From a virus: a stretch of DNA of 47,841 nucleotides. The stretch lies in IMG/VR virus record IMGVR_UViG_3300025892_000035, positions 1-47,841 of that record. One strand, written 5' to 3'. The position numbers and the translations under genes were made by a program. Shown one piece after another: positions 1 through 47,841 of the stretch (positions are counted from its first letter, which is position 1; each line of letters begins with the position of its first letter). The notes under the pieces are model-generated. The model searched no databases and was not told the origin of the DNA. It saw nothing but the letters and a program-made list of their open reading frames with translations.

Positions 1-40
1 GCAGTAAGTATGTGGTTACGACAAAATATAGTTTGTAGGC

Positions 41-69
41 TTGACAAACCAGTCAAACTAATGTATAAT
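41..69 (+). promoter_or_regulatory. sigma70-like early promoter
   Basis: The -35 box TTGACA (41-46) is preceded by GC, and the -10 box TATAAT is at 64-69 with a 17-bp spacer. It precedes the polymerase unit. It is one of ten near-identical promoters in the window and is probably read by host RNA polymerase early in infection. Confidence 0.85.
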
Positions 70-97
70 ATGTTATTAAATAATGAAGGAGTGAAAC

Positions 98-319
98 ATG
101 GCAAAAAATCATCAAACAGAAAACCCACTATTCAAAGCACTAATCAGGCAATCAGAGGCTGATATCGCAACTGCGTTTGCTTCGTTAGTGATTCATTTTG
201 ATAACCCATCATCAGATGGTGCAATTATCAAATCAATGCAATGTCAACTAGACAAAATTGCAACGGCAGAAAAAAGAATTGAAACACTAAACAAACATTT
301 CAACAATACTCAAATATAA
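98..319 (+). CDS. small hypothetical protein (73 aa)
   Basis: Unrecognised 73-residue protein, first gene after the promoter at 41-69. The start is supported by an AGGAG ribosome site at about 86-90. The sequence is predicted largely helical, with a lysine-rich end. It stops 3 bp before the DNA polymerase start, so the two are probably co-transcribed and translationally coupled. No catalytic motif, signal peptide or membrane segment is visible. Confidence 0.75.
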   Translation: MAKNHQTENPLFKALIRQSEADIATAFASLVIHFDNPSSDGAIIKSMQCQLDKIATAEKRIETLNKHFNNTQI

Positions 320-322
320 TTA

Positions 323-2818
323 ATGAAGTTCTACACAAGTGTACTTCCCTACAGAGGTCGGTTGTTAGTTCGTGGTGTCGATAAAGACGGTGCCCAAAAG
401 AAATATAGAATTAATTATAAACCATCTCTGTTTGTTCCAGTCGGCAAAGAAACTAAGTATAAGACTTTAGATGGTCGTAATGTTGCAAAAGTAAAATTTG
501 ATAGTATCCCTGAGGCCACGAAGTGGGTGAATGAGTATAAGAATGTTACGAACTTTGAATACTTTGGCAATACAAGACATCAATATCCATTTATTGCAGA
601 TGAGTTCCCTGGCAAAGTCGATTGGGATTTATCGCAGATAAAATTACTTTCAATTGATATTGAGTGTGAGAGTGAAAATGGTTTCCCTAGTCCTGACAAA
701 GCAGCCGAACCTTTAATCTGTATCACAGTAAAAGACCATACATCTAAAAAGATTATCGTCTTTGGTATGGGAAACTTTGTCAACGATAGAGATGATGTTC
801 AATACATTAACTGTTCAACAGAAACACATTTGATTGAAACATTCACTAAGTTTTGGGTTGAATACAACCCCGACATCATTACTGGTTGGAATGTAAAGTT
901 CTTCGATATGCCTTATCTGATGAATCGTTTCAAACATCTGATGGGTGAAGAATGGATTCTACAATTCAGTCCTTGGGGTGTTGTTGAGAATCGAAGTGCA
1001 AGAATTACTGCAAAAGGATATAATCGTGAAGAAAGTTTCTATGACATTCTAGGCGTTGATGTTCTTGATTATCTTGACCTGTATCGTAAACATACTTTTG
1101 TCAGACGAGAGAGTTACAAACTTGACCATATCGGTGAAGTTGAGCTTGGTCAAAACAAATTAGACAATCCGTATGATACATTCAAAGAGTTTTATCAGAA
1201 CGACTATCAACGATTTGTAGAATACAATATACAAGATGTCGAACTAGTTGACAAGTTAGAAGATAAGATGCAATTGATTGCCTTACATTTGACTATGGCC
1301 TATGAGGCGAAAGTGAACTATCAAGATGTGTTCGGTCAAGTAAGAATATGGGATTGTATTATCTACAACCATCTTCGTTCAAAGAATATTGTTCCACCTG
1401 CCATACAAGAATCTAAAACATCTGATGGTTATGAAGGTGCCTATGTAAAGGACCCTGTTGTTGGTTTTCATGATTGGATTTGTAGTTTCGATTTGAACAG
1501 TCTATATCCACATTTGATTATGCAATACAATATATCGCCTGAAACAATGGTTGGTTTTGAGCCGAATCGTGTGAATGTAGAAAACATGTTGAACGAGAAG
1601 TCTGACTTGTCCGATTTAGATGGTAGAACGATAACGCCAAATGGTGCTCAGTTTAGAACTGACAAGCGTGGCTTTCTTCCTGAACTGATGGATACGCTAT
1701 ACAAAGAACGAGTTATTTATAAAAAGAGAATGTTGGAAGCACAGAAGATGTATCAACAGACTGGCGATAAGAAATACGAGTTTGAGATTGCAAAGAATCA
1801 CAACATTCAGTTGGCAAGAAAGATTGCATTGAATAGTGCCTATGGTGCAATCGGCAATCAATACTTTAGATACTTTGATGTTCGACATGCAGAAGGCATT
1901 ACTATGGCAGGCCAGTTGACGATTCGATGGATTGAAAGAGATGTGAATGAGTTTCTAAATAAGTTATTAAAAACAAAGAGTGTAACTTATGTTGTGGCTT
2001 CTGACACAGACTCCATTTACATTCGATTGGGTGCAGTTGTTGATAAGATATTTAAAGACAAGTCTGACACAAGAAAGATTGTGAGAATCATGGATAAGTT
2101 TTGTAATGAAACAATACAACCACAAATCGATAAGTCGTTTGATAAACTTGCAGAGTATGTAAATGCGTTTGAACAAAAGATGATTATGAAACGAGAAGTG
2201 ATTGCAAACAAAGGTATCTGGACTGCAAAGAAACGATACATCTTAAATGTTTACAATGATGAGGGCGTTGAACTGAAACAGCCTAAACTAAAAATCATGG
2301 GCATCGAGGCAGTAAAAAGTTCTACACCTGCCCCATGTCGTGTGAAGATTAAAGAGGCTCTCAATGTGATTATGACAAAAGATGAAAACGCATTGATACA
2401 GTTTATTGAAGATTTTAGAAAGGAGTTTAAACAGTTGCCGCCACATGAGATTGCTTTTCCTCGTTCATGCAACAATCTAAAGAAGTATGCTTCGTCAACT
2501 ACAATCTATCAGAAGTCTACACCAATGCATGTTCGTGGCTCTTTATTGTATAATAATCTGTTGAAGAAAAACAAGTTAAAGAAGTATGAAACTGTGCAAG
2601 AAGGCGACAAGATTAAGTTTGTTCAATTGAAAGAACCTAATTCGTTGAGAGAGAATGTAATATCTTTTATTAGTGTTCTTCCAAAAGAATTTGATTTGCA
2701 TAAGTACATTGATTATGATAGTCAGTTTGATAAATCGTTTTTAGAGCCATTGCGATTTATTGTTAATGCAATCGACTGGAGTTTTGAGCGACAGTCAACA
2801 CTGGATGATTTTTTCTGA
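323..2818 (+). CDS. 43: family B DNA polymerase (T4 gp43-like)
   Basis: Replicative DNA polymerase with 3'-5' proofreading, 831 aa, close to the length usual for T4-type enzymes. Exo I is at D112-x-E114, Exo II is NPDIITGWN near residue 185, and Exo III is YNIQD near 300. Polymerase motif A (FDLNSLYP) has its aspartate at D390. Motif B (KIALNSAYG) lies near 500. Motif C is D561-T-D563-S. The last residues, QSTLDDFF, match the PIP-box pattern QxxLxxFF, so binding to a phage sliding clamp is likely; no clamp gene is in this window. The stop overlaps the ATG of the next gene. No intein or split is seen. Confidence 0.97.
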   Translation: MKFYTSVLPYRGRLLVRGVDKDGAQKKYRINYKPSLFVPVGKETKYKTLDGRNVAKVKFDSIPEATKWVNEYKNVTNFEYFGNTRHQYPFIADEFPGKVDWDLSQIKLLSIDIECESENGFPSPDKAAEPLICITVKDHTSKKIIVFGMGNFVNDRDDVQYINCSTETHLIETFTKFWVEYNPDIITGWNVKFFDMPYLMNRFKHLMGEEWILQFSPWGVVENRSARITAKGYNREESFYDILGVDVLDYLDLYRKHTFVRRESYKLDHIGEVELGQNKLDNPYDTFKEFYQNDYQRFVEYNIQDVELVDKLEDKMQLIALHLTMAYEAKVNYQDVFGQVRIWDCIIYNHLRSKNIVPPAIQESKTSDGYEGAYVKDPVVGFHDWICSFDLNSLYPHLIMQYNISPETMVGFEPNRVNVENMLNEKSDLSDLDGRTITPNGAQFRTDKRGFLPELMDTLYKERVIYKKRMLEAQKMYQQTGDKKYEFEIAKNHNIQLARKIALNSAYGAIGNQYFRYFDVRHAEGITMAGQLTIRWIERDVNEFLNKLLKTKSVTYVVASDTDSIYIRLGAVVDKIFKDKSDTRKIVRIMDKFCNETIQPQIDKSFDKLAEYVNAFEQKMIMKREVIANKGIWTAKKRYILNVYNDEGVELKQPKLKIMGIEAVKSSTPAPCRVKIKEALNVIMTKDENALIQFIEDFRKEFKQLPPHEIAFPRSCNNLKKYASSTTIYQKSTPMHVRGSLLYNNLLKKNKLKKYETVQEGDKIKFVQLKEPNSLRENVISFISVLPKEFDLHKYIDYDSQFDKSFLEPLRFIVNAIDWSFERQSTLDDFF

Positions 2819-3450
2819 TGAGAGTAATACCTTTTTGTGGATATCCAATTTGCATAATAAAGACTAACGAAATACTTAATGATGATGAGTTAAGGTTTTT
2901 AAAAAGTTTAGATAATAAACAACATATGGAAACTCTAAACACTAGGACTAAATTAACCAAAAGCGTTAATATCCTAAATAATATTGAGTTGACAAGAATT
3001 AAAGATTTTGTTTGGAAATATTTTTGTGATTATGTAGATAATGTTTTAGAAGTTGAAAATGATTTCTACATGTGCAATAGTTGGGGAACAATTCAACAAA
3101 AAGGTGATTATCACCCCAGCCACAATCACCCAAACGCTGTGTTTAGTTCTGTGTTTTATGTTCAGACCTCTAATAGTAGTATTACTTTTGCTATTGATAG
3201 GTCTAAAATTATGGAAGGATTTCTACTTGATTTTAAAATTAAAAACTATAATTATTTTAATGCACTATCGTGGAAAGTACCAGTTGAAACTGGCGACATG
3301 ATAATATTTCCAGGCGAGTTACAACACGAATCGCAAGTGCATGATGGCGATGATGAAAGAATGATAATAGGCTCAAGTTACTTTGTTGAAGGCAACCTAG
3401 GATTTGATAATAATTACAATTCAATAAAAATATATAATGCAGATAATTGA
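2818..3450 (+). CDS. 2OG-Fe(II) oxygenase-like protein (PF13759-type)
   Basis: Probable 2-oxoglutarate/Fe(II)-dependent dioxygenase, 210 aa, substrate unknown. The pattern is that of the 2OG-FeII_Oxy_5 group common in marine phages: a histidine-rich metal site (H99, H102, H104) followed by PNAVFSSVFYV, a strand ending in FPGELQH (H170), and R181 for the 2OG carboxylate. The start overlaps the polymerase stop. The last 14 bases overlap the next oxygenase, and three such genes follow in a row. The base composition looks more AT-rich than the polymerase, which may mean separate acquisition. Confidence 0.8.
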   Translation: MRVIPFCGYPICIIKTNEILNDDELRFLKSLDNKQHMETLNTRTKLTKSVNILNNIELTRIKDFVWKYFCDYVDNVLEVENDFYMCNSWGTIQQKGDYHPSHNHPNAVFSSVFYVQTSNSSITFAIDRSKIMEGFLLDFKIKNYNYFNALSWKVPVETGDMIIFPGELQHESQVHDGDDERMIIGSSYFVEGNLGFDNNYNSIKIYNADN

Positions 3451-4018
3451 TGACATACTAACTTCAGAAGAGGCTGACCATATTGAAAGAACGATAATCA
3501 ATGACCGCTTTCCTTGGTTTCTACAGGCAGGTGATAGTACAGTTACACCAGATATTGCTGAATTGTATAAGAACGATAAGAATGTAAAAGACCATTTTCA
3601 ATTTGTACATGACGCTATAGTTTGGAATGATACTCTACAAAGTTTTTACAAATCAAAATATAGTAAGTTGTGTCAAAAGACATTAGATAGATTTATGCAA
3701 AGAACTGGTTATGCTAATTGGGAGTCGTATGATATTTTAAGAAGTAAAATTAATCTTACACCTCAATATAAAAATGCAAAGTATGGTTATGGTGTGCCAC
3801 ATACAGATGACAAAGAACCTCATATGGTGATAATATATTATGTTAATGACTCTGATGGTGATACATGTCTTTTTGATAATGATAATAAAGTACAACATAG
3901 AATTGCGCCAAAGAAAGGTAGATTTTTAGTTTTTGATGGTAATCGAAAACATGCTGGCTCACATCCTTATTATAGTAATTACAGGGCTGTTATTAATAGT
4001 AACATTAGGTTTAGATGA
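3437..4018 (+). CDS. 2OG-Fe(II) oxygenase (prolyl-hydroxylase-like fold)
   Basis: Predicted dioxygenase, 193 aa. The jelly-roll core carries the full triad: H122-x-D124 in PHTDD, H172 in GNRKHAG, and R183 for 2-oxoglutarate. The order HxD, GRFLVFDG, H, R is that of the P4H/PHD family. The substrate cannot be read from sequence. It overlaps the previous oxygenase by 14 bp and the next by 4 bp (ATGA), so the three are one translational unit behind the polymerase. Confidence 0.82.
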   Translation: MQIIDDILTSEEADHIERTIINDRFPWFLQAGDSTVTPDIAELYKNDKNVKDHFQFVHDAIVWNDTLQSFYKSKYSKLCQKTLDRFMQRTGYANWESYDILRSKINLTPQYKNAKYGYGVPHTDDKEPHMVIIYYVNDSDGDTCLFDNDNKVQHRIAPKKGRFLVFDGNRKHAGSHPYYSNYRAVINSNIRFR

Positions 4019-4575
4019 ATTCTACATGGAATGCACAATTCGGTGAGTTATCAGATGATGTAGTAAAGGCTATTATTAATACTGGTTGGAGTCATCCCAT
4101 AGAAAGACATGGCGAAGATGAAGAAGTAACTAATGGAATTAGTAGAAGTTCGACAAACACATACATCGACCTTTTAGATGAGCCTGAATTAAAAGATTTA
4201 TTATGGCACTATGTTCGTTCACATAATAAGAACTTTTATAATTTTGATTTGACTGATTTAGAGTCGCCACAATTTGCTGTTTATAACGAGGGCAATCATT
4301 ATCAATGGCACCAAGATATGTATCTTAATGAAATTTTCCCTGATATGTTTCATAGAAAATTATCTATGACTATTCAGTTGAGTGATGGGGATGATTATGA
4401 GGGTGGTGATTTTGAAATAGGCGATTCATCTTGGGCAGAATATGATAAAGAATTATTCAGACAGAAAGGAACTATTATAACATTTCCTTCTTTTATGAAA
4501 CACAGAGTTACACCAGTTACAAAGGGTGAAAGAATGTCTTTAGTCGTTGCAGTTGACGGACCTAAATTCAGATGA
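4015..4575 (+). CDS. 2OG-Fe(II) oxygenase (PKHD/PiuC-like)
   Basis: Predicted dioxygenase, 186 aa, with H99-x-D101 (QWHQDMYL), GGDFEIGD, H163 in FPSFMKHRVTPV and R173. The FPSxxxHxVTPVxxGxRxSL signature is typical of the YbiX/PiuC group of PKHD hydroxylases. It is similar in plan to the gene at 42920, which may be a paralogue. Protein hydroxylation is the usual role in the family; the substrate is unknown. Confidence 0.85.
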   Translation: MNSTWNAQFGELSDDVVKAIINTGWSHPIERHGEDEEVTNGISRSSTNTYIDLLDEPELKDLLWHYVRSHNKNFYNFDLTDLESPQFAVYNEGNHYQWHQDMYLNEIFPDMFHRKLSMTIQLSDGDDYEGGDFEIGDSSWAEYDKELFRQKGTIITFPSFMKHRVTPVTKGERMSLVVAVDGPKFR

Positions 4576-4703
4576 CAGATGAAGAGCTAAAAGATTTTAT
4601 TGAGTATTTTAAAAATGAATTACCAGACCCCGAACATCACCCACAAAAGGTGATATGGTTAATGAGATGGTATCAATCAATTGTTTTGAGGAATAGAGAA
4701 TGA
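4572..4703 (+). CDS. small hypothetical protein (43 aa)
   Basis: ATG overlaps the stop of the preceding oxygenase and the TGA overlaps the ATG of the methyltransferase, so it sits exactly between them. The 43-residue product is acidic at the N-terminus (MTDEELKDF) and ends in a Trp/Arg-rich helix (WLMRWYQS). Function unknown; real expression is supported only by the tight ATGA couplings. Confidence 0.6.
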   Translation: MTDEELKDFIEYFKNELPDPEHHPQKVIWLMRWYQSIVLRNRE

Positions 4704-6028
4704 AAGAAAATGCATTTACACACTACATAAGAGATAACACACTATATGGCCGTTTCAAGGATGCGGCTAGAGAAGATAAGTTACCAATCTTAGATAACAA
4801 GACATTTGAAAGAATGAACGCAGAGTACGGTAAAGAGAAGATGCGAACAACACTTGCTGACTATATTGCAACAGAACGACCTGTGTTCCCACTAAAAGAA
4901 ATCACAAAAGATGACATGAGAAAGTCCTTTTTTGATTTACAAAAGTTTGATACTAGTACTATTTGTATTCCTAATGAGCAAGTAGAGAAAACTGTATTTG
5001 AAAAGTATGATGATTACAAATATAGTTATGAAGATTATGGCCTTGGCTTGATTAATGGTGCTAGTACCTTTAATGATGTGTCAAATTATTTTCACCAAGA
5101 CTTACGACTAGAGTGTGGCAGTTATGGTTTCAGAGCACCGAAAGAAGTATGGGAGAATGGTACTGCATATGACATATGGAAGTGTTTTGGTCCTATCTGG
5201 CGAGGCATCAATGGTGTTCAAAAGGTCATGGTAGAAGGTAAAGAACAATTAATGGGCGGGCAGTTGAGTGAGAAAAGTTATATCTCTGCTTTCAGACTTG
5301 GCACTTATATCGCAACACAATTTAAACCTGTCGTTGCAAAGGCAATCTACGATATAACAGAAGCAAAAACAGTACTTGATACAAGTTGTGGTTGGGGCGA
5401 TAGGCTTGCTGGTTTTTTTGCTTCAGACGCTGAAGAATATTATGGTTGTGACCCAAACCCAAATACATATAGAAGATACCAAGAACAAATATCTCAATAC
5501 AATAAGTTTCTACCTAAACCTAAAAAGGTACACATATGGAATTGTGGTGCAGAAGATTTGCCATATGATAAGTTACCACCAATTGATTGTGCGTTTACAA
5601 GTCCACCTTACTTCTCAACAGAAGAATACAACAAGGGCGGTGAACTAGAAGAAAATCAATCTTGGTTTAAATTTAATGAGTATGATGCATGGCGAGATGA
5701 CTTTTATTTGCCTGTCGCAGAGAACACAATGAAAGTTTCTAAATATATGTTTGTCAACATTATGGACCCAAAGATACATGGTGTTCGTTATCGTTCAGGT
5801 GATGAGCTAGTTGATAAATTTAAAGACAAGTTTCTTGGTCAGATTGGTATGAGAATCATGCAACGCCCACAGGGTAAGGCAGTATTCAATGACGAAGATG
5901 GTAAGTTTGATAAAGCAAAACTAGACGAACACATGAACAAAATGTTTATTGAGAATGTCTGGTGTTTTGGGCCTGAATCAGACCTGTTCAAGAATTCAAG
6001 AGTGGCAACACTAGATGATTTTTTCTAA
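4700..6028 (+). CDS. DNA methyltransferase-like protein (SPPY motif) with C-terminal clamp-binding tail
   Basis: Probable SAM-dependent DNA amino-methyltransferase (N4-cytosine or N6-adenine type), 442 aa. The SAM-binding motif I resembles DTSCGWGDRL near residue 228. The catalytic motif TSPPYF has S301-P302-P303-Y304. The first 220 residues are not recognised and may recognise DNA. The protein ends RVATLDDFF, nearly the same end as the DNA polymerase (QSTLDDFF), suggesting tethering to the sliding clamp so that new DNA is modified at the fork. No restriction partner is nearby. The base and target site are unknown. Confidence 0.75.
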   Translation: MKENAFTHYIRDNTLYGRFKDAAREDKLPILDNKTFERMNAEYGKEKMRTTLADYIATERPVFPLKEITKDDMRKSFFDLQKFDTSTICIPNEQVEKTVFEKYDDYKYSYEDYGLGLINGASTFNDVSNYFHQDLRLECGSYGFRAPKEVWENGTAYDIWKCFGPIWRGINGVQKVMVEGKEQLMGGQLSEKSYISAFRLGTYIATQFKPVVAKAIYDITEAKTVLDTSCGWGDRLAGFFASDAEEYYGCDPNPNTYRRYQEQISQYNKFLPKPKKVHIWNCGAEDLPYDKLPPIDCAFTSPPYFSTEEYNKGGELEENQSWFKFNEYDAWRDDFYLPVAENTMKVSKYMFVNIMDPKIHGVRYRSGDELVDKFKDKFLGQIGMRIMQRPQGKAVFNDEDGKFDKAKLDEHMNKMFIENVWCFGPESDLFKNSRVATLDDFF

Positions 6029-6034
6029 ATATGC

Positions 6035-6063
6035 TTGACAATGGCAACTAAAAAGAGTATAAT
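6035..6063 (+). promoter_or_regulatory. sigma70-like early promoter
   Basis: TTGACA 6035-6040, TATAAT 6058-6063, 17-bp spacer, preceded by GC. The -10 box ends 7 bp before the ATG of the 59-aa gene at 6070, so that mRNA would be nearly leaderless. Confidence 0.85.
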
Positions 6064-6069
6064 ACAACT

Positions 6070-6249
6070 ATGTTAATCGTACAAAAAAGACTAAAAACAG
6101 AACCAGATGCAGAATGGCACTTTCACGAAATAATGAGTGATTGGTTTCCTGGCGGGTTTCAAAGAGAAACAGATTGGGCATTGAGATACAAAAGAAGAAA
6201 TGATAACCCAACATACAAACATGAATACAAAGTGGAGTTAAAGACATGA
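6070..6249 (+). CDS. small hypothetical protein (59 aa), possibly leaderless
   Basis: Unrecognised 59-residue protein rich in Trp, Arg and His (for example [14 protein letters not shown]). The start is 7 bp downstream of a perfect -10 box, so transcription would begin at or within a base or two of the ATG and no ribosome site is possible. The TGA overlaps the uvsX ATG. It may act as a translated leader for uvsX. Confidence 0.65.
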
Positions 6250-7313
6250 GTGATTTTTTAAAAGATATAATTAAAGAAACAGGCAACGAATATGCAAGTC
6301 TAGTATCAGATGGTTCAACAGGCGATGTTGATGACTTTATTGATACAGGTTCGTATATATTCAATGCGTTATTAGGTGGTAGTATTCACAGAGGCCTACC
6401 ATCAAACAAGATTACTGCAATCGCCGGCGAAAGTGCAACAGGTAAAACCTTCTTTGTGCTTGGCATGTGTAAGAACTTTCTCGACAAGAATCCAGATGGC
6501 GGTGTAATATTCTTTGAGAGTGAGTCAGCAATTACAAAAGACTTGATTGAAGAACGAGATATAGATAGTAAACGAATGGTCGTTATGCCCGTTACTACTG
6601 TGCAAGAATTCAGACATCAAGCCATTACTGTATTGGACAAATACATTGAACAAAAGAAATCAGAAAGAAAACCAATACTACTTGTCTTAGATTCTTTAGG
6701 TATGCTATCTACCACAAAAGAAATGGAAGACACCCAGGCAGGTAAAGAAACAAAAGATATGACAAGGGCACAGATTGTAAAGGCCGCCTTTCGAGTACTC
6801 ACCTTGAAGTTAGGGAAAGCGAAAGTTCCCCTTATTATAACAAACCATACTTATGATGTGGTGGGCAGTATGTTCCCACAGAAAGAGATGGGTGGTGGGT
6901 CAGGATTAAAATATGCCGCCAGTAGCATTGTCTATCTTTCTAAACGCAAAGAAAAAGATGGTACCGAAATCATTGGTAACATCATTCATTGTAAGAACTA
7001 CAAGTCAAGGCTGACCAAAGAAAACAAAATCGTAGATGTTCGCTTGACTTACGACAAAGGTTTAGATAGATACTATGGTCTATTAGAACTGGCATTGAAA
7101 CATGGCATATTCAAATCAGTATCTACAAGAGTTGAGTTGCCAGATGGTACTAAGACTTTTGGTAAGACTATAAATAATAATCCCGAAAAGTATTTCACAC
7201 CAGAGATACTAGAACAGTTAGATGCTGTTTGTGGAAAAGAATTTAAATATGGAGATGCAGTTGAAGAAGTCGAAGAATCAGTACCCGAAACCACATCAAA
7301 CGACAACGCCTAA
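6246..7313 (+). CDS. uvsX: RecA-like recombinase UvsX
   Basis: Strand-exchange recombinase of the T4 UvsX/RecA family, 355 aa, for recombination-dependent replication and repair. Walker A is GESATGKT at residues 61-68. A hydrophobic strand plus aspartate (ILLVLDSLG) forms Walker B, followed by a [11 protein letters not shown] segment typical of the DNA-binding loop region. The C-terminus is acidic (EEVEESVPE), as in RecA-family proteins that use an acidic tail to tune DNA binding. It is coupled to the small gene upstream through ATGA, and its last 59 bp overlap the next reading frame. Confidence 0.95.
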
Positions 7314-7590
7314 ACACAACGAAGATTATGTCTTTGTAGAGAAGGAAGGTGAGGACTTTACAGCCCTAAAACTCATTAGTGGCCCATTCGCAAGTATAGT
7401 TTATCATTATGGTCATGTAGGATTCGCACCTGAATCTGAATCAGTTAATGGTGCATTGCCCATGAAGTTTGACTATACAGTTATAGAAAATAGAATTGAG
7501 GCTGATACAGACAGTCAAGAATTTATTAATCATATTGGCGATGTATTGGTTGTGTTATTAGAAGAACAATTAAAAAATGAAAATAACTAA
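7255..7590 (+). CDS. conserved hypothetical phage protein, start uncertain
   Basis: The conserved-looking part begins near [10 protein letters not shown] and includes [15 protein letters not shown] and a C-terminal [16 protein letters not shown] helix. It resembles a small uncharacterised protein found after uvsX in marine T4-like phages; function unknown. All in-frame Met codons (7222, 7249, 7255) lie inside uvsX and none has a well-spaced ribosome site. 7255 is chosen for the shortest overlap. Translation may depend on ribosomes finishing uvsX. It overlaps the next gene by 14 bp. Confidence 0.65.
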
Positions 7591-8131
7591 CCTAATACAA
7601 CAAGGCTCACTATTAACTGTGCCTAATTTTCTAGCCGATTATATAGACTTAGAAAATAAAATTAAAGATTATGAATATGAGGCGACTCATCAACCAAAGT
7701 CGGTTCAATATGGTAATAGATTTCAAGCTGCCCCTTGTTGGGAAACTCAGAATCTTAAAATCATTGATAGACCTATGCACAACTCTATCAAAAAACAAAT
7801 TGAGGAATTAATTGAAGAACCTATAGTTGATTTTCATTGTAGAATAAGATGTACAAAATCTAGTGAACTAAAACTATCACCTCAAGGCAAACGCAGACTT
7901 GGTATGGTTCATACTGATGAAGATGAATTTGCAGGAGTGTTACCATTTGACCAATCGTTCACAGGTGGCACAGCATTCTTTTCTCATGCCTGGGATAAAA
8001 TGCCTGACATAACTCATGGAGCATGGCCGAACAGACTAGTTTTATATAATGGAAAAAGAAATCATACTGCTTGCCATGATTTCACTTTTGAAAACAGATA
8101 TGTCTTAGTAATATTTTTTAATGTTGCTTGA
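7577..8131 (+). CDS. 2OG-Fe(II) oxygenase-like / DUF6445-type protein
   Basis: A 184-residue protein with an oxygenase-like pattern: H112-x-D114 (VHTDED), then AGVLPF, GGTAFFSH, H163 in YNGKRNHTA and R174. The layout fits the DUF6445 group, thought to share the 2OG-Fe(II) fold. Substrate unknown. Its TGA stop (8129-8131) lies inside the -35 box of the helicase promoter, so coding end and promoter share bases. Confidence 0.7.
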   Translation: MKITNLIQQGSLLTVPNFLADYIDLENKIKDYEYEATHQPKSVQYGNRFQAAPCWETQNLKIIDRPMHNSIKKQIEELIEEPIVDFHCRIRCTKSSELKLSPQGKRRLGMVHTDEDEFAGVLPFDQSFTGGTAFFSHAWDKMPDITHGAWPNRLVLYNGKRNHTACHDFTFENRYVLVIFFNVA

Positions 8132-8156
8132 CTTTTTTATTCAGCTGTTGTATAAT
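8128..8156 (+). promoter_or_regulatory. sigma70-like early promoter
   Basis: TTGACT 8128-8133, TATAAT 8151-8156, 17-bp spacer, preceded by GC. It drives the helicase gene. The -35 box contains the stop codon of the upstream gene. Confidence 0.8.
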
Positions 8157-8182
8157 GTATCAATCAAAAAACAAGAGGGCGT

Positions 8183-9565
8183 ATGAGCGAAAGAATCGAA
8201 ACAACGGCGATTAGAAATCTGATTCATAACGAAGAATATTGTCGAAAGGTTTTACCTTTTATTAAAGAAGAATACTTCGTAGACAGATTAGAGAAGTTGT
8301 TGTTTACAGAGATTTACAAGTTTGTCAACAAGTATAATAATCTACCGACAAAAGAATCTCTATCGATTGAAATCAACACGAACAAAGGTATCACCGAAGA
8401 TGAGTATAAGAAACTCACAGGCATTATTGCTGAGCTCAATCCAGAACCAATCAACTTAGATTGGCTGGTTGAAACGACAGAAACATGGTGTAAAGACCGT
8501 GCGATACATAATGCTATCTTAGGTGGCATTCAGATTATCGATGGCAAAGATAAAGAACATACGCCAGAATATTTGCCAGAGATGTTATCAGAGGCATTAT
8601 CTGTATCGTTTGACCAGAAAGTTGGTCATGACTATTTACTAGAATCAAAAGAACGATTTGAATATTACAACAAGAAAGAAGAAAGGCTTGAACTTGATTT
8701 AGATTTCTTCAATAAGATTACACGAGGTGGTATTCCATCTAAGACTTTGAACATCTGTCTTGCAGGTACTGGTGTTGGTAAGACCATGTTTATGACTCAC
8801 CTTGCTTCGTCTGTTTTACTGCAAGGTAAAAATGTATTGTACATCACAATGGAGATGGCAGAAGAACGAATCGCAGAACGAGTTGATGCTAATCTATTGA
8901 ATGTTGGTATGAGTGATTTAGAAGAACTACCATACAAGATGTATGAAACAAAGATTAATAAACTACAAAAGAAAACAACTGGTCAACTCATTGTGAAAGA
9001 ATATCCAACTGCATCGGCTTCTGTTGCACACTTCAAAAATTTATTGAGTGAGCTTGCAATGAAGAAGTCTTTCAGACCAGATATAGTTTTTGTTGACTAC
9101 CTAAACATCTGTGCTTCGTCAAGATTTAAGGCAGGCGCTAATGTGAACTCATATACATACATCAAGGCAATCGCAGAAGAACTCAGAGGCCTTGCTGTAG
9201 AACAAGATATTCCAATATTCTCTGCAACACAAACTACAAGAAGTGGTTTTGTAAGTAGTGATGTTGGTCTTGAAGATACTTCAGAATCATTTGGTTTGCC
9301 TGCAACGGCAGACTTTATGTTTGCGTTAATCTCATCTGAAGAACTAGAAGAAAAGAATCAGATAATGGTTAAACAGTTGAAGAATCGATACAATGACCCA
9401 ACGATAAATCGAAAGTTTATCATTGGCGTTGACAGGTCTAAGATGCGTTTGTATGATGTAGAACAGCATGCTCAGACCGACTTAGTTGATAGTGGTCAAG
9501 TCGACACATCAATGACGAGTAAATTCACGCAAAAGATTGGTGAGTTTACAGATTTTAAAATTTAA
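8183..9565 (+). CDS. 41: replicative DNA helicase, DnaB family (T4 gp41-like)
   Basis: Hexameric 5'-3' fork helicase, 460 aa. The N-terminal domain of about 150 residues is helical (primase-interacting in the family). The RecA-like motor has Walker A AGTGVGKT at 194-201, a Walker-B-like strand DIVFVDYLNIC near 309, and ATQTTRSG near 350. It works with the primase at 28395 and the gp59-like loader at 45599. The start codon is preceded by a weak AGAGGG site. It has its own promoter 27 bp upstream. Confidence 0.95.
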   Translation: MSERIETTAIRNLIHNEEYCRKVLPFIKEEYFVDRLEKLLFTEIYKFVNKYNNLPTKESLSIEINTNKGITEDEYKKLTGIIAELNPEPINLDWLVETTETWCKDRAIHNAILGGIQIIDGKDKEHTPEYLPEMLSEALSVSFDQKVGHDYLLESKERFEYYNKKEERLELDLDFFNKITRGGIPSKTLNICLAGTGVGKTMFMTHLASSVLLQGKNVLYITMEMAEERIAERVDANLLNVGMSDLEELPYKMYETKINKLQKKTTGQLIVKEYPTASASVAHFKNLLSELAMKKSFRPDIVFVDYLNICASSRFKAGANVNSYTYIKAIAEELRGLAVEQDIPIFSATQTTRSGFVSSDVGLEDTSESFGLPATADFMFALISSEELEEKNQIMVKQLKNRYNDPTINRKFIIGVDRSKMRLYDVEQHAQTDLVDSGQVDTSMTSKFTQKIGEFTDFKI

Positions 9566-9579
9566 TACAGGAGAAAAAT

Positions 9580-9810
9580 ATGGCAGTAACTATTGACAAT
9601 ATAGACTATGATGAAACTAGTTTGACACCAGAGGTTAAGAACTCTATTTTACAAGTACAATCTTCAACTGCGGCTATTCAGAAGCTACAATCAGAGATTT
9701 TAAATCATCAAATTCTAATCGCACATCACAGTAAAAACATAAAAGATAATTTGCCTACTGATGAAGAAGCACCAACTGAGGCAGCTGATGTAGGTTCGCC
9801 TGAGGAATAA
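9580..9810 (+). CDS. small hypothetical coiled-coil protein (76 aa, DUF6447-like)
   Basis: Good AGGAG site upstream (AATACAGGAGAAAAAT). The first 20 residues (VTIDNIDYDETSLTPE) followed by a helix of about 35 residues and an acidic Pro/Glu tail resemble the short phage family I associate with DUF6447. No known function. It sits 14 bp after the helicase and 2 bp before an oxygenase, so it is within the same transcript. Confidence 0.7.
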   Translation: MAVTIDNIDYDETSLTPEVKNSILQVQSSTAAIQKLQSEILNHQILIAHHSKNIKDNLPTDEEAPTEAADVGSPEE

Positions 9811-9812
9811 AA

Positions 9813-10493
9813 ATGAGTAACATGACACACAGTTTTCTTTTTCCTACAATAGTATGGGAGAAGCAGTTAGATTATAAGAGCCCTAAAACAACAACCCAAG
9901 GTGACTCAGAAATACACAAGCACATTGCTATAAAACAATCAAACGAACCAACTGTACACAAATCCAACTATGGTGGTTGGCAAAGTGAGTCAGATATAAA
10001 ACTTCCATTTGATGAGCTGCAAAAAGAAATAGATGATGCTGTAGCAATAGTTTGTCGTCATGTTGAGTTACCTAAACTACAGATGACAGCTGTTTGGTAT
10101 AATGTAAACGCACCTGGACATTATAACTCTATACACAATCATCACGGCAGTATTATAAGTGGCGTTTATTATGTGGATGTTCCACATGAAGATATGGGTG
10201 ATATTGTTTTTCATAGGCCAGATGATGCTGAATATTATTTGAAAGATTTGCCAGATGAAAATCGAAACAACTTCAAGGCAGGTTCAACTCACAGATATAC
10301 ACCAAAAACAGGAATGTGTTTATTGTTTCCAAGTTGGCTTAAACATTCTGTTGAGGGAAATAAAGCAACAGATGAATCTGTTGGACTGTTTGTAAATGAG
10401 CCACCAGGAAGTGATACATTTATAAAGACTAACAACCTAAGACGAGATAGAATAAGTCTGTCTTTTAATTATTCTTACATACCTGAGGAATAA
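9813..10493 (+). CDS. 2OG-Fe(II) oxygenase-like protein (PF13759-type)
   Basis: Predicted dioxygenase, 226 aa. It opens with HSFLFPTIVWE, the usual start of this phage family. The metal-site region is H108-N-H110-H with GSIISGVYYV, then H178 in LLFPSWLKHSVE and R213 in RISLSFNYS. It is the same type as 2818 and 41906 but full-length and closest to the family norm. The substrate is not known for the family. It is co-transcribed with the helicase. Confidence 0.85.
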   Translation: MSNMTHSFLFPTIVWEKQLDYKSPKTTTQGDSEIHKHIAIKQSNEPTVHKSNYGGWQSESDIKLPFDELQKEIDDAVAIVCRHVELPKLQMTAVWYNVNAPGHYNSIHNHHGSIISGVYYVDVPHEDMGDIVFHRPDDAEYYLKDLPDENRNNFKAGSTHRYTPKTGMCLLFPSWLKHSVEGNKATDESVGLFVNEPPGSDTFIKTNNLRRDRISLSFNYSYIPEE

Positions 10494-10495
10494 AT

Positions 10496-11254
10496 ATGGA
10501 TGATAATTATGAACGCCAATCATTCACTAATAATGTGATTGGCAACAAAGATACTGATGGTCATAAATTTGTGGTATCAAATCCACATAATGACGATAAG
10601 TATGAGTTTGATTCTAACATTCTTTCTGGTGGCGATTTTCACAAAGTCATAGACTGGAATGATGGTGCATTTACAAAAGAAGAAATTCAGAAATATTATG
10701 ATGCCGCTATGGCAATGGACTGGGAAGATGAATGGTATTCAACACCCGATATGAAATCGGACAAAAATCGTGTTGGGTATAAACATGTTACATTGGGTGG
10801 TAGTGATACTGAAAGAGTTGATTATGAAATAGAACAGCCTTGGGTTAAAGAGATTTGGGATAAAATTAATCCAGGTCTGAAACTCATAAGACATTATCTA
10901 AATGGCCATGGCCCACATCAATCTGGTGGTATGCATGTAGATGGTTGGACTGGTAATCAATATACTGTTATACTTTATTTAACTCCTGATATGACGCCAG
11001 ATGATGGTGGCACATTAGAACTGTGGACTCCGAACATTACTGATGAGATGAAGGCAATGGCAATCAATACTCCTTTTGGCTTCGGACAGGCAGAAGAACA
11101 TTTCCCAAACATTCAACAATCACTATGGCCAAGACCTGGTCGTTATGTGGTCTTTGATGCACGAATACCTCATGTCGCAAGGGCAGTTGAGAACGATAAG
11201 TTTCGTGTATCACTAGTGTTCAAAGGTACAACTCTTGGCATGTCTGATGTCTGA
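10496..11254 (+). CDS. 2OG-Fe(II) oxygenase
   Basis: Predicted dioxygenase, 252 aa, the longest of the set. H147-x-D149 lies in GGMHVDGWTG, followed by YTVILYLTPDM, GGTLELW, H226 in DARIPHVARAV, and R237. It resembles P4H-type hydroxylases. It starts 2 bp after the previous gene and overlaps the next by 8 bp. The first 45 residues are polar and unlike the other copies. Confidence 0.85.
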   Translation: MDDNYERQSFTNNVIGNKDTDGHKFVVSNPHNDDKYEFDSNILSGGDFHKVIDWNDGAFTKEEIQKYYDAAMAMDWEDEWYSTPDMKSDKNRVGYKHVTLGGSDTERVDYEIEQPWVKEIWDKINPGLKLIRHYLNGHGPHQSGGMHVDGWTGNQYTVILYLTPDMTPDDGGTLELWTPNITDEMKAMAINTPFGFGQAEEHFPNIQQSLWPRPGRYVVFDARIPHVARAVENDKFRVSLVFKGTTLGMSDV

Positions 11255-11762
11255 TATTATTATACAAGATAACTTTTTAGATAAGGATTATTTTGAAAAC
11301 ATAAAGAATACAATTCTTTCACCTGAGTTTCCCTGGTACATGCGGCCCACATTAGACCCTGATGGACCAGGTAATCCAAAAACTGATTATCAGATGACTC
11401 ATGTTGCATACTTTTTTGATAAGGCACTAAGTCCTTTATATGGCCATCTTACTGACATGGGCAATAAGATGGGTGTGTTTGTATTCACAAAAGTTAAAGT
11501 AAACCTAAACAAAAGAACAGAAACAAGCGTTGAGGCTGGTTATCATGTAGATATGGCAAAGTCCCCACCCAATGCTTTAACTTCTGTATTTTATCTTAAT
11601 ACAAACAACGGGTATACAAAATTTGAAACTGGCGAAATAGTAGAAAGTGTTGCGAACAGACTTGTTACTTTTCCTCAACATATACAACACACAGGCGCAA
11701 CCAATACTTGTGATGAACAGTATCGGTGTGTTCTTAATCTTAACTGGCTAAAAGCTGCTTGA
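11247..11762 (+). CDS. 2OG-Fe(II) oxygenase-like protein
   Basis: Predicted dioxygenase, 171 aa. ATG at 11247 is preferred over an upstream in-frame TTG at 11235 because MSDIIIQDNFL is the usual N-terminal strand of this group. H100-V-D102 (AGYHVDM), a TSVFYLNTNNGYTKF core, H145/H148 and R160 complete the triad. It is the third of three oxygenases behind the helicase. The TGA lies inside the next -35 box. Confidence 0.78.
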   Translation: MSDIIIQDNFLDKDYFENIKNTILSPEFPWYMRPTLDPDGPGNPKTDYQMTHVAYFFDKALSPLYGHLTDMGNKMGVFVFTKVKVNLNKRTETSVEAGYHVDMAKSPPNALTSVFYLNTNNGYTKFETGEIVESVANRLVTFPQHIQHTGATNTCDEQYRCVLNLNWLKAA

Positions 11763-11789
11763 CATTCTCTCCTGACTACTGTATAAATA
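11759..11789 (+). promoter_or_regulatory. hybrid early/late promoter
   Basis: TTGACA 11759-11764, 17-bp spacer, then TATAAA 11782-11787. The -10 region continues as TATAAATA (11782-11789), an exact match to the T4 late promoter. The site could therefore serve host-type sigma early and the phage late sigma later. The upstream gene's stop codon lies in the -35 box. Confidence 0.75.
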
Positions 11790-11808
11790 GCAGTATACGG
11801 AGAGAATT

Positions 11809-13074
11809 ATGGCATATGAAGCTTCAGAAATAATGACTGCTACAGCATTGCAGTACAAATCATCTGAATTACAAAAAATAAAAGACTACACTCAGTTACA
11901 AGACTTGATGAAAGCAGGCATAACTGATTCCGATGCTGTTCAATTTGGTAACAGGGCAATCGAACAGGGATTTTTAAAACTAATGGACCCAGACAATCCA
12001 TCAAAGGTTGCTGATATGGCTGTTGGTGTTTCAGCTGCTATAGCAATCAGAAAATATATGAATATTACTTCTGAAAGAGTTATTACATATATGACAGGAA
12101 ATGTTTGGCCGGAAGAAGTTCAAGATTTTCAAGTTAGTGCTTATGGATTTACAGACTATAATTCATCTGATATTGTTGTTAGAAAATTTAGTGATAAAAA
12201 TAAGTTTTACGGCATATCGTTAAAGAAAAAGAAAACAGTCAAAGCTGCGGACCCAACCCTTATCAACAAAGCATTTTCTACTGCATTTGATGGTGAAGAA
12301 TTTGATGATTTAAAAGAAGAACTGGTTGAAACTAGAATAGAGTATTTTGCTAATTTGGTTATTGAGGCGGTAGAAAAAGGAATCATACTCAAAAAAGACA
12401 TAAAGAACTTTGATACTTTAAAGAAAAGAAATAAAAAAGAATTATTTGAAGCTAAACAAAAAGACAAGAATCAATTTGGTAACAAGTCATACATAGACAC
12501 TAAAGGGTATGCAACAGCGGATGACGGATATCTTGCAAGTAATACGAAAGACCCTAAAAGTATGAGGTACTTCGTCAATTCAAAATTATCAGATAAAAGG
12601 AACAATGCTTTGTGGGACGCCTTTGAGAATATTATGGATAAAGGTGGTTCAAAGTTAGCAGAGAATTTAATAAACATAATACTAAAACAAAATTTATTTG
12701 AAGAACTTGAAGCTAAAGAATTAGGAGATAGAAAATTTGATTTTGCTTTAGTAACGGGTATAGCATCTGCTTCTCCATCTGGTATCGTAAGTATTCAAAA
12801 TGGAAAAGTAATATCACTAAAAACAACTTTGTGCGGATTATCAAGAATTGAGAATCAATACAAGGGCGACTATAAAGTTATTCAAGATGTAGAAGCAACT
12901 AACAAGTCATCAGCTGCTAAAATATTTTTTAAGTTGGTAAAGGGTAAGCTTAATTTATTGGACTTAGAAGTTAGATATAAAGGTTCTTTTTCCCCCCAAC
13001 CACAGTTTCAAGGCGGACTAAATAAAGATTTCAAAAGATTATTAGACAAAGAGTGCTCAGGTGGTCCTGGATAA
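11809..13074 (+). CDS. hypothetical protein with possible PD-(D/E)xK-like core
   Basis: 421-residue protein I cannot assign. The start has a strong ribosome site (ACGGAGAGAATT). Residues about 115-150 (SSDIVV, then FYGISLKKKK) resemble the aspartate and x-x-K strands of a restriction-endonuclease fold, but the motif is weak. A C-terminal half contains SPSGIVSIQNG and ends CSGGPG. It is lysine-rich. It could be a nuclease or a virion-associated protein. The hybrid promoter at 11759 is consistent with either early or late expression. Confidence 0.6.
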   Translation: MAYEASEIMTATALQYKSSELQKIKDYTQLQDLMKAGITDSDAVQFGNRAIEQGFLKLMDPDNPSKVADMAVGVSAAIAIRKYMNITSERVITYMTGNVWPEEVQDFQVSAYGFTDYNSSDIVVRKFSDKNKFYGISLKKKKTVKAADPTLINKAFSTAFDGEEFDDLKEELVETRIEYFANLVIEAVEKGIILKKDIKNFDTLKKRNKKELFEAKQKDKNQFGNKSYIDTKGYATADDGYLASNTKDPKSMRYFVNSKLSDKRNNALWDAFENIMDKGGSKLAENLINIILKQNLFEELEAKELGDRKFDFALVTGIASASPSGIVSIQNGKVISLKTTLCGLSRIENQYKGDYKVIQDVEATNKSSAAKIFFKLVKGKLNLLDLEVRYKGSFSPQPQFQGGLNKDFKRLLDKECSGGPG

Positions 13075-13086
13075 TTGAATTCAATT
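13073..13086. repeat. 14-bp perfect palindrome
   Basis: AATTGAATTCAATT, directly after the stop at 13074, followed by further TTCAA/TTGAA half-sites to 13100. It could be an operator or a weak hairpin. The gap from 13075 to 13198 also holds an AT-rich stretch and the late box at 13158. Confidence 0.5.
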
Positions 13087-13157
13087 CAATCTAAGTTGAA
13101 TATTTCGACACCTAATGTCAGCACAGACTTTTTATATAGTGTATAATATACCTATAT

Positions 13158-13165
13158 TATAAATA
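13158..13165 (+). promoter_or_regulatory. T4-like late promoter
   Basis: Exact TATAAATA, followed by ATAG. It lies 34 bp before the gene at 13199 and heads the long run 13199-20708. A TATAAT is also present at 13142-13147 but lacks a good -35 box. Confidence 0.7.
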
Positions 13166-13198
13166 ATAGTGTAAATTAAATTAATGGAACAAGTGTAA

Positions 13199-14428
13199 AT
13201 GCAAGGATTTCAAGACTACATTGTAGAGGATAAAAACACACATCTGGAACATCTGGAAGATGAGATTATCAATAATGGAAGTCAAGGTGCCACAACGGCA
13301 ATTGAGTTTCTAAAATCTATCAAACAAATGTTACAGGGTGGCGAAGGCGCCTCACAGATTTCAGTTAAGTGGGATGGCGCACCTGCTATATTTTGTGGCA
13401 CAAATCCAGAGAACGGCAAGTTCTTTGTTGCAACTAAGTCGTTATTCAACGCAACTCCAAAAATTAATTACACAAACGCAGATATTAAGAGAAACCATGG
13501 CGGTGCATTGGCAGAGAAACTAACTGTCGCACTAAAATATTTTCCAAAGTTAGGTATCAAAGGCATACTACAAGGTGACTTATTGTTCACTAGTGGCGAT
13601 AAGAGTCGTGCAAAAGTTGATGGTAAAGATTCAATCGTCTTTACACCAAACACGATAACATATGCTGTGCCTGTTGTGAAAACAGGACTGTTAGGTAGTT
13701 CTCTATACAAGAGAGTTGACCAGGCAAAGATTGGGATTATATTTCATACATCATACTCTGGCAAAACAATCAAAGGATTGAGTGCAAGTTTTGGTGCAAG
13801 TGTTAGTAATCTAAAAAGTAACAAAGATGTATTCTTTGATGATGCAATGTATAAACAAACGAACCCTGGTTTCACTAGGGCAGAAGCAATTGCGTTTGAT
13901 AACATTATTAGAATGTCAGAAGGTTCTGCGTATAAGGCTGGTAAATTTATTGACAAGATTAAGAAAGACAAAAACACATTATCATTGGGTGTTCAGTTGA
14001 AAACATTTTTCAACACTTACATTAGAGAAGGCACACCAATAACAAATACAAAAGCATTAGCAAATAACTTTGAAGTATATTTCAAAGAGAAGATACAAAA
14101 AGAAATTGATAGTAAGAAACAAGAATCAACTAAACAAAAGTATGAAGAAATTCGTGAAGTCGGTATGAGAATAATTAGGGCAGATAGAGAAGGTCTTTAT
14201 TTTGCCATTGCAACATACATAACGCTTCAGTCTGCAAAGGCTGTATTGATGAAGAAACTAAATAATATACAGAGTATCGGTTCTTTCCTAAGAACAAAGA
14301 ATGGATTTAAAGTTACAAATCCAGAAGGATATGTAGCAATCAAACAAGGCGGTGCTGTAAAACTTGTAGATAGACTAGAATTCAGTCGTGCAAATTTCAA
14401 CATGGCCAAAAACTGGGTAAAAGGATAA
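13199..14428 (+). CDS. ligase-like nucleotidyltransferase, possible capsid cargo
   Basis: 409-residue protein with the order of motifs seen in covalent nucleotidyltransferases (DNA/RNA ligases, capping enzymes). K57-W-D-G60 matches motif I (KxDG). ILQGDLLF near 137-146 resembles motif III with Asp instead of Glu. PEGYV (E376-G377) resembles motif IV, and K388-L motif V. I infer a ligase-like enzyme or an inactive relative; the substrate could be RNA or DNA ends. The N-terminus MQGFQDYIVE|D resembles the T4 capsid-targeting sequence, so it may be packaged. It ends on the ATG of the next gene. Related uncharacterised proteins occur in marine phages. Confidence 0.65.
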   Translation: MQGFQDYIVEDKNTHLEHLEDEIINNGSQGATTAIEFLKSIKQMLQGGEGASQISVKWDGAPAIFCGTNPENGKFFVATKSLFNATPKINYTNADIKRNHGGALAEKLTVALKYFPKLGIKGILQGDLLFTSGDKSRAKVDGKDSIVFTPNTITYAVPVVKTGLLGSSLYKRVDQAKIGIIFHTSYSGKTIKGLSASFGASVSNLKSNKDVFFDDAMYKQTNPGFTRAEAIAFDNIIRMSEGSAYKAGKFIDKIKKDKNTLSLGVQLKTFFNTYIREGTPITNTKALANNFEVYFKEKIQKEIDSKKQESTKQKYEEIREVGMRIIRADREGLYFAIATYITLQSAKAVLMKKLNNIQSIGSFLRTKNGFKVTNPEGYVAIKQGGAVKLVDRLEFSRANFNMAKNWVKG

Positions 14429-14757
14429 TGGCAGAAGAAGAAAAGAAAACTACTACATTTCATCCCGCTGACACAAACGGCGATGGCACAGTAAGTAAAG
14501 AAGAACACCAGATGTATATGGAGTTCAAAAGAAAAGAACTTGAAGATGCGGATGCAATGCGTGATGCACAAAGGACAATGACTTGGTTTGCTTTGGCAGG
14601 ACTATTGTTATATCCATTTGCGGTTGTACTTGCTGTTCTGGCAGGTTTAGATTCGGCAAGTAAGATACTTGGTGATATGGCGGCTACATATTTTGTCGCA
14701 GTTGCTGGTATTGTTGCTGCCTTTTTTGGTTCACAAGCATATAGTAAGAAGAAGTAA
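14428..14757 (+). CDS. EF-hand-like membrane protein
   Basis: 109 residues. A single EF-hand/dockerin-like calcium loop spans D15 to E26 (D15-x-N17-x-D19-G-T21, acidic at position 12). A charged helix of about 20 residues comes next, then two hydrophobic segments at about 49-72 and 82-104, ending in a Lys tail. The loop suggests Ca2+ binding at a membrane face. Its length and two membrane segments would also fit a holin, but nothing proves that. The start overlaps the previous stop and the next gene starts directly after the TAA. Confidence 0.72.
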   Translation: MAEEEKKTTTFHPADTNGDGTVSKEEHQMYMEFKRKELEDADAMRDAQRTMTWFALAGLLLYPFAVVLAVLAGLDSASKILGDMAATYFVAVAGIVAAFFGSQAYSKKK

Positions 14758-16752
14758 ATGAAATCATTTCACACATTCAAAGAATCGATAATTGATATCC
14801 CTAGAAGCACATATGCTCCTATGGTCTTTGATAAAGAGGATACATCTAACCCTGTAATCAAACCATCTGTCATTAAGATGATTGAGGACCAGTTGGCAGA
14901 ATTTGAAAAAGAATATCCTGTGTTGAAATATACTTTGATTGGTTCTATACTTACACACAGATACAGAAATGATGCCGACTTAGACATCAATGTTTTGTTT
15001 GATGTGCCTGTTGAAAAACGAGAAGATGAAAGAGTAAGACTTTCTAAGAAGTATTTGTCTGCAAAGAATCCAGACAACATTCAAGGTAAAGAAATACCTA
15101 ATACAAAACATCCTGTCAACTATTACTTCATCACAGACAAAGAAACTTACGATTCTCAGAACGCTAAGGCTGATGCTGTGTTCGATATTAAGAATCAGAA
15201 GTTTGTCAAACGACCAGAAGATTTCAAGTTCGATATAAATCTATATCTAAAAGACTTTGAAAGAAAAGTACAAGAGATAGATGTTGTCAAAGGCGAACTG
15301 CAAAGAGATATAATTGACTATGATGAATTGTCTGAGTTGAAACCAGGCGAAATAAAGAACCTAGAAAGACGATTGACATCTAAGTTAAATGAGATTGAAA
15401 AGAGTATACAAGATTTAAGTGATATGGGTGATGTCGCTGACGCTGAAAGACGAGATGCGTTTGATAAAGATATGACACCAGACGAAATTAAAACATTTAG
15501 TATTAAGAATAGATTGCCAAAGAATGTAATCTACAAAATGTTAGAGAAATACCATTATCTTACATTCTTAAAAAAGTGTAAGAAAATTTTAGATGATGGC
15601 GAAGTTACTGATGCTGAGATAGATACATTGCGAAAAGAAGAAAATGGTCATAGACCAGTCCAAGAGGCATTAGATAAGACTAGCAAGTTAGTTTTTGCAT
15701 ACGGTAGGTTCAACCCTCCTACTATAGGGCACGATAAACTTATGAGAGAAGTGATTTCACAGGCTAGGAAGAACGGTGCTAATCACATTGTTTATGCTAG
15801 TGCCTCAACAGACAAACGAAAGAACCCACTAGACCAAAACACTAAAATCAAGTTTATGAAGAAGATGTTTCCTCAGAACAAGATTGTCGGCGCTGGTGGC
15901 ACACAAAGAACATTTATGGAAGTGTTGAAGTTCTACGATAAGATGTACGGTGAAATTATTATGATTGCAGGTAGTGACCGTATCAATGAATTTCAAAAAC
16001 TTGCTGACAAGTATAATGGTAAAGACTACAATTACAAATCTATAAAAGTTGTTTCATCTGGCGACAGAGACCCTGATGCAGAAGGTGTTACAGGAATGAG
16101 TGCAAGTAAGATGCGTGAGATGGCAAAAGTAAATGATTTCAAAACATTTAAAACAGGACTTACATCTAATCTTTCTGACAGAGATGCGAAACAATTGTTT
16201 GATGCAGTTAAGAAAGGTATGGGTCTTAAAGAGAGATATGAATCATTTACTGATTTCTTAAACAATGATTTACGAGAAGAATATTATCAAGAGAAAATAT
16301 TCAATGTTGGTGATATGATTGAACATGTTGATGGCTCTACAGGCACAGTCGTTAGACGAGGAACAAACTATGTTTCATATGAGTCTGATGGTCTAGTCAA
16401 GAAGGCATGGTTGTATGATATACAAGAACTTAAAGAAAGTGCGATACAAGACGAACCTAGTGTCTTAGAAACACTTGAAAACGAATTAGGTAGTGTAGAT
16501 GAGTACTTTGAGTTGAATCAAGTTTCGGTCGAGGCGTATGAAATCGGTCAAGATTATGCTCAACACGCTATGAAAATAACACCACATCAACCAGTATTAA
16601 GTTTTAAACTTGCAAATAAGGTAATTGAGCGCAAAGATATTGATAATTTTGCAAATGAAGATAAAATAATAGATAAATATAAGAAACGATACGGAGACCG
16701 CTGGGAAGATGAATTAGAGAAGGCGGTAATACGAATGAAAAAGGAACTATAA
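14758..16752 (+). CDS. multidomain nucleotidyltransferase / NMNAT-like protein, possible capsid cargo
   Basis: 664 residues. The N-terminus MKSFHTFKES resembles the T4 capsid-targeting sequence. Domain 1 (about 35-160) resembles a pol-beta-type nucleotidyltransferase (GS at 62-63, then DADLDI around 72-77). A helical linker of about 140 residues ends VQE|A (301-304). Domain 2 is an HxGH-type adenylyl/cytidylyltransferase with GRFNPPTIGH at 316-325 and SASKMRE at 448-454, like NMN adenylyltransferase. Near 496 the motif SFTDFLNNDLREE resembles an internal targeting sequence, followed by a small KOW-like beta region and a charged helix. A role in NAD synthesis or RNA/protein nucleotidylation is possible. 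Confidence 0.75.
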   Translation: MKSFHTFKESIIDIPRSTYAPMVFDKEDTSNPVIKPSVIKMIEDQLAEFEKEYPVLKYTLIGSILTHRYRNDADLDINVLFDVPVEKREDERVRLSKKYLSAKNPDNIQGKEIPNTKHPVNYYFITDKETYDSQNAKADAVFDIKNQKFVKRPEDFKFDINLYLKDFERKVQEIDVVKGELQRDIIDYDELSELKPGEIKNLERRLTSKLNEIEKSIQDLSDMGDVADAERRDAFDKDMTPDEIKTFSIKNRLPKNVIYKMLEKYHYLTFLKKCKKILDDGEVTDAEIDTLRKEENGHRPVQEALDKTSKLVFAYGRFNPPTIGHDKLMREVISQARKNGANHIVYASASTDKRKNPLDQNTKIKFMKKMFPQNKIVGAGGTQRTFMEVLKFYDKMYGEIIMIAGSDRINEFQKLADKYNGKDYNYKSIKVVSSGDRDPDAEGVTGMSASKMREMAKVNDFKTFKTGLTSNLSDRDAKQLFDAVKKGMGLKERYESFTDFLNNDLREEYYQEKIFNVGDMIEHVDGSTGTVVRRGTNYVSYESDGLVKKAWLYDIQELKESAIQDEPSVLETLENELGSVDEYFELNQVSVEAYEIGQDYAQHAMKITPHQPVLSFKLANKVIERKDIDNFANEDKIIDKYKKRYGDRWEDELEKAVIRMKKEL

Positions 16753-17978
16753 TGGCAAATAATTATACAAAAACAATGCGACAAGCCCTACAAGAGGCGA
16801 GAGATTATAGAGATGTGCAAGAAGGATTCTCTACTGCTCAAATCAAAATGGCATACGGTGTTCTAAACGACCCTCGTTACAAACAAGGCAACTATGATGG
16901 TGCTGTCAAGGCGATTGAAAAGATTGCAAAAGGATTATCAGACCATCCAGATGTTAAAAATGCACTTAAAAGAGCAAACGAAGAATTATTGGACTTACCA
17001 GCGACTGGCGATACCACTACCAGTAACGCTAGTCAAGAGGTCGAACAAGTAGATGAGGCAAGATTTTCAACTGCACAGATTGATGCGTTGAAAAAGGCAT
17101 ATGCGCCTTTGAAAGGAAAGGATAGCTACAAAAGTGCTACTGGAAGCAAAATGAATTTCAATAAATTAAAAAACAAAATGAGTTCATATTCACCATCTCA
17201 CTTGTTGCAACTTTCTACAGCAGATATACCTATGGTGTCTGATGCTGCCAAAGAATTATTAGCGAAAAAAGATAAAAGGTTTTCAGAAGAAGTTGTTGAA
17301 GGCGGACCCCCTGTTGATGGTGGACCAGGTTCGGGTGGTCATAATAAAAAAGGCGCAGGTAGTTCAGGCGATGGTCGAGGCGATTACAAGAAATCTTCAA
17401 AGGCTGCATTGGCGTTGGGAAAATACAAGTCTAAATATCGTCATCTAAAGAATAACCCATTAAAGATTCCTGGCGCTAGTAAACATATGCCAGCAGATAA
17501 ATCTAAAAGAGTTTCTATGAAAAAAACACCTAAGAAATTTGGTGGAGATTATTACGACCAAGAAGATAGAGAAGAATTAGCACATAGAGTAAAATTTCAT
17601 CATCTTGGAGGCAAAAGTTTTGCTGGAAAGCCACCTGCTTGGCAGTTGAAAAAATATGGAATTACTGATGATGGTAAATTAAAGGCAGGCTGGAAACCAG
17701 ACGACCAATTAAAAGAACAAACCGAACTTGATGAGGCTTCAAGATTAAGACCAACAAAAGGTCTTTACAGTATGGCACAAATGAAACAACAAGTTGCAAG
17801 AACAGAAAAAGCATTTAACGAATTTGAACAACATTGTAATTTCATATTTCAAATGGACAGAGATGTTGGTCCAAGTATGAGTGATAACTCTGGAAAATAT
17901 TTTGATGTGCATAGAGCTCTCGATAACGCAAACAAAGAAATCAAAAAGGCATTGTCTGATGCTAAAAAAATAACATAG
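16752..17978 (+). CDS. hypothetical low-complexity phage protein with duplicated FSTAQI module
   Basis: 408 residues, not assigned. The phrase FSTAQI occurs twice (about residues 27 and 103), each directly after a likely prohead-protease-type site (VQE|G and VDE|A). The middle has GGPPVDGGPGSGGHN followed by a basic, Gly/Lys-rich stretch. A late LDE|A site precedes the C-terminal helix. The composition suits a head-internal or core protein cut during maturation. The start overlaps the previous stop as TAATG. Confidence 0.7.
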   Translation: MANNYTKTMRQALQEARDYRDVQEGFSTAQIKMAYGVLNDPRYKQGNYDGAVKAIEKIAKGLSDHPDVKNALKRANEELLDLPATGDTTTSNASQEVEQVDEARFSTAQIDALKKAYAPLKGKDSYKSATGSKMNFNKLKNKMSSYSPSHLLQLSTADIPMVSDAAKELLAKKDKRFSEEVVEGGPPVDGGPGSGGHNKKGAGSSGDGRGDYKKSSKAALALGKYKSKYRHLKNNPLKIPGASKHMPADKSKRVSMKKTPKKFGGDYYDQEDREELAHRVKFHHLGGKSFAGKPPAWQLKKYGITDDGKLKAGWKPDDQLKEQTELDEASRLRPTKGLYSMAQMKQQVARTEKAFNEFEQHCNFIFQMDRDVGPSMSDNSGKYFDVHRALDNANKEIKKALSDAKKIT

Positions 17979-17986
17979 GACCAATT

Positions 17987-18670
17987 ATGAAATTTAAAGA
18001 ACTAAGAGAGGCAACCTTAACTAAAACGCAGATTAAGAAAGTGCATGATAAGGCAGATGATTTGCCTAAGAATGACTTCATCAAACGCTATGGTAAAGAA
18101 GGCGACTCTGTTCGATTTGCTACTGCAACAAAGATGGTCAAGAAAGAACTAGGCATTGAAGATTACGAAGAAGGCTTCAAAAGTGATGCACAAAGAAGAG
18201 CTGCATTTGCAAGTGGTTACAAAGAGAAAGGCAAAAAGAAAAACGAAGGCGGACCTGGTTCGGGACCAAGACACAAAGAAGTAACACTTACTAGAAATGG
18301 TAAAACTAAAACAGTTAAGGGTGTTGCTGCCAAGATTTTCACAGACGCTGGTTGGAAGGTAAAGAAAGAAGAAGTCGAACTTACTGAGGCTGGGCGACCG
18401 GGCGAAGAAGTTGCACAGGGATATGCTAAAAATATTGCAAGAAGGACTGATAGTAATGACCATTTTGGTGCTAGGTCATACATTGCCTTTGTAATAAAAG
18501 ATAAAGAACTTGAGCAATTTTATGATTCTTTAGAAAAGATGCACAGAATGACAAATGGCTCTGGAAATCATGCTGTAAGTTTAAGACAAAAAATGGAACC
18601 AATTTTAAAAGCTAGAGTAAAAAAGAAACTAAGACCAGATATTGGAAAAATATTACTGGACGCACTATAA
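17987..18670 (+). CDS. hypothetical basic phage protein with capsid-targeting-like N-terminus
   Basis: 227 residues. N-terminus MKFKELRE|A, then a lysine-rich helical region, the motif EGGPGSGPRHKE near residue 87, a KTVKGVAAKIFTDAGWKV segment, LTE|A near 125, and a C-terminal helical domain. Unknown function; probably a head-internal or structural protein of the same class as its neighbour. The 18 bases at 18247-18264 encoding part of the Gly-Pro motif recur exactly in the kinase gene at 36157. Confidence 0.68.
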   Translation: MKFKELREATLTKTQIKKVHDKADDLPKNDFIKRYGKEGDSVRFATATKMVKKELGIEDYEEGFKSDAQRRAAFASGYKEKGKKKNEGGPGSGPRHKEVTLTRNGKTKTVKGVAAKIFTDAGWKVKKEEVELTEAGRPGEEVAQGYAKNIARRTDSNDHFGARSYIAFVIKDKELEQFYDSLEKMHRMTNGSGNHAVSLRQKMEPILKARVKKKLRPDIGKILLDAL

Positions 18671-18684
18671 CAAAGGGAGAAAAA

Positions 18685-19551
18685 ATGACATATAAAGATA
18701 AATTCAAAGCTCAGATGAAGAAGGCGGGAATTAACTCCCTTGATGATTTGAAAACTGATGCAGAGAAAAAGGCATTCTTTAAGGCAGTCGATAAATCACA
18801 TGACGCCAAGAATGAAGAACTATTAACATTTGCTGAAGAGGCAATCAACGAGTTTAAATTAAAAGACTCTGATATAGAAAAACTTAAACAAGGCGTCAAA
18901 CAAATGCCACCAATCAAAGGTGCTAAACTTGGCAAACCTGAAAAAGTTAAAACAGCTGACGAAGCATATGTTGACGAAGCAATGCAAAAAGAGATGATGA
19001 AAAAAGAGATGATGAAAAAGGAAATGATGAAGGCACAGAAAACTGGCGATGATGACTTATCACCAGATGCTGTAAAACTTAACGCAATGGTCAAAGACCC
19101 ACACAAGTCGGCAGAAGATAAGCCTATGAAAGACATGAATGCTATGTACATGAAATCAGATGTTCGTGCTGATGTTAAGAACAACGGCGGCGCTGACATG
19201 GCAAAAGTCAAAGACAAGGCAGAAATGATGTATGCTATGAAAAAGATTAATGCAATGTACAAAGAGGACAAATATCTACCAACAAAAGAAGGTAGTATCA
19301 ATGATGCAGTTGCACAGATGCAGATGGCAGAACAAAAGACAGTTACAGTTCGTGTCAAAGAGTTTTCTCAAATGGTAGAAACATATCTTGTAAGAGGCGG
19401 TGTAAAGGGTTTCATCAATGCTGAACTTACAGAAGGCAAACAAGTTCTACCTTTGAAAGAAGTAAGAACATTCATTGACACTTACAACAAACATTTCTTA
19501 ACTAACTACAGAGCAGAAGAATTTATTATAAGAGATAGACTAGAAGGATAA
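18685..19551 (+). CDS. hypothetical Lys/Met-rich helical protein
   Basis: 288 residues with strong ribosome site (GGGAG). Almost wholly helical and charged. Residues 102-116 are three copies of KEMMK. A Met-rich stretch (residues about 150-195) includes NAMYMKSD and NAMYKED. It resembles scaffold or core-like proteins rather than enzymes. It is in the middle of the cargo-like run and lacks a clear targeting N-terminus (MTYKDKFKAQ). Confidence 0.68.
   Translation: MTYKDKFKAQMKKAGINSLDDLKTDAEKKAFFKAVDKSHDAKNEELLTFAEEAINEFKLKDSDIEKLKQGVKQMPPIKGAKLGKPEKVKTADEAYVDEAMQKEMMKKEMMKKEMMKAQKTGDDDLSPDAVKLNAMVKDPHKSAEDKPMKDMNAMYMKSDVRADVKNNGGADMAKVKDKAEMMYAMKKINAMYKEDKYLPTKEGSINDAVAQMQMAEQKTVTVRVKEFSQMVETYLVRGGVKGFINAELTEGKQVLPLKEVRTFIDTYNKHFLTNYRAEEFIIRDRLEG
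18988..19032 (+). repeat. in-frame tandem repeat, three 15-bp units
   Basis: Three units of AARGARATGATGAAR encode KEMMK three times. The third unit differs by synonymous changes, so the protein repeat appears kept while the DNA drifts. Confidence 0.85.
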
Positions 19552-19553
19552 TT

Positions 19554-20159
19554 ATGAAATACGGACAAACATTCAGAGAAGCATATAGGCAAGTAAGACT
19601 CAAAAAAGAGGACAATGAAGTGTCTATGGCGGTTGGTCAATTAAAAACCATGCAAGACAATCTGAATCAGTTGATGAGTATTCTTCAATCAAAAGGTTCT
19701 GACTACGAACTAGAAGCATGGGTTCAGTCAAAGATAACATCTGCTAATGACAAGATGACATCTGCTACTGACTACATGAAAAATAGTCCTAGTGTGAGTG
19801 AAGATTTTGATGACATTAATCAAAAACGAGGTTCTGAAAAAGTTGACTCTAAAGCAGATGACACTAAAAATGAAGTTCAAGGTCTTAAAGACCAAATACA
19901 GAGATTAAAACTTGAGTTAGAAAACGAAAAGAATAAAGTTACAAAACCTGAACCTAATCCTGACACGGGTGAAGTTCCTTTAAGAACTGGTGTTGCCCAG
20001 GCAATACTAGACAAGAAAGGACCTAAACCTAATCTTGAGAAATCAAAGAAAGAAAAGGTAAAGTTGAGTTCAGGACAATCAAAGATTGAAGTAAATCCTG
20101 ATGTGCCTATTGGGCAAATATCTGGTGGCAATAAAGCTAGCACAGGAAATTTACATTAA
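19554..20159 (+). CDS. hypothetical coiled-coil protein with capsid-targeting-like N-terminus
   Basis: 201 residues. N-terminus MKYGQTFRE|A fits the targeting/cleavage pattern. A helix follows (about 20-75), then a coiled coil near 105-130 (VQGLKDQIQRLKLELENEK), then a Pro/Lys-rich tail. Function unknown; probably virion-associated. It begins 2 bp after the previous stop. Confidence 0.68.
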   Translation: MKYGQTFREAYRQVRLKKEDNEVSMAVGQLKTMQDNLNQLMSILQSKGSDYELEAWVQSKITSANDKMTSATDYMKNSPSVSEDFDDINQKRGSEKVDSKADDTKNEVQGLKDQIQRLKLELENEKNKVTKPEPNPDTGEVPLRTGVAQAILDKKGPKPNLEKSKKEKVKLSSGQSKIEVNPDVPIGQISGGNKASTGNLH

Positions 20160-20174
20160 AGAATTAGTATCACT

Positions 20175-20708
20175 ATGAAAAACTATAAAGGTTTTTACAG
20201 AGAGGCAAAGGGTAATCTGCCTCGTATCTATTGTGATATGGATGGAGTCTTAACTGATTTTGTTCTTGCGGCTAAGAAAGCGACAGGACAGAACTGGGAA
20301 GGAATGCGACACGGTCAAGACTGGGAGAGTATTAAAAATACACCTAACTTCTGGTCTAACATGCCTTGGATGAAAGATGGCAAAAGGTTATGGGGATTTA
20401 TAAGCAATTATAACCCTAGTATACTATCTGCTGCTGTTAAGAATAACCAAGACCCAAACTGCAAACCTGGGAAGTTAAGATGGATAAGTGGGAACTTAAA
20501 ACTAAACAATTCTGCAAGAATTAATTTAGTAAATCGAGTTCAAAAACAAGATTACACAATGATTGGACATAGTGGTAAGAGAGAACAAGCCGTATTGATT
20601 GACGATTACCCTAAAAACATTAAAGAATGGACGGCAAAAGGGGGTATTGGTATATTGCATACAAGTGCCTCGAATACTATTCGTCAATTGAAGAAGATTG
20701 GATATTGA
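20175..20708 (+). CDS. HAD-superfamily phosphatase (5'-nucleotidase-like), possible capsid cargo
   Basis: 177 residues. HAD motif I is D21-M-D23-G in YCDMDGVLTDF. A late VLIDDYPKNI segment supplies the motif IV aspartates. The small size and missing large cap fit the 5'(3')-deoxyribonucleotidase / 5'-nucleotidase type, so a nucleotide monophosphate substrate is likely. The N-terminus MKNYKGFYRE|A matches the targeting pattern: removal of ten residues would leave the whole catalytic domain. It is the last gene of the late run. Confidence 0.8.
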   Translation: MKNYKGFYREAKGNLPRIYCDMDGVLTDFVLAAKKATGQNWEGMRHGQDWESIKNTPNFWSNMPWMKDGKRLWGFISNYNPSILSAAVKNNQDPNCKPGKLRWISGNLKLNNSARINLVNRVQKQDYTMIGHSGKREQAVLIDDYPKNIKEWTAKGGIGILHTSASNTIRQLKKIGY

Positions 20709-20714
20709 TAAATA
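20707..20714 (+). promoter_or_regulatory. T4-like late promoter
   Basis: GATAAATA (one mismatch to TATAAATA) followed by GTAG. It lies 48 bp before the virion-type gene at 20762 and overlaps the stop of the HAD gene. Confidence 0.55.
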
Positions 20715-20761
20715 GTAGTGTTAATTAACAAAAACAAACTTTTATAAAAGGAGAGATTTAA

Positions 20762-21946
20762 ATGGCAATATGGGGAAAGACGAGTAACTCTGAAAGTAGA
20801 CCTAAAAGTTTACCGATGGACTCAAACTCAGTCTACTCTCGTGAGTTTGTAAGTGCAACAGATAAAGGATGGGTAATGCAACCAGGTGTAGCTTCAGCTG
20901 CAACAGGTAATGATAATACGAGTGCAGACCCTGAGATTTTAGTTGCAATTAGAAACCTAGCGAGTGTGGGCTTAAAATCAGCAAACTTATTATCGGTAGA
21001 TTGGACTGACGGCGCATATGCCGATGCAGCTACATTCGACTTGGTATTAACTTTTGATGAACCAATCACAGTTACTAGTGCCGCATGGTCTGGTAATCAA
21101 ACAGTAACAAACAAAGCATATATCCTACTAGATAGATTAGGTGCTACAGACATGGTATCAGACAATACTGTTGCATGTCAGTATTATGCAGGAACTGGTA
21201 CGAATGTAATCACTTTCAGAGGAACTCTACAATCTGCGGCTGCAGGTTACTTAGGCTTTGTTTCTGATTCTGCTTGGATTCATACAAACGGTACTGCAAC
21301 ACTACAGGATAGTTCTTCAGATGGTATCGCTGGATTTAGACTTGAACAGTCTGATGACACTATCGTTTGTGATGCGAACACCACTTCAAGTGCTTCAGGT
21401 ACAACAAATGGCGCAGTTGATGATTCAGCAACAATTACAGTTGATGGTGTTTCAGGAACAATCGCTGTTGGCCAAGTAGTTACGGTTAGTGGCGCTGGTT
21501 CAACACCTGCTGCTTCTATTACTGGCGAAGATTCTGACACAGGAATTAGTACAGACAACACATTAACAATCACAGCAGTTGCTTCTCAAACTTCATTTAC
21601 AGTTTCAGAGAGAGTTACTATTGCAGACGATATTAACTTATTGTTCTCTGCTGGCGCTGGAGATAATTTTGTTGCTGAAGTAATTGATATGACATTAGAA
21701 GGCGCTGATGGTGCTACTGATGTTACTGGTACTCAAGCATTCAGAACTGGTTTTGGTGTTGATACATTAGTCGGAAGAGTTAGTATGTTAGAAGATGGTA
21801 CTGGTAAAGTTATCAACGAAACTGCTGGTACTGATGGATTCGCTGCAGAATCTTATACAGTAGATGCTGCTGGACTAGTTATTGAAACTAAGGCAGGCAC
21901 AACTTCTGGAAGTGCTTCAATACTTAACGGTGTAACGACTACATAA
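20762..21946 (+). CDS. virion structural protein (beta-rich)
   Basis: 394 residues, Ala/Thr/Ser/Gly-rich and low in Lys, unlike its neighbours, as for an abundant structural protein. N-terminus MAIWGKTSNSE is of the type seen in T4-like marine phage virion proteins. The middle region (VDGVSGTIAVGQVVTVSGAG) resembles repeated beta-sandwich decorations. A strong ribosome site (AAAAGGAGAG) and late box upstream, and a terminator downstream, fit high late expression. The exact place in the particle is unknown. Confidence 0.75.
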   Translation: MAIWGKTSNSESRPKSLPMDSNSVYSREFVSATDKGWVMQPGVASAATGNDNTSADPEILVAIRNLASVGLKSANLLSVDWTDGAYADAATFDLVLTFDEPITVTSAAWSGNQTVTNKAYILLDRLGATDMVSDNTVACQYYAGTGTNVITFRGTLQSAAAGYLGFVSDSAWIHTNGTATLQDSSSDGIAGFRLEQSDDTIVCDANTTSSASGTTNGAVDDSATITVDGVSGTIAVGQVVTVSGAGSTPAASITGEDSDTGISTDNTLTITAVASQTSFTVSERVTIADDINLLFSAGAGDNFVAEVIDMTLEGADGATDVTGTQAFRTGFGVDTLVGRVSMLEDGTGKVINETAGTDGFAAESYTVDAAGLVIETKAGTTSGSASILNGVTTT

Positions 21947-21950
21947 GTCT

Positions 21951-21958
21951 TATAAATA
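21951..21958 (+). promoter_or_regulatory. T4-like late promoter
   Basis: Exact TATAAATA five bases after the stop of the virion gene and before the hairpin at 21966. It would serve the gene at 22071 if the hairpin does not stop all transcripts. Confidence 0.55.
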
Positions 21959-21965
21959 ATAACAC

Positions 21966-21987
21966 AAGGGGGAGTTTTCTCCCCTTT
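21966..21987 (+). terminator. hairpin terminator or attenuator
   Basis: Stem AAGGGGGAG / CTCCCCTT with a TTTT loop and a short T run. An alternative pairing, ACAAGGG (21964-21970) with CCCTTGT (21993-21999), is exclusive of it. The rest of 21947-22070 also holds CCCC/GGGG runs near 22030-22050. Confidence 0.65.
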
Positions 21988-22070
21988 AAAATCCCTTGTT
22001 AGATTAATTTCGATACATGGGCTAACATTCCCCGAATACATAAGGGGTAATTTAAAAAAGGAGAAAGAAA

Positions 22071-22622
22071 ATGGCTGATAAGAAAATCACAGCTCTAACT
22101 TCCCTAGGTACTGCAACTGCTCGTGAAGATTTAGTTCATGTAGTTGACGACCCTTCGGGAACGCCGATTAACAAAAAAGTTACTATCGGTGAAATGAACA
22201 ACGCTCTAATGGCACCTGTGTCTTTAGCTGACAGTAATGTAACATTAACTGAAGCTACACACGCTGGTCGTTTACTAATTGGTAACGACTTAACTGCTGA
22301 TAGAACTATGACTCTACCTACTCCAATCGCTGGAATGCACTTTAGGTTCGTAGGACCTAACATTGCTTCTGCGGCTGAAGATGGACACGACTTACTTATT
22401 GCTGCTGGTACTGGCAACTCTATCTACTTCCAAGGTCAATTGACATTCTTGGATATTGATGGTAACGCTATCTCAGTAGTTGGTTCTGATGGTAACTCTA
22501 ACGAACTAATTCAAATTAATGTTCCAGGACATTATGACATTGAGTGTGTTGGTGTGAGTTCAACTGTTTGGCGTGTTACAGGCTTCGTAGCCTCTGATAC
22601 TGCACCTACATTTGCTGACTAA
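22071..22622 (+). CDS. virion structural protein, tail-fibre-type N-terminus
   Basis: 183 residues. The start [29 protein letters not shown] (residues 4-32 in this style) is the familiar N-terminal module of phage fibre or virion attachment proteins. The rest is beta-rich and Gly/Ala-rich, ending [12 protein letters not shown] strong AAAAAGGAG site lies upstream and a terminator downstream, so it is probably a highly expressed monocistronic late gene. Confidence 0.75.
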
Positions 22623-22643
22623 TAATCAGTAATTAGTAGTTCT

Positions 22644-22667
22644 GAAAGGGGAGTCCGCTCCCCTTTC
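22644..22667 (+). terminator. rho-independent-like terminator
   Basis: Perfect 10-bp stem GAAAGGGGAG / CTCCCCTTTC with a TCCG tetraloop, 22 bp after the stop of the gene at 22071. The T run is short. Confidence 0.75.
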
Positions 22668-22686
22668 TATAATTTATGGAGATATA

Positions 22687-22920
22687 ATGAGTATAAGTAA
22701 AGAAGATTTATTGAAGCGAAAGGAAGAAATTGTAAACGATTACAATAATTTAGTTGCAGAGATTCAGAAGGGCGAATCTCAAGTAAAAGATATGAAAAAC
22801 AATCTTAATGCCATAGGTGGCGCTCTTCAACAAGTAGATTTGTTTATTAAACAGATTGAAGATTCTGGTGAACCAATGCCTGAAGATAAAGCATTTGCTT
22901 TAGATATGGCAACTTCATAG
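22687..22920 (+). CDS. small coiled-coil protein (77 aa)
   Basis: Single long helix from residue 4 to about 60 with heptad-like spacing (KEEIVNDYNNLVAEIQ). Unknown function. Start supported by GGAG at 22678. Followed 9 bp later by a second very small gene. Confidence 0.7.
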   Translation: MSISKEDLLKRKEEIVNDYNNLVAEIQKGESQVKDMKNNLNAIGGALQQVDLFIKQIEDSGEPMPEDKAFALDMATS

Positions 22921-22929
22921 GAGATTGCA

Positions 22930-23058
22930 ATGAGAATTACAGAAGAAAAAGAAGAATCTAATGGTATGATTCATGAAACACTAACTACAAATCCAAACAC
23001 GAAAGTAGTTGAAGATGAATCAACTGAACAGGAGAAGAAAGAAGATGAAAAGCTTTAA
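22930..23058 (+). CDS. small acidic hypothetical protein (42 aa)
   Basis: 42 residues, nearly all Glu, Lys, Thr and Asn. The upstream site is AGGAGATTGCA. Its last 14 bp overlap the next gene in another frame. Function unknown, and it may act mainly as a coupling leader. Confidence 0.5.
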   Translation: MRITEEKEESNGMIHETLTTNPNTKVVEDESTEQEKKEDEKL

Positions 23059-23500
23059 ACAATTTGACTTAAATGAAGATGGTCAATACACAGATAGATT
23101 TACACATTCATCGGTAGAAGATGATAATGCAGGTCTATTCAATGTACAAGACCCTGCTTCATTACAAAAATTAAATGGATTTGTTGGTGCTTTAGCAGAT
23201 AAAGAATATCTACAACCTAACGCTGCGGTTGAACAACTTGCAATGCGTATGGGAACTGTTGGTTTAAACTTCACATTACCTAAAATAGATGGTGATAAAG
23301 GCAACACGACTGTTGAAGTAAATCAATTCGGTGGTAGATACGGCAAGACTCCAGAAAATTCTAATGGTCCTATGTCGCAAGGCGATGAAATCGAAAACGG
23401 CGATGGCATCTCTCATAAGAAAGATGGTGGACTAAAACTTGAATTCAATTGGGAAAAACAGGCGAACAATACATACAAAGTTTTTGCTAATTTAGTATAA
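23045..23500 (+). CDS. hypothetical phage protein with MKSFKQF N-terminus
   Basis: 151 residues. ATG at 23045 is chosen over 23009 because it has AGGAG upstream and yields MKSFKQFDLNE|D, which fits the capsid-targeting pattern shared in this genome. The body has DPASLQKLNGFVGALADKEYL and a beta-rich C-terminus ending FNWEKQANNTYKVFANLV. Likely virion-associated; function unknown. Confidence 0.7.
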   Translation: MKSFKQFDLNEDGQYTDRFTHSSVEDDNAGLFNVQDPASLQKLNGFVGALADKEYLQPNAAVEQLAMRMGTVGLNFTLPKIDGDKGNTTVEVNQFGGRYGKTPENSNGPMSQGDEIENGDGISHKKDGGLKLEFNWEKQANNTYKVFANLV

Positions 23501-23525
23501 TTTATAATTACAATTAGGTTTTATT

Positions 23526-23894
23526 ATGGTTGATTTTTCGGAATTGACGCCGGAGAATATCAATATGTTTGCAATGAAACATTATGATAACCCTTCATGC
23601 GTTGACGAAGCAGAGTTTTTAGATGATTTGAAAAGATTTAAATATCTGAAAAGATTATTTAGAAAGTACGACACATCTGGCGAATTAAAAGTACGATTGA
23701 TTGTGAATCACATAATCATTCTATCAAATGTATTTGGCGTTGATGCTACTACAACATTACTGTTTTTTAAGATAGAACCAAATCACTGGTCATTACTGAA
23801 AACATTTCTAGTATACCTACATTTTATGCCAGAGAATGATTTAGTAGAAGTACCAATCAACCACGAGGCCATGGCACAAATAGGAAAACTTTAA
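23526..23894 (+). CDS. conserved hypothetical phage protein
   Basis: 122 residues, mostly helical. The pattern HYDNPSCVDEAEFLDDLKRF and a following LIVNHIIILSNVFG is one I recognise as widely conserved but uncharacterised in marine T4-like phages. No catalytic motif. Its TAA overlaps the next ATG. Confidence 0.75.
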   Translation: MVDFSELTPENINMFAMKHYDNPSCVDEAEFLDDLKRFKYLKRLFRKYDTSGELKVRLIVNHIIILSNVFGVDATTTLLFFKIEPNHWSLLKTFLVYLHFMPENDLVEVPINHEAMAQIGKL

Positions 23895-24430
23895 TGAGTA
23901 GAGTTATTGATGCTGTAATAGCATACAGAGTATTAAAACTATTAGTTACACCTTTTAATAGGACCAAGGCATTTGAACTTGGTATTATTGACGACAAGGG
24001 TAAAGTTTTAAAAAAGTCAAAAGAAATTAAAGACCCCAAAGAACGAAATGCATACACACTTCTCATTCGTTTCGTATTCAATCTTAAAAAACTATTAGCG
24101 AAAGTCGGCATTCGAGGACCTATTGGGTCGGCGGCTGCAGCTGCACTTGCGTTCTTCAAAGAACAACATGGTGAAAATTTAGAAGTTGAGAAGGTTGTCT
24201 ATTCACATTTAAAAGAACAAGGATTTGAGTTTCAGTTAGACGAAAACTATGGCGAACCCCTAACTGAAGGCACATACAAAGTCAAACATGACATCTACAA
24301 TTCAGAGGGTGAGGTAGTCATAAATATCAATGAGAGTGTAGAATTTACAGAAACAACAGACACGATTATGGGTTATGATGTATTCAAATATAACGGTGTC
24401 TATTTAACAACAGAGGATTTATATGTCTGA
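23894..24430 (+). CDS. conserved hypothetical phage protein
   Basis: 178 residues. The N-terminal helical part (YRVLKLLVTPFNRTKAFELG, then AYTLLIRFVFNLKKLLAKVG) recurs in marine T4-like phages beside the previous gene. An Ala-rich helix SAAAAALAFF and a C-terminal beta-rich domain follow. Function unknown. It overlaps the next gene by 8 bp. Confidence 0.72.
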   Translation: MSRVIDAVIAYRVLKLLVTPFNRTKAFELGIIDDKGKVLKKSKEIKDPKERNAYTLLIRFVFNLKKLLAKVGIRGPIGSAAAAALAFFKEQHGENLEVEKVVYSHLKEQGFEFQLDENYGEPLTEGTYKVKHDIYNSEGEVVININESVEFTETTDTIMGYDVFKYNGVYLTTEDLYV

Positions 24431-25301
24431 TATTGCAAAAATTAAAACACAACAACATAGGTTGCCATCAATCAATCGTGCGAAGTATGGTAAACGAAGT
24501 GGTCTTGAAGGTCCGTTTATGACAAAATCAGGACAAGTTGTATACTACGACCACAAGAAAGGTCAATACTTAGACCCCGACAGAGATATATACCTTTCAT
24601 ATGACGAGTGGAAAAAGTTAAGTGAAGATGCACCAGCAAATGCAACAGGTACAGCAGTTGCAGGCACAGGTGATGATTCATCTACAGTCGTTGTAAAGAA
24701 AAAGAAACCAATGCAAGACAAGTTGATGAGAAGAATGGGCATCAAAGAGGCAATTGACAGGGCTGTTCCTGACTTAGAATACGAAGTAGACGAAATTACA
24801 AAAAGAACAAATCAATTAAAAGAGATGGCATCTCAATCAGAGAAGAAGAAGTTGCCATACGACAAAGACACAGACCAACCTAAAAAGTATGTTGCAGGGT
24901 TGTCTGACAAAGAAAAGAAAGCACACGACAGACACTTAGAGAAACAAGGCAAGAAGTCTGATAGTGATAAGTCTGCATACAAACAATCACCTGCTGATAA
25001 AGTCGCAAAGACTAAACCATCTGTGCATACAAAGAAGTACAAACAAATGTTTGGCGAGGGTGATGTAGAACTTAACGAAGTCATCAAAGGTCTAAAGAAG
25101 AAGGCAGAGAAATCAGGTATGCCTTACTCAATTCTAAAACAAGTTTACAACAGAGGTATGGCTGCATGGAAAGGCGGACATAGACCTGGCACTACTCCAC
25201 AACAATGGGCATTTGCAAGAGTGAATTCTTTTATCACTAAGAGTTCTGGTACATGGGGTAAGGCAGACAAAGATTTAGCAGCGAAAGTCAGAGGTAGTTA
25301 A
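24423..25301 (+). CDS. DUF5872-type phage protein
   Basis: 292 residues. The C-terminal domain (about 220-290) with SGMPYSILKQVYNRGMAAW and GTTPQQWAFARVNSF is a known domain of unknown function (DUF5872) found in many phage proteins. The middle is Lys/Asp-rich and disordered, with IKE|A and LNE|V possible cleavage points. It may be a head-associated protein. It shares its last base with the next ATG. Confidence 0.75.
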   Translation: MSDIAKIKTQQHRLPSINRAKYGKRSGLEGPFMTKSGQVVYYDHKKGQYLDPDRDIYLSYDEWKKLSEDAPANATGTAVAGTGDDSSTVVVKKKKPMQDKLMRRMGIKEAIDRAVPDLEYEVDEITKRTNQLKEMASQSEKKKLPYDKDTDQPKKYVAGLSDKEKKAHDRHLEKQGKKSDSDKSAYKQSPADKVAKTKPSVHTKKYKQMFGEGDVELNEVIKGLKKKAEKSGMPYSILKQVYNRGMAAWKGGHRPGTTPQQWAFARVNSFITKSSGTWGKADKDLAAKVRGS

Positions 25302-25651
25302 TGCCAAAGTCATTTAAATCTTTCACAAAAGAATATGCATTAGGACTTCAAGTGCCTGCAACGAGCTACTTGAAACCTACAGCGTCAATGAATTTACAAG
25401 CAAAGAAAAAGAAAGAGGACTACGACAGGGATGATGAAGTTCAAGGTAAACAAGTATTTAAACCTGCAAAACATATGCCTAAGGATAGTTCTGGCAAATT
25501 AGATTTAGGCGAACCGACAAGAAAAGGGTCATCTCTTAAAAAGGCTAAAAAGGTAGATTCTAAAAATGATGGTGATGATACTACAACACCAGACACAAAG
25601 TTTAGGGGACTAGCATTTAAACATACAGTTCCTAATTACACTAAAGGATAA
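25301..25651 (+). CDS. hypothetical basic protein with capsid-targeting-like N-terminus
   Basis: 116 residues, Lys/Asp/Thr-rich and probably disordered. N-terminus MPKSFKSFTKEY matches the MKSFxxF pattern with two extra residues. Near the end: KFRGLAFKHTVPNYTKG. Function unknown. Confidence 0.65.
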   Translation: MPKSFKSFTKEYALGLQVPATSYLKPTASMNLQAKKKKEDYDRDDEVQGKQVFKPAKHMPKDSSGKLDLGEPTRKGSSLKKAKKVDSKNDGDDTTTPDTKFRGLAFKHTVPNYTKG

Positions 25652-25661
25652 GGAGAAAGAT

Positions 25662-25820
25662 ATGAATTGGATTACAAGTAGAATTAAAGAGAAATCTTCA
25701 CAAGGTGGAGTCGCTCTAATTGCAATGGGACTAGTAGTTATATTTTTAGGTGGTTTCGTAAACATTGCGGCTTATGCTGCTATCGCTTATGGTGCCTATC
25801 AACTTATTTCAGAGGGTTAA
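25662..25820 (+). CDS. small membrane protein (52 aa), holin-like
   Basis: 52 residues: a charged amphipathic start (MNWITSRIKEKSS) then two closely spaced hydrophobic stretches (about 17-32 and 34-48). A strong AAGGAG site is 6-7 bp upstream. Its size and place beside a lipase and a spanin-like pair make a holin or membrane-remodelling role possible, but sequence alone does not show this. Confidence 0.7.
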   Translation: MNWITSRIKEKSSQGGVALIAMGLVVIFLGGFVNIAAYAAIAYGAYQLISEG

Positions 25821-25822
25821 TC

Positions 25823-26560
25823 ATGGCTCGTAAACTAGATAATCAATTTTCGTGGAAGAACGCCACATTCATGGCGAAGTTAGCCAAACACGCATACGAT
25901 AAACCAGCAGCTTTCAAAAAAGTATTTAAGAAAGACTGGACGATTAAGATGTTTAAGAATGGCGGTACAGAGTGTTACACACTTACATGTCCAGAAAATT
26001 ATATTGTAGTTTTTCGAGGTACAGAACCTACATCATGGGAAGATATAAAGGCAGACCTTCAGTTTCGTAAGAACAAAGGAATACACAGAGGTTTTGATGC
26101 CGCTCTTGATGATGTATGGGAAGATTTAAAGAAACACTACGACAAAAATGCCAAAGGCAAAGTACTACTCGTAACTGGTCATAGCTTGGGTGCTGCTTTG
26201 GCGACACTATTCTCTGCTCGTATCAATGACGAGAACTCTGCCTGTTACACTTTCGGTTCACCAAGAACTGCTACACCAAAAGTAGTAAAACAAATGAAAT
26301 TCAAGGCATATCGTTTCAGAAACAACAATGATGTGGTTACAAAAGTGCCACCTGAGTTTCTTGGGTTCACACACAAAAGTGATAAGACAACATACTTTGA
26401 TTGCTACGGCGAAGTCAAAGAAGGTTGGAGTCGTTGGTACATGATTAAAGAATGGTTCAGAGGCACATGGTTAGGAATATTTCAATTCAAAGTTGATGGA
26501 TTTGCAGACCATGGTATGGGCAACTATCACGCACTTTGTGAAAGAGAGAGTAAAAAGTAA
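25823..26560 (+). CDS. class 3 lipase (alpha/beta hydrolase)
   Basis: 245 residues. The nucleophile elbow is GHSLGAA with S121. The acid is probably D170 in NNNDVVTKVPP and the base H230 or H236 near DHGMGNYH. VFRGT (63-67) is the usual oxyanion-side motif. The family cleaves acyl esters of glycerolipids. There is no signal peptide, so it would act in the cytosol or after lysis unless the membrane is opened. It sits between two small membrane proteins, two genes before an acyl-carrier-like protein, implying host lipid processing or lysis. Confidence 0.87.
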   Translation: MARKLDNQFSWKNATFMAKLAKHAYDKPAAFKKVFKKDWTIKMFKNGGTECYTLTCPENYIVVFRGTEPTSWEDIKADLQFRKNKGIHRGFDAALDDVWEDLKKHYDKNAKGKVLLVTGHSLGAALATLFSARINDENSACYTFGSPRTATPKVVKQMKFKAYRFRNNNDVVTKVPPEFLGFTHKSDKTTYFDCYGEVKEGWSRWYMIKEWFRGTWLGIFQFKVDGFADHGMGNYHALCERESKK

Positions 26561-26841
26561 TGTGGGAAATGATAGAACAGATGGCGTCAAATCGTTTGTG
26601 GATTTATACTGCACTCGTAGGTTCTCTCTTTGGTCTGGCGTTCTCAACATACTTTAAAGGCACAAGACTAGGTCTTTGGTTATATTCTAAGTTTGATAGA
26701 AGTGTAGATTATCTTGTTGAACGATTTGGTTGGACATGGTTAGAACAACCCGAAGATGCATGGCGAAAGAAGTATCCCCATGTTACAAAAAAGATTGATG
26801 AACTCGAAGCACGATTACAAAATTTAGAGGAGAAAGTATAA
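26560..26841 (+). CDS. small membrane protein with coiled-coil tail
   Basis: 93 residues. One hydrophobic segment (about 12-30, LWIYTALVGSLFGLAF), an amphipathic Trp-rich middle, and a short C-terminal coiled coil (KIDELEARLQNLEEKV). Starts on the last base of the lipase stop and ends on the next ATG. Function unknown; lipase partner or lysis role possible from position. Confidence 0.7.
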   Translation: MWEMIEQMASNRLWIYTALVGSLFGLAFSTYFKGTRLGLWLYSKFDRSVDYLVERFGWTWLEQPEDAWRKKYPHVTKKIDELEARLQNLEEKV

Positions 26842-27056
26842 TGGAAGAATTAATAAACTGGTTAAGTGAAAAGTTAGATATAGATGCAAGTAAAATATCA
26901 CCGACATCTCATTTGATAGATGATTTAGATTCAGACGATTGGACTAACTTAGAAATAATTGTTGAAGTTGGTGAAAAATTTAATCGTGAAATTACTGACG
27001 AAGAAGCTGACGAGATTGAAACAGTTCAAGATATCTTTGATGTCATTAGTAACTAA
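26841..27056 (+). CDS. acyl carrier protein-like protein lacking the usual serine
   Basis: 71 residues with the length, acidity and helix pattern of acyl carrier proteins: LIDDLDSDDW, then NLEIIVEVGEKFNREITDEEADEI and TVQDIFDVI, which aligns with the second half of ACP without gaps. In that alignment the phosphopantetheine serine of DSL becomes D33 (DDW); a serine is at 31, two residues early. It may thus be a non-modified ACP mimic, or Ser31 may be used. The lipase is two genes upstream. Confident on fold, not on carrier function. Confidence 0.75.
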   Translation: MEELINWLSEKLDIDASKISPTSHLIDDLDSDDWTNLEIIVEVGEKFNREITDEEADEIETVQDIFDVISN

Positions 27057-27517
27057 TGTTTCAAGTTAAGTTAATAATCTTCTTTTTAATTGTTAGTGTT
27101 GCTGGCGGTGGGTATGTATATGTGCAGAAACTTCGAGCAGATAATGCTACTCTAAAGATTAATACTACAAAACTACAAGGCGCCGTTGAACAAAACGAGG
27201 CGACCATCAAACAACAGACCGAAAACTTTGAAAGAGTCAGAGATACTTTGGCTGATGTTAGAGATAACAGAGATAACTTACAATCAGATAAAGATGTTCT
27301 CATTAAAAAGTTATCAGAACATGACTTTGGTCAACTTGCAGAAGCAAGACCAGGATTAGTCGTAAAGATAGTAAACAAAGAAAGAGGTAACGCAAAAAGA
27401 TGTATGGAGATTGCTTCTGGTTCACCACTTACTGAAGAAGAAATCGCAGTTACAAAGAAATCAAAAGCAAACTTAGATTGCCCTCGATTGGCAAACCCGA
27501 ACTATGTACCTAAATAA
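27056..27517 (+). CDS. i-spanin-like (Rz-like) protein
   Basis: 153 residues. An N-terminal signal anchor (VKLIIFFLIVSVAGGGYVYV) is followed by a periplasmic coiled coil (about 28-90) and a C-terminal part with two cysteines. This is the layout of inner-membrane spanins, which fuse inner and outer membranes in the last lysis step. The lipoprotein gene directly after it would be the outer partner. The endolysin is 12 kb away at 39223. Confidence 0.7.
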   Translation: MFQVKLIIFFLIVSVAGGGYVYVQKLRADNATLKINTTKLQGAVEQNEATIKQQTENFERVRDTLADVRDNRDNLQSDKDVLIKKLSEHDFGQLAEARPGLVVKIVNKERGNAKRCMEIASGSPLTEEEIAVTKKSKANLDCPRLANPNYVPK

Positions 27518-27533
27518 TATTATGGAGAACAAA

Positions 27534-27896
27534 ATGAAAAACATCCTACTTCTAGGACTACTTGCAGTATTCTTATCAAGTTGTTCAGAGAGTGTGCAAG
27601 AAATACAAGTTACAACAGTTGAAGTTTCAAAGACACCACTTAACTTACCAAATCCAGACCCACTAAAACTACAAGATGTTGAGTGGATTATTATCACTAA
27701 AGATAATGCAATGGAGATATTTGAAAAACTCAAGGCTGCAGGCGGTGAGTATGCTCTATTTGCTGTAGAAGATACTGGGTATGAAAAGATACAGATAAAC
27801 TTTACTGACATAAGAAACAAACTTGCTGAACAAAGGCAACTCTTATTGGCATATAAAGAATACTACGAATCAGAAGAACCTGAAACAACCGAGTAA
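27534..27896 (+). CDS. lipoprotein, possible o-spanin partner
   Basis: 120 residues from ATG 27534, chosen because it has GGAG at 27524-27527 and begins a lipoprotein signal: MKNILLLGLLAVFLSSC with lipobox LSSC. The mature part is Pro-containing near PLNLPNPDPLKL, then a mixed domain and acidic tail. Position after the Rz-like gene suggests an o-spanin, though it is longer than classical Rz1. A CCTAAATA late-like box (27509-27516) precedes it. Confidence 0.7.
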   Translation: MKNILLLGLLAVFLSSCSESVQEIQVTTVEVSKTPLNLPNPDPLKLQDVEWIIITKDNAMEIFEKLKAAGGEYALFAVEDTGYEKIQINFTDIRNKLAEQRQLLLAYKEYYESEEPETTE

Positions 27897-27899
27897 GTC

Positions 27900-28355
27900 G
27901 TGCCAGACCTAAGCAAAATCGAAACAAAGATTGCGTTGTTAGAACAAGATGCAAAATCAGCTGAGCAAATTCACAATAAACTAGAAATAGCAATTGAGAA
28001 GTTGACTGACATCACAATCTCACTAAAGAGTATGTTGATTCAACAAGAAACTAAACTTGCTAAGGCAGAAGAAGTTGATAATGATATTTTTGTTACACTA
28101 GAATCTCGCCGTTTAGAGTGGGATAACGACCTCAAAGAGTTACATTCACGAATCACAACAAACAGTAGAGAACTCAGAGAACATCAAGTTATTTCAGAAA
28201 ACAAGATGCTCAGCGAACTACGAAACATTAGAAATCAATTAGACAACAGAGTGGCAGTATTAGAGAAGTGGCGATGGATTATCGTTGGTGGTTCAATCAT
28301 TGTTGGTCTAATGATATCAAATCCAGACAGCATGTTGTTCAAAATGTTTGGTTAA
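27900..28355 (+). CDS. coiled-coil protein with C-terminal membrane anchor
   Basis: 151 residues with a GTG start. Long coiled coil from residue 5 to about 120, then a hydrophobic segment WIIVGGSIIVGLMIS near the C-terminus. Tail-anchored coiled coils of this size recur near lysis genes of marine phages; function unknown. The stop lies 5 bp before the primase promoter. Confidence 0.7.
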   Translation: MPDLSKIETKIALLEQDAKSAEQIHNKLEIAIEKLTDITISLKSMLIQQETKLAKAEEVDNDIFVTLESRRLEWDNDLKELHSRITTNSRELREHQVISENKMLSELRNIRNQLDNRVAVLEKWRWIIVGGSIIVGLMISNPDSMLFKMFG

Positions 28356-28359
28356 GGGC

Positions 28360-28387
28360 TTGACAAAATTCTAAAATAGTGTATAAT
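28360..28387 (+). promoter_or_regulatory. sigma70-like early promoter
   Basis: TTGACA 28360-28365, TATAAT 28382-28387, 16-bp spacer, preceded by GC and with GTG before the -10. The -10 ends 7 bp before the primase ATG, so the mRNA may be nearly leaderless. Confidence 0.83.
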
Positions 28388-28394
28388 CTATGAT

Positions 28395-29438
28395 ATGTCA
28401 TCATACATAGATATCAAATACCTCAACCTTCTCTCAACTAGACTCCCTAAGTTTAAAAGAAAATCAGAGTATCTGTATAATTTCAGATGCCCTCATTGTG
28501 GCGATTCACAGAAGTCGCAAACTAAGGCAAGAGGGTTCGTCTATAGAAAGAAGAACGATATGTTTTTCAAATGCCATAACTGTGGCGTTGGCCAGACTCT
28601 TGGCAATCTTATCAAACATCTTGACCCGTCAATGCACAAAGAATATATCTTTGAAAGATTCAAAGACGGCAAAGTTGTCGCAAAGAAAGATACACCAGAG
28701 TTTGATTTTAAACCATCTAAGCTACTTGAAAAGAAACCTTTTGCAGAGTTTACTCGTTATGATAGGGCGTTAAGACAACTCAGAAGATATGACGAGTTAG
28801 TACAAACGCACCCTGCAAAACAGTTTGTATTTGATAGACAGATACCTAAAGAACATTGGGATAAGTTTTTTCTTGCACCAAAATTCTATGAGTTCTGTAA
28901 TGAGATTCAACCAGGCAAGTTCCCAGATTTAAGACATGACCACCCTAGAGTTGTGATACCATTCTATGATAGAGCTGGTAAGTTTTTTGCGTTTCAAGGT
29001 CGTGCCTTTGGTAAAGAACAACCGAAGTACATAACAATCAAGTTTGACGAAACAAAACAAAAGATTTTCGGTCTTGATAGAGTCGACTTAAACAAACCCG
29101 TAATGATAACAGAAGGTCCTATCGATAGTCTGTTTTTAGATAATGCAATTGCTCTTGCTGGGGCAGATGCAGATGGTGGCATAACGATACAACATCAGCA
29201 ATGCACAATGATATATGATAATGAACCTAGAAATGAGCACATTGTAAACAGAATGATAACAGCTGTTGACAAGAATTTCAATGTCTGTATCTGGCCAGAA
29301 TCAGTCAGAGAAGGCAAAGATATTAATGATTTAATTTTATCAGGAAAGTCCGCTAGTCAAGTTCAAAGTCTTATACATAATAATACACACAGCGGCCTCA
29401 CCGCTCTTCAAAACATTAATAATTGGAAAAGGATATAA
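28395..29438 (+). CDS. 61: DNA primase (T4 gp61-like, DnaG type)
   Basis: 347 residues. An N-terminal zinc ribbon has C32, C35, C60 and C63 (RCPHCG ... CHNC). The TOPRIM domain shows TEGPIDSLFL with the glutamate, then a second acidic patch (ALAGADADG) and a third region with KDINDLI. It makes RNA primers with the gp41-type helicase. No promoter lies between it and the reductase genes, which start 1 bp after its stop. Confidence 0.93.
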   Translation: MSSYIDIKYLNLLSTRLPKFKRKSEYLYNFRCPHCGDSQKSQTKARGFVYRKKNDMFFKCHNCGVGQTLGNLIKHLDPSMHKEYIFERFKDGKVVAKKDTPEFDFKPSKLLEKKPFAEFTRYDRALRQLRRYDELVQTHPAKQFVFDRQIPKEHWDKFFLAPKFYEFCNEIQPGKFPDLRHDHPRVVIPFYDRAGKFFAFQGRAFGKEQPKYITIKFDETKQKIFGLDRVDLNKPVMITEGPIDSLFLDNAIALAGADADGGITIQHQQCTMIYDNEPRNEHIVNRMITAVDKNFNVCIWPESVREGKDINDLILSGKSASQVQSLIHNNTHSGLTALQNINNWKRI

Positions 29439-31766
29439 ATGACCTCAGATAATCTATCGGTAAGAAAAAGAAATGGTCGAGGCAGAATGCCACTAGACAT
29501 TGAAAAAATTCATTCAATGGTAGGACATGCGACTGAAAATATAACAGGGGTGAGTGCCTCTCATGTCGAAATGAATAGTGGAATACAATTCTTCGATGGA
29601 ATATCAACAGAAGATATACAACAAATTCTAATTAAGTCTGCAAACGACTTAATCAGTTTAGAGCATCCTAATTATCAGTATGTCGCTGCTAGATTATTAT
29701 TGTTTTCATTAAGAAAGAAACTATTTCACAAGTTATGGGAACACCCAACACTATTAGAACAAATTAATAACTGTGTAGAACGAGGCGTTTACGACAAGGG
29801 CATACTTGACAGTTATACAACAGCAGAGATTGATAGACTGAATGGTTTTATTGACCACGAAAGAGATTACAGTTTCACTTATGCTGGGTTGCGACAAGTC
29901 ATGGATAAGTATCTAGTACAAGACAGAAGTAATGGTGATATATTTGAAACACCACAGTTTATGTACATGATGATTGCTGCTACACTATTTCAAAACTACC
30001 CAAAAGAAAAGAGGATAACTTATGTCAAAAAATACTATGACGCCATTAGCAAATTTAAAATCAATATTCCAACGCCTGTTATGGCTGGCGTCAGGACTCC
30101 TCTTCGTCAGTTCGCTAGTTGTGTACTGGTCGATAGCGATGACAGTTTACCTAGTATCTTTTCTAGCGACATGGCTATCGGTCGTTATGTGGCCCAACGG
30201 GCAGGTATTGGCATTAATGCTGGCAGAATTCGTGGAATCAATTCGAGGATTCGTGGTGGGGAAATTCAACACACTGGTGTTATTCCTTTTCTCAAAAAGT
30301 TCGAAGCCACAGTAAGATGTTGCACACAGAATGGTGTTCGTGGCGGTTCTGCAACAGTTCACTTTCCAATCTGGCACCAAGAGATAGAAGATATAATGGT
30401 GTTAAAGAACAACAAAGGCACAGAAGATAATCGAGTAAGAAAGTTAGACTACTCAATACAAATATCAAAACTATTCTACGAGAGATTTATCAAAGATGAA
30501 GATATAACTTTGTTCTCACCACACGAAACACCTGGTTTGTACGAAGCATTTGGTATGCCTGAGTTTGATGAGATGTATGAAATGTACGAAAGAAAAACAT
30601 CTATCAGTAAAAAGAAGATAAGGGCTCAAGAACTGTTTATGAATCTATTAAAAGAAAGAGCAGAAACTGGTCGTATCTATATTATGAATATCGACCATTG
30701 TAATACTCACTCATCTTTTAAAGACAAAGTTTACATGTCAAATCTATGCCAAGAGATTACATTACCGACAACACCTGTACAACATATTGATGATGAAAAT
30801 GGTGAGATTGCGTTGTGTATTCTATCTGCTGTCAATCTAGGTTTGATTAGAGATAAAGATGACCTAGAAGAACTATGTGATTTGTCAGTCAGAGCATTAG
30901 ATGAAATCATTGACTATCAAGAGTATCCAATTCTGGCTGCAAAACAATCTGCACAATCAAGGCGTTCACTAGGCATTGGTTATATTGGCCTTGCACACTA
31001 CCTTGCAAAGAATCATGTTGCATACGGCGACAAAGAGGCACTTGAATTAGTAGATGAAACAACAGAGGCATTTCAATACTATCTGTTGAAGGCATCAAAT
31101 CAGCTTGCGATAGAGAAAGGACAATGTGAATATTTTGAAAAGACTAAATATTCTGACGGAATACTACCAATCGATACATACAAGAAAGACATAGACAAGA
31201 TAGTCAAAAGAAAGTTAAGTTACGATTGGAAACAATTACGAAAAGATATACAAGAGCATGGACTACGACATAGTACACTTTCGGCACAAATGCCGTCAGA
31301 AAGTAGTTCTGTTGTGTCTAATGCGACAAATGGGATAGAACCCCCACGAGATTATCTTTCTGTAAAGAAAAGTAAGAAAGGCACACTTAAACAAATTGTT
31401 CCTGATTACTACAGATTGAAAAACTTCTACACACTACTATGGGATATGCCTAGTAATGAGGGATATATCAATGTTGTTGCAACCATGCAGAAGTATTTTG
31501 ACCAGGCAATTAGTGGCAACTGGAGTTATAATCCACAGAACTATCAAGACGGTGAAGTGCCAATATCTGTTATGGCAAATGATTTATTGACAACATATAA
31601 ACTGGGCTGGAAAACATCATACTATCAAAACACATATGATGCAAAGACAGACATAGATGAGCCTGCACACCCAGTTGGCTGGCATGATAATCAACCCATG
31701 AAAGAGAGAGATGAATTTGAATCTCAGGAAGATTATGATGATTACTGTGAAGCGTGTATGATATAA
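29439..31766 (+). CDS. nrdA: ribonucleoside-diphosphate reductase large subunit, class Ia
   Basis: 775 residues. An N-terminal ATP cone (VRKRNGRGRMPLDIEKI) gives allosteric control. Catalytic features: first redox cysteine in FASCVLVDSDDS, radical site NLCQE with Cys and Glu, and MPSESSS near 620. The shuttle cysteines are the CEAC pair at the C-terminus. It reduces NDPs to dNDPs with NrdB (32472). The thiol donor may be the glutaredoxin at 35350. No intron or intein. It shares its last base with the next ATG. Confidence 0.97.
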   Translation: MTSDNLSVRKRNGRGRMPLDIEKIHSMVGHATENITGVSASHVEMNSGIQFFDGISTEDIQQILIKSANDLISLEHPNYQYVAARLLLFSLRKKLFHKLWEHPTLLEQINNCVERGVYDKGILDSYTTAEIDRLNGFIDHERDYSFTYAGLRQVMDKYLVQDRSNGDIFETPQFMYMMIAATLFQNYPKEKRITYVKKYYDAISKFKINIPTPVMAGVRTPLRQFASCVLVDSDDSLPSIFSSDMAIGRYVAQRAGIGINAGRIRGINSRIRGGEIQHTGVIPFLKKFEATVRCCTQNGVRGGSATVHFPIWHQEIEDIMVLKNNKGTEDNRVRKLDYSIQISKLFYERFIKDEDITLFSPHETPGLYEAFGMPEFDEMYEMYERKTSISKKKIRAQELFMNLLKERAETGRIYIMNIDHCNTHSSFKDKVYMSNLCQEITLPTTPVQHIDDENGEIALCILSAVNLGLIRDKDDLEELCDLSVRALDEIIDYQEYPILAAKQSAQSRRSLGIGYIGLAHYLAKNHVAYGDKEALELVDETTEAFQYYLLKASNQLAIEKGQCEYFEKTKYSDGILPIDTYKKDIDKIVKRKLSYDWKQLRKDIQEHGLRHSTLSAQMPSESSSVVSNATNGIEPPRDYLSVKKSKKGTLKQIVPDYYRLKNFYTLLWDMPSNEGYINVVATMQKYFDQAISGNWSYNPQNYQDGEVPISVMANDLLTTYKLGWKTSYYQNTYDAKTDIDEPAHPVGWHDNQPMKERDEFESQEDYDDYCEACMI

Positions 31767-32002
31767 TGGCTAGAAAAGGACCAATACAATTTCACAATTT
31801 ACCAACAAGCGACCAGATGGTCTACTTTGACTGGATGAACGCATTGATTGAAGATGGTCAAATTGACCCTTCAATTGAGAATGATGAGTATATAGACAAG
31901 ATGGAAAGGATGCATAGGTGTGATGTCAATCAGACTGAACCAATATGGCCTTTCTTTGACGGAAACAATTATTACGACCCAAACGAAGAGGAGAATATAT
32001 AA
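31766..32002 (+). CDS. small hypothetical protein between nrdA and nrdB
   Basis: 78 residues from ATG 31766 (TAATG overlap with nrdA; an earlier in-frame ATG at 31754 lies within nrdA and is less likely). Acidic, aromatic-rich (YFDWMNALIEDG; WPFFDGNNYYD). Function unknown. Its stop overlaps the next ATG. Confidence 0.7.
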   Translation: MARKGPIQFHNLPTSDQMVYFDWMNALIEDGQIDPSIENDEYIDKMERMHRCDVNQTEPIWPFFDGNNYYDPNEEENI

Positions 32003-32127
32003 TGGGAAAAAGAAGTATACCAGGCATAATAACAAAGAAAGGGGCACCGAAGTTGAAAAAGAATATGAGTCATAGTACTTTTACAGCAAAGCGTCACCCA
32101 AACAGTAAGAGGGTGAGAAATGCTTAA
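32002..32127 (+). CDS. small basic hypothetical protein (41 aa)
   Basis: 41 residues, strongly basic (KKGAPKLKKN, KRHPNSKRVRNA), so probably nucleic-acid binding. GAGGAG site just upstream. Overlaps the next gene by 8 bp. It falls below usual length cut-offs but is perfectly spaced. Confidence 0.6.
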   Translation: MGKRSIPGIITKKGAPKLKKNMSHSTFTAKRHPNSKRVRNA

Positions 32128-32479
32128 AACATTATTTGGACAAAAATACACAAAAGCTTTTGTTGATAGAGTAAAGTTTCGTAGAAAAGAATACTACGAG
32201 AAGCGTAGAATTCAAACTATCCGTGACAATGCTATGAAGATGGCACACAACTGGTCACATGAATATCCTACAGGAACTCCGTTAGAATATATTCGTGATG
32301 ACATTATCGAGATGTGGGAACGCCATGCAAAAGTCGGTATCTTTAGTGGTATGGAGGCAGAACAACACATACCTGTAAAACAATCAATATCTAGGATGGA
32401 TATCATAGGTCAAAATGGCAATGATGGGCTACACTACACACAAGGACCAGGACCATTAGACGGCAAAAAGAATGACTAA
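32120..32479 (+). CDS. hypothetical protein (119 aa)
   Basis: Unassigned. N-terminal half is a basic helix (DRVKFRRKEYYEKRRIQTIRD), then a helical region and a Gly-rich tail (QNGNDGLHYTQGPGPLDGKK). Start has GAGGGTGAGA upstream. Overlaps nrdB by 8 bp, so it is part of the reductase unit. Confidence 0.7.
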   Translation: MLKTLFGQKYTKAFVDRVKFRRKEYYEKRRIQTIRDNAMKMAHNWSHEYPTGTPLEYIRDDIIEMWERHAKVGIFSGMEAEQHIPVKQSISRMDIIGQNGNDGLHYTQGPGPLDGKKND

Positions 32480-33572
32480 AGTATTTAATACACAAGAAGT
32501 CGATTGGACTAAACAACCTATGTTCTTTGGCGCTGAGCCAAACACACAGAGGTTTGACCAACAGAAGTACCCCATATTTGAGAAGTTGAATCAACAACAG
32601 TTGGGTTTCTTTTGGCGTCCAGAAGAAGTGTCTTTACAAAAAGACAGAAATGATTTTAATTCACTAACAGCAGAACAGAGGCATATATTTACCGCTAATT
32701 TAAAGTATCAGACACTATTAGATAGTGTACAGGGCAGAGGTCCATGTCTAGCGTTCTTGCCTTACTGTTCGTTGCCTGAATTAGAATCAATGATTGTTGC
32801 ATGGGATTTTATGGAAACAATTCATAGTAGGTCATACACCTATATTATGAAAAATGTCTATTCAAATCCAACAGAGGTACTAGACACCATAGTACAGACA
32901 CCTGAAATTATGGCAAGAGCAGAAACAGTAACCAAATCGTATGATAGGTTTATAGAGTATGCTCAAAAGTATCATACGACAGGTAAAGGCAACATGAGAG
33001 AGATGAAGAAACAACTATATCTAAATCTCATCAATGTAAACATACTCGAAGGGATTCGTTTCTATGTTTCATTTGCGTGTTCGTTTGGCTTTGGCGAGTT
33101 AAAGTTAATGGAAGGAAGTGCAAAGATTATATCTCTTATTGCTAGAGATGAGAATGTACATCTTGCTGTTTCCCAAAACATTATAAATAACTACCGTAAC
33201 AAAGAAAACGATACAGAGATGTTAGAAATCATGCAAGAGTGTGAGCCACTAGTTTACAAGATGTATGATGAGGCTGTTCAACAAGAAAAAGATTGGGCAG
33301 ATTATCTCTTTCAAGAAGGTTCAATGATTGGTCTAAACGCCACACTACTCAATCAGTATGTTGAGTTCATGGCAAACAGACGAATGAAAAGTATTGGACT
33401 TACACCACCATATGAACAAGGATTAAGAAACAACCCTCTGCCTTGGACAGAACATTGGTTAAATAGTCGAGGTCTACAGAACGCACCACAAGAAACAGAG
33501 ATTGAAAGTTATGTTGTGGGCGGTATCAAACAAGATGTCGAAACAAACAGTTTTAAAGGATTTCAATTATGA
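32472..33572 (+). CDS. nrdB: ribonucleoside-diphosphate reductase small subunit
   Basis: 366 residues. All diiron ligands are in place: Asp in LLDSVQG, Glu and His in ETIHS, Glu in LEGIRF, Glu and His in ARDENVH. The radical tyrosine is kept in SRSYTYIMKN, so this is the tyrosyl-radical form. The C-terminus FKGFQL resembles the NrdA-docking tail of the E. coli protein. It shares 4 bp (ATGA) with the next gene. Confidence 0.97.
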   Translation: MTKVFNTQEVDWTKQPMFFGAEPNTQRFDQQKYPIFEKLNQQQLGFFWRPEEVSLQKDRNDFNSLTAEQRHIFTANLKYQTLLDSVQGRGPCLAFLPYCSLPELESMIVAWDFMETIHSRSYTYIMKNVYSNPTEVLDTIVQTPEIMARAETVTKSYDRFIEYAQKYHTTGKGNMREMKKQLYLNLINVNILEGIRFYVSFACSFGFGELKLMEGSAKIISLIARDENVHLAVSQNIINNYRNKENDTEMLEIMQECEPLVYKMYDEAVQQEKDWADYLFQEGSMIGLNATLLNQYVEFMANRRMKSIGLTPPYEQGLRNNPLPWTEHWLNSRGLQNAPQETEIESYVVGGIKQDVETNSFKGFQL

Positions 33573-33760
33573 GTAATAAAGATGATGAAGGCAAACTAGA
33601 ACTATCTCTAAGAATATTAGGGAATGAAATAGTTGGTTTTAAAATGATGGTAGATGATTTCAAAATGAAATGGATGTTATTGGGTATAGTTGCGATTGGG
33701 GCTATCTCATGGATTCTGGTTAACTTCGGTCCTGTTTTGATGGAGACCTTTAGTGGCTAG
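33569..33760 (+). CDS. small membrane protein (63 aa)
   Basis: Charged N-terminal helix of 33 residues and one hydrophobic segment (WMLLGIVAIGAISWILVNFG). ATGA overlap with nrdB. Function unknown. Confidence 0.72.
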   Translation: MSNKDDEGKLELSLRILGNEIVGFKMMVDDFKMKWMLLGIVAIGAISWILVNFGPVLMETFSG

Positions 33761-33911
33761 AATCAAAACAGTATGTGCAAGTTGTTCTGCAACATTTGTT
33801 GTAGTACATGACTTAGATGAAGATGACTACATAGAACAGTATTGTCCTTTCTGTGGTGAAGAGCATGAACAAGTTGAAGAAGATGTATTATTAAATGAAG
33901 ATTGGGATTGA
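33753..33911 (+). CDS. small zinc-ribbon protein (52 aa)
   Basis: GTG start. Two CxxC pairs, C8-C11 (VCASC) and C31-C34 (YCPFCG), 19 residues apart, form a rubredoxin-like zinc ribbon; the rest is acidic. Possible nucleic-acid or protein adaptor. It overlaps the previous gene by 8 bp and the next by 17 bp. Confidence 0.65.
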   Translation: MARIKTVCASCSATFVVVHDLDEDDYIEQYCPFCGEEHEQVEEDVLLNEDWD

Positions 33912-34476
33912 TTATAGTCTAAGTTCACCAGGCGTATGTGTCAATACAAGTGAAGGTGAATTTGATTACGAAGATTGCACATTTTACTTCTTAACAAACA
34001 CAAAGAAGTATGATGCCACATTTTGTCGCCCCTTTGTAACTAATGTTAGATACATAGGCACATCACACAAACCATATACAAACGAACCTGAAAGATATAG
34101 TCAGATTGCTGACTGGGTTGTAGACATCATTAAATCGTATGGCGATGCAACGACAGGCTCAAATCGTATAAAACCCACAATTCAAATAGAAGATTACTCA
34201 TTCGGTTCCACGGGAAGAGTATTTCATATCGCAGAAAACCTAGGGTTATTAAAGTATAAGTTGAAAATGGAGTGTGGTTGGGATTACACATTATTACCAC
34301 CATCAGTTATTAAGAAGTTTGCGACAGACAAAGGAAATGCAAATAAAGAATTAATGCTTGACGCATTTGAAAAAGATACAGGCACAAATCTTGCACAAGT
34401 ATTCGATACGACATCAAAATCACCAGTTTCAGATGTGGCAGATGCGTACTTTATCTGCAAATATACAGCAGAATAA
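33895..34476 (+). CDS. RuvC-like Holliday junction resolvase
   Basis: 193 residues with an RNase H-like fold. The acidic residues are D6 (GIDYSLSSPG), E99 (IEDYSFGS) and D180/D183 (SDVADAYFI). PPSVIKKFATDKGNANK is the usual DNA-contact region. It would resolve branched recombination intermediates, the job done by endonuclease VII in T4. No other resolvase is in the window. Confidence 0.85.
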   Translation: MKIGIDYSLSSPGVCVNTSEGEFDYEDCTFYFLTNTKKYDATFCRPFVTNVRYIGTSHKPYTNEPERYSQIADWVVDIIKSYGDATTGSNRIKPTIQIEDYSFGSTGRVFHIAENLGLLKYKLKMECGWDYTLLPPSVIKKFATDKGNANKELMLDAFEKDTGTNLAQVFDTTSKSPVSDVADAYFICKYTAE

Positions 34477-34494
34477 AGTCAAAGTTTCTGTTTT

Positions 34495-34502
34495 TCTAAA
34501 TA
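34495..34502 (+). promoter_or_regulatory. T4-like late promoter (variant)
   Basis: TCTAAATA followed by GTAGCAG; one mismatch to TATAAATA. The TAAATAGTAG string recurs at 20709 and 42425. It precedes the small gene at 34586. Confidence 0.45.
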
Positions 34503-34571
34503 GTAGCAGATACAACACCAAAAGTGCGTATCTAATCCGAAATTTGATTTGATATCTCAAGCTTCATTTAA

Positions 34572-34711
34572 CTCAGGCGTGAAAAATGACAAAAATAAAA
34601 TCATTCTATAGTAAACTTCTCACATTCTTACGAATCAAAGCCGACTCATCTCAAGAAAGCGATGATGATGATGACATGTGGTTTAGAATGCCGTTATAAT
34701 TCACGCCAGAG
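34572..34711. repeat. 12-bp inverted repeat enclosing a tiny gene
   Basis: CTCAGGCGTGAA (34572-34583) is matched by TTCACGCCAGAG (34700-34711), 11 of 12 pairs. The arms lie just outside the start and stop of the 37-aa frame. The pair could close a long-range RNA stem around it. Confidence 0.6.
34586..34699 (+). CDS. tiny hypothetical protein (37 aa)
   Basis: 37 residues: basic N-terminal half (MTKIKSFYSKLLTFLRIK) and acidic run of Ser/Glu and five Asp. Its start is two bases inside the left arm of an inverted repeat and no clear ribosome site is visible. Either a real small protein or a chance frame in a structured RNA. Confidence 0.4.
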   Translation: MTKIKSFYSKLLTFLRIKADSSQESDDDDDMWFRMPL

Positions 34712-34744
34712 TTTATCTTTTACGCAAAAAATATGGAATAGTGC

Positions 34745-34773
34745 TTGACATTACTCCTCAACAAGTGTATAAT
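34745..34773 (+). promoter_or_regulatory. sigma70-like early promoter
   Basis: TTGACA 34745-34750, TATAAT 34768-34773, 17-bp spacer, GC before -35 and GTG before -10. Drives 34798-36032. Confidence 0.85.
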
Positions 34774-34797
34774 ATAGTAAAAACTACTTAAAAAACA

Positions 34798-34902
34798 ATG
34801 TCAAAGATTGTAGCTATCTCTTTATTAGTACTGTGCATGTATATGTTGGTTACACCAATAGAGAATAGGGTACAATTTGACCCTATACAGGAGATAGAAT
34901 GA
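34798..34902 (+). CDS. tiny membrane peptide (34 aa)
   Basis: 34 residues with one hydrophobic segment (IVAISLLVLCMYMLV). TGA overlaps the ATG of the next gene, whose ribosome site (CAGGAG) is inside this frame. Function unknown. Confidence 0.5.
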   Translation: MSKIVAISLLVLCMYMLVTPIENRVQFDPIQEIE

Positions 34903-35339
34903 AAAAATTAATTGCACTATTCACAATAGCAGTATCTACTGCGACAATGGCCGCAACCCCTATTGATAGAGGTGTTGTAACTGATACATATAAAACTGTT
35001 ATCAAACAGATACCTTATAGAGTAGAAGTATGCCAAGACAGAGTACAACCTGCAGGTGACGGAAGTGCAACTAATGAATTGGTTGGCGCACTCTTTGGTG
35101 GTGCGATTGGTAATCAGTTCGGCGATGGCGATGGCAAAGATGCAATGACACTATTTGGCGCTCTCATGGGTGCTTCATTAGCACATGATGAAGAAGTCAA
35201 AAACGGTCAAGGTTCTCGTGTCGTTACTGTCTGTGATGTAGAAACAAGATATGAAGAAGAAGTGAGTGAAGTTTATAGTCATTCAACTGTAGTGTTTTAT
35301 GTTGATGGCAAACATTATTCATTGAAATTCAAAAAGTAA
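34899..35339 (+). CDS. exported glycine-zipper protein (17-kDa antigen / SlyB-like)
   Basis: 146 residues. Signal peptide MKKLIALFTIAVSTATMAA with an Ala-x-Ala-type cut and no lipobox. A glycine-zipper 2TM segment (LVGALFGGAIGNQFGDGDGKDAMTLFGALMGA) is followed by a beta-rich domain and two cysteines that could pair in the periplasm. Related host proteins sit in the outer membrane. It may alter the host envelope; that is inference. It is expressed from an early-type promoter, unlike lysis genes. Confidence 0.72.
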   Translation: MKKLIALFTIAVSTATMAATPIDRGVVTDTYKTVIKQIPYRVEVCQDRVQPAGDGSATNELVGALFGGAIGNQFGDGDGKDAMTLFGALMGASLAHDEEVKNGQGSRVVTVCDVETRYEEEVSEVYSHSTVVFYVDGKHYSLKFKK

Positions 35340-35349
35340 AGGAAAGAAA

Positions 35350-35631
35350 ATGAATGTTACAGTTTATAGCAAACCTGCCTGTCAGTTTTGTGATAAAGCA
35401 AAAGCGTTATTAACGCAACTTGGCCATGAGTATACAGAGAAGGTTGTTACTAAAGATATTTCTTTAGAAGAACTCTTTGAAGAATTGGGCAAGCCCGTAA
35501 GAACGATACCACAAATTGTGATTGATGAAACTCACATTGGTGGTTTCAATGAACTTCGTGAATATTTTATCGACAAGGGTAGAATTAATTTCAGAGGTGA
35601 ACTTTTAGATATAAATGATTTTGAACTTTGA
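35350..35631 (+). CDS. nrdC: glutaredoxin
   Basis: 93 residues. Dithiol site C11-Q-F-C14, cis-Pro loop RTIPQIVID and GGFNEL glutathione-binding end: all classical. It would reduce the phage ribonucleotide reductase. The last 25 residues extend slightly past the standard fold. The symbol follows T4 nrdC by function, not by proven orthology. Confidence 0.9.
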   Translation: MNVTVYSKPACQFCDKAKALLTQLGHEYTEKVVTKDISLEELFEELGKPVRTIPQIVIDETHIGGFNELREYFIDKGRINFRGELLDINDFEL

Positions 35632-35642
35632 GGAGTAATTAT

Positions 35643-36032
35643 ATGATGACAACAGAAGAAATGTTGAAGAAAGAAGCAATGAGATTGAAGATGGAAAAAC
35701 TTCGTGCAAAGCGAAAGCCACCTAAGCTTGTCAATGTACATCACACGGTGAAGGCATTGCCAGACGACAACGAACTCTCATATGCCAATGTAAAGAAGTG
35801 GATAAAGACACAAGAAGGTCTTGTGAAAACTGCTAGAATGACAGAACGCTCAAGAAGCAACGACATATCGCAAAAGGACAAAGATAAGGCAATGAGAACT
35901 AGAATTGGTGCTCAGTCTTACATTCGTTCTATCAAAAATTATATTCAAACAGGCGACTGGTCAAGTATGTACTACGGCGAGTTTGAAGATAAATTAATGG
36001 GGTGGGTTACAGTAGCGCCAGTTGGCAAATGA
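35643..36032 (+). CDS. hypothetical basic protein (129 aa)
   Basis: ATG at 35643 is chosen over an upstream TTG because AGGAG (35631-35635) is 7 bp away. Basic helical N-terminus (LKMEKLRAKRKPPK), then ELSYANVKKWIKTQ and a C-terminal WVTVAPVGK. It resembles an uncharacterised family in marine T4-like phages. Confidence 0.68.
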   Translation: MMTTEEMLKKEAMRLKMEKLRAKRKPPKLVNVHHTVKALPDDNELSYANVKKWIKTQEGLVKTARMTERSRSNDISQKDKDKAMRTRIGAQSYIRSIKNYIQTGDWSSMYYGEFEDKLMGWVTVAPVGK

Positions 36033-36040
36033 TATAAATA
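36033..36040 (+). promoter_or_regulatory. T4-like late promoter
   Basis: Exact TATAAATA, followed by GTTAG, just after the stop of the previous gene and 28 bp before the kinase ATG. Confidence 0.7.
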
Positions 36041-36067
36041 GTTAGTATATCATTTAAAAATACAACT

Positions 36068-36766
36068 ATGCTAAACTTTAACGACTTTCTCAACAATCAA
36101 GAAGCAATCAACGAAGGCGTCTACGACAAGAATATATTTAAATGTTTTTTCTTGGCAGGCGGACCTGGTTCGGGCAAGTCATGGGTATCTGCAAGGACTC
36201 TCATGGGCCAAGGAATGAAAGTCATCAATAGTGATGATGGTTTTGAAAGATATGCTAAACAGGCAGGACTAGACCTAAAACAAATGGGTGAGTTTACTGC
36301 TGCCCAAACAAAACTTAAAGATAAACTTAGGTCAAGGTCTAAGAGAGGCACAATGTACATGCACCAACATGCCATTGATGGTCGTTTGGGGCTGATAATG
36401 GACTCTACCGCACGAGATACTGCAAGAATCGAATCAGAGGCCTCATCAATGAGATACCTTGGCTATGATACTTACATGGTGTTTGTAAATACGACACTAG
36501 AAGTTGCACTTAAACGAAACGAGCAACGAGCAAGAAGTGTGCCAGAACCAATCGTTATTAACAGTCATGCACAGATACAAAAGAATATTCCTAAACTTCG
36601 TGCTATCTTTGGTTCTAAGAACTTTGTTGAAGTAGATAATAGTGAAGAAAGAGAAGATGTTAATATCAAAGTCTACAAAGAGATTCAAAAGTTAGTCAGA
36701 ACAAAACCAACATCGCCACAAGCAAAGGCGTGGATTCAGGCAGAATTAGCTAAAAAAAGACGCTAA
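36068..36766 (+). CDS. P-loop kinase (zeta-toxin/PNK-like), possible capsid cargo
   Basis: 232 residues. Walker A GGPGSGKS at 31-38; VINSDDGFERYAKQ follows, and GLIMDSTARDTARIE near 110 resembles the DxT/R region of zeta-toxin and polynucleotide-kinase-like enzymes; a lid arginine pair lies in RNEQRARSVPEP. It probably phosphorylates a nucleotide, nucleic acid end or small molecule. The N-terminus MLNFNDFLNNQEAINE|G resembles the capsid-targeting pattern, and it has its own exact late promoter, unusual for a metabolic kinase. Confidence 0.78.
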   Translation: MLNFNDFLNNQEAINEGVYDKNIFKCFFLAGGPGSGKSWVSARTLMGQGMKVINSDDGFERYAKQAGLDLKQMGEFTAAQTKLKDKLRSRSKRGTMYMHQHAIDGRLGLIMDSTARDTARIESEASSMRYLGYDTYMVFVNTTLEVALKRNEQRARSVPEPIVINSHAQIQKNIPKLRAIFGSKNFVEVDNSEEREDVNIKVYKEIQKLVRTKPTSPQAKAWIQAELAKKRR

Positions 36767-36782
36767 ATAAGTGGAATAATGC

Positions 36783-36811
36783 TTGACACGAGTCCAGTAT
36801 TCGTGTATAAT
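36783..36811 (+). promoter_or_regulatory. sigma70-like early promoter
   Basis: TTGACA 36783-36788, TATAAT 36806-36811, 17-bp spacer, GC before -35 and GTG before -10. Drives 36846-39086, ending at the terminator at 39101. Confidence 0.85.
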
Positions 36812-36845
36812 ATAGTTATATTATGATGAAAAAAGGTGGTAAATA

Positions 36846-37055
36846 ATGGCAAAAGATATCAACGGCGTTCTTTACGCTTACGAAAACAAAGACGAACTTG
36901 CGTTCGGCACTTCACTTGACGAAAGTCCTAAACTAAACACAACTGGTACAGTATACAAGTTCCTTAAAAGGCGTGAACTTGATAAACGAGTGCATGATGG
37001 CTTACGAGAAAGAGAGATGAGCCGTGAAGAAGCATTCGATATGATAATGGGATAG
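36846..37055 (+). CDS. small hypothetical protein (69 aa)
   Basis: Charged protein, mostly helical in its second half (FLKRRELDKRVHDGLREREMSR in overall type). AAAGGTGG lies 8-10 bp upstream. First gene after an early promoter and before an oxygenase and RNase H. Not recognised. Confidence 0.72.
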   Translation: MAKDINGVLYAYENKDELAFGTSLDESPKLNTTGTVYKFLKRRELDKRVHDGLREREMSREEAFDMIMG

Positions 37056-37056
37056 T

Positions 37057-37641
37057 ATGAACTCATTCAATACTCTAGGCAATGACACATTGATTGTCAT
37101 TGATAATTTCTTTACACCTTCACTTCTTAAAGCAGTAACAAAAGAAGTGCATGAAATGAAATATTACAATGTTGAAGAGCATCCAGACAGTAGTAGTGAA
37201 ACTTATCCTGGTTTAAGAACAAAGAAATTTCAAAAAACTAATCCAATTCTTAACACCTTTATTATAAATCAGATAGAAAAATCAGGTGCAATATTTACTC
37301 AAAGACCATGGTTACAAGTTCAATATGCACATCTAAGGACTGGTAAAGACAATACTGGTGATTTTATACATCAAGACCCTTGTGATTGGGCATACTTAAT
37401 TTATCTATCAGAAACTAATTTATCATCTGGCACAAAATTTTATGAACAGAATGAAAAGTGGATGAATAAAGATTACGATAAAGAATCAGATGATGGTGCG
37501 ATAGAGAGCTCATTTGTAAGATTCAAACAAAATAGAATAGTTATATTTGATTCTTTGATTCCTCATATGGCATGGAACAATCATGGTGAAGATTTGAGTG
37601 ATGGTAGATTAACTATCAATGGATTTTGTGATTACATTTAA
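37057..37641 (+). CDS. 2OG-Fe(II) oxygenase
   Basis: 194 residues. H105-x-D107 (FIHQDPCDWAYLIYL), GTKFYEQ, H170 in DSLIPHMAW and R184 complete the iron and 2-oxoglutarate sites. P4H-like fold. Starts one base after the preceding stop and is AT-rich compared with the RNase H gene behind it. Confidence 0.83.
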   Translation: MNSFNTLGNDTLIVIDNFFTPSLLKAVTKEVHEMKYYNVEEHPDSSSETYPGLRTKKFQKTNPILNTFIINQIEKSGAIFTQRPWLQVQYAHLRTGKDNTGDFIHQDPCDWAYLIYLSETNLSSGTKFYEQNEKWMNKDYDKESDDGAIESSFVRFKQNRIVIFDSLIPHMAWNNHGEDLSDGRLTINGFCDYI

Positions 37642-37656
37642 TATTATGGAGATAAA

Positions 37657-38499
37657 ATGATTATAGTTGACTTAAATCAGATAATGATTTCTAATCTGAT
37701 GATGCAGATTAATGGTAGAAATGCGCCCGAACTAAGTGAAGATTTGGTCAGACACATGGTGCTGAACTCACTTCGTGGCCATAACAAAAAGTTTCGTGAT
37801 AAGTATGGCGAAATGGTGATTGCTTCCGATAGTGGTAATGTCTGGCGTAAACAAGTATTCCCAAACTACAAGGCAAATCGTAAAGAAACCCGAGAGAAGT
37901 CTGACCATGACTGGCCTAAGATATTTGAGATTCTAAGTAACATTAGACAAGAACTTAAAGAACACATGCCATACAGACATCTTCATATTGACACGGCAGA
38001 AGCAGATGATATTATTGCTGTTCTAGTAAGAAAACATCACGACCAGAAGATACTAATTCTATCAGGCGACAAAGATTTCATACAATTACACAACAAGAAT
38101 GTACAACAATATAATCCTGTGTTGAATAAATTTGTTGGTAAAGACGAGAATCCGAGTATATATATTAAAGAGCATATACTAAAAGGTGACCGAAGTGATG
38201 GTATACCTAATGTGCTTTCAGATGATAATGTTTTCATTGAAGGTAGACGACAAAGGCCGTTGACTAAAAAGAAAATAGAATCATGGGTGAATGAAGTTGT
38301 AATGACATTCACAGAAGAAGAACAAAAGAATTACGACAGAAATCAAAAACTAATTGATTTAAGTCTAATACCGCCAGAACTTGAGGCGAAAATATATAAT
38401 GAGTTTAACGAGGTTAAAGTGGCACATAGAAGTAAAATTCTTAACTACTTTATTACAAGAAAACTTAAAACTTTAATTGAAGTCATTGATGAATTTTAG
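37657..38499 (+). CDS. rnh: RNase H / 5'-3' exonuclease (FEN family, T4 Rnh-like)
   Basis: 280 residues. Metal-site motifs in order: D5 (MIIVDLNQ), ASDSGNVWRK, AEADDIIAVL, SGDKDFIQL and KGDRSDGIPN, all typical of FEN-type nucleases. It removes RNA primers during lagging-strand synthesis. Ribosome site TATGGAG. The C-terminal helical part is like T4 Rnh. Confidence 0.92.
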   Translation: MIIVDLNQIMISNLMMQINGRNAPELSEDLVRHMVLNSLRGHNKKFRDKYGEMVIASDSGNVWRKQVFPNYKANRKETREKSDHDWPKIFEILSNIRQELKEHMPYRHLHIDTAEADDIIAVLVRKHHDQKILILSGDKDFIQLHNKNVQQYNPVLNKFVGKDENPSIYIKEHILKGDRSDGIPNVLSDDNVFIEGRRQRPLTKKKIESWVNEVVMTFTEEEQKNYDRNQKLIDLSLIPPELEAKIYNEFNEVKVAHRSKILNYFITRKLKTLIEVIDEF

Positions 38500-38528
38500 A
38501 CTTCAAAAGAACTGTTAAGGAGAATAAC

Positions 38529-39086
38529 ATGATAATCAGAAGAAATCCTGATGGCTCTATCATAGAAGAGCAAGCAACACAACAATCCCACCCTGCATTA
38601 ACAACTAGACGAGGCATGGCTGCAATGGCAGAATCAGGCCGAGCAGTTCCACCTTTGTTCAGCGAAATCGCTACAAAGATAAACAATGCAAAAGATAAAC
38701 CTAGAAAATTAAAAGTACTAAAAGAACACGACTCAGTACCTTTAAGACAGGTTTTAAAGGGTGCGTTTGACCCAAACATAGAATGGTTGTTACCAGATGG
38801 TGATGTGCCATACACAGCGAATGATGCTCCTGTGGGAACAGAACATACTCTGTTATCACAAGAGGCAAAGCGTTTGTATCTATTCACAAAAGGTGGCGAC
38901 AATTCACTTTCAGACACAAAAAGACAAACTCTGTTTATACAGATGTTGGAAGGGCTTAGTGCTGAAGAGGCAGAATTTCTAGTGGCTGTTGTAAACAAAA
39001 AGGTTAACAACAAATACAAGGGATTTACTGCTAACTTAGTGAAAGATGCGTTTAATTGGGATGATAACTTTATGAAAAAAGAGTAA
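38529..39086 (+). CDS. conserved hypothetical phage protein (DUF6433-type)
   Basis: 185 residues. The C-terminal half (LSQEAKRLYLFTKGGDNSL, then FIQMLEGLSAEEAEFL) matches a family I know as conserved in marine T4-like phages without known function (DUF6433). The N-terminus is polar. It is the last gene before the terminator at 39101. Confidence 0.75.
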   Translation: MIIRRNPDGSIIEEQATQQSHPALTTRRGMAAMAESGRAVPPLFSEIATKINNAKDKPRKLKVLKEHDSVPLRQVLKGAFDPNIEWLLPDGDVPYTANDAPVGTEHTLLSQEAKRLYLFTKGGDNSLSDTKRQTLFIQMLEGLSAEEAEFLVAVVNKKVNNKYKGFTANLVKDAFNWDDNFMKKE

Positions 39087-39100
39087 AGTCCCTTTATCAA

Positions 39101-39123
39101 AACCCTCTGAAAGGAGGGTTTTT
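39101..39123 (+). terminator. rho-independent terminator
   Basis: Stem AACCCTC / GAGGGTT with loop TGAAAG, then TTT. Ends the unit 36846-39086. Confidence 0.8.
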
Positions 39124-39128
39124 ACATT

Positions 39129-39230
39129 ATGATTGAAAATGAAGATGATTTACCGTTACCACCAGATACCGTGCCTTATCACAAAAGGCCTGTAACTGAC
39201 GAAGAACTATGGAGATTTTTCTATGATTAA
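39129..39230 (+). CDS. tiny acidic protein (33 aa)
   Basis: 33 residues (MIENEDDLPLPPDTVPYHKRP...), right after the terminator and overlapping the endolysin start by 8 bp. No visible promoter or ribosome site; may be only a coupling frame. Confidence 0.4.
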   Translation: MIENEDDLPLPPDTVPYHKRPVTDEELWRFFYD

Positions 39231-39858
39231 AAATAAATATGCTGTTCAAAGACTACGAAGAAGAAACAGAAAAAAGAAGAACATTGAATTAAATGCTATA
39301 CATATATTTACTGCATGTATCTTGGCAATAAGTCTTTTTGCTCTTACATCTGAGGCAAAGATAGTTGAAAAACCTACTATCATAACAAAGACAAAACCTT
39401 TATTTATTTACTCACTTAATTCGTGTATTGAACATCTATACAAAGATATGTCAATCGAGAAGCAAGTGCCAAACGAATTGATTGTAGCACAGGCAGTTGT
39501 TGAAACTGGTTGGGGTGATAGTCGATTTGCAAACGAAGCCAACAATCTTTTTGGCATTAGAACTTTCGACAAAGACGACAACTACATGTTGCCAAAGACA
39601 CTTACAAACTGGCCTGGTTGGGGCGTCAAAGTGTTTGCTAGTAAATGTGATAGTGTAGAATATTATGTCAGAATCATAAACGAAGTTTGGGCTTATGAGG
39701 CGTTTAGAAATTTAAGACAACAACTCCTTAATAACGGAACAGTACCAGATGGTATGGAGTTAGCAATGACACTTGATTCATATGCAACAGACCCGAACTA
39801 TATTCCTTTGGTTCGTTCAGTAATTAAGAATAACATAAGAGGAGTTTACGACTTATGA
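39223..39858 (+). CDS. endolysin: Bax-like N-acetylglucosaminidase with signal anchor
   Basis: 211 residues. A very basic N-terminus (RLRRRNRKKK) and hydrophobic segment (about 25-42, HIFTACILAISLFAL) form a signal anchor. The glucosaminidase core AQAVVETGWGDSRFA has catalytic E94 and NNLFGIRTF, followed by Tyr-rich YVRIINE. The family cleaves peptidoglycan glycan chains. A secreted or anchored endolysin could be moved by the host Sec system and released by a pinholin. It is the only clear cell-wall hydrolase here. Confidence 0.85.
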   Translation: MIKNKYAVQRLRRRNRKKKNIELNAIHIFTACILAISLFALTSEAKIVEKPTIITKTKPLFIYSLNSCIEHLYKDMSIEKQVPNELIVAQAVVETGWGDSRFANEANNLFGIRTFDKDDNYMLPKTLTNWPGWGVKVFASKCDSVEYYVRIINEVWAYEAFRNLRQQLLNNGTVPDGMELAMTLDSYATDPNYIPLVRSVIKNNIRGVYDL

Positions 39859-40565
39859 TTAAGATTGGATATTTGGGTGCCGAACCCGATTCAGAGAATT
39901 ATGGATTTGAATTATTAGATGAGTGTGAGCCAGTTAATATAGGAATGCTTGGTGGTTCACTTTCAAGATGTCCTTCTGTAAAGGGATATCATATGAACAC
40001 TTTTGAGATTAAATGTCCTTTTAATTTAGAGTGGACTGTCTGGCAAAAAGGTGAAGATGAAAATCATGAATTTCAATGGTCAATAAACCCAAAGAATAGT
40101 TCAGTAAATGTTACTCGTGGGTTTGAACCATTTGATTTTGATGTTGGTACTGTTAATGACCCAAAAGGATTTAACTGTCAAGTGAAGCTACGACCAGAAT
40201 GGTCATTTGTTTCTGATACACCAGGCACGATTATGTTACAACACAGCAATGGCATTACTACTAATCCTCAAATCATTTCGGGAATGTTAGACATATATAA
40301 ATGGCCTGATAGACAGATGAGTACTGGTTATCATATTGATGAACCAAAAAAGACATTTAGATTGAAGAAAGGTGAACCATGGTATCGAGTATCATTCATA
40401 ACACCAAATTTAGAACCAGTTAAACTTGTGAGAATGGAAGAACGGCCACCATTCTTACTTAAAACAAGAAATAAAGTTACACTAACTCAAGTGCAGTATG
40501 TGAACTGGCGAAAAATATTTGATGCCTTTGGTAAAAGAAGGCCTAAAAAACTAATTAATGCTTGA
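39855..40565 (+). CDS. conserved hypothetical protein (236 aa)
   Basis: Beta-rich protein with many Trp and Pro (WTVWQKGEDENHEFQWSINP). No motif I can name. Its ATGA overlaps the endolysin stop. It resembles uncharacterised marine phage proteins. Its TGA (40563-40565) lies inside the next -35 box. Confidence 0.7.
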   Translation: MIKIGYLGAEPDSENYGFELLDECEPVNIGMLGGSLSRCPSVKGYHMNTFEIKCPFNLEWTVWQKGEDENHEFQWSINPKNSSVNVTRGFEPFDFDVGTVNDPKGFNCQVKLRPEWSFVSDTPGTIMLQHSNGITTNPQIISGMLDIYKWPDRQMSTGYHIDEPKKTFRLKKGEPWYRVSFITPNLEPVKLVRMEERPPFLLKTRNKVTLTQVQYVNWRKIFDAFGKRRPKKLINA

Positions 40566-40590
40566 CAACGATAACTAACCATAGTATAAT
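40562..40590 (+). promoter_or_regulatory. sigma70-like early promoter
   Basis: TTGACA 40562-40567, TATAAT 40585-40590, 17-bp spacer. The -10 ends 6 bp before the ATG at 40597, so the first mRNA is probably leaderless. Confidence 0.85.
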
Positions 40591-40596
40591 ACTTGT

Positions 40597-40763
40597 ATGA
40601 ATAGCGAATACAGAATCCCACAAGGTGACGGCACAGTCAAAGTAATAAAGTGGGCAGACTATATAGAACATGGACTTGAAAAACCAGAACTGATATGGAC
40701 AGAACAAGAGCCATTAAAGATATTCCCAGATTGTATGCGACCTAAGGAGAGAGAAACAGAAGA

Positions 40764-40767
<4 letters not shown>
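40597..40767 (+). CDS. small hypothetical protein (56 aa), possibly leaderless
   Basis: 56 residues (MNSEYRIPQGDGTVKVIKW...), acidic, unknown. Start 6 bp after a -10 box, as for the gene at 6070. Stop overlaps the next ATG. Confidence 0.65.
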
Positions 40768-41575
<808 letters not shown>

Positions 41576-41576
41576 A

Positions 41577-41909
41577 ATGCCAACATACATATTCAGAAAC
41601 AAAACTACAGGCGTTGAGTGGGAAAAAGATATGAGAATATCTGAACTCGATACATACAAAGAAGAAAACAACGCTGAGATTATTATTAAGACTGTAAATC
41701 TTGTCGGCGGCACTGGTGACAATATTGATGCCAAGACTGATGCTGGGTGGAAAGAAACCCTTGCAAAAATATCAGAAGCACACCCATCTAGTGAGCTCAA
41801 CAAGCAATATGGTAAGACAAGTATTACAGACATAAAAGTTAATCAAGTCAGAGAGAAACATAAGACGCTTGCCAAACGCAGAATGGCAAAAGAAAACCCC
41901 ATTAAATGA
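41577..41909 (+). CDS. hypothetical protein (110 aa), FmdB-like start
   Basis: ATG 41577 directly after the ferredoxin stop. MPTYIFRNKTTGVEWE resembles the N-terminal strands of FmdB-family proteins, but the zinc cysteines are absent. C-terminal helix is basic (REKHKTLAKRRMAKENP). Similar proteins occur in T4-like marine phages; function unknown. Confidence 0.7.
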   Translation: MPTYIFRNKTTGVEWEKDMRISELDTYKEENNAEIIIKTVNLVGGTGDNIDAKTDAGWKETLAKISEAHPSSELNKQYGKTSITDIKVNQVREKHKTLAKRRMAKENPIK

Positions 41910-42427
41910 TTAGCTCAGATTTTATTGGTGATATAAACAGGTGGAATTTAATCACTCCAACTTTTTATTTAAACGATATAGACAATCAAAAACTTAGTAA
42001 AGAGTTATTGAGTACTGCAAAAAGAAAGTCAAATGATGCAGGCTCAACCTGGTATGAAGATTTTGTATCAGACATAAACGAATGTCCTAATGCATTAAAA
42101 TTACTAGACACAGTACAACATGTTGTTGATAATTATTACGGCAACATGAAAATAGTTGAATGGTGGTCACACATACATCAACAAAACGAAAGTAGTAATC
42201 AACACAATCACTACCCTGCTCCCATATCTTGGGTTTACTGGGCAAAGATTCCTAAAGATAGTGGCAAGTTTGTTTTCATTCTAAATGATTACGCTAGTGC
42301 TACATCAGGAATTGACCCCATAGAAGGTGTCTTAATGTTTTTCCCAGGCTGGGTAATGCATAAAGTAACAAGAAATTTATCTTCAGATACAAGAATATCA
42401 ATATCAGGCAACTTAGCGCATGACTAA
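41906..42427 (+). CDS. 2OG-Fe(II) oxygenase-like protein (PF13759-type)
   Basis: 173 residues. EWWSHIHQQ, then H100-N-H102 with YPAPISWVYWAKIP, H152 in FFPGWVMHKV and R163 in TRISISGN: the compact 2OG-FeII_Oxy_5 plan. ATGA overlap with the previous gene. Substrate unknown. Confidence 0.82.
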   Translation: MISSDFIGDINRWNLITPTFYLNDIDNQKLSKELLSTAKRKSNDAGSTWYEDFVSDINECPNALKLLDTVQHVVDNYYGNMKIVEWWSHIHQQNESSNQHNHYPAPISWVYWAKIPKDSGKFVFILNDYASATSGIDPIEGVLMFFPGWVMHKVTRNLSSDTRISISGNLAHD

Positions 42428-42430
42428 ATA
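42423..42430 (+). promoter_or_regulatory. T4-like late promoter (variant)
   Basis: ACTAAATA followed by GTAGCA, at the oxygenase stop and 22 bp before the next ATG. Confidence 0.45.
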
Positions 42431-42452
42431 GTAGCACAGCAAGGAGAAAGCA

Positions 42453-42920
42453 ATGGCAGATTTTGATTTTTTAGACGGGTTTGATATGGGAGGAGATTGG
42501 GGCTTCACAGGAGTTTCAACTAAACCTTCAGACCAAACAGTCGCAGACACAAAGGCAACACAACAGGTAGTACAACAGACTGCTGATGGTGTTGGTAAAG
42601 CAGTATCTACTGAGATTATATCAAGGTTAGAAACTAAACTAGACAAGATACTTAGAGAAGTATCAGAAGCATCAACTAAAATTGATGACAAACATGAAGT
42701 TGAATTAGAGATTGCAAAATCACAAATGGATGATGAGTACGATTTGAGAAAAGACAATCTTGGCAAAATTCAAAAAGAGAAGTTTCAACAGTTAGAGAAG
42801 TTAATCATACCTCTACTTGTTAAACTTGCTAAATCACCTGAGGCCTACATTCATTGGCCAAATCGTGCAGAAGTAATTGAAGCACAACTGAAAAAGATAG
42901 TAGAAATCACAAGAGGATAA
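42453..42920 (+). CDS. coiled-coil phage protein (155 aa)
   Basis: Acidic N-terminal tail (MADFDFLDGFDMGG), long coiled coil, and a conserved-looking end KFQQLEKLIIPLLVKLAKSPEAYIHWPNR. The end is typical of coil-containing proteins in T4-like marine phages that occupy UvsY-like positions; I cannot assign UvsY. Strong ribosome site (AAGGAG). Confidence 0.72.
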   Translation: MADFDFLDGFDMGGDWGFTGVSTKPSDQTVADTKATQQVVQQTADGVGKAVSTEIISRLETKLDKILREVSEASTKIDDKHEVELEIAKSQMDDEYDLRKDNLGKIQKEKFQQLEKLIIPLLVKLAKSPEAYIHWPNRAEVIEAQLKKIVEITRG

Positions 42921-43534
42921 TGAACTATAGTGATAGTGAGAACTCGTATAGTTACGAGGCTAATAAACCATTAACGGAAGGCCAAAGTCTTTGGGTACCT
43001 ACCGATAGAATTTCAACTGAGGACTGTAATAGAATAATAGACTCAGCAAAAGATTTCAGACCTGGCACAGTTGTGCTAGATGGTAAGAATGTTGAGTCGC
43101 CAGTAAGAAAGACAAAATCAACTTTTGGAAACGAACAATGGGTTTATGATTTGGTTTGGCCGTACATGTTGGCTGCAAACTTACACGCCCATTGGCACTT
43201 TCAAGTAGATGCGGCTGAAGATTATCAAATAACAAAATACGAAGAAGGCGATTTCTATGGCGTTCATGTAGATAGTCTTGGCACACACGACTCAAGGAGA
43301 ATCGACCCATCACTACCTAATCTTCACAACAAATCTCGTAAGATGTCTATGAGTTTATTATTGAATGACACTTATGATGGTGGTGACTTAAATCTTTTCT
43401 CAGTCCAGTCAATCAGAAAAGAAACAGGAACTATGGTTTTCTTTCCTAGTTTCGTACCACACGAAGTAACGCCAGTAATAAAGGGAACTAGATATTCTCT
43501 TGTCATGTGGTTTGTCGGAAGGCCTTGGTATTAA
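42920..43534 (+). CDS. 2OG-Fe(II) oxygenase (PKHD/PiuC-like)
   Basis: 204 residues. H116-x-D118 (FYGVHVDS), GGDLNLF, H181 in FFPSFVPHEVTPV and R191: the PKHD hydroxylase pattern, and the closest match in this window is the gene at 4015. ATG shares one base with the previous stop. The stop is 3 bp before the next -35 box. Confidence 0.87.
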   Translation: MNYSDSENSYSYEANKPLTEGQSLWVPTDRISTEDCNRIIDSAKDFRPGTVVLDGKNVESPVRKTKSTFGNEQWVYDLVWPYMLAANLHAHWHFQVDAAEDYQITKYEEGDFYGVHVDSLGTHDSRRIDPSLPNLHNKSRKMSMSLLLNDTYDGGDLNLFSVQSIRKETGTMVFFPSFVPHEVTPVIKGTRYSLVMWFVGRPWY

Positions 43535-43537
43535 GGC

Positions 43538-43566
43538 TTGACAAAACTCTCATAACCTGATATAAT
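43538..43566 (+). promoter_or_regulatory. sigma70-like early promoter
   Basis: TTGACA 43538-43543, TATAAT 43561-43566, 17-bp spacer, GC before -35. It drives the exonuclease, the tmRNA and probably 33 to 59. Confidence 0.85.
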
Positions 43567-43593
43567 ATATCTAATATATTAAGAGGTGAAAAA

Positions 43594-44367
43594 ATGAGTG
43601 AAGCACTAAACGCTTTGATGAAAAGCAAATTTGAAATGAAAACATTTACACATACTCCTTTGCCAGAGAGTTCGGTAAAAGAAGTGTATACAGAAACAAT
43701 CAACAAGAAACGATTCTATGTAACGCCAGACGGCCATAAGTATCCATCTATCACAACTGTTCTTAGTGGCAGAGCGAAAGAAGGCATCAATGCATGGCGT
43801 GAGAGAGTCGGTGAAGCTGTTGCTAATCAAATAATGAGAACTGCTGCCAAACGAGGTACGGCTGTTCACGAACTTTGTGAAGATTATCTAAACAACAAAG
43901 AACTAGGCAATCAAGAGGTACTACCGCTTGCTATGTTTACTTTATTGAAGCCAGAACTTGACAATATAAATAATATTGTTGCACAAGAAGTTGGTTTGTA
44001 TAGTGATAGATGGGGTATTGCAGGTCGTGTTGACTGTATCGCTGAGTATGATGGCAAACTAACTGTTATTGATTTTAAGACATCCACAAAAGAAAAGAAA
44101 GAAGAATGGATTGAAAACTATTTCATTCAATGTACTGCCTATTGTGAGATGTTTGAAGAAAGATATGGTCGTGCAATCGACCAGATTGCTGTACTAATCG
44201 TCTGTGAAGATGGTGGTGTACAGACTTTTGTGAAAGACAAAAAAGATTATATAGATTTATTGCAACCAGCAATTGATGAATTTTGGGCAGAATACGATAT
44301 GGAATCTGCTCAACCCGTTTTGGGCGAGTCGGCAGAAATGTCAGAACGACTAGTGCCAAGGCGATGA
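43594..44367 (+). CDS. PD-(D/E)xK exonuclease (RecB-like)
   Basis: 257 residues. The nuclease core shows GRVDCIAEYDGKLTVIDFKTS (the Asp and D-x-K pair), an earlier GTAVHELCE helix with His and Glu, and Q in QCTAYCEMF, which is motif III of RecB-type nucleases. It likely processes DNA ends in recombination or host DNA breakdown. Ribosome site GAGGTG. The stop is a few bases before the tmRNA gene. Confidence 0.85.
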   Translation: MSEALNALMKSKFEMKTFTHTPLPESSVKEVYTETINKKRFYVTPDGHKYPSITTVLSGRAKEGINAWRERVGEAVANQIMRTAAKRGTAVHELCEDYLNNKELGNQEVLPLAMFTLLKPELDNINNIVAQEVGLYSDRWGIAGRVDCIAEYDGKLTVIDFKTSTKEKKEEWIENYFIQCTAYCEMFEERYGRAIDQIAVLIVCEDGGVQTFVKDKKDYIDLLQPAIDEFWAEYDMESAQPVLGESAEMSERLVPRR

Positions 44368-44369
44368 TA

Positions 44370-44625
44370 AGAATTCTCGTTGACGGTAATGGAGTAAAGG
44401 TTATGGACTTGGGTTCGATTCCCAACATCTCCACCAAAGTATTTTGGTCATCCCTAAAATATTTTCGTGGGGATGAAAAGGTGTTCGACATGGCTATTGA
44501 AAGATTACAAGAGAGGATAGTCCTAAGACTTAAAACTAAAATAAAAGCTAACTCTAATCAGTATGCTTTAGCAGCTTAAGTTGCTAAGGGGGTTGCCAGT
44601 ACCTTCTAACCCAAACTGGCACTAA
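44370..44625 (+). ncRNA. ssrA: circularly permuted two-piece tmRNA
   Basis: The acceptor piece comes first: T-stem TTGGG / CCCAA (44409-44413, 44421-44425) around loop TTCGATT, 3' acceptor strand CATCTCC, A, then CCA ending at 44436. A 32-nt spacer folds as a hairpin (AGTATTTT with AAAATATT). The coding piece starts GGGGATG at 44469 and pairs with CATCTCC, giving a G3-U70 wobble, the alanine identity mark. Tag frame 44547-44579 reads ANSNQYALAA then TAA. An H-type pseudoknot follows (GGGTT/AACCC at 44590/44608; GCCAGT/ACTGGC at 44595/44615). A P2-like pairing joins the pieces (CTATTG with TAATGG; CAAGAGA with TCTC-TTG). Outer ends are approximate. Trans-translation with host SmpB is implied; no smpB is here. 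Confidence 0.92.
44547..44579 (+). other. tmRNA proteolysis-tag reading frame
   Basis: Resume codon GCT, then AAC TCT AAT CAG TAT GCT TTA GCA GCT and TAA, giving ANSNQYALAA. With the alanine from the charged tmRNA, the tag would be AANSNQYALAA. The ALAA end is the normal ClpXP/ClpAP signal. Confidence 0.9.
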
Positions 44626-44639
44626 CTCAAGGTGATAAT

Positions 44640-44810
44640 ATGAAAAGATTTTTTAAAGAAGTGTACCTTACGGGTCATGGTAAAGAAGATAAGAACATGT
44701 TCAACACATTTAAAGACACAAAGTTTTACAAAGTAAATGCTGTTGAACAAGAAGAATTAAAAGATTGCCATAATGTGAAATATATAAACTTAGATGAGAT
44801 TAAAATATGA
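44640..44810 (+). CDS. small hypothetical protein (56 aa)
   Basis: 56 residues (MKRFFKEVYLTGHGKED...), basic start and acidic end. It begins about 15 bp after the tmRNA and overlaps the 33 gene by 4 bp. A Ser/His-free, non-catalytic-looking protein; function unknown. Confidence 0.6.
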   Translation: MKRFFKEVYLTGHGKEDKNMFNTFKDTKFYKVNAVEQEELKDCHNVKYINLDEIKI

Positions 44811-45034
44811 AAATGATAATTACACCAAATAAGTTTGCAATATTAATAGAAGAATTAGTTAAGACAAAGAAGATGAGTTACATTGATGCAATTCTTCACT
44901 ATTGTGAAAAGAACGGAATCGACCCGAGCGATTCTAAAAAATTAGTAAACAAAGGACTCAAAGAGAAGTTGACTTATGAGGCACAGAACCTTAATTTATT
45001 AAATACAGAGAAAGTACCACAGTTGCCCATATGA
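44807..45034 (+). CDS. 33: late transcription co-activator (T4 gp33-like)
   Basis: 75 residues. The stretch IEELVKTKKMSYIDAILHYCEKNGI, ending KLTYEAQNLNLL, aligns through its length with T4 gp33 (from memory: IEKMVEEFGMSYLEA ... IQSEAIDENLL), and the gene order 33, 59, 32 is that of T4. T4 gp33 links RNA polymerase to the sliding clamp at late promoters. Shorter than T4's 112 aa, lacking its N-terminal tail. Its C-terminus VPQLPI would stand for the clamp-binding end. Confidence 0.72.
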   Translation: MKMIITPNKFAILIEELVKTKKMSYIDAILHYCEKNGIDPSDSKKLVNKGLKEKLTYEAQNLNLLNTEKVPQLPI

Positions 45035-45594
45035 ATAATAGAGTAGCAATACTTTCTGCTATACCAGCAGAACTCAATGGATTCCCAGAAGAAGATTGGG
45101 AAAGTCAAATACTGTATACAGGTGTTGGTAAAATAAATGCCACAAAGGCACTTATGGAACATGCAATGCATTTAAGAAACTGGAACTATTCAGTTATAAA
45201 TTATGGTACAGCTGCCAAAGTAAGTGATAAGGTTGAAGTTGGTAAACTATATGAAGTTACTAATTTTATACAAAGAGATATGGATGTAACACCACTAGGA
45301 TTTCAGAACTATGAAACGCCATGGGGAAATAGAAACATATCATTTTTAACGACAACACTTGATGGCATTACATGTGGTACAGGTGATAGTTTTTATCTGC
45401 ACGGCGAGTCAAAACAAAATGACTATGATATAGTTGATATGGAATCATATGCGTTGGCATCTGTGTGCAAAGATTATGATATACCATTTCGTTGCTTTAA
45501 ATACATATCAGATGCTGGTGACCCACAAGAGTGGACTGTCAACGCAACAAAAGGCGTAGATTTATTTTTAGAAAAATTACAAGAGATACTATAG
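45031..45594 (+). CDS. nucleosidase / nucleoside phosphorylase-like (MTA/SAH nucleosidase type)
   Basis: 187 residues, shorter than usual (about 230). AILSAIPAEL (E14) is the N-terminal strand of the family; TGVGKINAT is the phosphate/ligand loop; CGTGDSFY, then D-M-E138 in DIVDMESYALA and SD161 in KYISDAGD are the substrate and catalytic residues. It may split MTA, SAH or another purine nucleoside. It sits between 33 and 59, interrupting the T4 order, so it looks like an inserted metabolic gene. Confidence 0.8.
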   Translation: MNNRVAILSAIPAELNGFPEEDWESQILYTGVGKINATKALMEHAMHLRNWNYSVINYGTAAKVSDKVEVGKLYEVTNFIQRDMDVTPLGFQNYETPWGNRNISFLTTTLDGITCGTGDSFYLHGESKQNDYDIVDMESYALASVCKDYDIPFRCFKYISDAGDPQEWTVNATKGVDLFLEKLQEIL

Positions 45595-45598
45595 GAGA

Positions 45599-46213
45599 AT
45601 GGATGGTTTTGAAGTATATAAGGTCTATTTGGCAATCAAATTACATTTCACAAGCAAAAACAGAAGTTACGACTTTCATAGACACGGCGGACGAACAACT
45701 GCAAAGCTTGAAACCTTCACTAAAAGAAGGGACAGATATTTTTTTCACAAACTTAGTCGCACTTACAACAGCACTACTGTGGTCGATTACTTTGTTAGTA
45801 ACTTTGTCAATAATTCTAATCTATGGGTTGGCGATATTATTGGCTCAACTGGTGACGAAAGTTATAAAGAGTGGTCTAAGAGAATAGAATCATTACATTA
45901 TTATTATGAACAAGATATAGAATACATCTTAGATAGAATGACTGCAAACGATATAGAGTTTGACGATATATTCACATCACATGATGGGCAACATCCGCCC
46001 ATATTGAAGATGGTTCTCTCTAAGAAGATATGTGTAGAAACATTTGTGATACTAGAAGATATACTTTCATTTGCAAAACGACTAGACAAAGATATAATGG
46101 AAACAGTATTGTGGCCTAAACTACACGACAGAATTGTAAGATACAAACCTTTTTTAAAATATGATACACCAAGATATAAAATGACATTGAGAAAAAAAGT
46201 AAGGGAGTTATAA
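45599..46213 (+). CDS. 59: helicase loader (T4 gp59-like)
   Basis: 204 residues. VYKVYLAIKLHF, KRRDRYFFHKLSR and FVSNFVNNSNLWVGDI match T4 gp59 segment by segment (from memory: VYKLYLMIKQH, KRRDKYFFQKLSE, FISNLVANQDAWIGDI). It loads the gp41-type helicase onto gp32-coated forks. Ribosome site TAGGAG before ATG. A +1-frame frame of 118 aa overlaps its first half but is not supported. Confidence 0.88.
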   Translation: MDGFEVYKVYLAIKLHFTSKNRSYDFHRHGGRTTAKLETFTKRRDRYFFHKLSRTYNSTTVVDYFVSNFVNNSNLWVGDIIGSTGDESYKEWSKRIESLHYYYEQDIEYILDRMTANDIEFDDIFTSHDGQHPPILKMVLSKKICVETFVILEDILSFAKRLDKDIMETVLWPKLHDRIVRYKPFLKYDTPRYKMTLRKKVREL

Positions 46214-46311
46214 TGTTAAGAGCAATAGGACTGATAGCCCTAATCTATCTATTTTTTAACTATCTGCCAGAGATACTAGAAACGGCAGATAAATGCTTAG
46301 GAAACGCTTGA
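46213..46311 (+). CDS. tiny membrane peptide (32 aa)
   Basis: 32 residues with a hydrophobic start (LRAIGLIALIYLFFNYL). TAATG overlap with the gp59 stop; its own TGA is inside the next -35 box. Unknown function. Confidence 0.5.
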   Translation: MLRAIGLIALIYLFFNYLPEILETADKCLGNA

Positions 46312-46336
46312 CAAAGGCAACAGTTTATAGTATAAT
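46308..46336 (+). promoter_or_regulatory. sigma70-like early promoter for tRNA and gp32
   Basis: TTGACA 46308-46313, TATAAT 46331-46336, 17-bp spacer, GC before -35. Transcription would start about 15 bp before the tRNA and continue to gene 32. Confidence 0.85.
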
Positions 46337-46356
46337 ATATCATATGCAAACAAAAT

Positions 46357-46430
46357 GCGGAAGTAGTGTAAAAGCAACATGACAGGTTTCCAATCTGTAG
46401 ATAGAGGTGCGAATCCTCTCTTCCGCTCCA
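46357..46430 (+). tRNA. tRNA-Gly (anticodon UCC), CCA encoded
   Basis: 74 nt with CCA. Acceptor GCGGAAG / CTTCCGC then TCCA. D-stem GTGT / ACAT. Anticodon arm ACAGG-TTTCCAA-TCTGT gives anticodon TCC, reading GGA/GGG. T-arm AGAGG-TGCGAAT-CCTCT. All helices pair, with G-T only at the D-stem and anticodon-stem ends. The phage genome uses many GGA/GGT glycine codons. Confidence 0.93.
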
Positions 46431-46447
46431 ACTTTGCATATTTTTGT

Positions 46448-46455
46448 TATAAATA
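46448..46455 (+). promoter_or_regulatory. T4-like late promoter
   Basis: Exact TATAAATA, 70 bp before gene 32. Would add late expression to the early promoter at 46308. Confidence 0.5.
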
Positions 46456-46524
46456 TAAAGGTGCGATACATACAGCACAAAACGATACAATAAACATACG
46501 AATACAATTATACGGAGAAAATAT

Positions 46525-47436
46525 ATGACATCAAGTCTATCAGCGTTAAAACGCTCAAACAACTTAGACACCCTAATGGGTGAACTATCAAAGGTTGCAG
46601 AACCACAAAAACAATCAAACTCATACCAAGATGATAGATTCTGGAAACCAGAACTAGACAAATCAGGTAATGGTTATGCTGTTTTTCGTTTCTTACCAGC
46701 AGTACAAGGCGAAGATTTGCCATGGGCAAGATTATGGTCCCATGCGTTTCAAGGCCCAGGTGGTTGGTTAATTGAAAACAGTCTGACTACAATCAACAAG
46801 AAATGTCCGATTAGTGAATCTAACAGTTTACTATGGAATTCTGGTGTTGAGGCTGATAAAGAAATTGCTCGTAAGAGAAAACGCAAGTTATCTTACTATG
46901 CAAATATTCTAGTGATTAGTGACCCTAAACATCCTGAAAACGAAGGTCAAGTAAAACTATATAAATTCGGTAAGAAAATCTTTGATAAGATTACTGAAGC
47001 GATGAAACCTGAGTTTGAAGATGAAACGCCAATCAACCCATTTGACTTTTGGGAAGGTGCAAACTTTAAACTAAAAATCAGAAAAGTTGATGGCTATTGG
47101 AATTATGATAAGTCAGAGTTCGATAGTAAATCTGCTATTGCACCTAATGACGAGGCAATTGAAGAAATATGGAATAAACAATATCCATTACAACCATTTC
47201 TCGCACCAGAGAACTTTAAATCATATGATGAGCTTAAAGCAAAACTTGACAAAGTTCTATCTGGCGTTAGAAATACTGGTACTGCCGAAGATGTTGCCAT
47301 CCCACCTGCAGCTTCAAAAGTAGAACCAGTAGTAGCAGAAACAGTAAGTTCCCCGACACCTGCTCCAATAACTGAAGATGATGATTCAGACGAAACTTTG
47401 AGTTATTTCAGTAAGTTAGCGGAAGAGGACGAGTAA
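46525..47436 (+). CDS. 32: single-stranded DNA-binding protein (T4 gp32-like)
   Basis: 303 residues. N-terminal LAST-like basic segment (SALKRSNNLD), OB-fold core with FRFLPA, GGWLIENSLTT, NKKCPISE, SYYANILVISDP and WEGANFKLKI, and an acidic C-terminal tail (EDDDSDETLSYFSKLAEEDE) for partner binding. Compared with T4 gp32 the zinc ligands are incomplete: one His (SHAF) and one Cys (KKCP) remain, while two Cys positions are Ser. Ribosome site ACGGAG. Confidence 0.93.
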   Translation: MTSSLSALKRSNNLDTLMGELSKVAEPQKQSNSYQDDRFWKPELDKSGNGYAVFRFLPAVQGEDLPWARLWSHAFQGPGGWLIENSLTTINKKCPISESNSLLWNSGVEADKEIARKRKRKLSYYANILVISDPKHPENEGQVKLYKFGKKIFDKITEAMKPEFEDETPINPFDFWEGANFKLKIRKVDGYWNYDKSEFDSKSAIAPNDEAIEEIWNKQYPLQPFLAPENFKSYDELKAKLDKVLSGVRNTGTAEDVAIPPAASKVEPVVAETVSSPTPAPITEDDDSDETLSYFSKLAEEDE

Positions 47437-47460
47437 TCTCTCCATCTGTTTTTACTATTT

Positions 47461-47494
47461 TGGGGTTAGAAACCTGTTTTCTAACCCCATTTTT
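47461..47494 (+). terminator. rho-independent terminator after gene 32
   Basis: 12-bp stem TGGGGTTAGAAA pairing with TTTCTAACCCCA, loop CCTGT, followed by TTTTT. Strongest stem in the window. Confidence 0.92.
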
Positions 47495-47495
47495 G

Positions 47496-47503
47496 TCTAA
47501 ATA
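47496..47503 (+). promoter_or_regulatory. T4-like late promoter (variant)
   Basis: TCTAAATA followed by TTACTAC, just after the gene 32 terminator and 65 bp before the next gene. Confidence 0.45.
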
Positions 47504-47567
47504 TTACTACTGATTATGAATGAAGTTTGAGATATCAAAACAACAACAACATAAAAGGAGAAAATTT

Positions 47568-47789
47568 ATGTGGAAAAATATCACGGATACAATAGGTAAT
47601 ATCACTACAGTTGCTGTACAACTTATTGGGTTGTCAGTAGCACTAGAAGTAGTGTTCGGTGCAAATGTACCATTTCTATCTTTAGGTGTTATCGATAACA
47701 TCTCAGCGATAGTTGCAAGCCTAGGTAACGAAGGTTTAGTAGGATTAGTTACAATCGCAATCTTATGGTCACTTTGGAAGAAGGACTAA
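47568..47789 (+). CDS. small membrane protein (73 aa)
   Basis: ATG 47568 has AAAAGGAG upstream; an earlier ATG at 47520 lacks one. Two hydrophobic stretches (about 13-30 and 48-70) around a FGANVPFLSLGVIDN loop and ending in WSLWKKD. Late-type control and size suit a virion or lysis membrane protein; not assigned. Confidence 0.75.
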   Translation: MWKNITDTIGNITTVAVQLIGLSVALEVVFGANVPFLSLGVIDNISAIVASLGNEGLVGLVTIAILWSLWKKD

Positions 47790-47805
47790 GTTAAACAGTA
47801 ACACG

Positions 47806-47830
47806 AAAGGGGGCTTCGGTCCCCTTTTTT
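47806..47830 (+). terminator. rho-independent terminator with UUCG loop
   Basis: Stem AAAGGGGGC / GTCCCCTTT with a CTTCGG tetraloop, then a T run to 47830. Confidence 0.92.
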
Positions 47831-47841
47831 ATGGTCTAAAC

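Follow-up and report, generated by a model that had tools for sequence, protein, structure and literature searches.

The window, i.e., the whole stretch of 47,841 nucleotides that was analysed, is a 47.8-kb linear IMG/VR fragment from a T4-like marine phage, in which genes for DNA polymerase, UvsX, helicase, primase and ribonucleotide reductase are legible. A gene block among these replication genes holds an exact open reading frame of 664 amino acids (14758–16752), the product of which is a predicted head-cargo polyprotein according to its ORF, Pfam and PHROGs assignments. This protein is composed of a targeting-like N-terminus, a pol-beta-type nucleotidyltransferase (NTase), a linker containing VQE|A (the bar marks the predicted cut), an adenylyltransferase of the CoaD/NMNAT fold and a small beta domain, in that order. 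The ORF with all its parts and the genes at 13199–14428, 16752–17978, 20175–20708 and 36068–36766 are encoded on the plus strand. At the far end of the window, ARAGORN predicts a phage tmRNA (44344–44670; tag ANSNQYALAA), the start of which overlaps the end of the ORF at 43594–44367.

Domain architecture of the 664-residue protein

The AlphaFold model of the protein is based on 35 sequences and has a mean pLDDT of 67. The NTase core and the adenylyltransferase are confidently folded, while the stretches with pLDDT below 50 include residues 1–16, 170–187, 234–258, 287–306, 492–512 and 559–621. Three domain boundaries are found about where the original prediction had placed them from the sequence. 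Matches in isolate phages comprise 530 records; among the matches listed, none starts before residue 277, and the best is Pelagibacter phage HTVC008M (family Kyanoviridae).

The N-terminal nine residues (MKSFHTFKE, 14758–14784) resemble a capsid-targeting peptide that ends with Glu, with a predicted cut at FKE9|S10. Here, the assignment relies on the conserved Glu and on the low pLDDT of this end: the 80 ORFs compared contain 42 distinct N-terminal peptides, and in all 42 Glu precedes Ser or Ala and the P3 residue is F, I, L or V.

The first enzyme (residues 10–291, 14785–15630) was delimited from Pfam, the model and the alignment, and consists of a pol-beta-type core (residues 17–155) followed by a helical part. 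Pfam NTP_transf_2 matches residues 45–98 (E 1.3e-4; score 22.7 bits, cut-off 21), and the residues G62, S63, D74 and D76, i.e., the GS...DxD signature of the pol-beta NTase superfamily, are invariant in 30 sequences. Asn121 (15118–15120) is also invariant, at a position where the S-CREM2 family, in an alignment with a probability of only 32%, has an equally invariant E117; the third catalytic carboxylate may have been lost, and the catalytic activity of the predicted NTase is uncertain. At least 594 relatives of the NTase are found in IMG/VR viral contigs, while a tblastn search of isolate phages with the NTase part gave no match at E 0.01. Weak matches of the helical part to STING (E 0.013) were taken as chance.

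The linker (residues 287–309, 15616–15684) contains the predicted inter-enzyme protease site V301 Q302 E303|A304 (15658–15669), identified by comparison of linkers and of stand-alone relatives. A linker with VQE|A at residues 301–304 between two enzyme domains had been proposed from the sequence, and both are recovered: Pfam finds the two domains, Glu303 is in place, and the site is located in the predicted disordered stretch of the AlphaFold model, i.e., it is not buried.

The adenylyltransferase (residues 310–490, 15685–16227) was assigned by VIA-align and by phrog_3041/395. Pfam CTP_transf_like matches residues 314–420 (E 1.5e-4; score 22.4 bits, cut-off 21), and PHROGs cytidyltransferase families cover residues 301–625. 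In VIA-align, applied to residues 308–491, the domain aligns with E. coli CoaD (Z 14.0, rmsd 3.2, 150 residues aligned) and with an archaeal NMNAT (Z 12.9), the NMNAT folds scoring 12.9 and below. The domain carries the motifs TIGH (residues 322–325) and GMSASKMR, and with its [HT]xGH motif and Rossmann-type fold belongs to the CoaD/NMNAT (HIGH) nucleotidylyltransferase superfamily. An HxGH adenylyltransferase had been expected at this position; the fold stood, while the first His of the motif is replaced by Thr. Because the CoaD and NMNAT folds are nearly tied, the CoaD, NadM and NadD rows lying within about 1.5 Z, the name NMN adenylyltransferase is not established for this enzyme.

A second candidate site, L490 K491 E492|R493 (16225–16233), follows the adenylyltransferase. 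Its assignment is based on conservation of [ILV]xE, which is found at the position of E492 in 33 of 34 loci of a close, redundant clade (L198–L231) and is absent from the distant clade. Shortly after this site, an internal targeting-like motif, SFTDFLNN (residues 496–503, 16243–16266), aligns with the beginning of a separately encoded homologue. The resemblance of this motif to the N-terminus of the kinase encoded at 36068, which had been noted earlier, holds: six of eight residues are identical to NFNDFLNN, starting at residue 3 of the kinase, and an equally good 8-mer was found in 3 of 200 shuffled window proteomes.

The small beta domain (residues 515–557, 16300–16428) was identified with PHROGs and the model, in which beta strands are found at residues 520–557; the phrog_4808 match spans residues 497–560 (E 5.4e-5). 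In S-PM2 and S-CAM1 this domain is a separate protein of 91 residues, the start of which (MKDF) aligns with YESF in the window, and SFTDF therefore falls where a once separate protein started. Loci L198–L231 yielded no stand-alone form of the beta domain; the NTase pattern is present in 34 of 34 of these loci and the adenylyltransferase pattern in 33 of 34. According to the model, the remainder of the chain (residues 559–664, 16432–16749) is disordered to residue 621 and ends with C-terminal helices.

Neighbouring genes

Upstream of the ORF is a gene for a DUF6267 protein (13199–14428; Pfam, alignment) with the N-terminus MQGFQDYIVED. Its KWDG (residues 57–60), EG (376–377) and KLVDR (388–392) motifs are invariant in 36 sequences and resemble motifs of covalent nucleotidyltransferases (ligases); the model (pLDDT 72.8) gave no convincing match to a solved structure by Foldseek or profile. 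The interval between this gene and the 664-residue ORF (14428–14757) encodes a small protein that has a stretch resembling an EF hand and probable membrane segments. The large proteins that open the block (11809–13074 in the window; 15459–16793 in the related locus L179) contain D-I-x-x ... SLK patterns that resemble those of PD-(D/E)XK nucleases; the S-SCSM1 protein among them is annotated as a virion protein.

Downstream, the proteins encoded at 16752–17978 and 17987–18670 display several [LIVMF]xE[AG] sites, some directly ahead of repeated modules, e.g., FSTAQI, which follows VQE|G and VDE|A. Both are likely multi-cut cargo or core proteins, as judged from motif positions, with candidate sites after residues 15, 24, 102, 183 and 328 in the first of them. 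Further genes encode an NT5C/HAD-like phosphatase (20175–20708; Pfam match below cut-off) that starts with MKNYKGFYRE|A, and a P-loop kinase (36068–36766; Pfam) that starts with MLNFNDFLNNQEAINE|G; the HTVC008M orthologue of the latter begins MIPFILKE|G.

Separate parts and alternative fusions in relatives

The original prediction held that several cargo-type proteins had been fused into one, and relatives do encode the parts separately. Of the seven relatives examined first, five have a targeting-like peptide at the start of the stand-alone adenylyltransferase (MKKFSDFLSE|A, MKSYKEFLSE|A, MKKFSAFLKE|A, MKRYTNFLSE|A and MKKFSEIIE|A), the exceptions being HTVC008M (MKTLKELL) and C48C1, for which the annotated start is inside the domain. 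Similar starts are seen in S-SCSM1 (MKSFLQFLKE|A) and S-CREM2 (MKNFSSFLTE|A; ORF154, which matches phrog_395/3041). Where these stand-alone relatives have the targeting-like peptide, the window has RPVQE|ALDKTSK. The adenylyltransferase of ACG-2014j has no targeting-like start and also no E|A before strand 1, which indicates that the E|A motif is not needed for the fold. DUF6267 of S-PM2, S-CAM9 and ACG-2014j likewise displays no targeting-like start.

In S-CREM2, ORF156 (L177, 6013–6726) scores as NTP_transf_2 just over the Pfam cut-off. A profile–profile comparison (hhalign) of the NTase family with the ORF156 family gave E 4.7e-4 at a probability of 32%, while the NTase profile against the single ORF156 sequence was not significant (E 0.56). 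From these comparisons, ORF156, called hypothetical in print, is a predicted divergent pol-beta-type NTase near the adenylyltransferase gene. S-CRM01 harbors the adenylyltransferase and the NTase as separate genes in the same order as S-CREM2. Members of the ORF156 family are also seen in Cr30, Maribacter, Lak and other phages.

Fusions with other partners were found as well. A PAP2-like region precedes the NTase in 6 of the 80 loci. A PAP2-type phosphatase domain in front of the NTase was noted in L039, L041, L047, L058, L060, L084 and L091/L191, all from uncultured phages. Pfam PAP2 was above cut-off in all three fusion ORFs scanned, the NTase being below its own cut-off in two. The E|S joint of the NTase is kept in seven PAP2–NTase fusions, in one of them (L091/L191, DLLE|SIIDLPR) without Met at the joint. 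In L042 and L043 the NTase is followed by an internal, in-frame MKTFLEFNE, i.e., a whole targeting-like start.

Placement of the motif at domain joints

The linkers were compared in the best 80 of at least 594 NTase loci, which are related to each other. In 71 of these loci and in the window (72 ORFs) the NTase and the adenylyltransferase are found in one ORF; one locus was dropped, and eight have no adenylyltransferase (six cut by contig ends, two complete). The linkers into the adenylyltransferase comprise 47 distinct sequences of 11–179 residues, and in 42 of these [LIVMF]xE[ADSGN] is found at most 12 residues from strand 1 of the adenylyltransferase, while the remaining five have only KTE|A or KNE|A. 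When the linkers were shuffled (2000 rounds), the motif was found in a mean of 5.1 and a maximum of 13 of 47; after clustering, it was present in 16 of 17 linkers against 2.0 from shuffles. The motif density per 100 residues is 2.38 in linkers and 0.12 in folded parts. Longer linkers contain extra small modules, flanked on both sides by xxE, and for two modules shared with neighbouring cargo proteins, [LIVMFY]xE is found at a constant offset in every cluster (9 of 9 for either module; null expectation 1.67 and 1.20).

Placement of the motif at domain joints across relatives is thus far beyond chance. The objection that Glu-rich linkers yield xxE|A by accident draws on the bare motif being common (9% of internal 19-residue windows) and on [LIVMFY]xE[AGS] being barely enriched at residues 6–24 of the window ORFs (7 of 57 against 5.2 expected), but is highly improbable given the difference between observed and shuffled linkers and the joint absence of peptide and motif in the ACG-2014j adenylyltransferase. 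Enrichment of the bare motif at the N-termini of HTVC008M proteins is weak (20 of 178 against 13.3 expected), and its depletion in folded cargo domains is not significant (3 against 5.84 expected; 15% of shuffles were equally low).

Head protease, capsid precursor and virion data

Peptidase_S77 is encoded in three of the six records searched, i.e., the related contigs G001, G003 and G004, and is absent from the window, which is itself a fragment. In the major capsid precursors of the same three contigs, FLSE|A or FMSE|A closely precedes the conserved mature part; the HTVC008M precursor contains FLGE|I. From this position and the likeness to the 65-residue propeptide of T4, [LM]SE|A would be the capsid maturation site, and the joint motif of the fusions matches it.

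The syntenic block of S-SCSM1, between helicase and primase, contains seven ORFs (89–93, 95 and 97; not 94 and 96) that are annotated as virion proteins. According to the available portions of the proteome reports, the S-SCSM1 adenylyltransferase (ORF91) was found in virions (PMC9602691), and the S-CREM2 virion table lists the adenylyltransferase ORF154 (3 peptides, 11.2%) and ORF156 (6 peptides, 15.2%, named hypothetical) (PMC10665884). The same portions include the authors' own warning that virion-associated enzymes in CsCl preparations may be carried over (PMC9602691, PMC10665884).

Interpretation

Taken together, the 664-residue protein is probably a virion-cargo precursor that is targeted to the head and cut apart by the prohead protease. 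In the proposed mechanism, residues 1–9 would act as a capsid-targeting peptide that carries the whole chain into the prohead core, where a gp21-type prohead protease would cut after Glu9 and free the NTase. A cut after Glu303 would part the NTase from the adenylyltransferase, and the small beta domain may be released by another cut, at Glu492. Inside the head, the enzymes would stay with the phage DNA, which they would accompany into the host. While we infer the targeting, cutting and ejection of this cargo, the predicted architecture, i.e., a head-cargo polyprotein with protease-type joints, is well supported because the parts are separate in relatives, the motif recurs in 42 of 47 linkers, E|S is kept at the PAP2 joint and the linker is disordered in the model. 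As to the role in the host, nucleotide or NAD-type metabolism, or counter-defence, would be a guess.

The proposal may be extended to marine T4-like phages in general, for which we consider it somewhat favoured that the capsid protease is a polyprotein processor: PAP2 phosphatase, NTase, adenylyltransferase and small modules would be made as one chain with one targeting peptide and separated in the prohead, the cut site being a reusable joint for shuffling cargo modules.

The alternative that survives best is an ordinary bi- or trifunctional enzyme that its N-terminus directs to the head and that is left uncut between the domains; the joint motif would then be a remnant of the old targeting peptide of the adenylyltransferase. 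Fusions of metabolic enzymes are common, the joint of the S-PM2 DUF6267–adenylyltransferase fusion lacks [LIVMF]xE, and VQE, like FKE, falls outside the strict L/I-x-E of T4. A remnant would, however, be expected to decay, yet the site is kept in nearly all distinct linkers, which are otherwise variable in length; furthermore, inserted modules come with a site at either end and the PAP2–NTase joint retains its E|S. We consider this alternative unlikely.

Less probable still, with only a slight chance in our view, is that the enzymes are early or middle proteins acting in the infected cell, where the MKSFxxF N-termini and the xxE|A joints serve otherwise, e.g., for docking or as substrates of a different protease. 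The location among replication genes and the carry-over considered by the authors of the proteome studies (in the portions available; PMC10665884, PMC9602691) would fit such a role, but not the virion annotation of the seven syntenic S-SCSM1 ORFs nor the match of the joint motif to the predicted capsid maturation site.

Relation to known head-delivered proteins

The proposed processing of the 664-residue polyprotein is best compared with that of the internal proteins of T4, as described in the accessible part of PMC9026906: an N-terminal targeting peptide of 10–19 residues is removed after Glu, and the gp21 cleavage motif is L/I-x-E. As in Alt and IPI–III, the window protein has a short N-terminal peptide ending with xxE, and related contigs encode Peptidase_S77. 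Unlike in T4, a single targeting-like peptide heads a chain of several enzymes, and the joints between the domains carry additional sites; for T4, the account of multi-site cutting concerns the breakdown of core proteins and the trimming of both ends of Alt, not a cut between enzymes (PMC9026906).

The adenylyltransferases reported in S-SCSM1 and S-CREM2 virions share the targeting-like N-terminus with the window protein, while the NTase is a separate gene in S-CREM2 and was not seen in S-SCSM1. The available portions of the two reports make no mention of targeting peptides or joint sites (PMC9602691, PMC10665884).

Another parallel is provided by the polyvalent proteins of phages and conjugative elements, where, as proposed here, several unlike domains in one protein are delivered together with DNA. 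In the accessible text, the authors draw a comparison with viral polyproteins and include pol-beta NTases in the domain repertoire of polyvalent proteins (PMC5512222). Polyvalent proteins, as described there, have embedded peptidase domains, whereas Pfam gave no peptidase match in the 664-residue protein and the proposed cutter is a separate head protease. The P1 proteins DarA, DarB and DdrB and the ejection proteins of the giant phage SPN3US are also delivered from the head, carry N-terminal targeting sequences or propeptides and are processed; the accessible parts of these accounts describe removal of propeptides and no case in which the head protease parts two enzymes (PMC9024508, PMC5694885, PMC10052503). 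Searches of open-licence full texts in PubMed Central, most hits being judged by their listing, gave no paper recognisable as a description of such fused, protease-jointed head cargo.

Implications

If the proposed reading is correct, a group of "hypothetical" proteins of abundant marine phages would become readable as a cargo system, in which a targeting-like peptide together with [LIVF]xE joints would predict both the proteins that are carried in the head and the positions at which they are cut. Proteolysis in the head would then serve not only maturation but also the production of individual enzymes from a single precursor, and the question of what marine phages inject into their hosts becomes directly testable, including with published virion spectra.

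Follow-up and report, generated by a model that had tools for sequence, protein, structure and literature searches.

We identified a complete tmRNA gene of the rare, circularly permuted two-piece kind, independently called by ARAGORN and Rfam, at positions 44371-44626 on the plus strand of a 47,841-base virus record (hereafter the window, whose positions are used throughout). In our estimate it is probable (roughly 75%) that this gene encodes a functional phage tmRNA which would rescue ribosomes together with the SmpB protein of the host, and which is probably transcribed early. The intact parts of the molecule, compensatory pairing, a conserved tag, a conserved genomic slot and the failure to find a phage SmpB are direct observations; from these we infer the timing of transcription, processing, charging, activity and benefit to the phage.

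Specifically, ARAGORN reported a permuted tmRNA at 44344-44670 (+) with the tag ANSNQYALAA. The Rfam model RF04321 (tmRNA_permuted) matched over its full length at 44374-44579 with 102.7 bits (gathering score 47; E = 5e-19 over the whole window), and RF01850 (beta_tmRNA) matched over its full length at 44344-44629 with 88.0 bits (gathering score 84), relatives reaching 88.6-99.2 bits on the latter. RF01849 (alpha_tmRNA) scored 52.1 bits at a cut-off of 50, covering only model positions 69-184 of 355; with this partial match and the T-loop TTCGATT the gene lacks the full-length match and the T-loop expected of the alpha family. The score for RF01851 (cyano_tmRNA), 38.9 bits, was below the gathering score of 70.

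The first-pass annotation, made from the sequence alone, had proposed a phage-encoded permuted two-piece tmRNA and had suggested ARAGORN and the alpha model as a check. ARAGORN and the permuted model bore the proposal out, and the alpha model matched only in part. The individual parts were also found as proposed (Table 1): an acceptor half preceding the coding half, a 32-nt spacer folding on itself at -6.3 kcal/mol (a raw folding energy), an acceptor stem with G3-U70 and all seven pairs formed, a readable tag and a downstream pseudoknot. Membership in tmRNA_permuted is indicated by the acceptor half lying 5′ of the coding half, G3-U70, the encoded CCA, a selected tag frame with stop codon, and inter-piece pairing with covariation in the inter-piece helix and the acceptor stem. 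The mature acceptor piece probably starts near 44371, because sequence conservation begins there.

Table 1. Positions of the tmRNA parts and of neighbouring features in the window.
Feature	Position	Strand	Basis and remarks
Perfect sigma-70 type promoter, TTGACA-17 nt-TATAAT, TG before -10	43538..43566	+	sequence
PD-(D/E)XK exonuclease gene	43594..44367	+	PHROG 298, E 2e-79; stop codon abuts tmRNA
Acceptor piece: 5′ helix strands, T-arm, 3′ acceptor strand, encoded CCA (44434-44436)	44371..44436	+	ARAGORN, Rfam, conservation
Helix strand ATTCTC, partner 44513-44518	44373..44378	+	cofold; 100% paired, one one-sided change only
Helix strand GTAAT, partner 44504-44508	44386..44390	+	cofold and pair counts in alignment
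Inter-piece helix strand, partner 44489-44495	44399..44405	+	double changes at three pairs
T-arm, stem TTGGG/CCCAA, loop TTCGATT	44409..44425	+	two compensatory pairs
Acceptor stem 3′ strand CATCTCC, including U70	44426..44432	+	one compensatory pair, in L022
Intervening segment, 32 nt, AT-rich hairpin	44437..44468	+	alignment and folding; removal expected
Coding piece (G1 at 44469), 3′ end approximate	44469..44626	+	ARAGORN, Rfam, alignment
Acceptor stem 5′ strand GGGGATG, G3 at 44471	44469..44475	+	alignment, relatives
Tag frame ANSNQYALAA, GCT start, stop TAA	44547..44579	+	ARAGORN; synonymous variation
H-type pseudoknot: stem 1, GGGTT 44590-44594 with AACCC 44608-44612; stem 2, GCCAGT 44595-44600 with ACTGGC 44615-44620	44590..44620	+	cofold; stems invariant except one pair
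Small ORF, 56 aa, between tmRNA and gp33	44640..44810	+	no convincing family in family searches
gp33-like late-transcription coactivator, downstream neighbour	44807..45034	+	PHROG 254, E 5.5e-24

Conservation of the structure and of the tag

The structure was assessed in an alignment of nine distinct sequences of the same clade, in which 41 proposed pairs were counted. Of all cells, 98.6% were paired, and compensatory changes occurred at six pairs, three of them in the inter-piece helix, two in the T-stem and one in the acceptor stem. None of 500 shuffles reached the observed pairing or covariation score. Slid structures remained below 49% pairing, a control that is favourable by construction because the structure was drawn from one of the aligned sequences; the compensatory changes are the stronger evidence. 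All nine relatives keep the acceptor stem with G3-U70, the T-stem, the inter-piece helix and the pseudoknot. The stems of the pseudoknot are invariant or nearly so and, being hardly variable, are consistent with pairing in the alignment without amounting to a covariation test. The stretch of a candidate upstream pseudoknot (PK1) is likewise invariant in the window clade. Furthermore, the acceptor stem was paired at 7/7 positions in every parsed relative despite many differing stems, where the parser demanded full pairing in one set of relatives and only 6/7 in the other. G3-U70 and CCA were also present in relatives selected through the exonuclease, whereas U70 was built into the search for the pattern-selected loci.

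Within the clade the tag frame varies at five sites with four alleles, all differences being synonymous third positions. Six synonymous changes out of six have a chance of about 2e-4 under equal rates (23% of random changes being synonymous), a figure that serves as a guide only, given related alleles and a higher frequency of transitions than assumed. This pattern indicates purifying selection on the tag. Known degradation tags end in [L/M]AA-type residues, and so do nearly all tags of the relatives. The tag peptide is constant within the window clade and differs between phage clades, as might be expected if tagging itself were the main role, with the phage tmRNA competing with that of the host and phage-tagged host or aborted proteins being degraded or recycled to the advantage of the phage. 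Such a role has been proposed for the phage Melnitz (PMC9004378). However, the LAA/MAA endings resemble ordinary host degradation tags and we saw no sign of a special fate for tagged proteins, so that we regard tagging as unlikely to be the main role.

Predicted function in ribosome rescue

Under the favoured explanation, ribosome rescue, the tmRNA would be transcribed early from a host-type promoter together with the exonuclease gene. The precursor would be cleaved at two sites, behind the encoded CCA and, by RNase P, ahead of G1, and would thereby lose the 32-nt hairpin spacer, while the acceptor stem and the inter-piece helix would keep the two pieces joined. Host AlaRS would charge the RNA via G3-U70, and host SmpB and EF-Tu would deliver it to ribosomes that have stalled on broken mRNA. 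After reading the tag the ribosome would be released, and the tagged product would be degraded by a host protease. The most likely benefit to the phage would be that ribosome rescue goes on at a time when takeover destroys transcripts. Control of rescue or tagging, or substitution for a degraded host tmRNA, as suggested in the first-pass annotation, may also be among its roles.

A search of 15 phage records returned no SmpB, with the control matching in 10 genomes; the window is a genome fragment and an SmpB gene may lie elsewhere in this genome, though the three complete relatives of the same kind lack one. Together with the intact tag, G3-U70, CCA and inter-piece pairing, this points to an RNA working with host SmpB. 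A missing phage SmpB would also suit a decoy that titrates host SmpB and thereby blocks host trans-translation, and such a decoy has been reported, a tRNA-like molecule that lacks a tag and resembles the one of mycobacteriophage DS6A (PMC4131195). But neither tag nor stop codon nor pseudoknot would be required in a decoy, and here the tag is selected and the pseudoknot stems are nearly invariant, which makes this explanation improbable.

Genomic context and transcription

The window encodes T4-like genes for DNA polymerase, helicase, primase, ribonucleotide reductase, gp33, helicase loader and single-strand binding protein, and the phage is a marine, T4-like phage of Kyanoviridae type. By DNA polymerase it comes closest to Synechococcus myophages, Melnitz and Mosig, with less than 60% identity in every case. 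Downstream of gp33 a nucleosidase-like protein of the PNP_UDP_1 phosphorylase superfamily is encoded at 45031-45594, and ARAGORN identified a tRNA-Gly(TCC) gene at 46357-46430.

The order exonuclease-tmRNA-gp33 is common to HTVC008M, Melnitz and the Pelagibacter phage Mosig, three records that are placed in Kyanoviridae; in Synechococcus phage S-H38 gp33 follows directly after the exonuclease without a tmRNA between them. Among 80 metagenomic loci collected through the exonuclease, the parser found a permuted tmRNA downstream of it in 54, while 12 were too short to judge and 14 were negative, two of which (L040 and L047) were called as tmRNA by ARAGORN. At least 10 exonuclease-bearing relatives with at least 2 kb downstream contained no tmRNA by parser or ARAGORN, and the gene is thus not essential in all relatives. 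Glutamine riboswitches adjoin the tmRNA genes of other phages (L060 4413-4461, L098 5115-5163, L245 2150-2198), as reported for Melnitz, and a SAM-V riboswitch match right at threshold lies between exonuclease and tmRNA in L034 (3691-3756).

The close packing of this slot, with the stop codon of the exonuclease abutting the acceptor piece and gp33 coming after, might suggest that the tmRNA serves as RNA-processing punctuation between the exonuclease and gp33 mRNAs, with rescue being secondary. For this a simple tRNA-like fold would be enough, and tag and inter-piece pairing would be lost, so that we consider punctuation more doubtful still than a decoy. Integration at host ssrA, a gene to which genomic islands often attach (PMC11915505), is hardly credible as the origin of the tmRNA as a mere remnant, given two complete halves, purifying selection, a single slot across divergent phages of virulent type, and no integrase in 10 phage records tested.

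The first-pass annotation had the tmRNA driven by an early promoter. A sigma-70 type site does exist (Table 1), but it lies about 0.8 kb upstream, before the exonuclease gene and not before the tmRNA. It is a probable early promoter of the exonuclease-tmRNA-gp33 segment, and an early role of the tmRNA would fit it. The identical site occurs at equal position in the clade members L004 and L022 and is absent in four others, L005, L019, L020 and L021. No promoter was found directly before the window tmRNA, and TTGACG at 44380 was rejected as a -35 box as it is part of the conserved acceptor piece. Melnitz-like relatives carry a promoter directly before the tmRNA. The motif TATAAATA upstream of the tmRNAs of relatives was considered as a T4 late promoter and rejected, since in most of them TTGACA precedes it by 17-18 nt; it appears better read as part of a sigma-70 promoter, in agreement with the early promoter given for Melnitz (PMC9004378). 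Early transcription by two layouts, from before the exonuclease or from directly before the tmRNA, is therefore plausible.

Relation to known tmRNAs and possible hosts

A two-piece phage tmRNA was published in 2022 for Melnitz, in a study that also gave 53 out of 133 distinct phage tmRNA structures as two-piece, mostly aquatic (PMC9004378); the window gene therefore joins an already known kind. The ssrA genes of Melnitz and Mosig and an unannotated tmRNA of HTVC008M share the permuted two-piece form and the genomic slot with the window, and the coding half of HTVC008M groups with that of the window. Their T-loops, however, are altered, whereas that of the window is canonical (TTCGATT), and for the window, with its 32-nt spacer, Rfam prefers the beta model over the alpha model. 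The glutamine riboswitch was matched in Melnitz but not in the window by Rfam. The tmRNAs of Stenotrophomonas phage DLP_6 and Acinetobacter phage BUCT628 are also permuted, with the same GGGGATG/CATCTCC acceptor stem (76.5% identity to the window over 94 nt and 87.8% over 41 nt, respectively), but have different tags and an unrelated genome context.

The betaproteobacterial two-piece tmRNA (RF01850) resembles the window gene in its full-length match, T-loop and downstream pseudoknot arrangement, but betaproteobacterial hosts carry ANDERFALAA-like tags. The alphaproteobacterial form (RF01849) shares the order of acceptor before coding piece, but its model matches only the tRNA-like domain of the window gene. 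TTCGATT is the T-loop of the sampled beta hosts, while nearly all sampled alpha hosts carry GGC[A/G]GTA, the assignment of hosts to alpha or beta being based on their tmRNA and search group.

In a tree of whole tmRNAs the window clade was placed inside a phage clade next to L032, L035 and HTVC008M. The coding half nested among pelagimyophage tmRNAs, with a beta grouping rejected (AU p 0.0018), which indicates pelagimyophage descent of this half. The acceptor half, based on 86 columns only, grouped with canonical-T-loop sequences (95/94), a placement with HTVC008M not being rejected (p 0.22). Either exchanged halves or a T-loop that reverted would account for this conflict. The halves of two-piece tmRNAs could swap between phages, because the mature RNAs are joined by base pairing only, and we tentatively raise the possibility that the tmRNA of the window clade is a chimera of a canonical acceptor piece of beta/gamma type and a coding piece of pelagimyophage type. 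If so, pairing would have been re-matched by compensatory change after an exchange of halves between phages.

The permuted tmRNA had been taken as a sign of an alphaproteobacterial host and as the best host clue in the window. Neither view is supported: the alpha match is partial (52.1 bits, against 88.0 bits over the full length for beta), the T-loop is TTCGATT, and the tmRNA type did not identify an alphaproteobacterial host. Melnitz, a phage of a Methylophilales host, carries an alpha-type tmRNA like that of pelagimyophages, and tmRNA type is therefore a poor host marker. Two pattern scans of genome contigs for a close host tmRNA, one without a match and one matching two betaproteobacteria, identified no host, and BLAST of the window tmRNA against about 800 Pseudomonadota genomes returned short T-arm matches only, many of them to one-piece tmRNAs. 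In Herbaspirillum sp. CF444 (L106/L107) a standard tmRNA (ANDNSYAQAA) occurs beside a permuted one, which has the odd tag ANQPQYIAYGT and is perhaps of prophage origin.

Small genes nested in related phage tmRNA genes

Related phages can have a long stretch between CCA and the coding piece. An unexpectedly long reading frame (p <0.05) was found in 20 of 48 distinct segments of at least 90 nt, where about 2.4 would be expected, though some segments are homologous and thus not independent. Members of a protein family of 38-47 residues with a WSICAD motif were encoded inside a tmRNA gene at 74 of 96 places, with 41 distinct forms. Often a Shine-Dalgarno sequence follows CCA immediately and the stop codon of the frame falls shortly ahead of G1; carriers are the tmRNA spacers of L077, L075, L083, L094, L199, L277 and L291 and further viral contigs. 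These are probably membrane proteins, and a pN/pS of 0.21-0.31, with none of 500 column shuffles equally low, shows that the family is under purifying selection. Searches of Pfam and PHROG gave no family above threshold for it, and it matched no phage isolate. A second, overlapping short frame (GDSDEE...) lies 5′ of the WSICAD frame in several spacers, and unrelated frames of 45-120 aa occupy most of the length of the tmRNA spacer in L072, L079, L193, L217, L230, L236 and L245, whose permuted tmRNA genes score above Rfam thresholds. All 14 long-spacer loci tested reached Rfam tmRNA thresholds. The 32-nt spacer of the window holds no nested gene. Our literature search found no prior report of protein genes nested in tmRNA spacers, and small genes nested in phage tmRNA genes would be new.

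Conclusions

The window clade provides a clean, syntenic and selected example of a phage tmRNA, and it shows that the type of a tmRNA guides poorly to the host. Phage tmRNAs point to ribosome rescue being kept up or steered by some phages in the course of infection.
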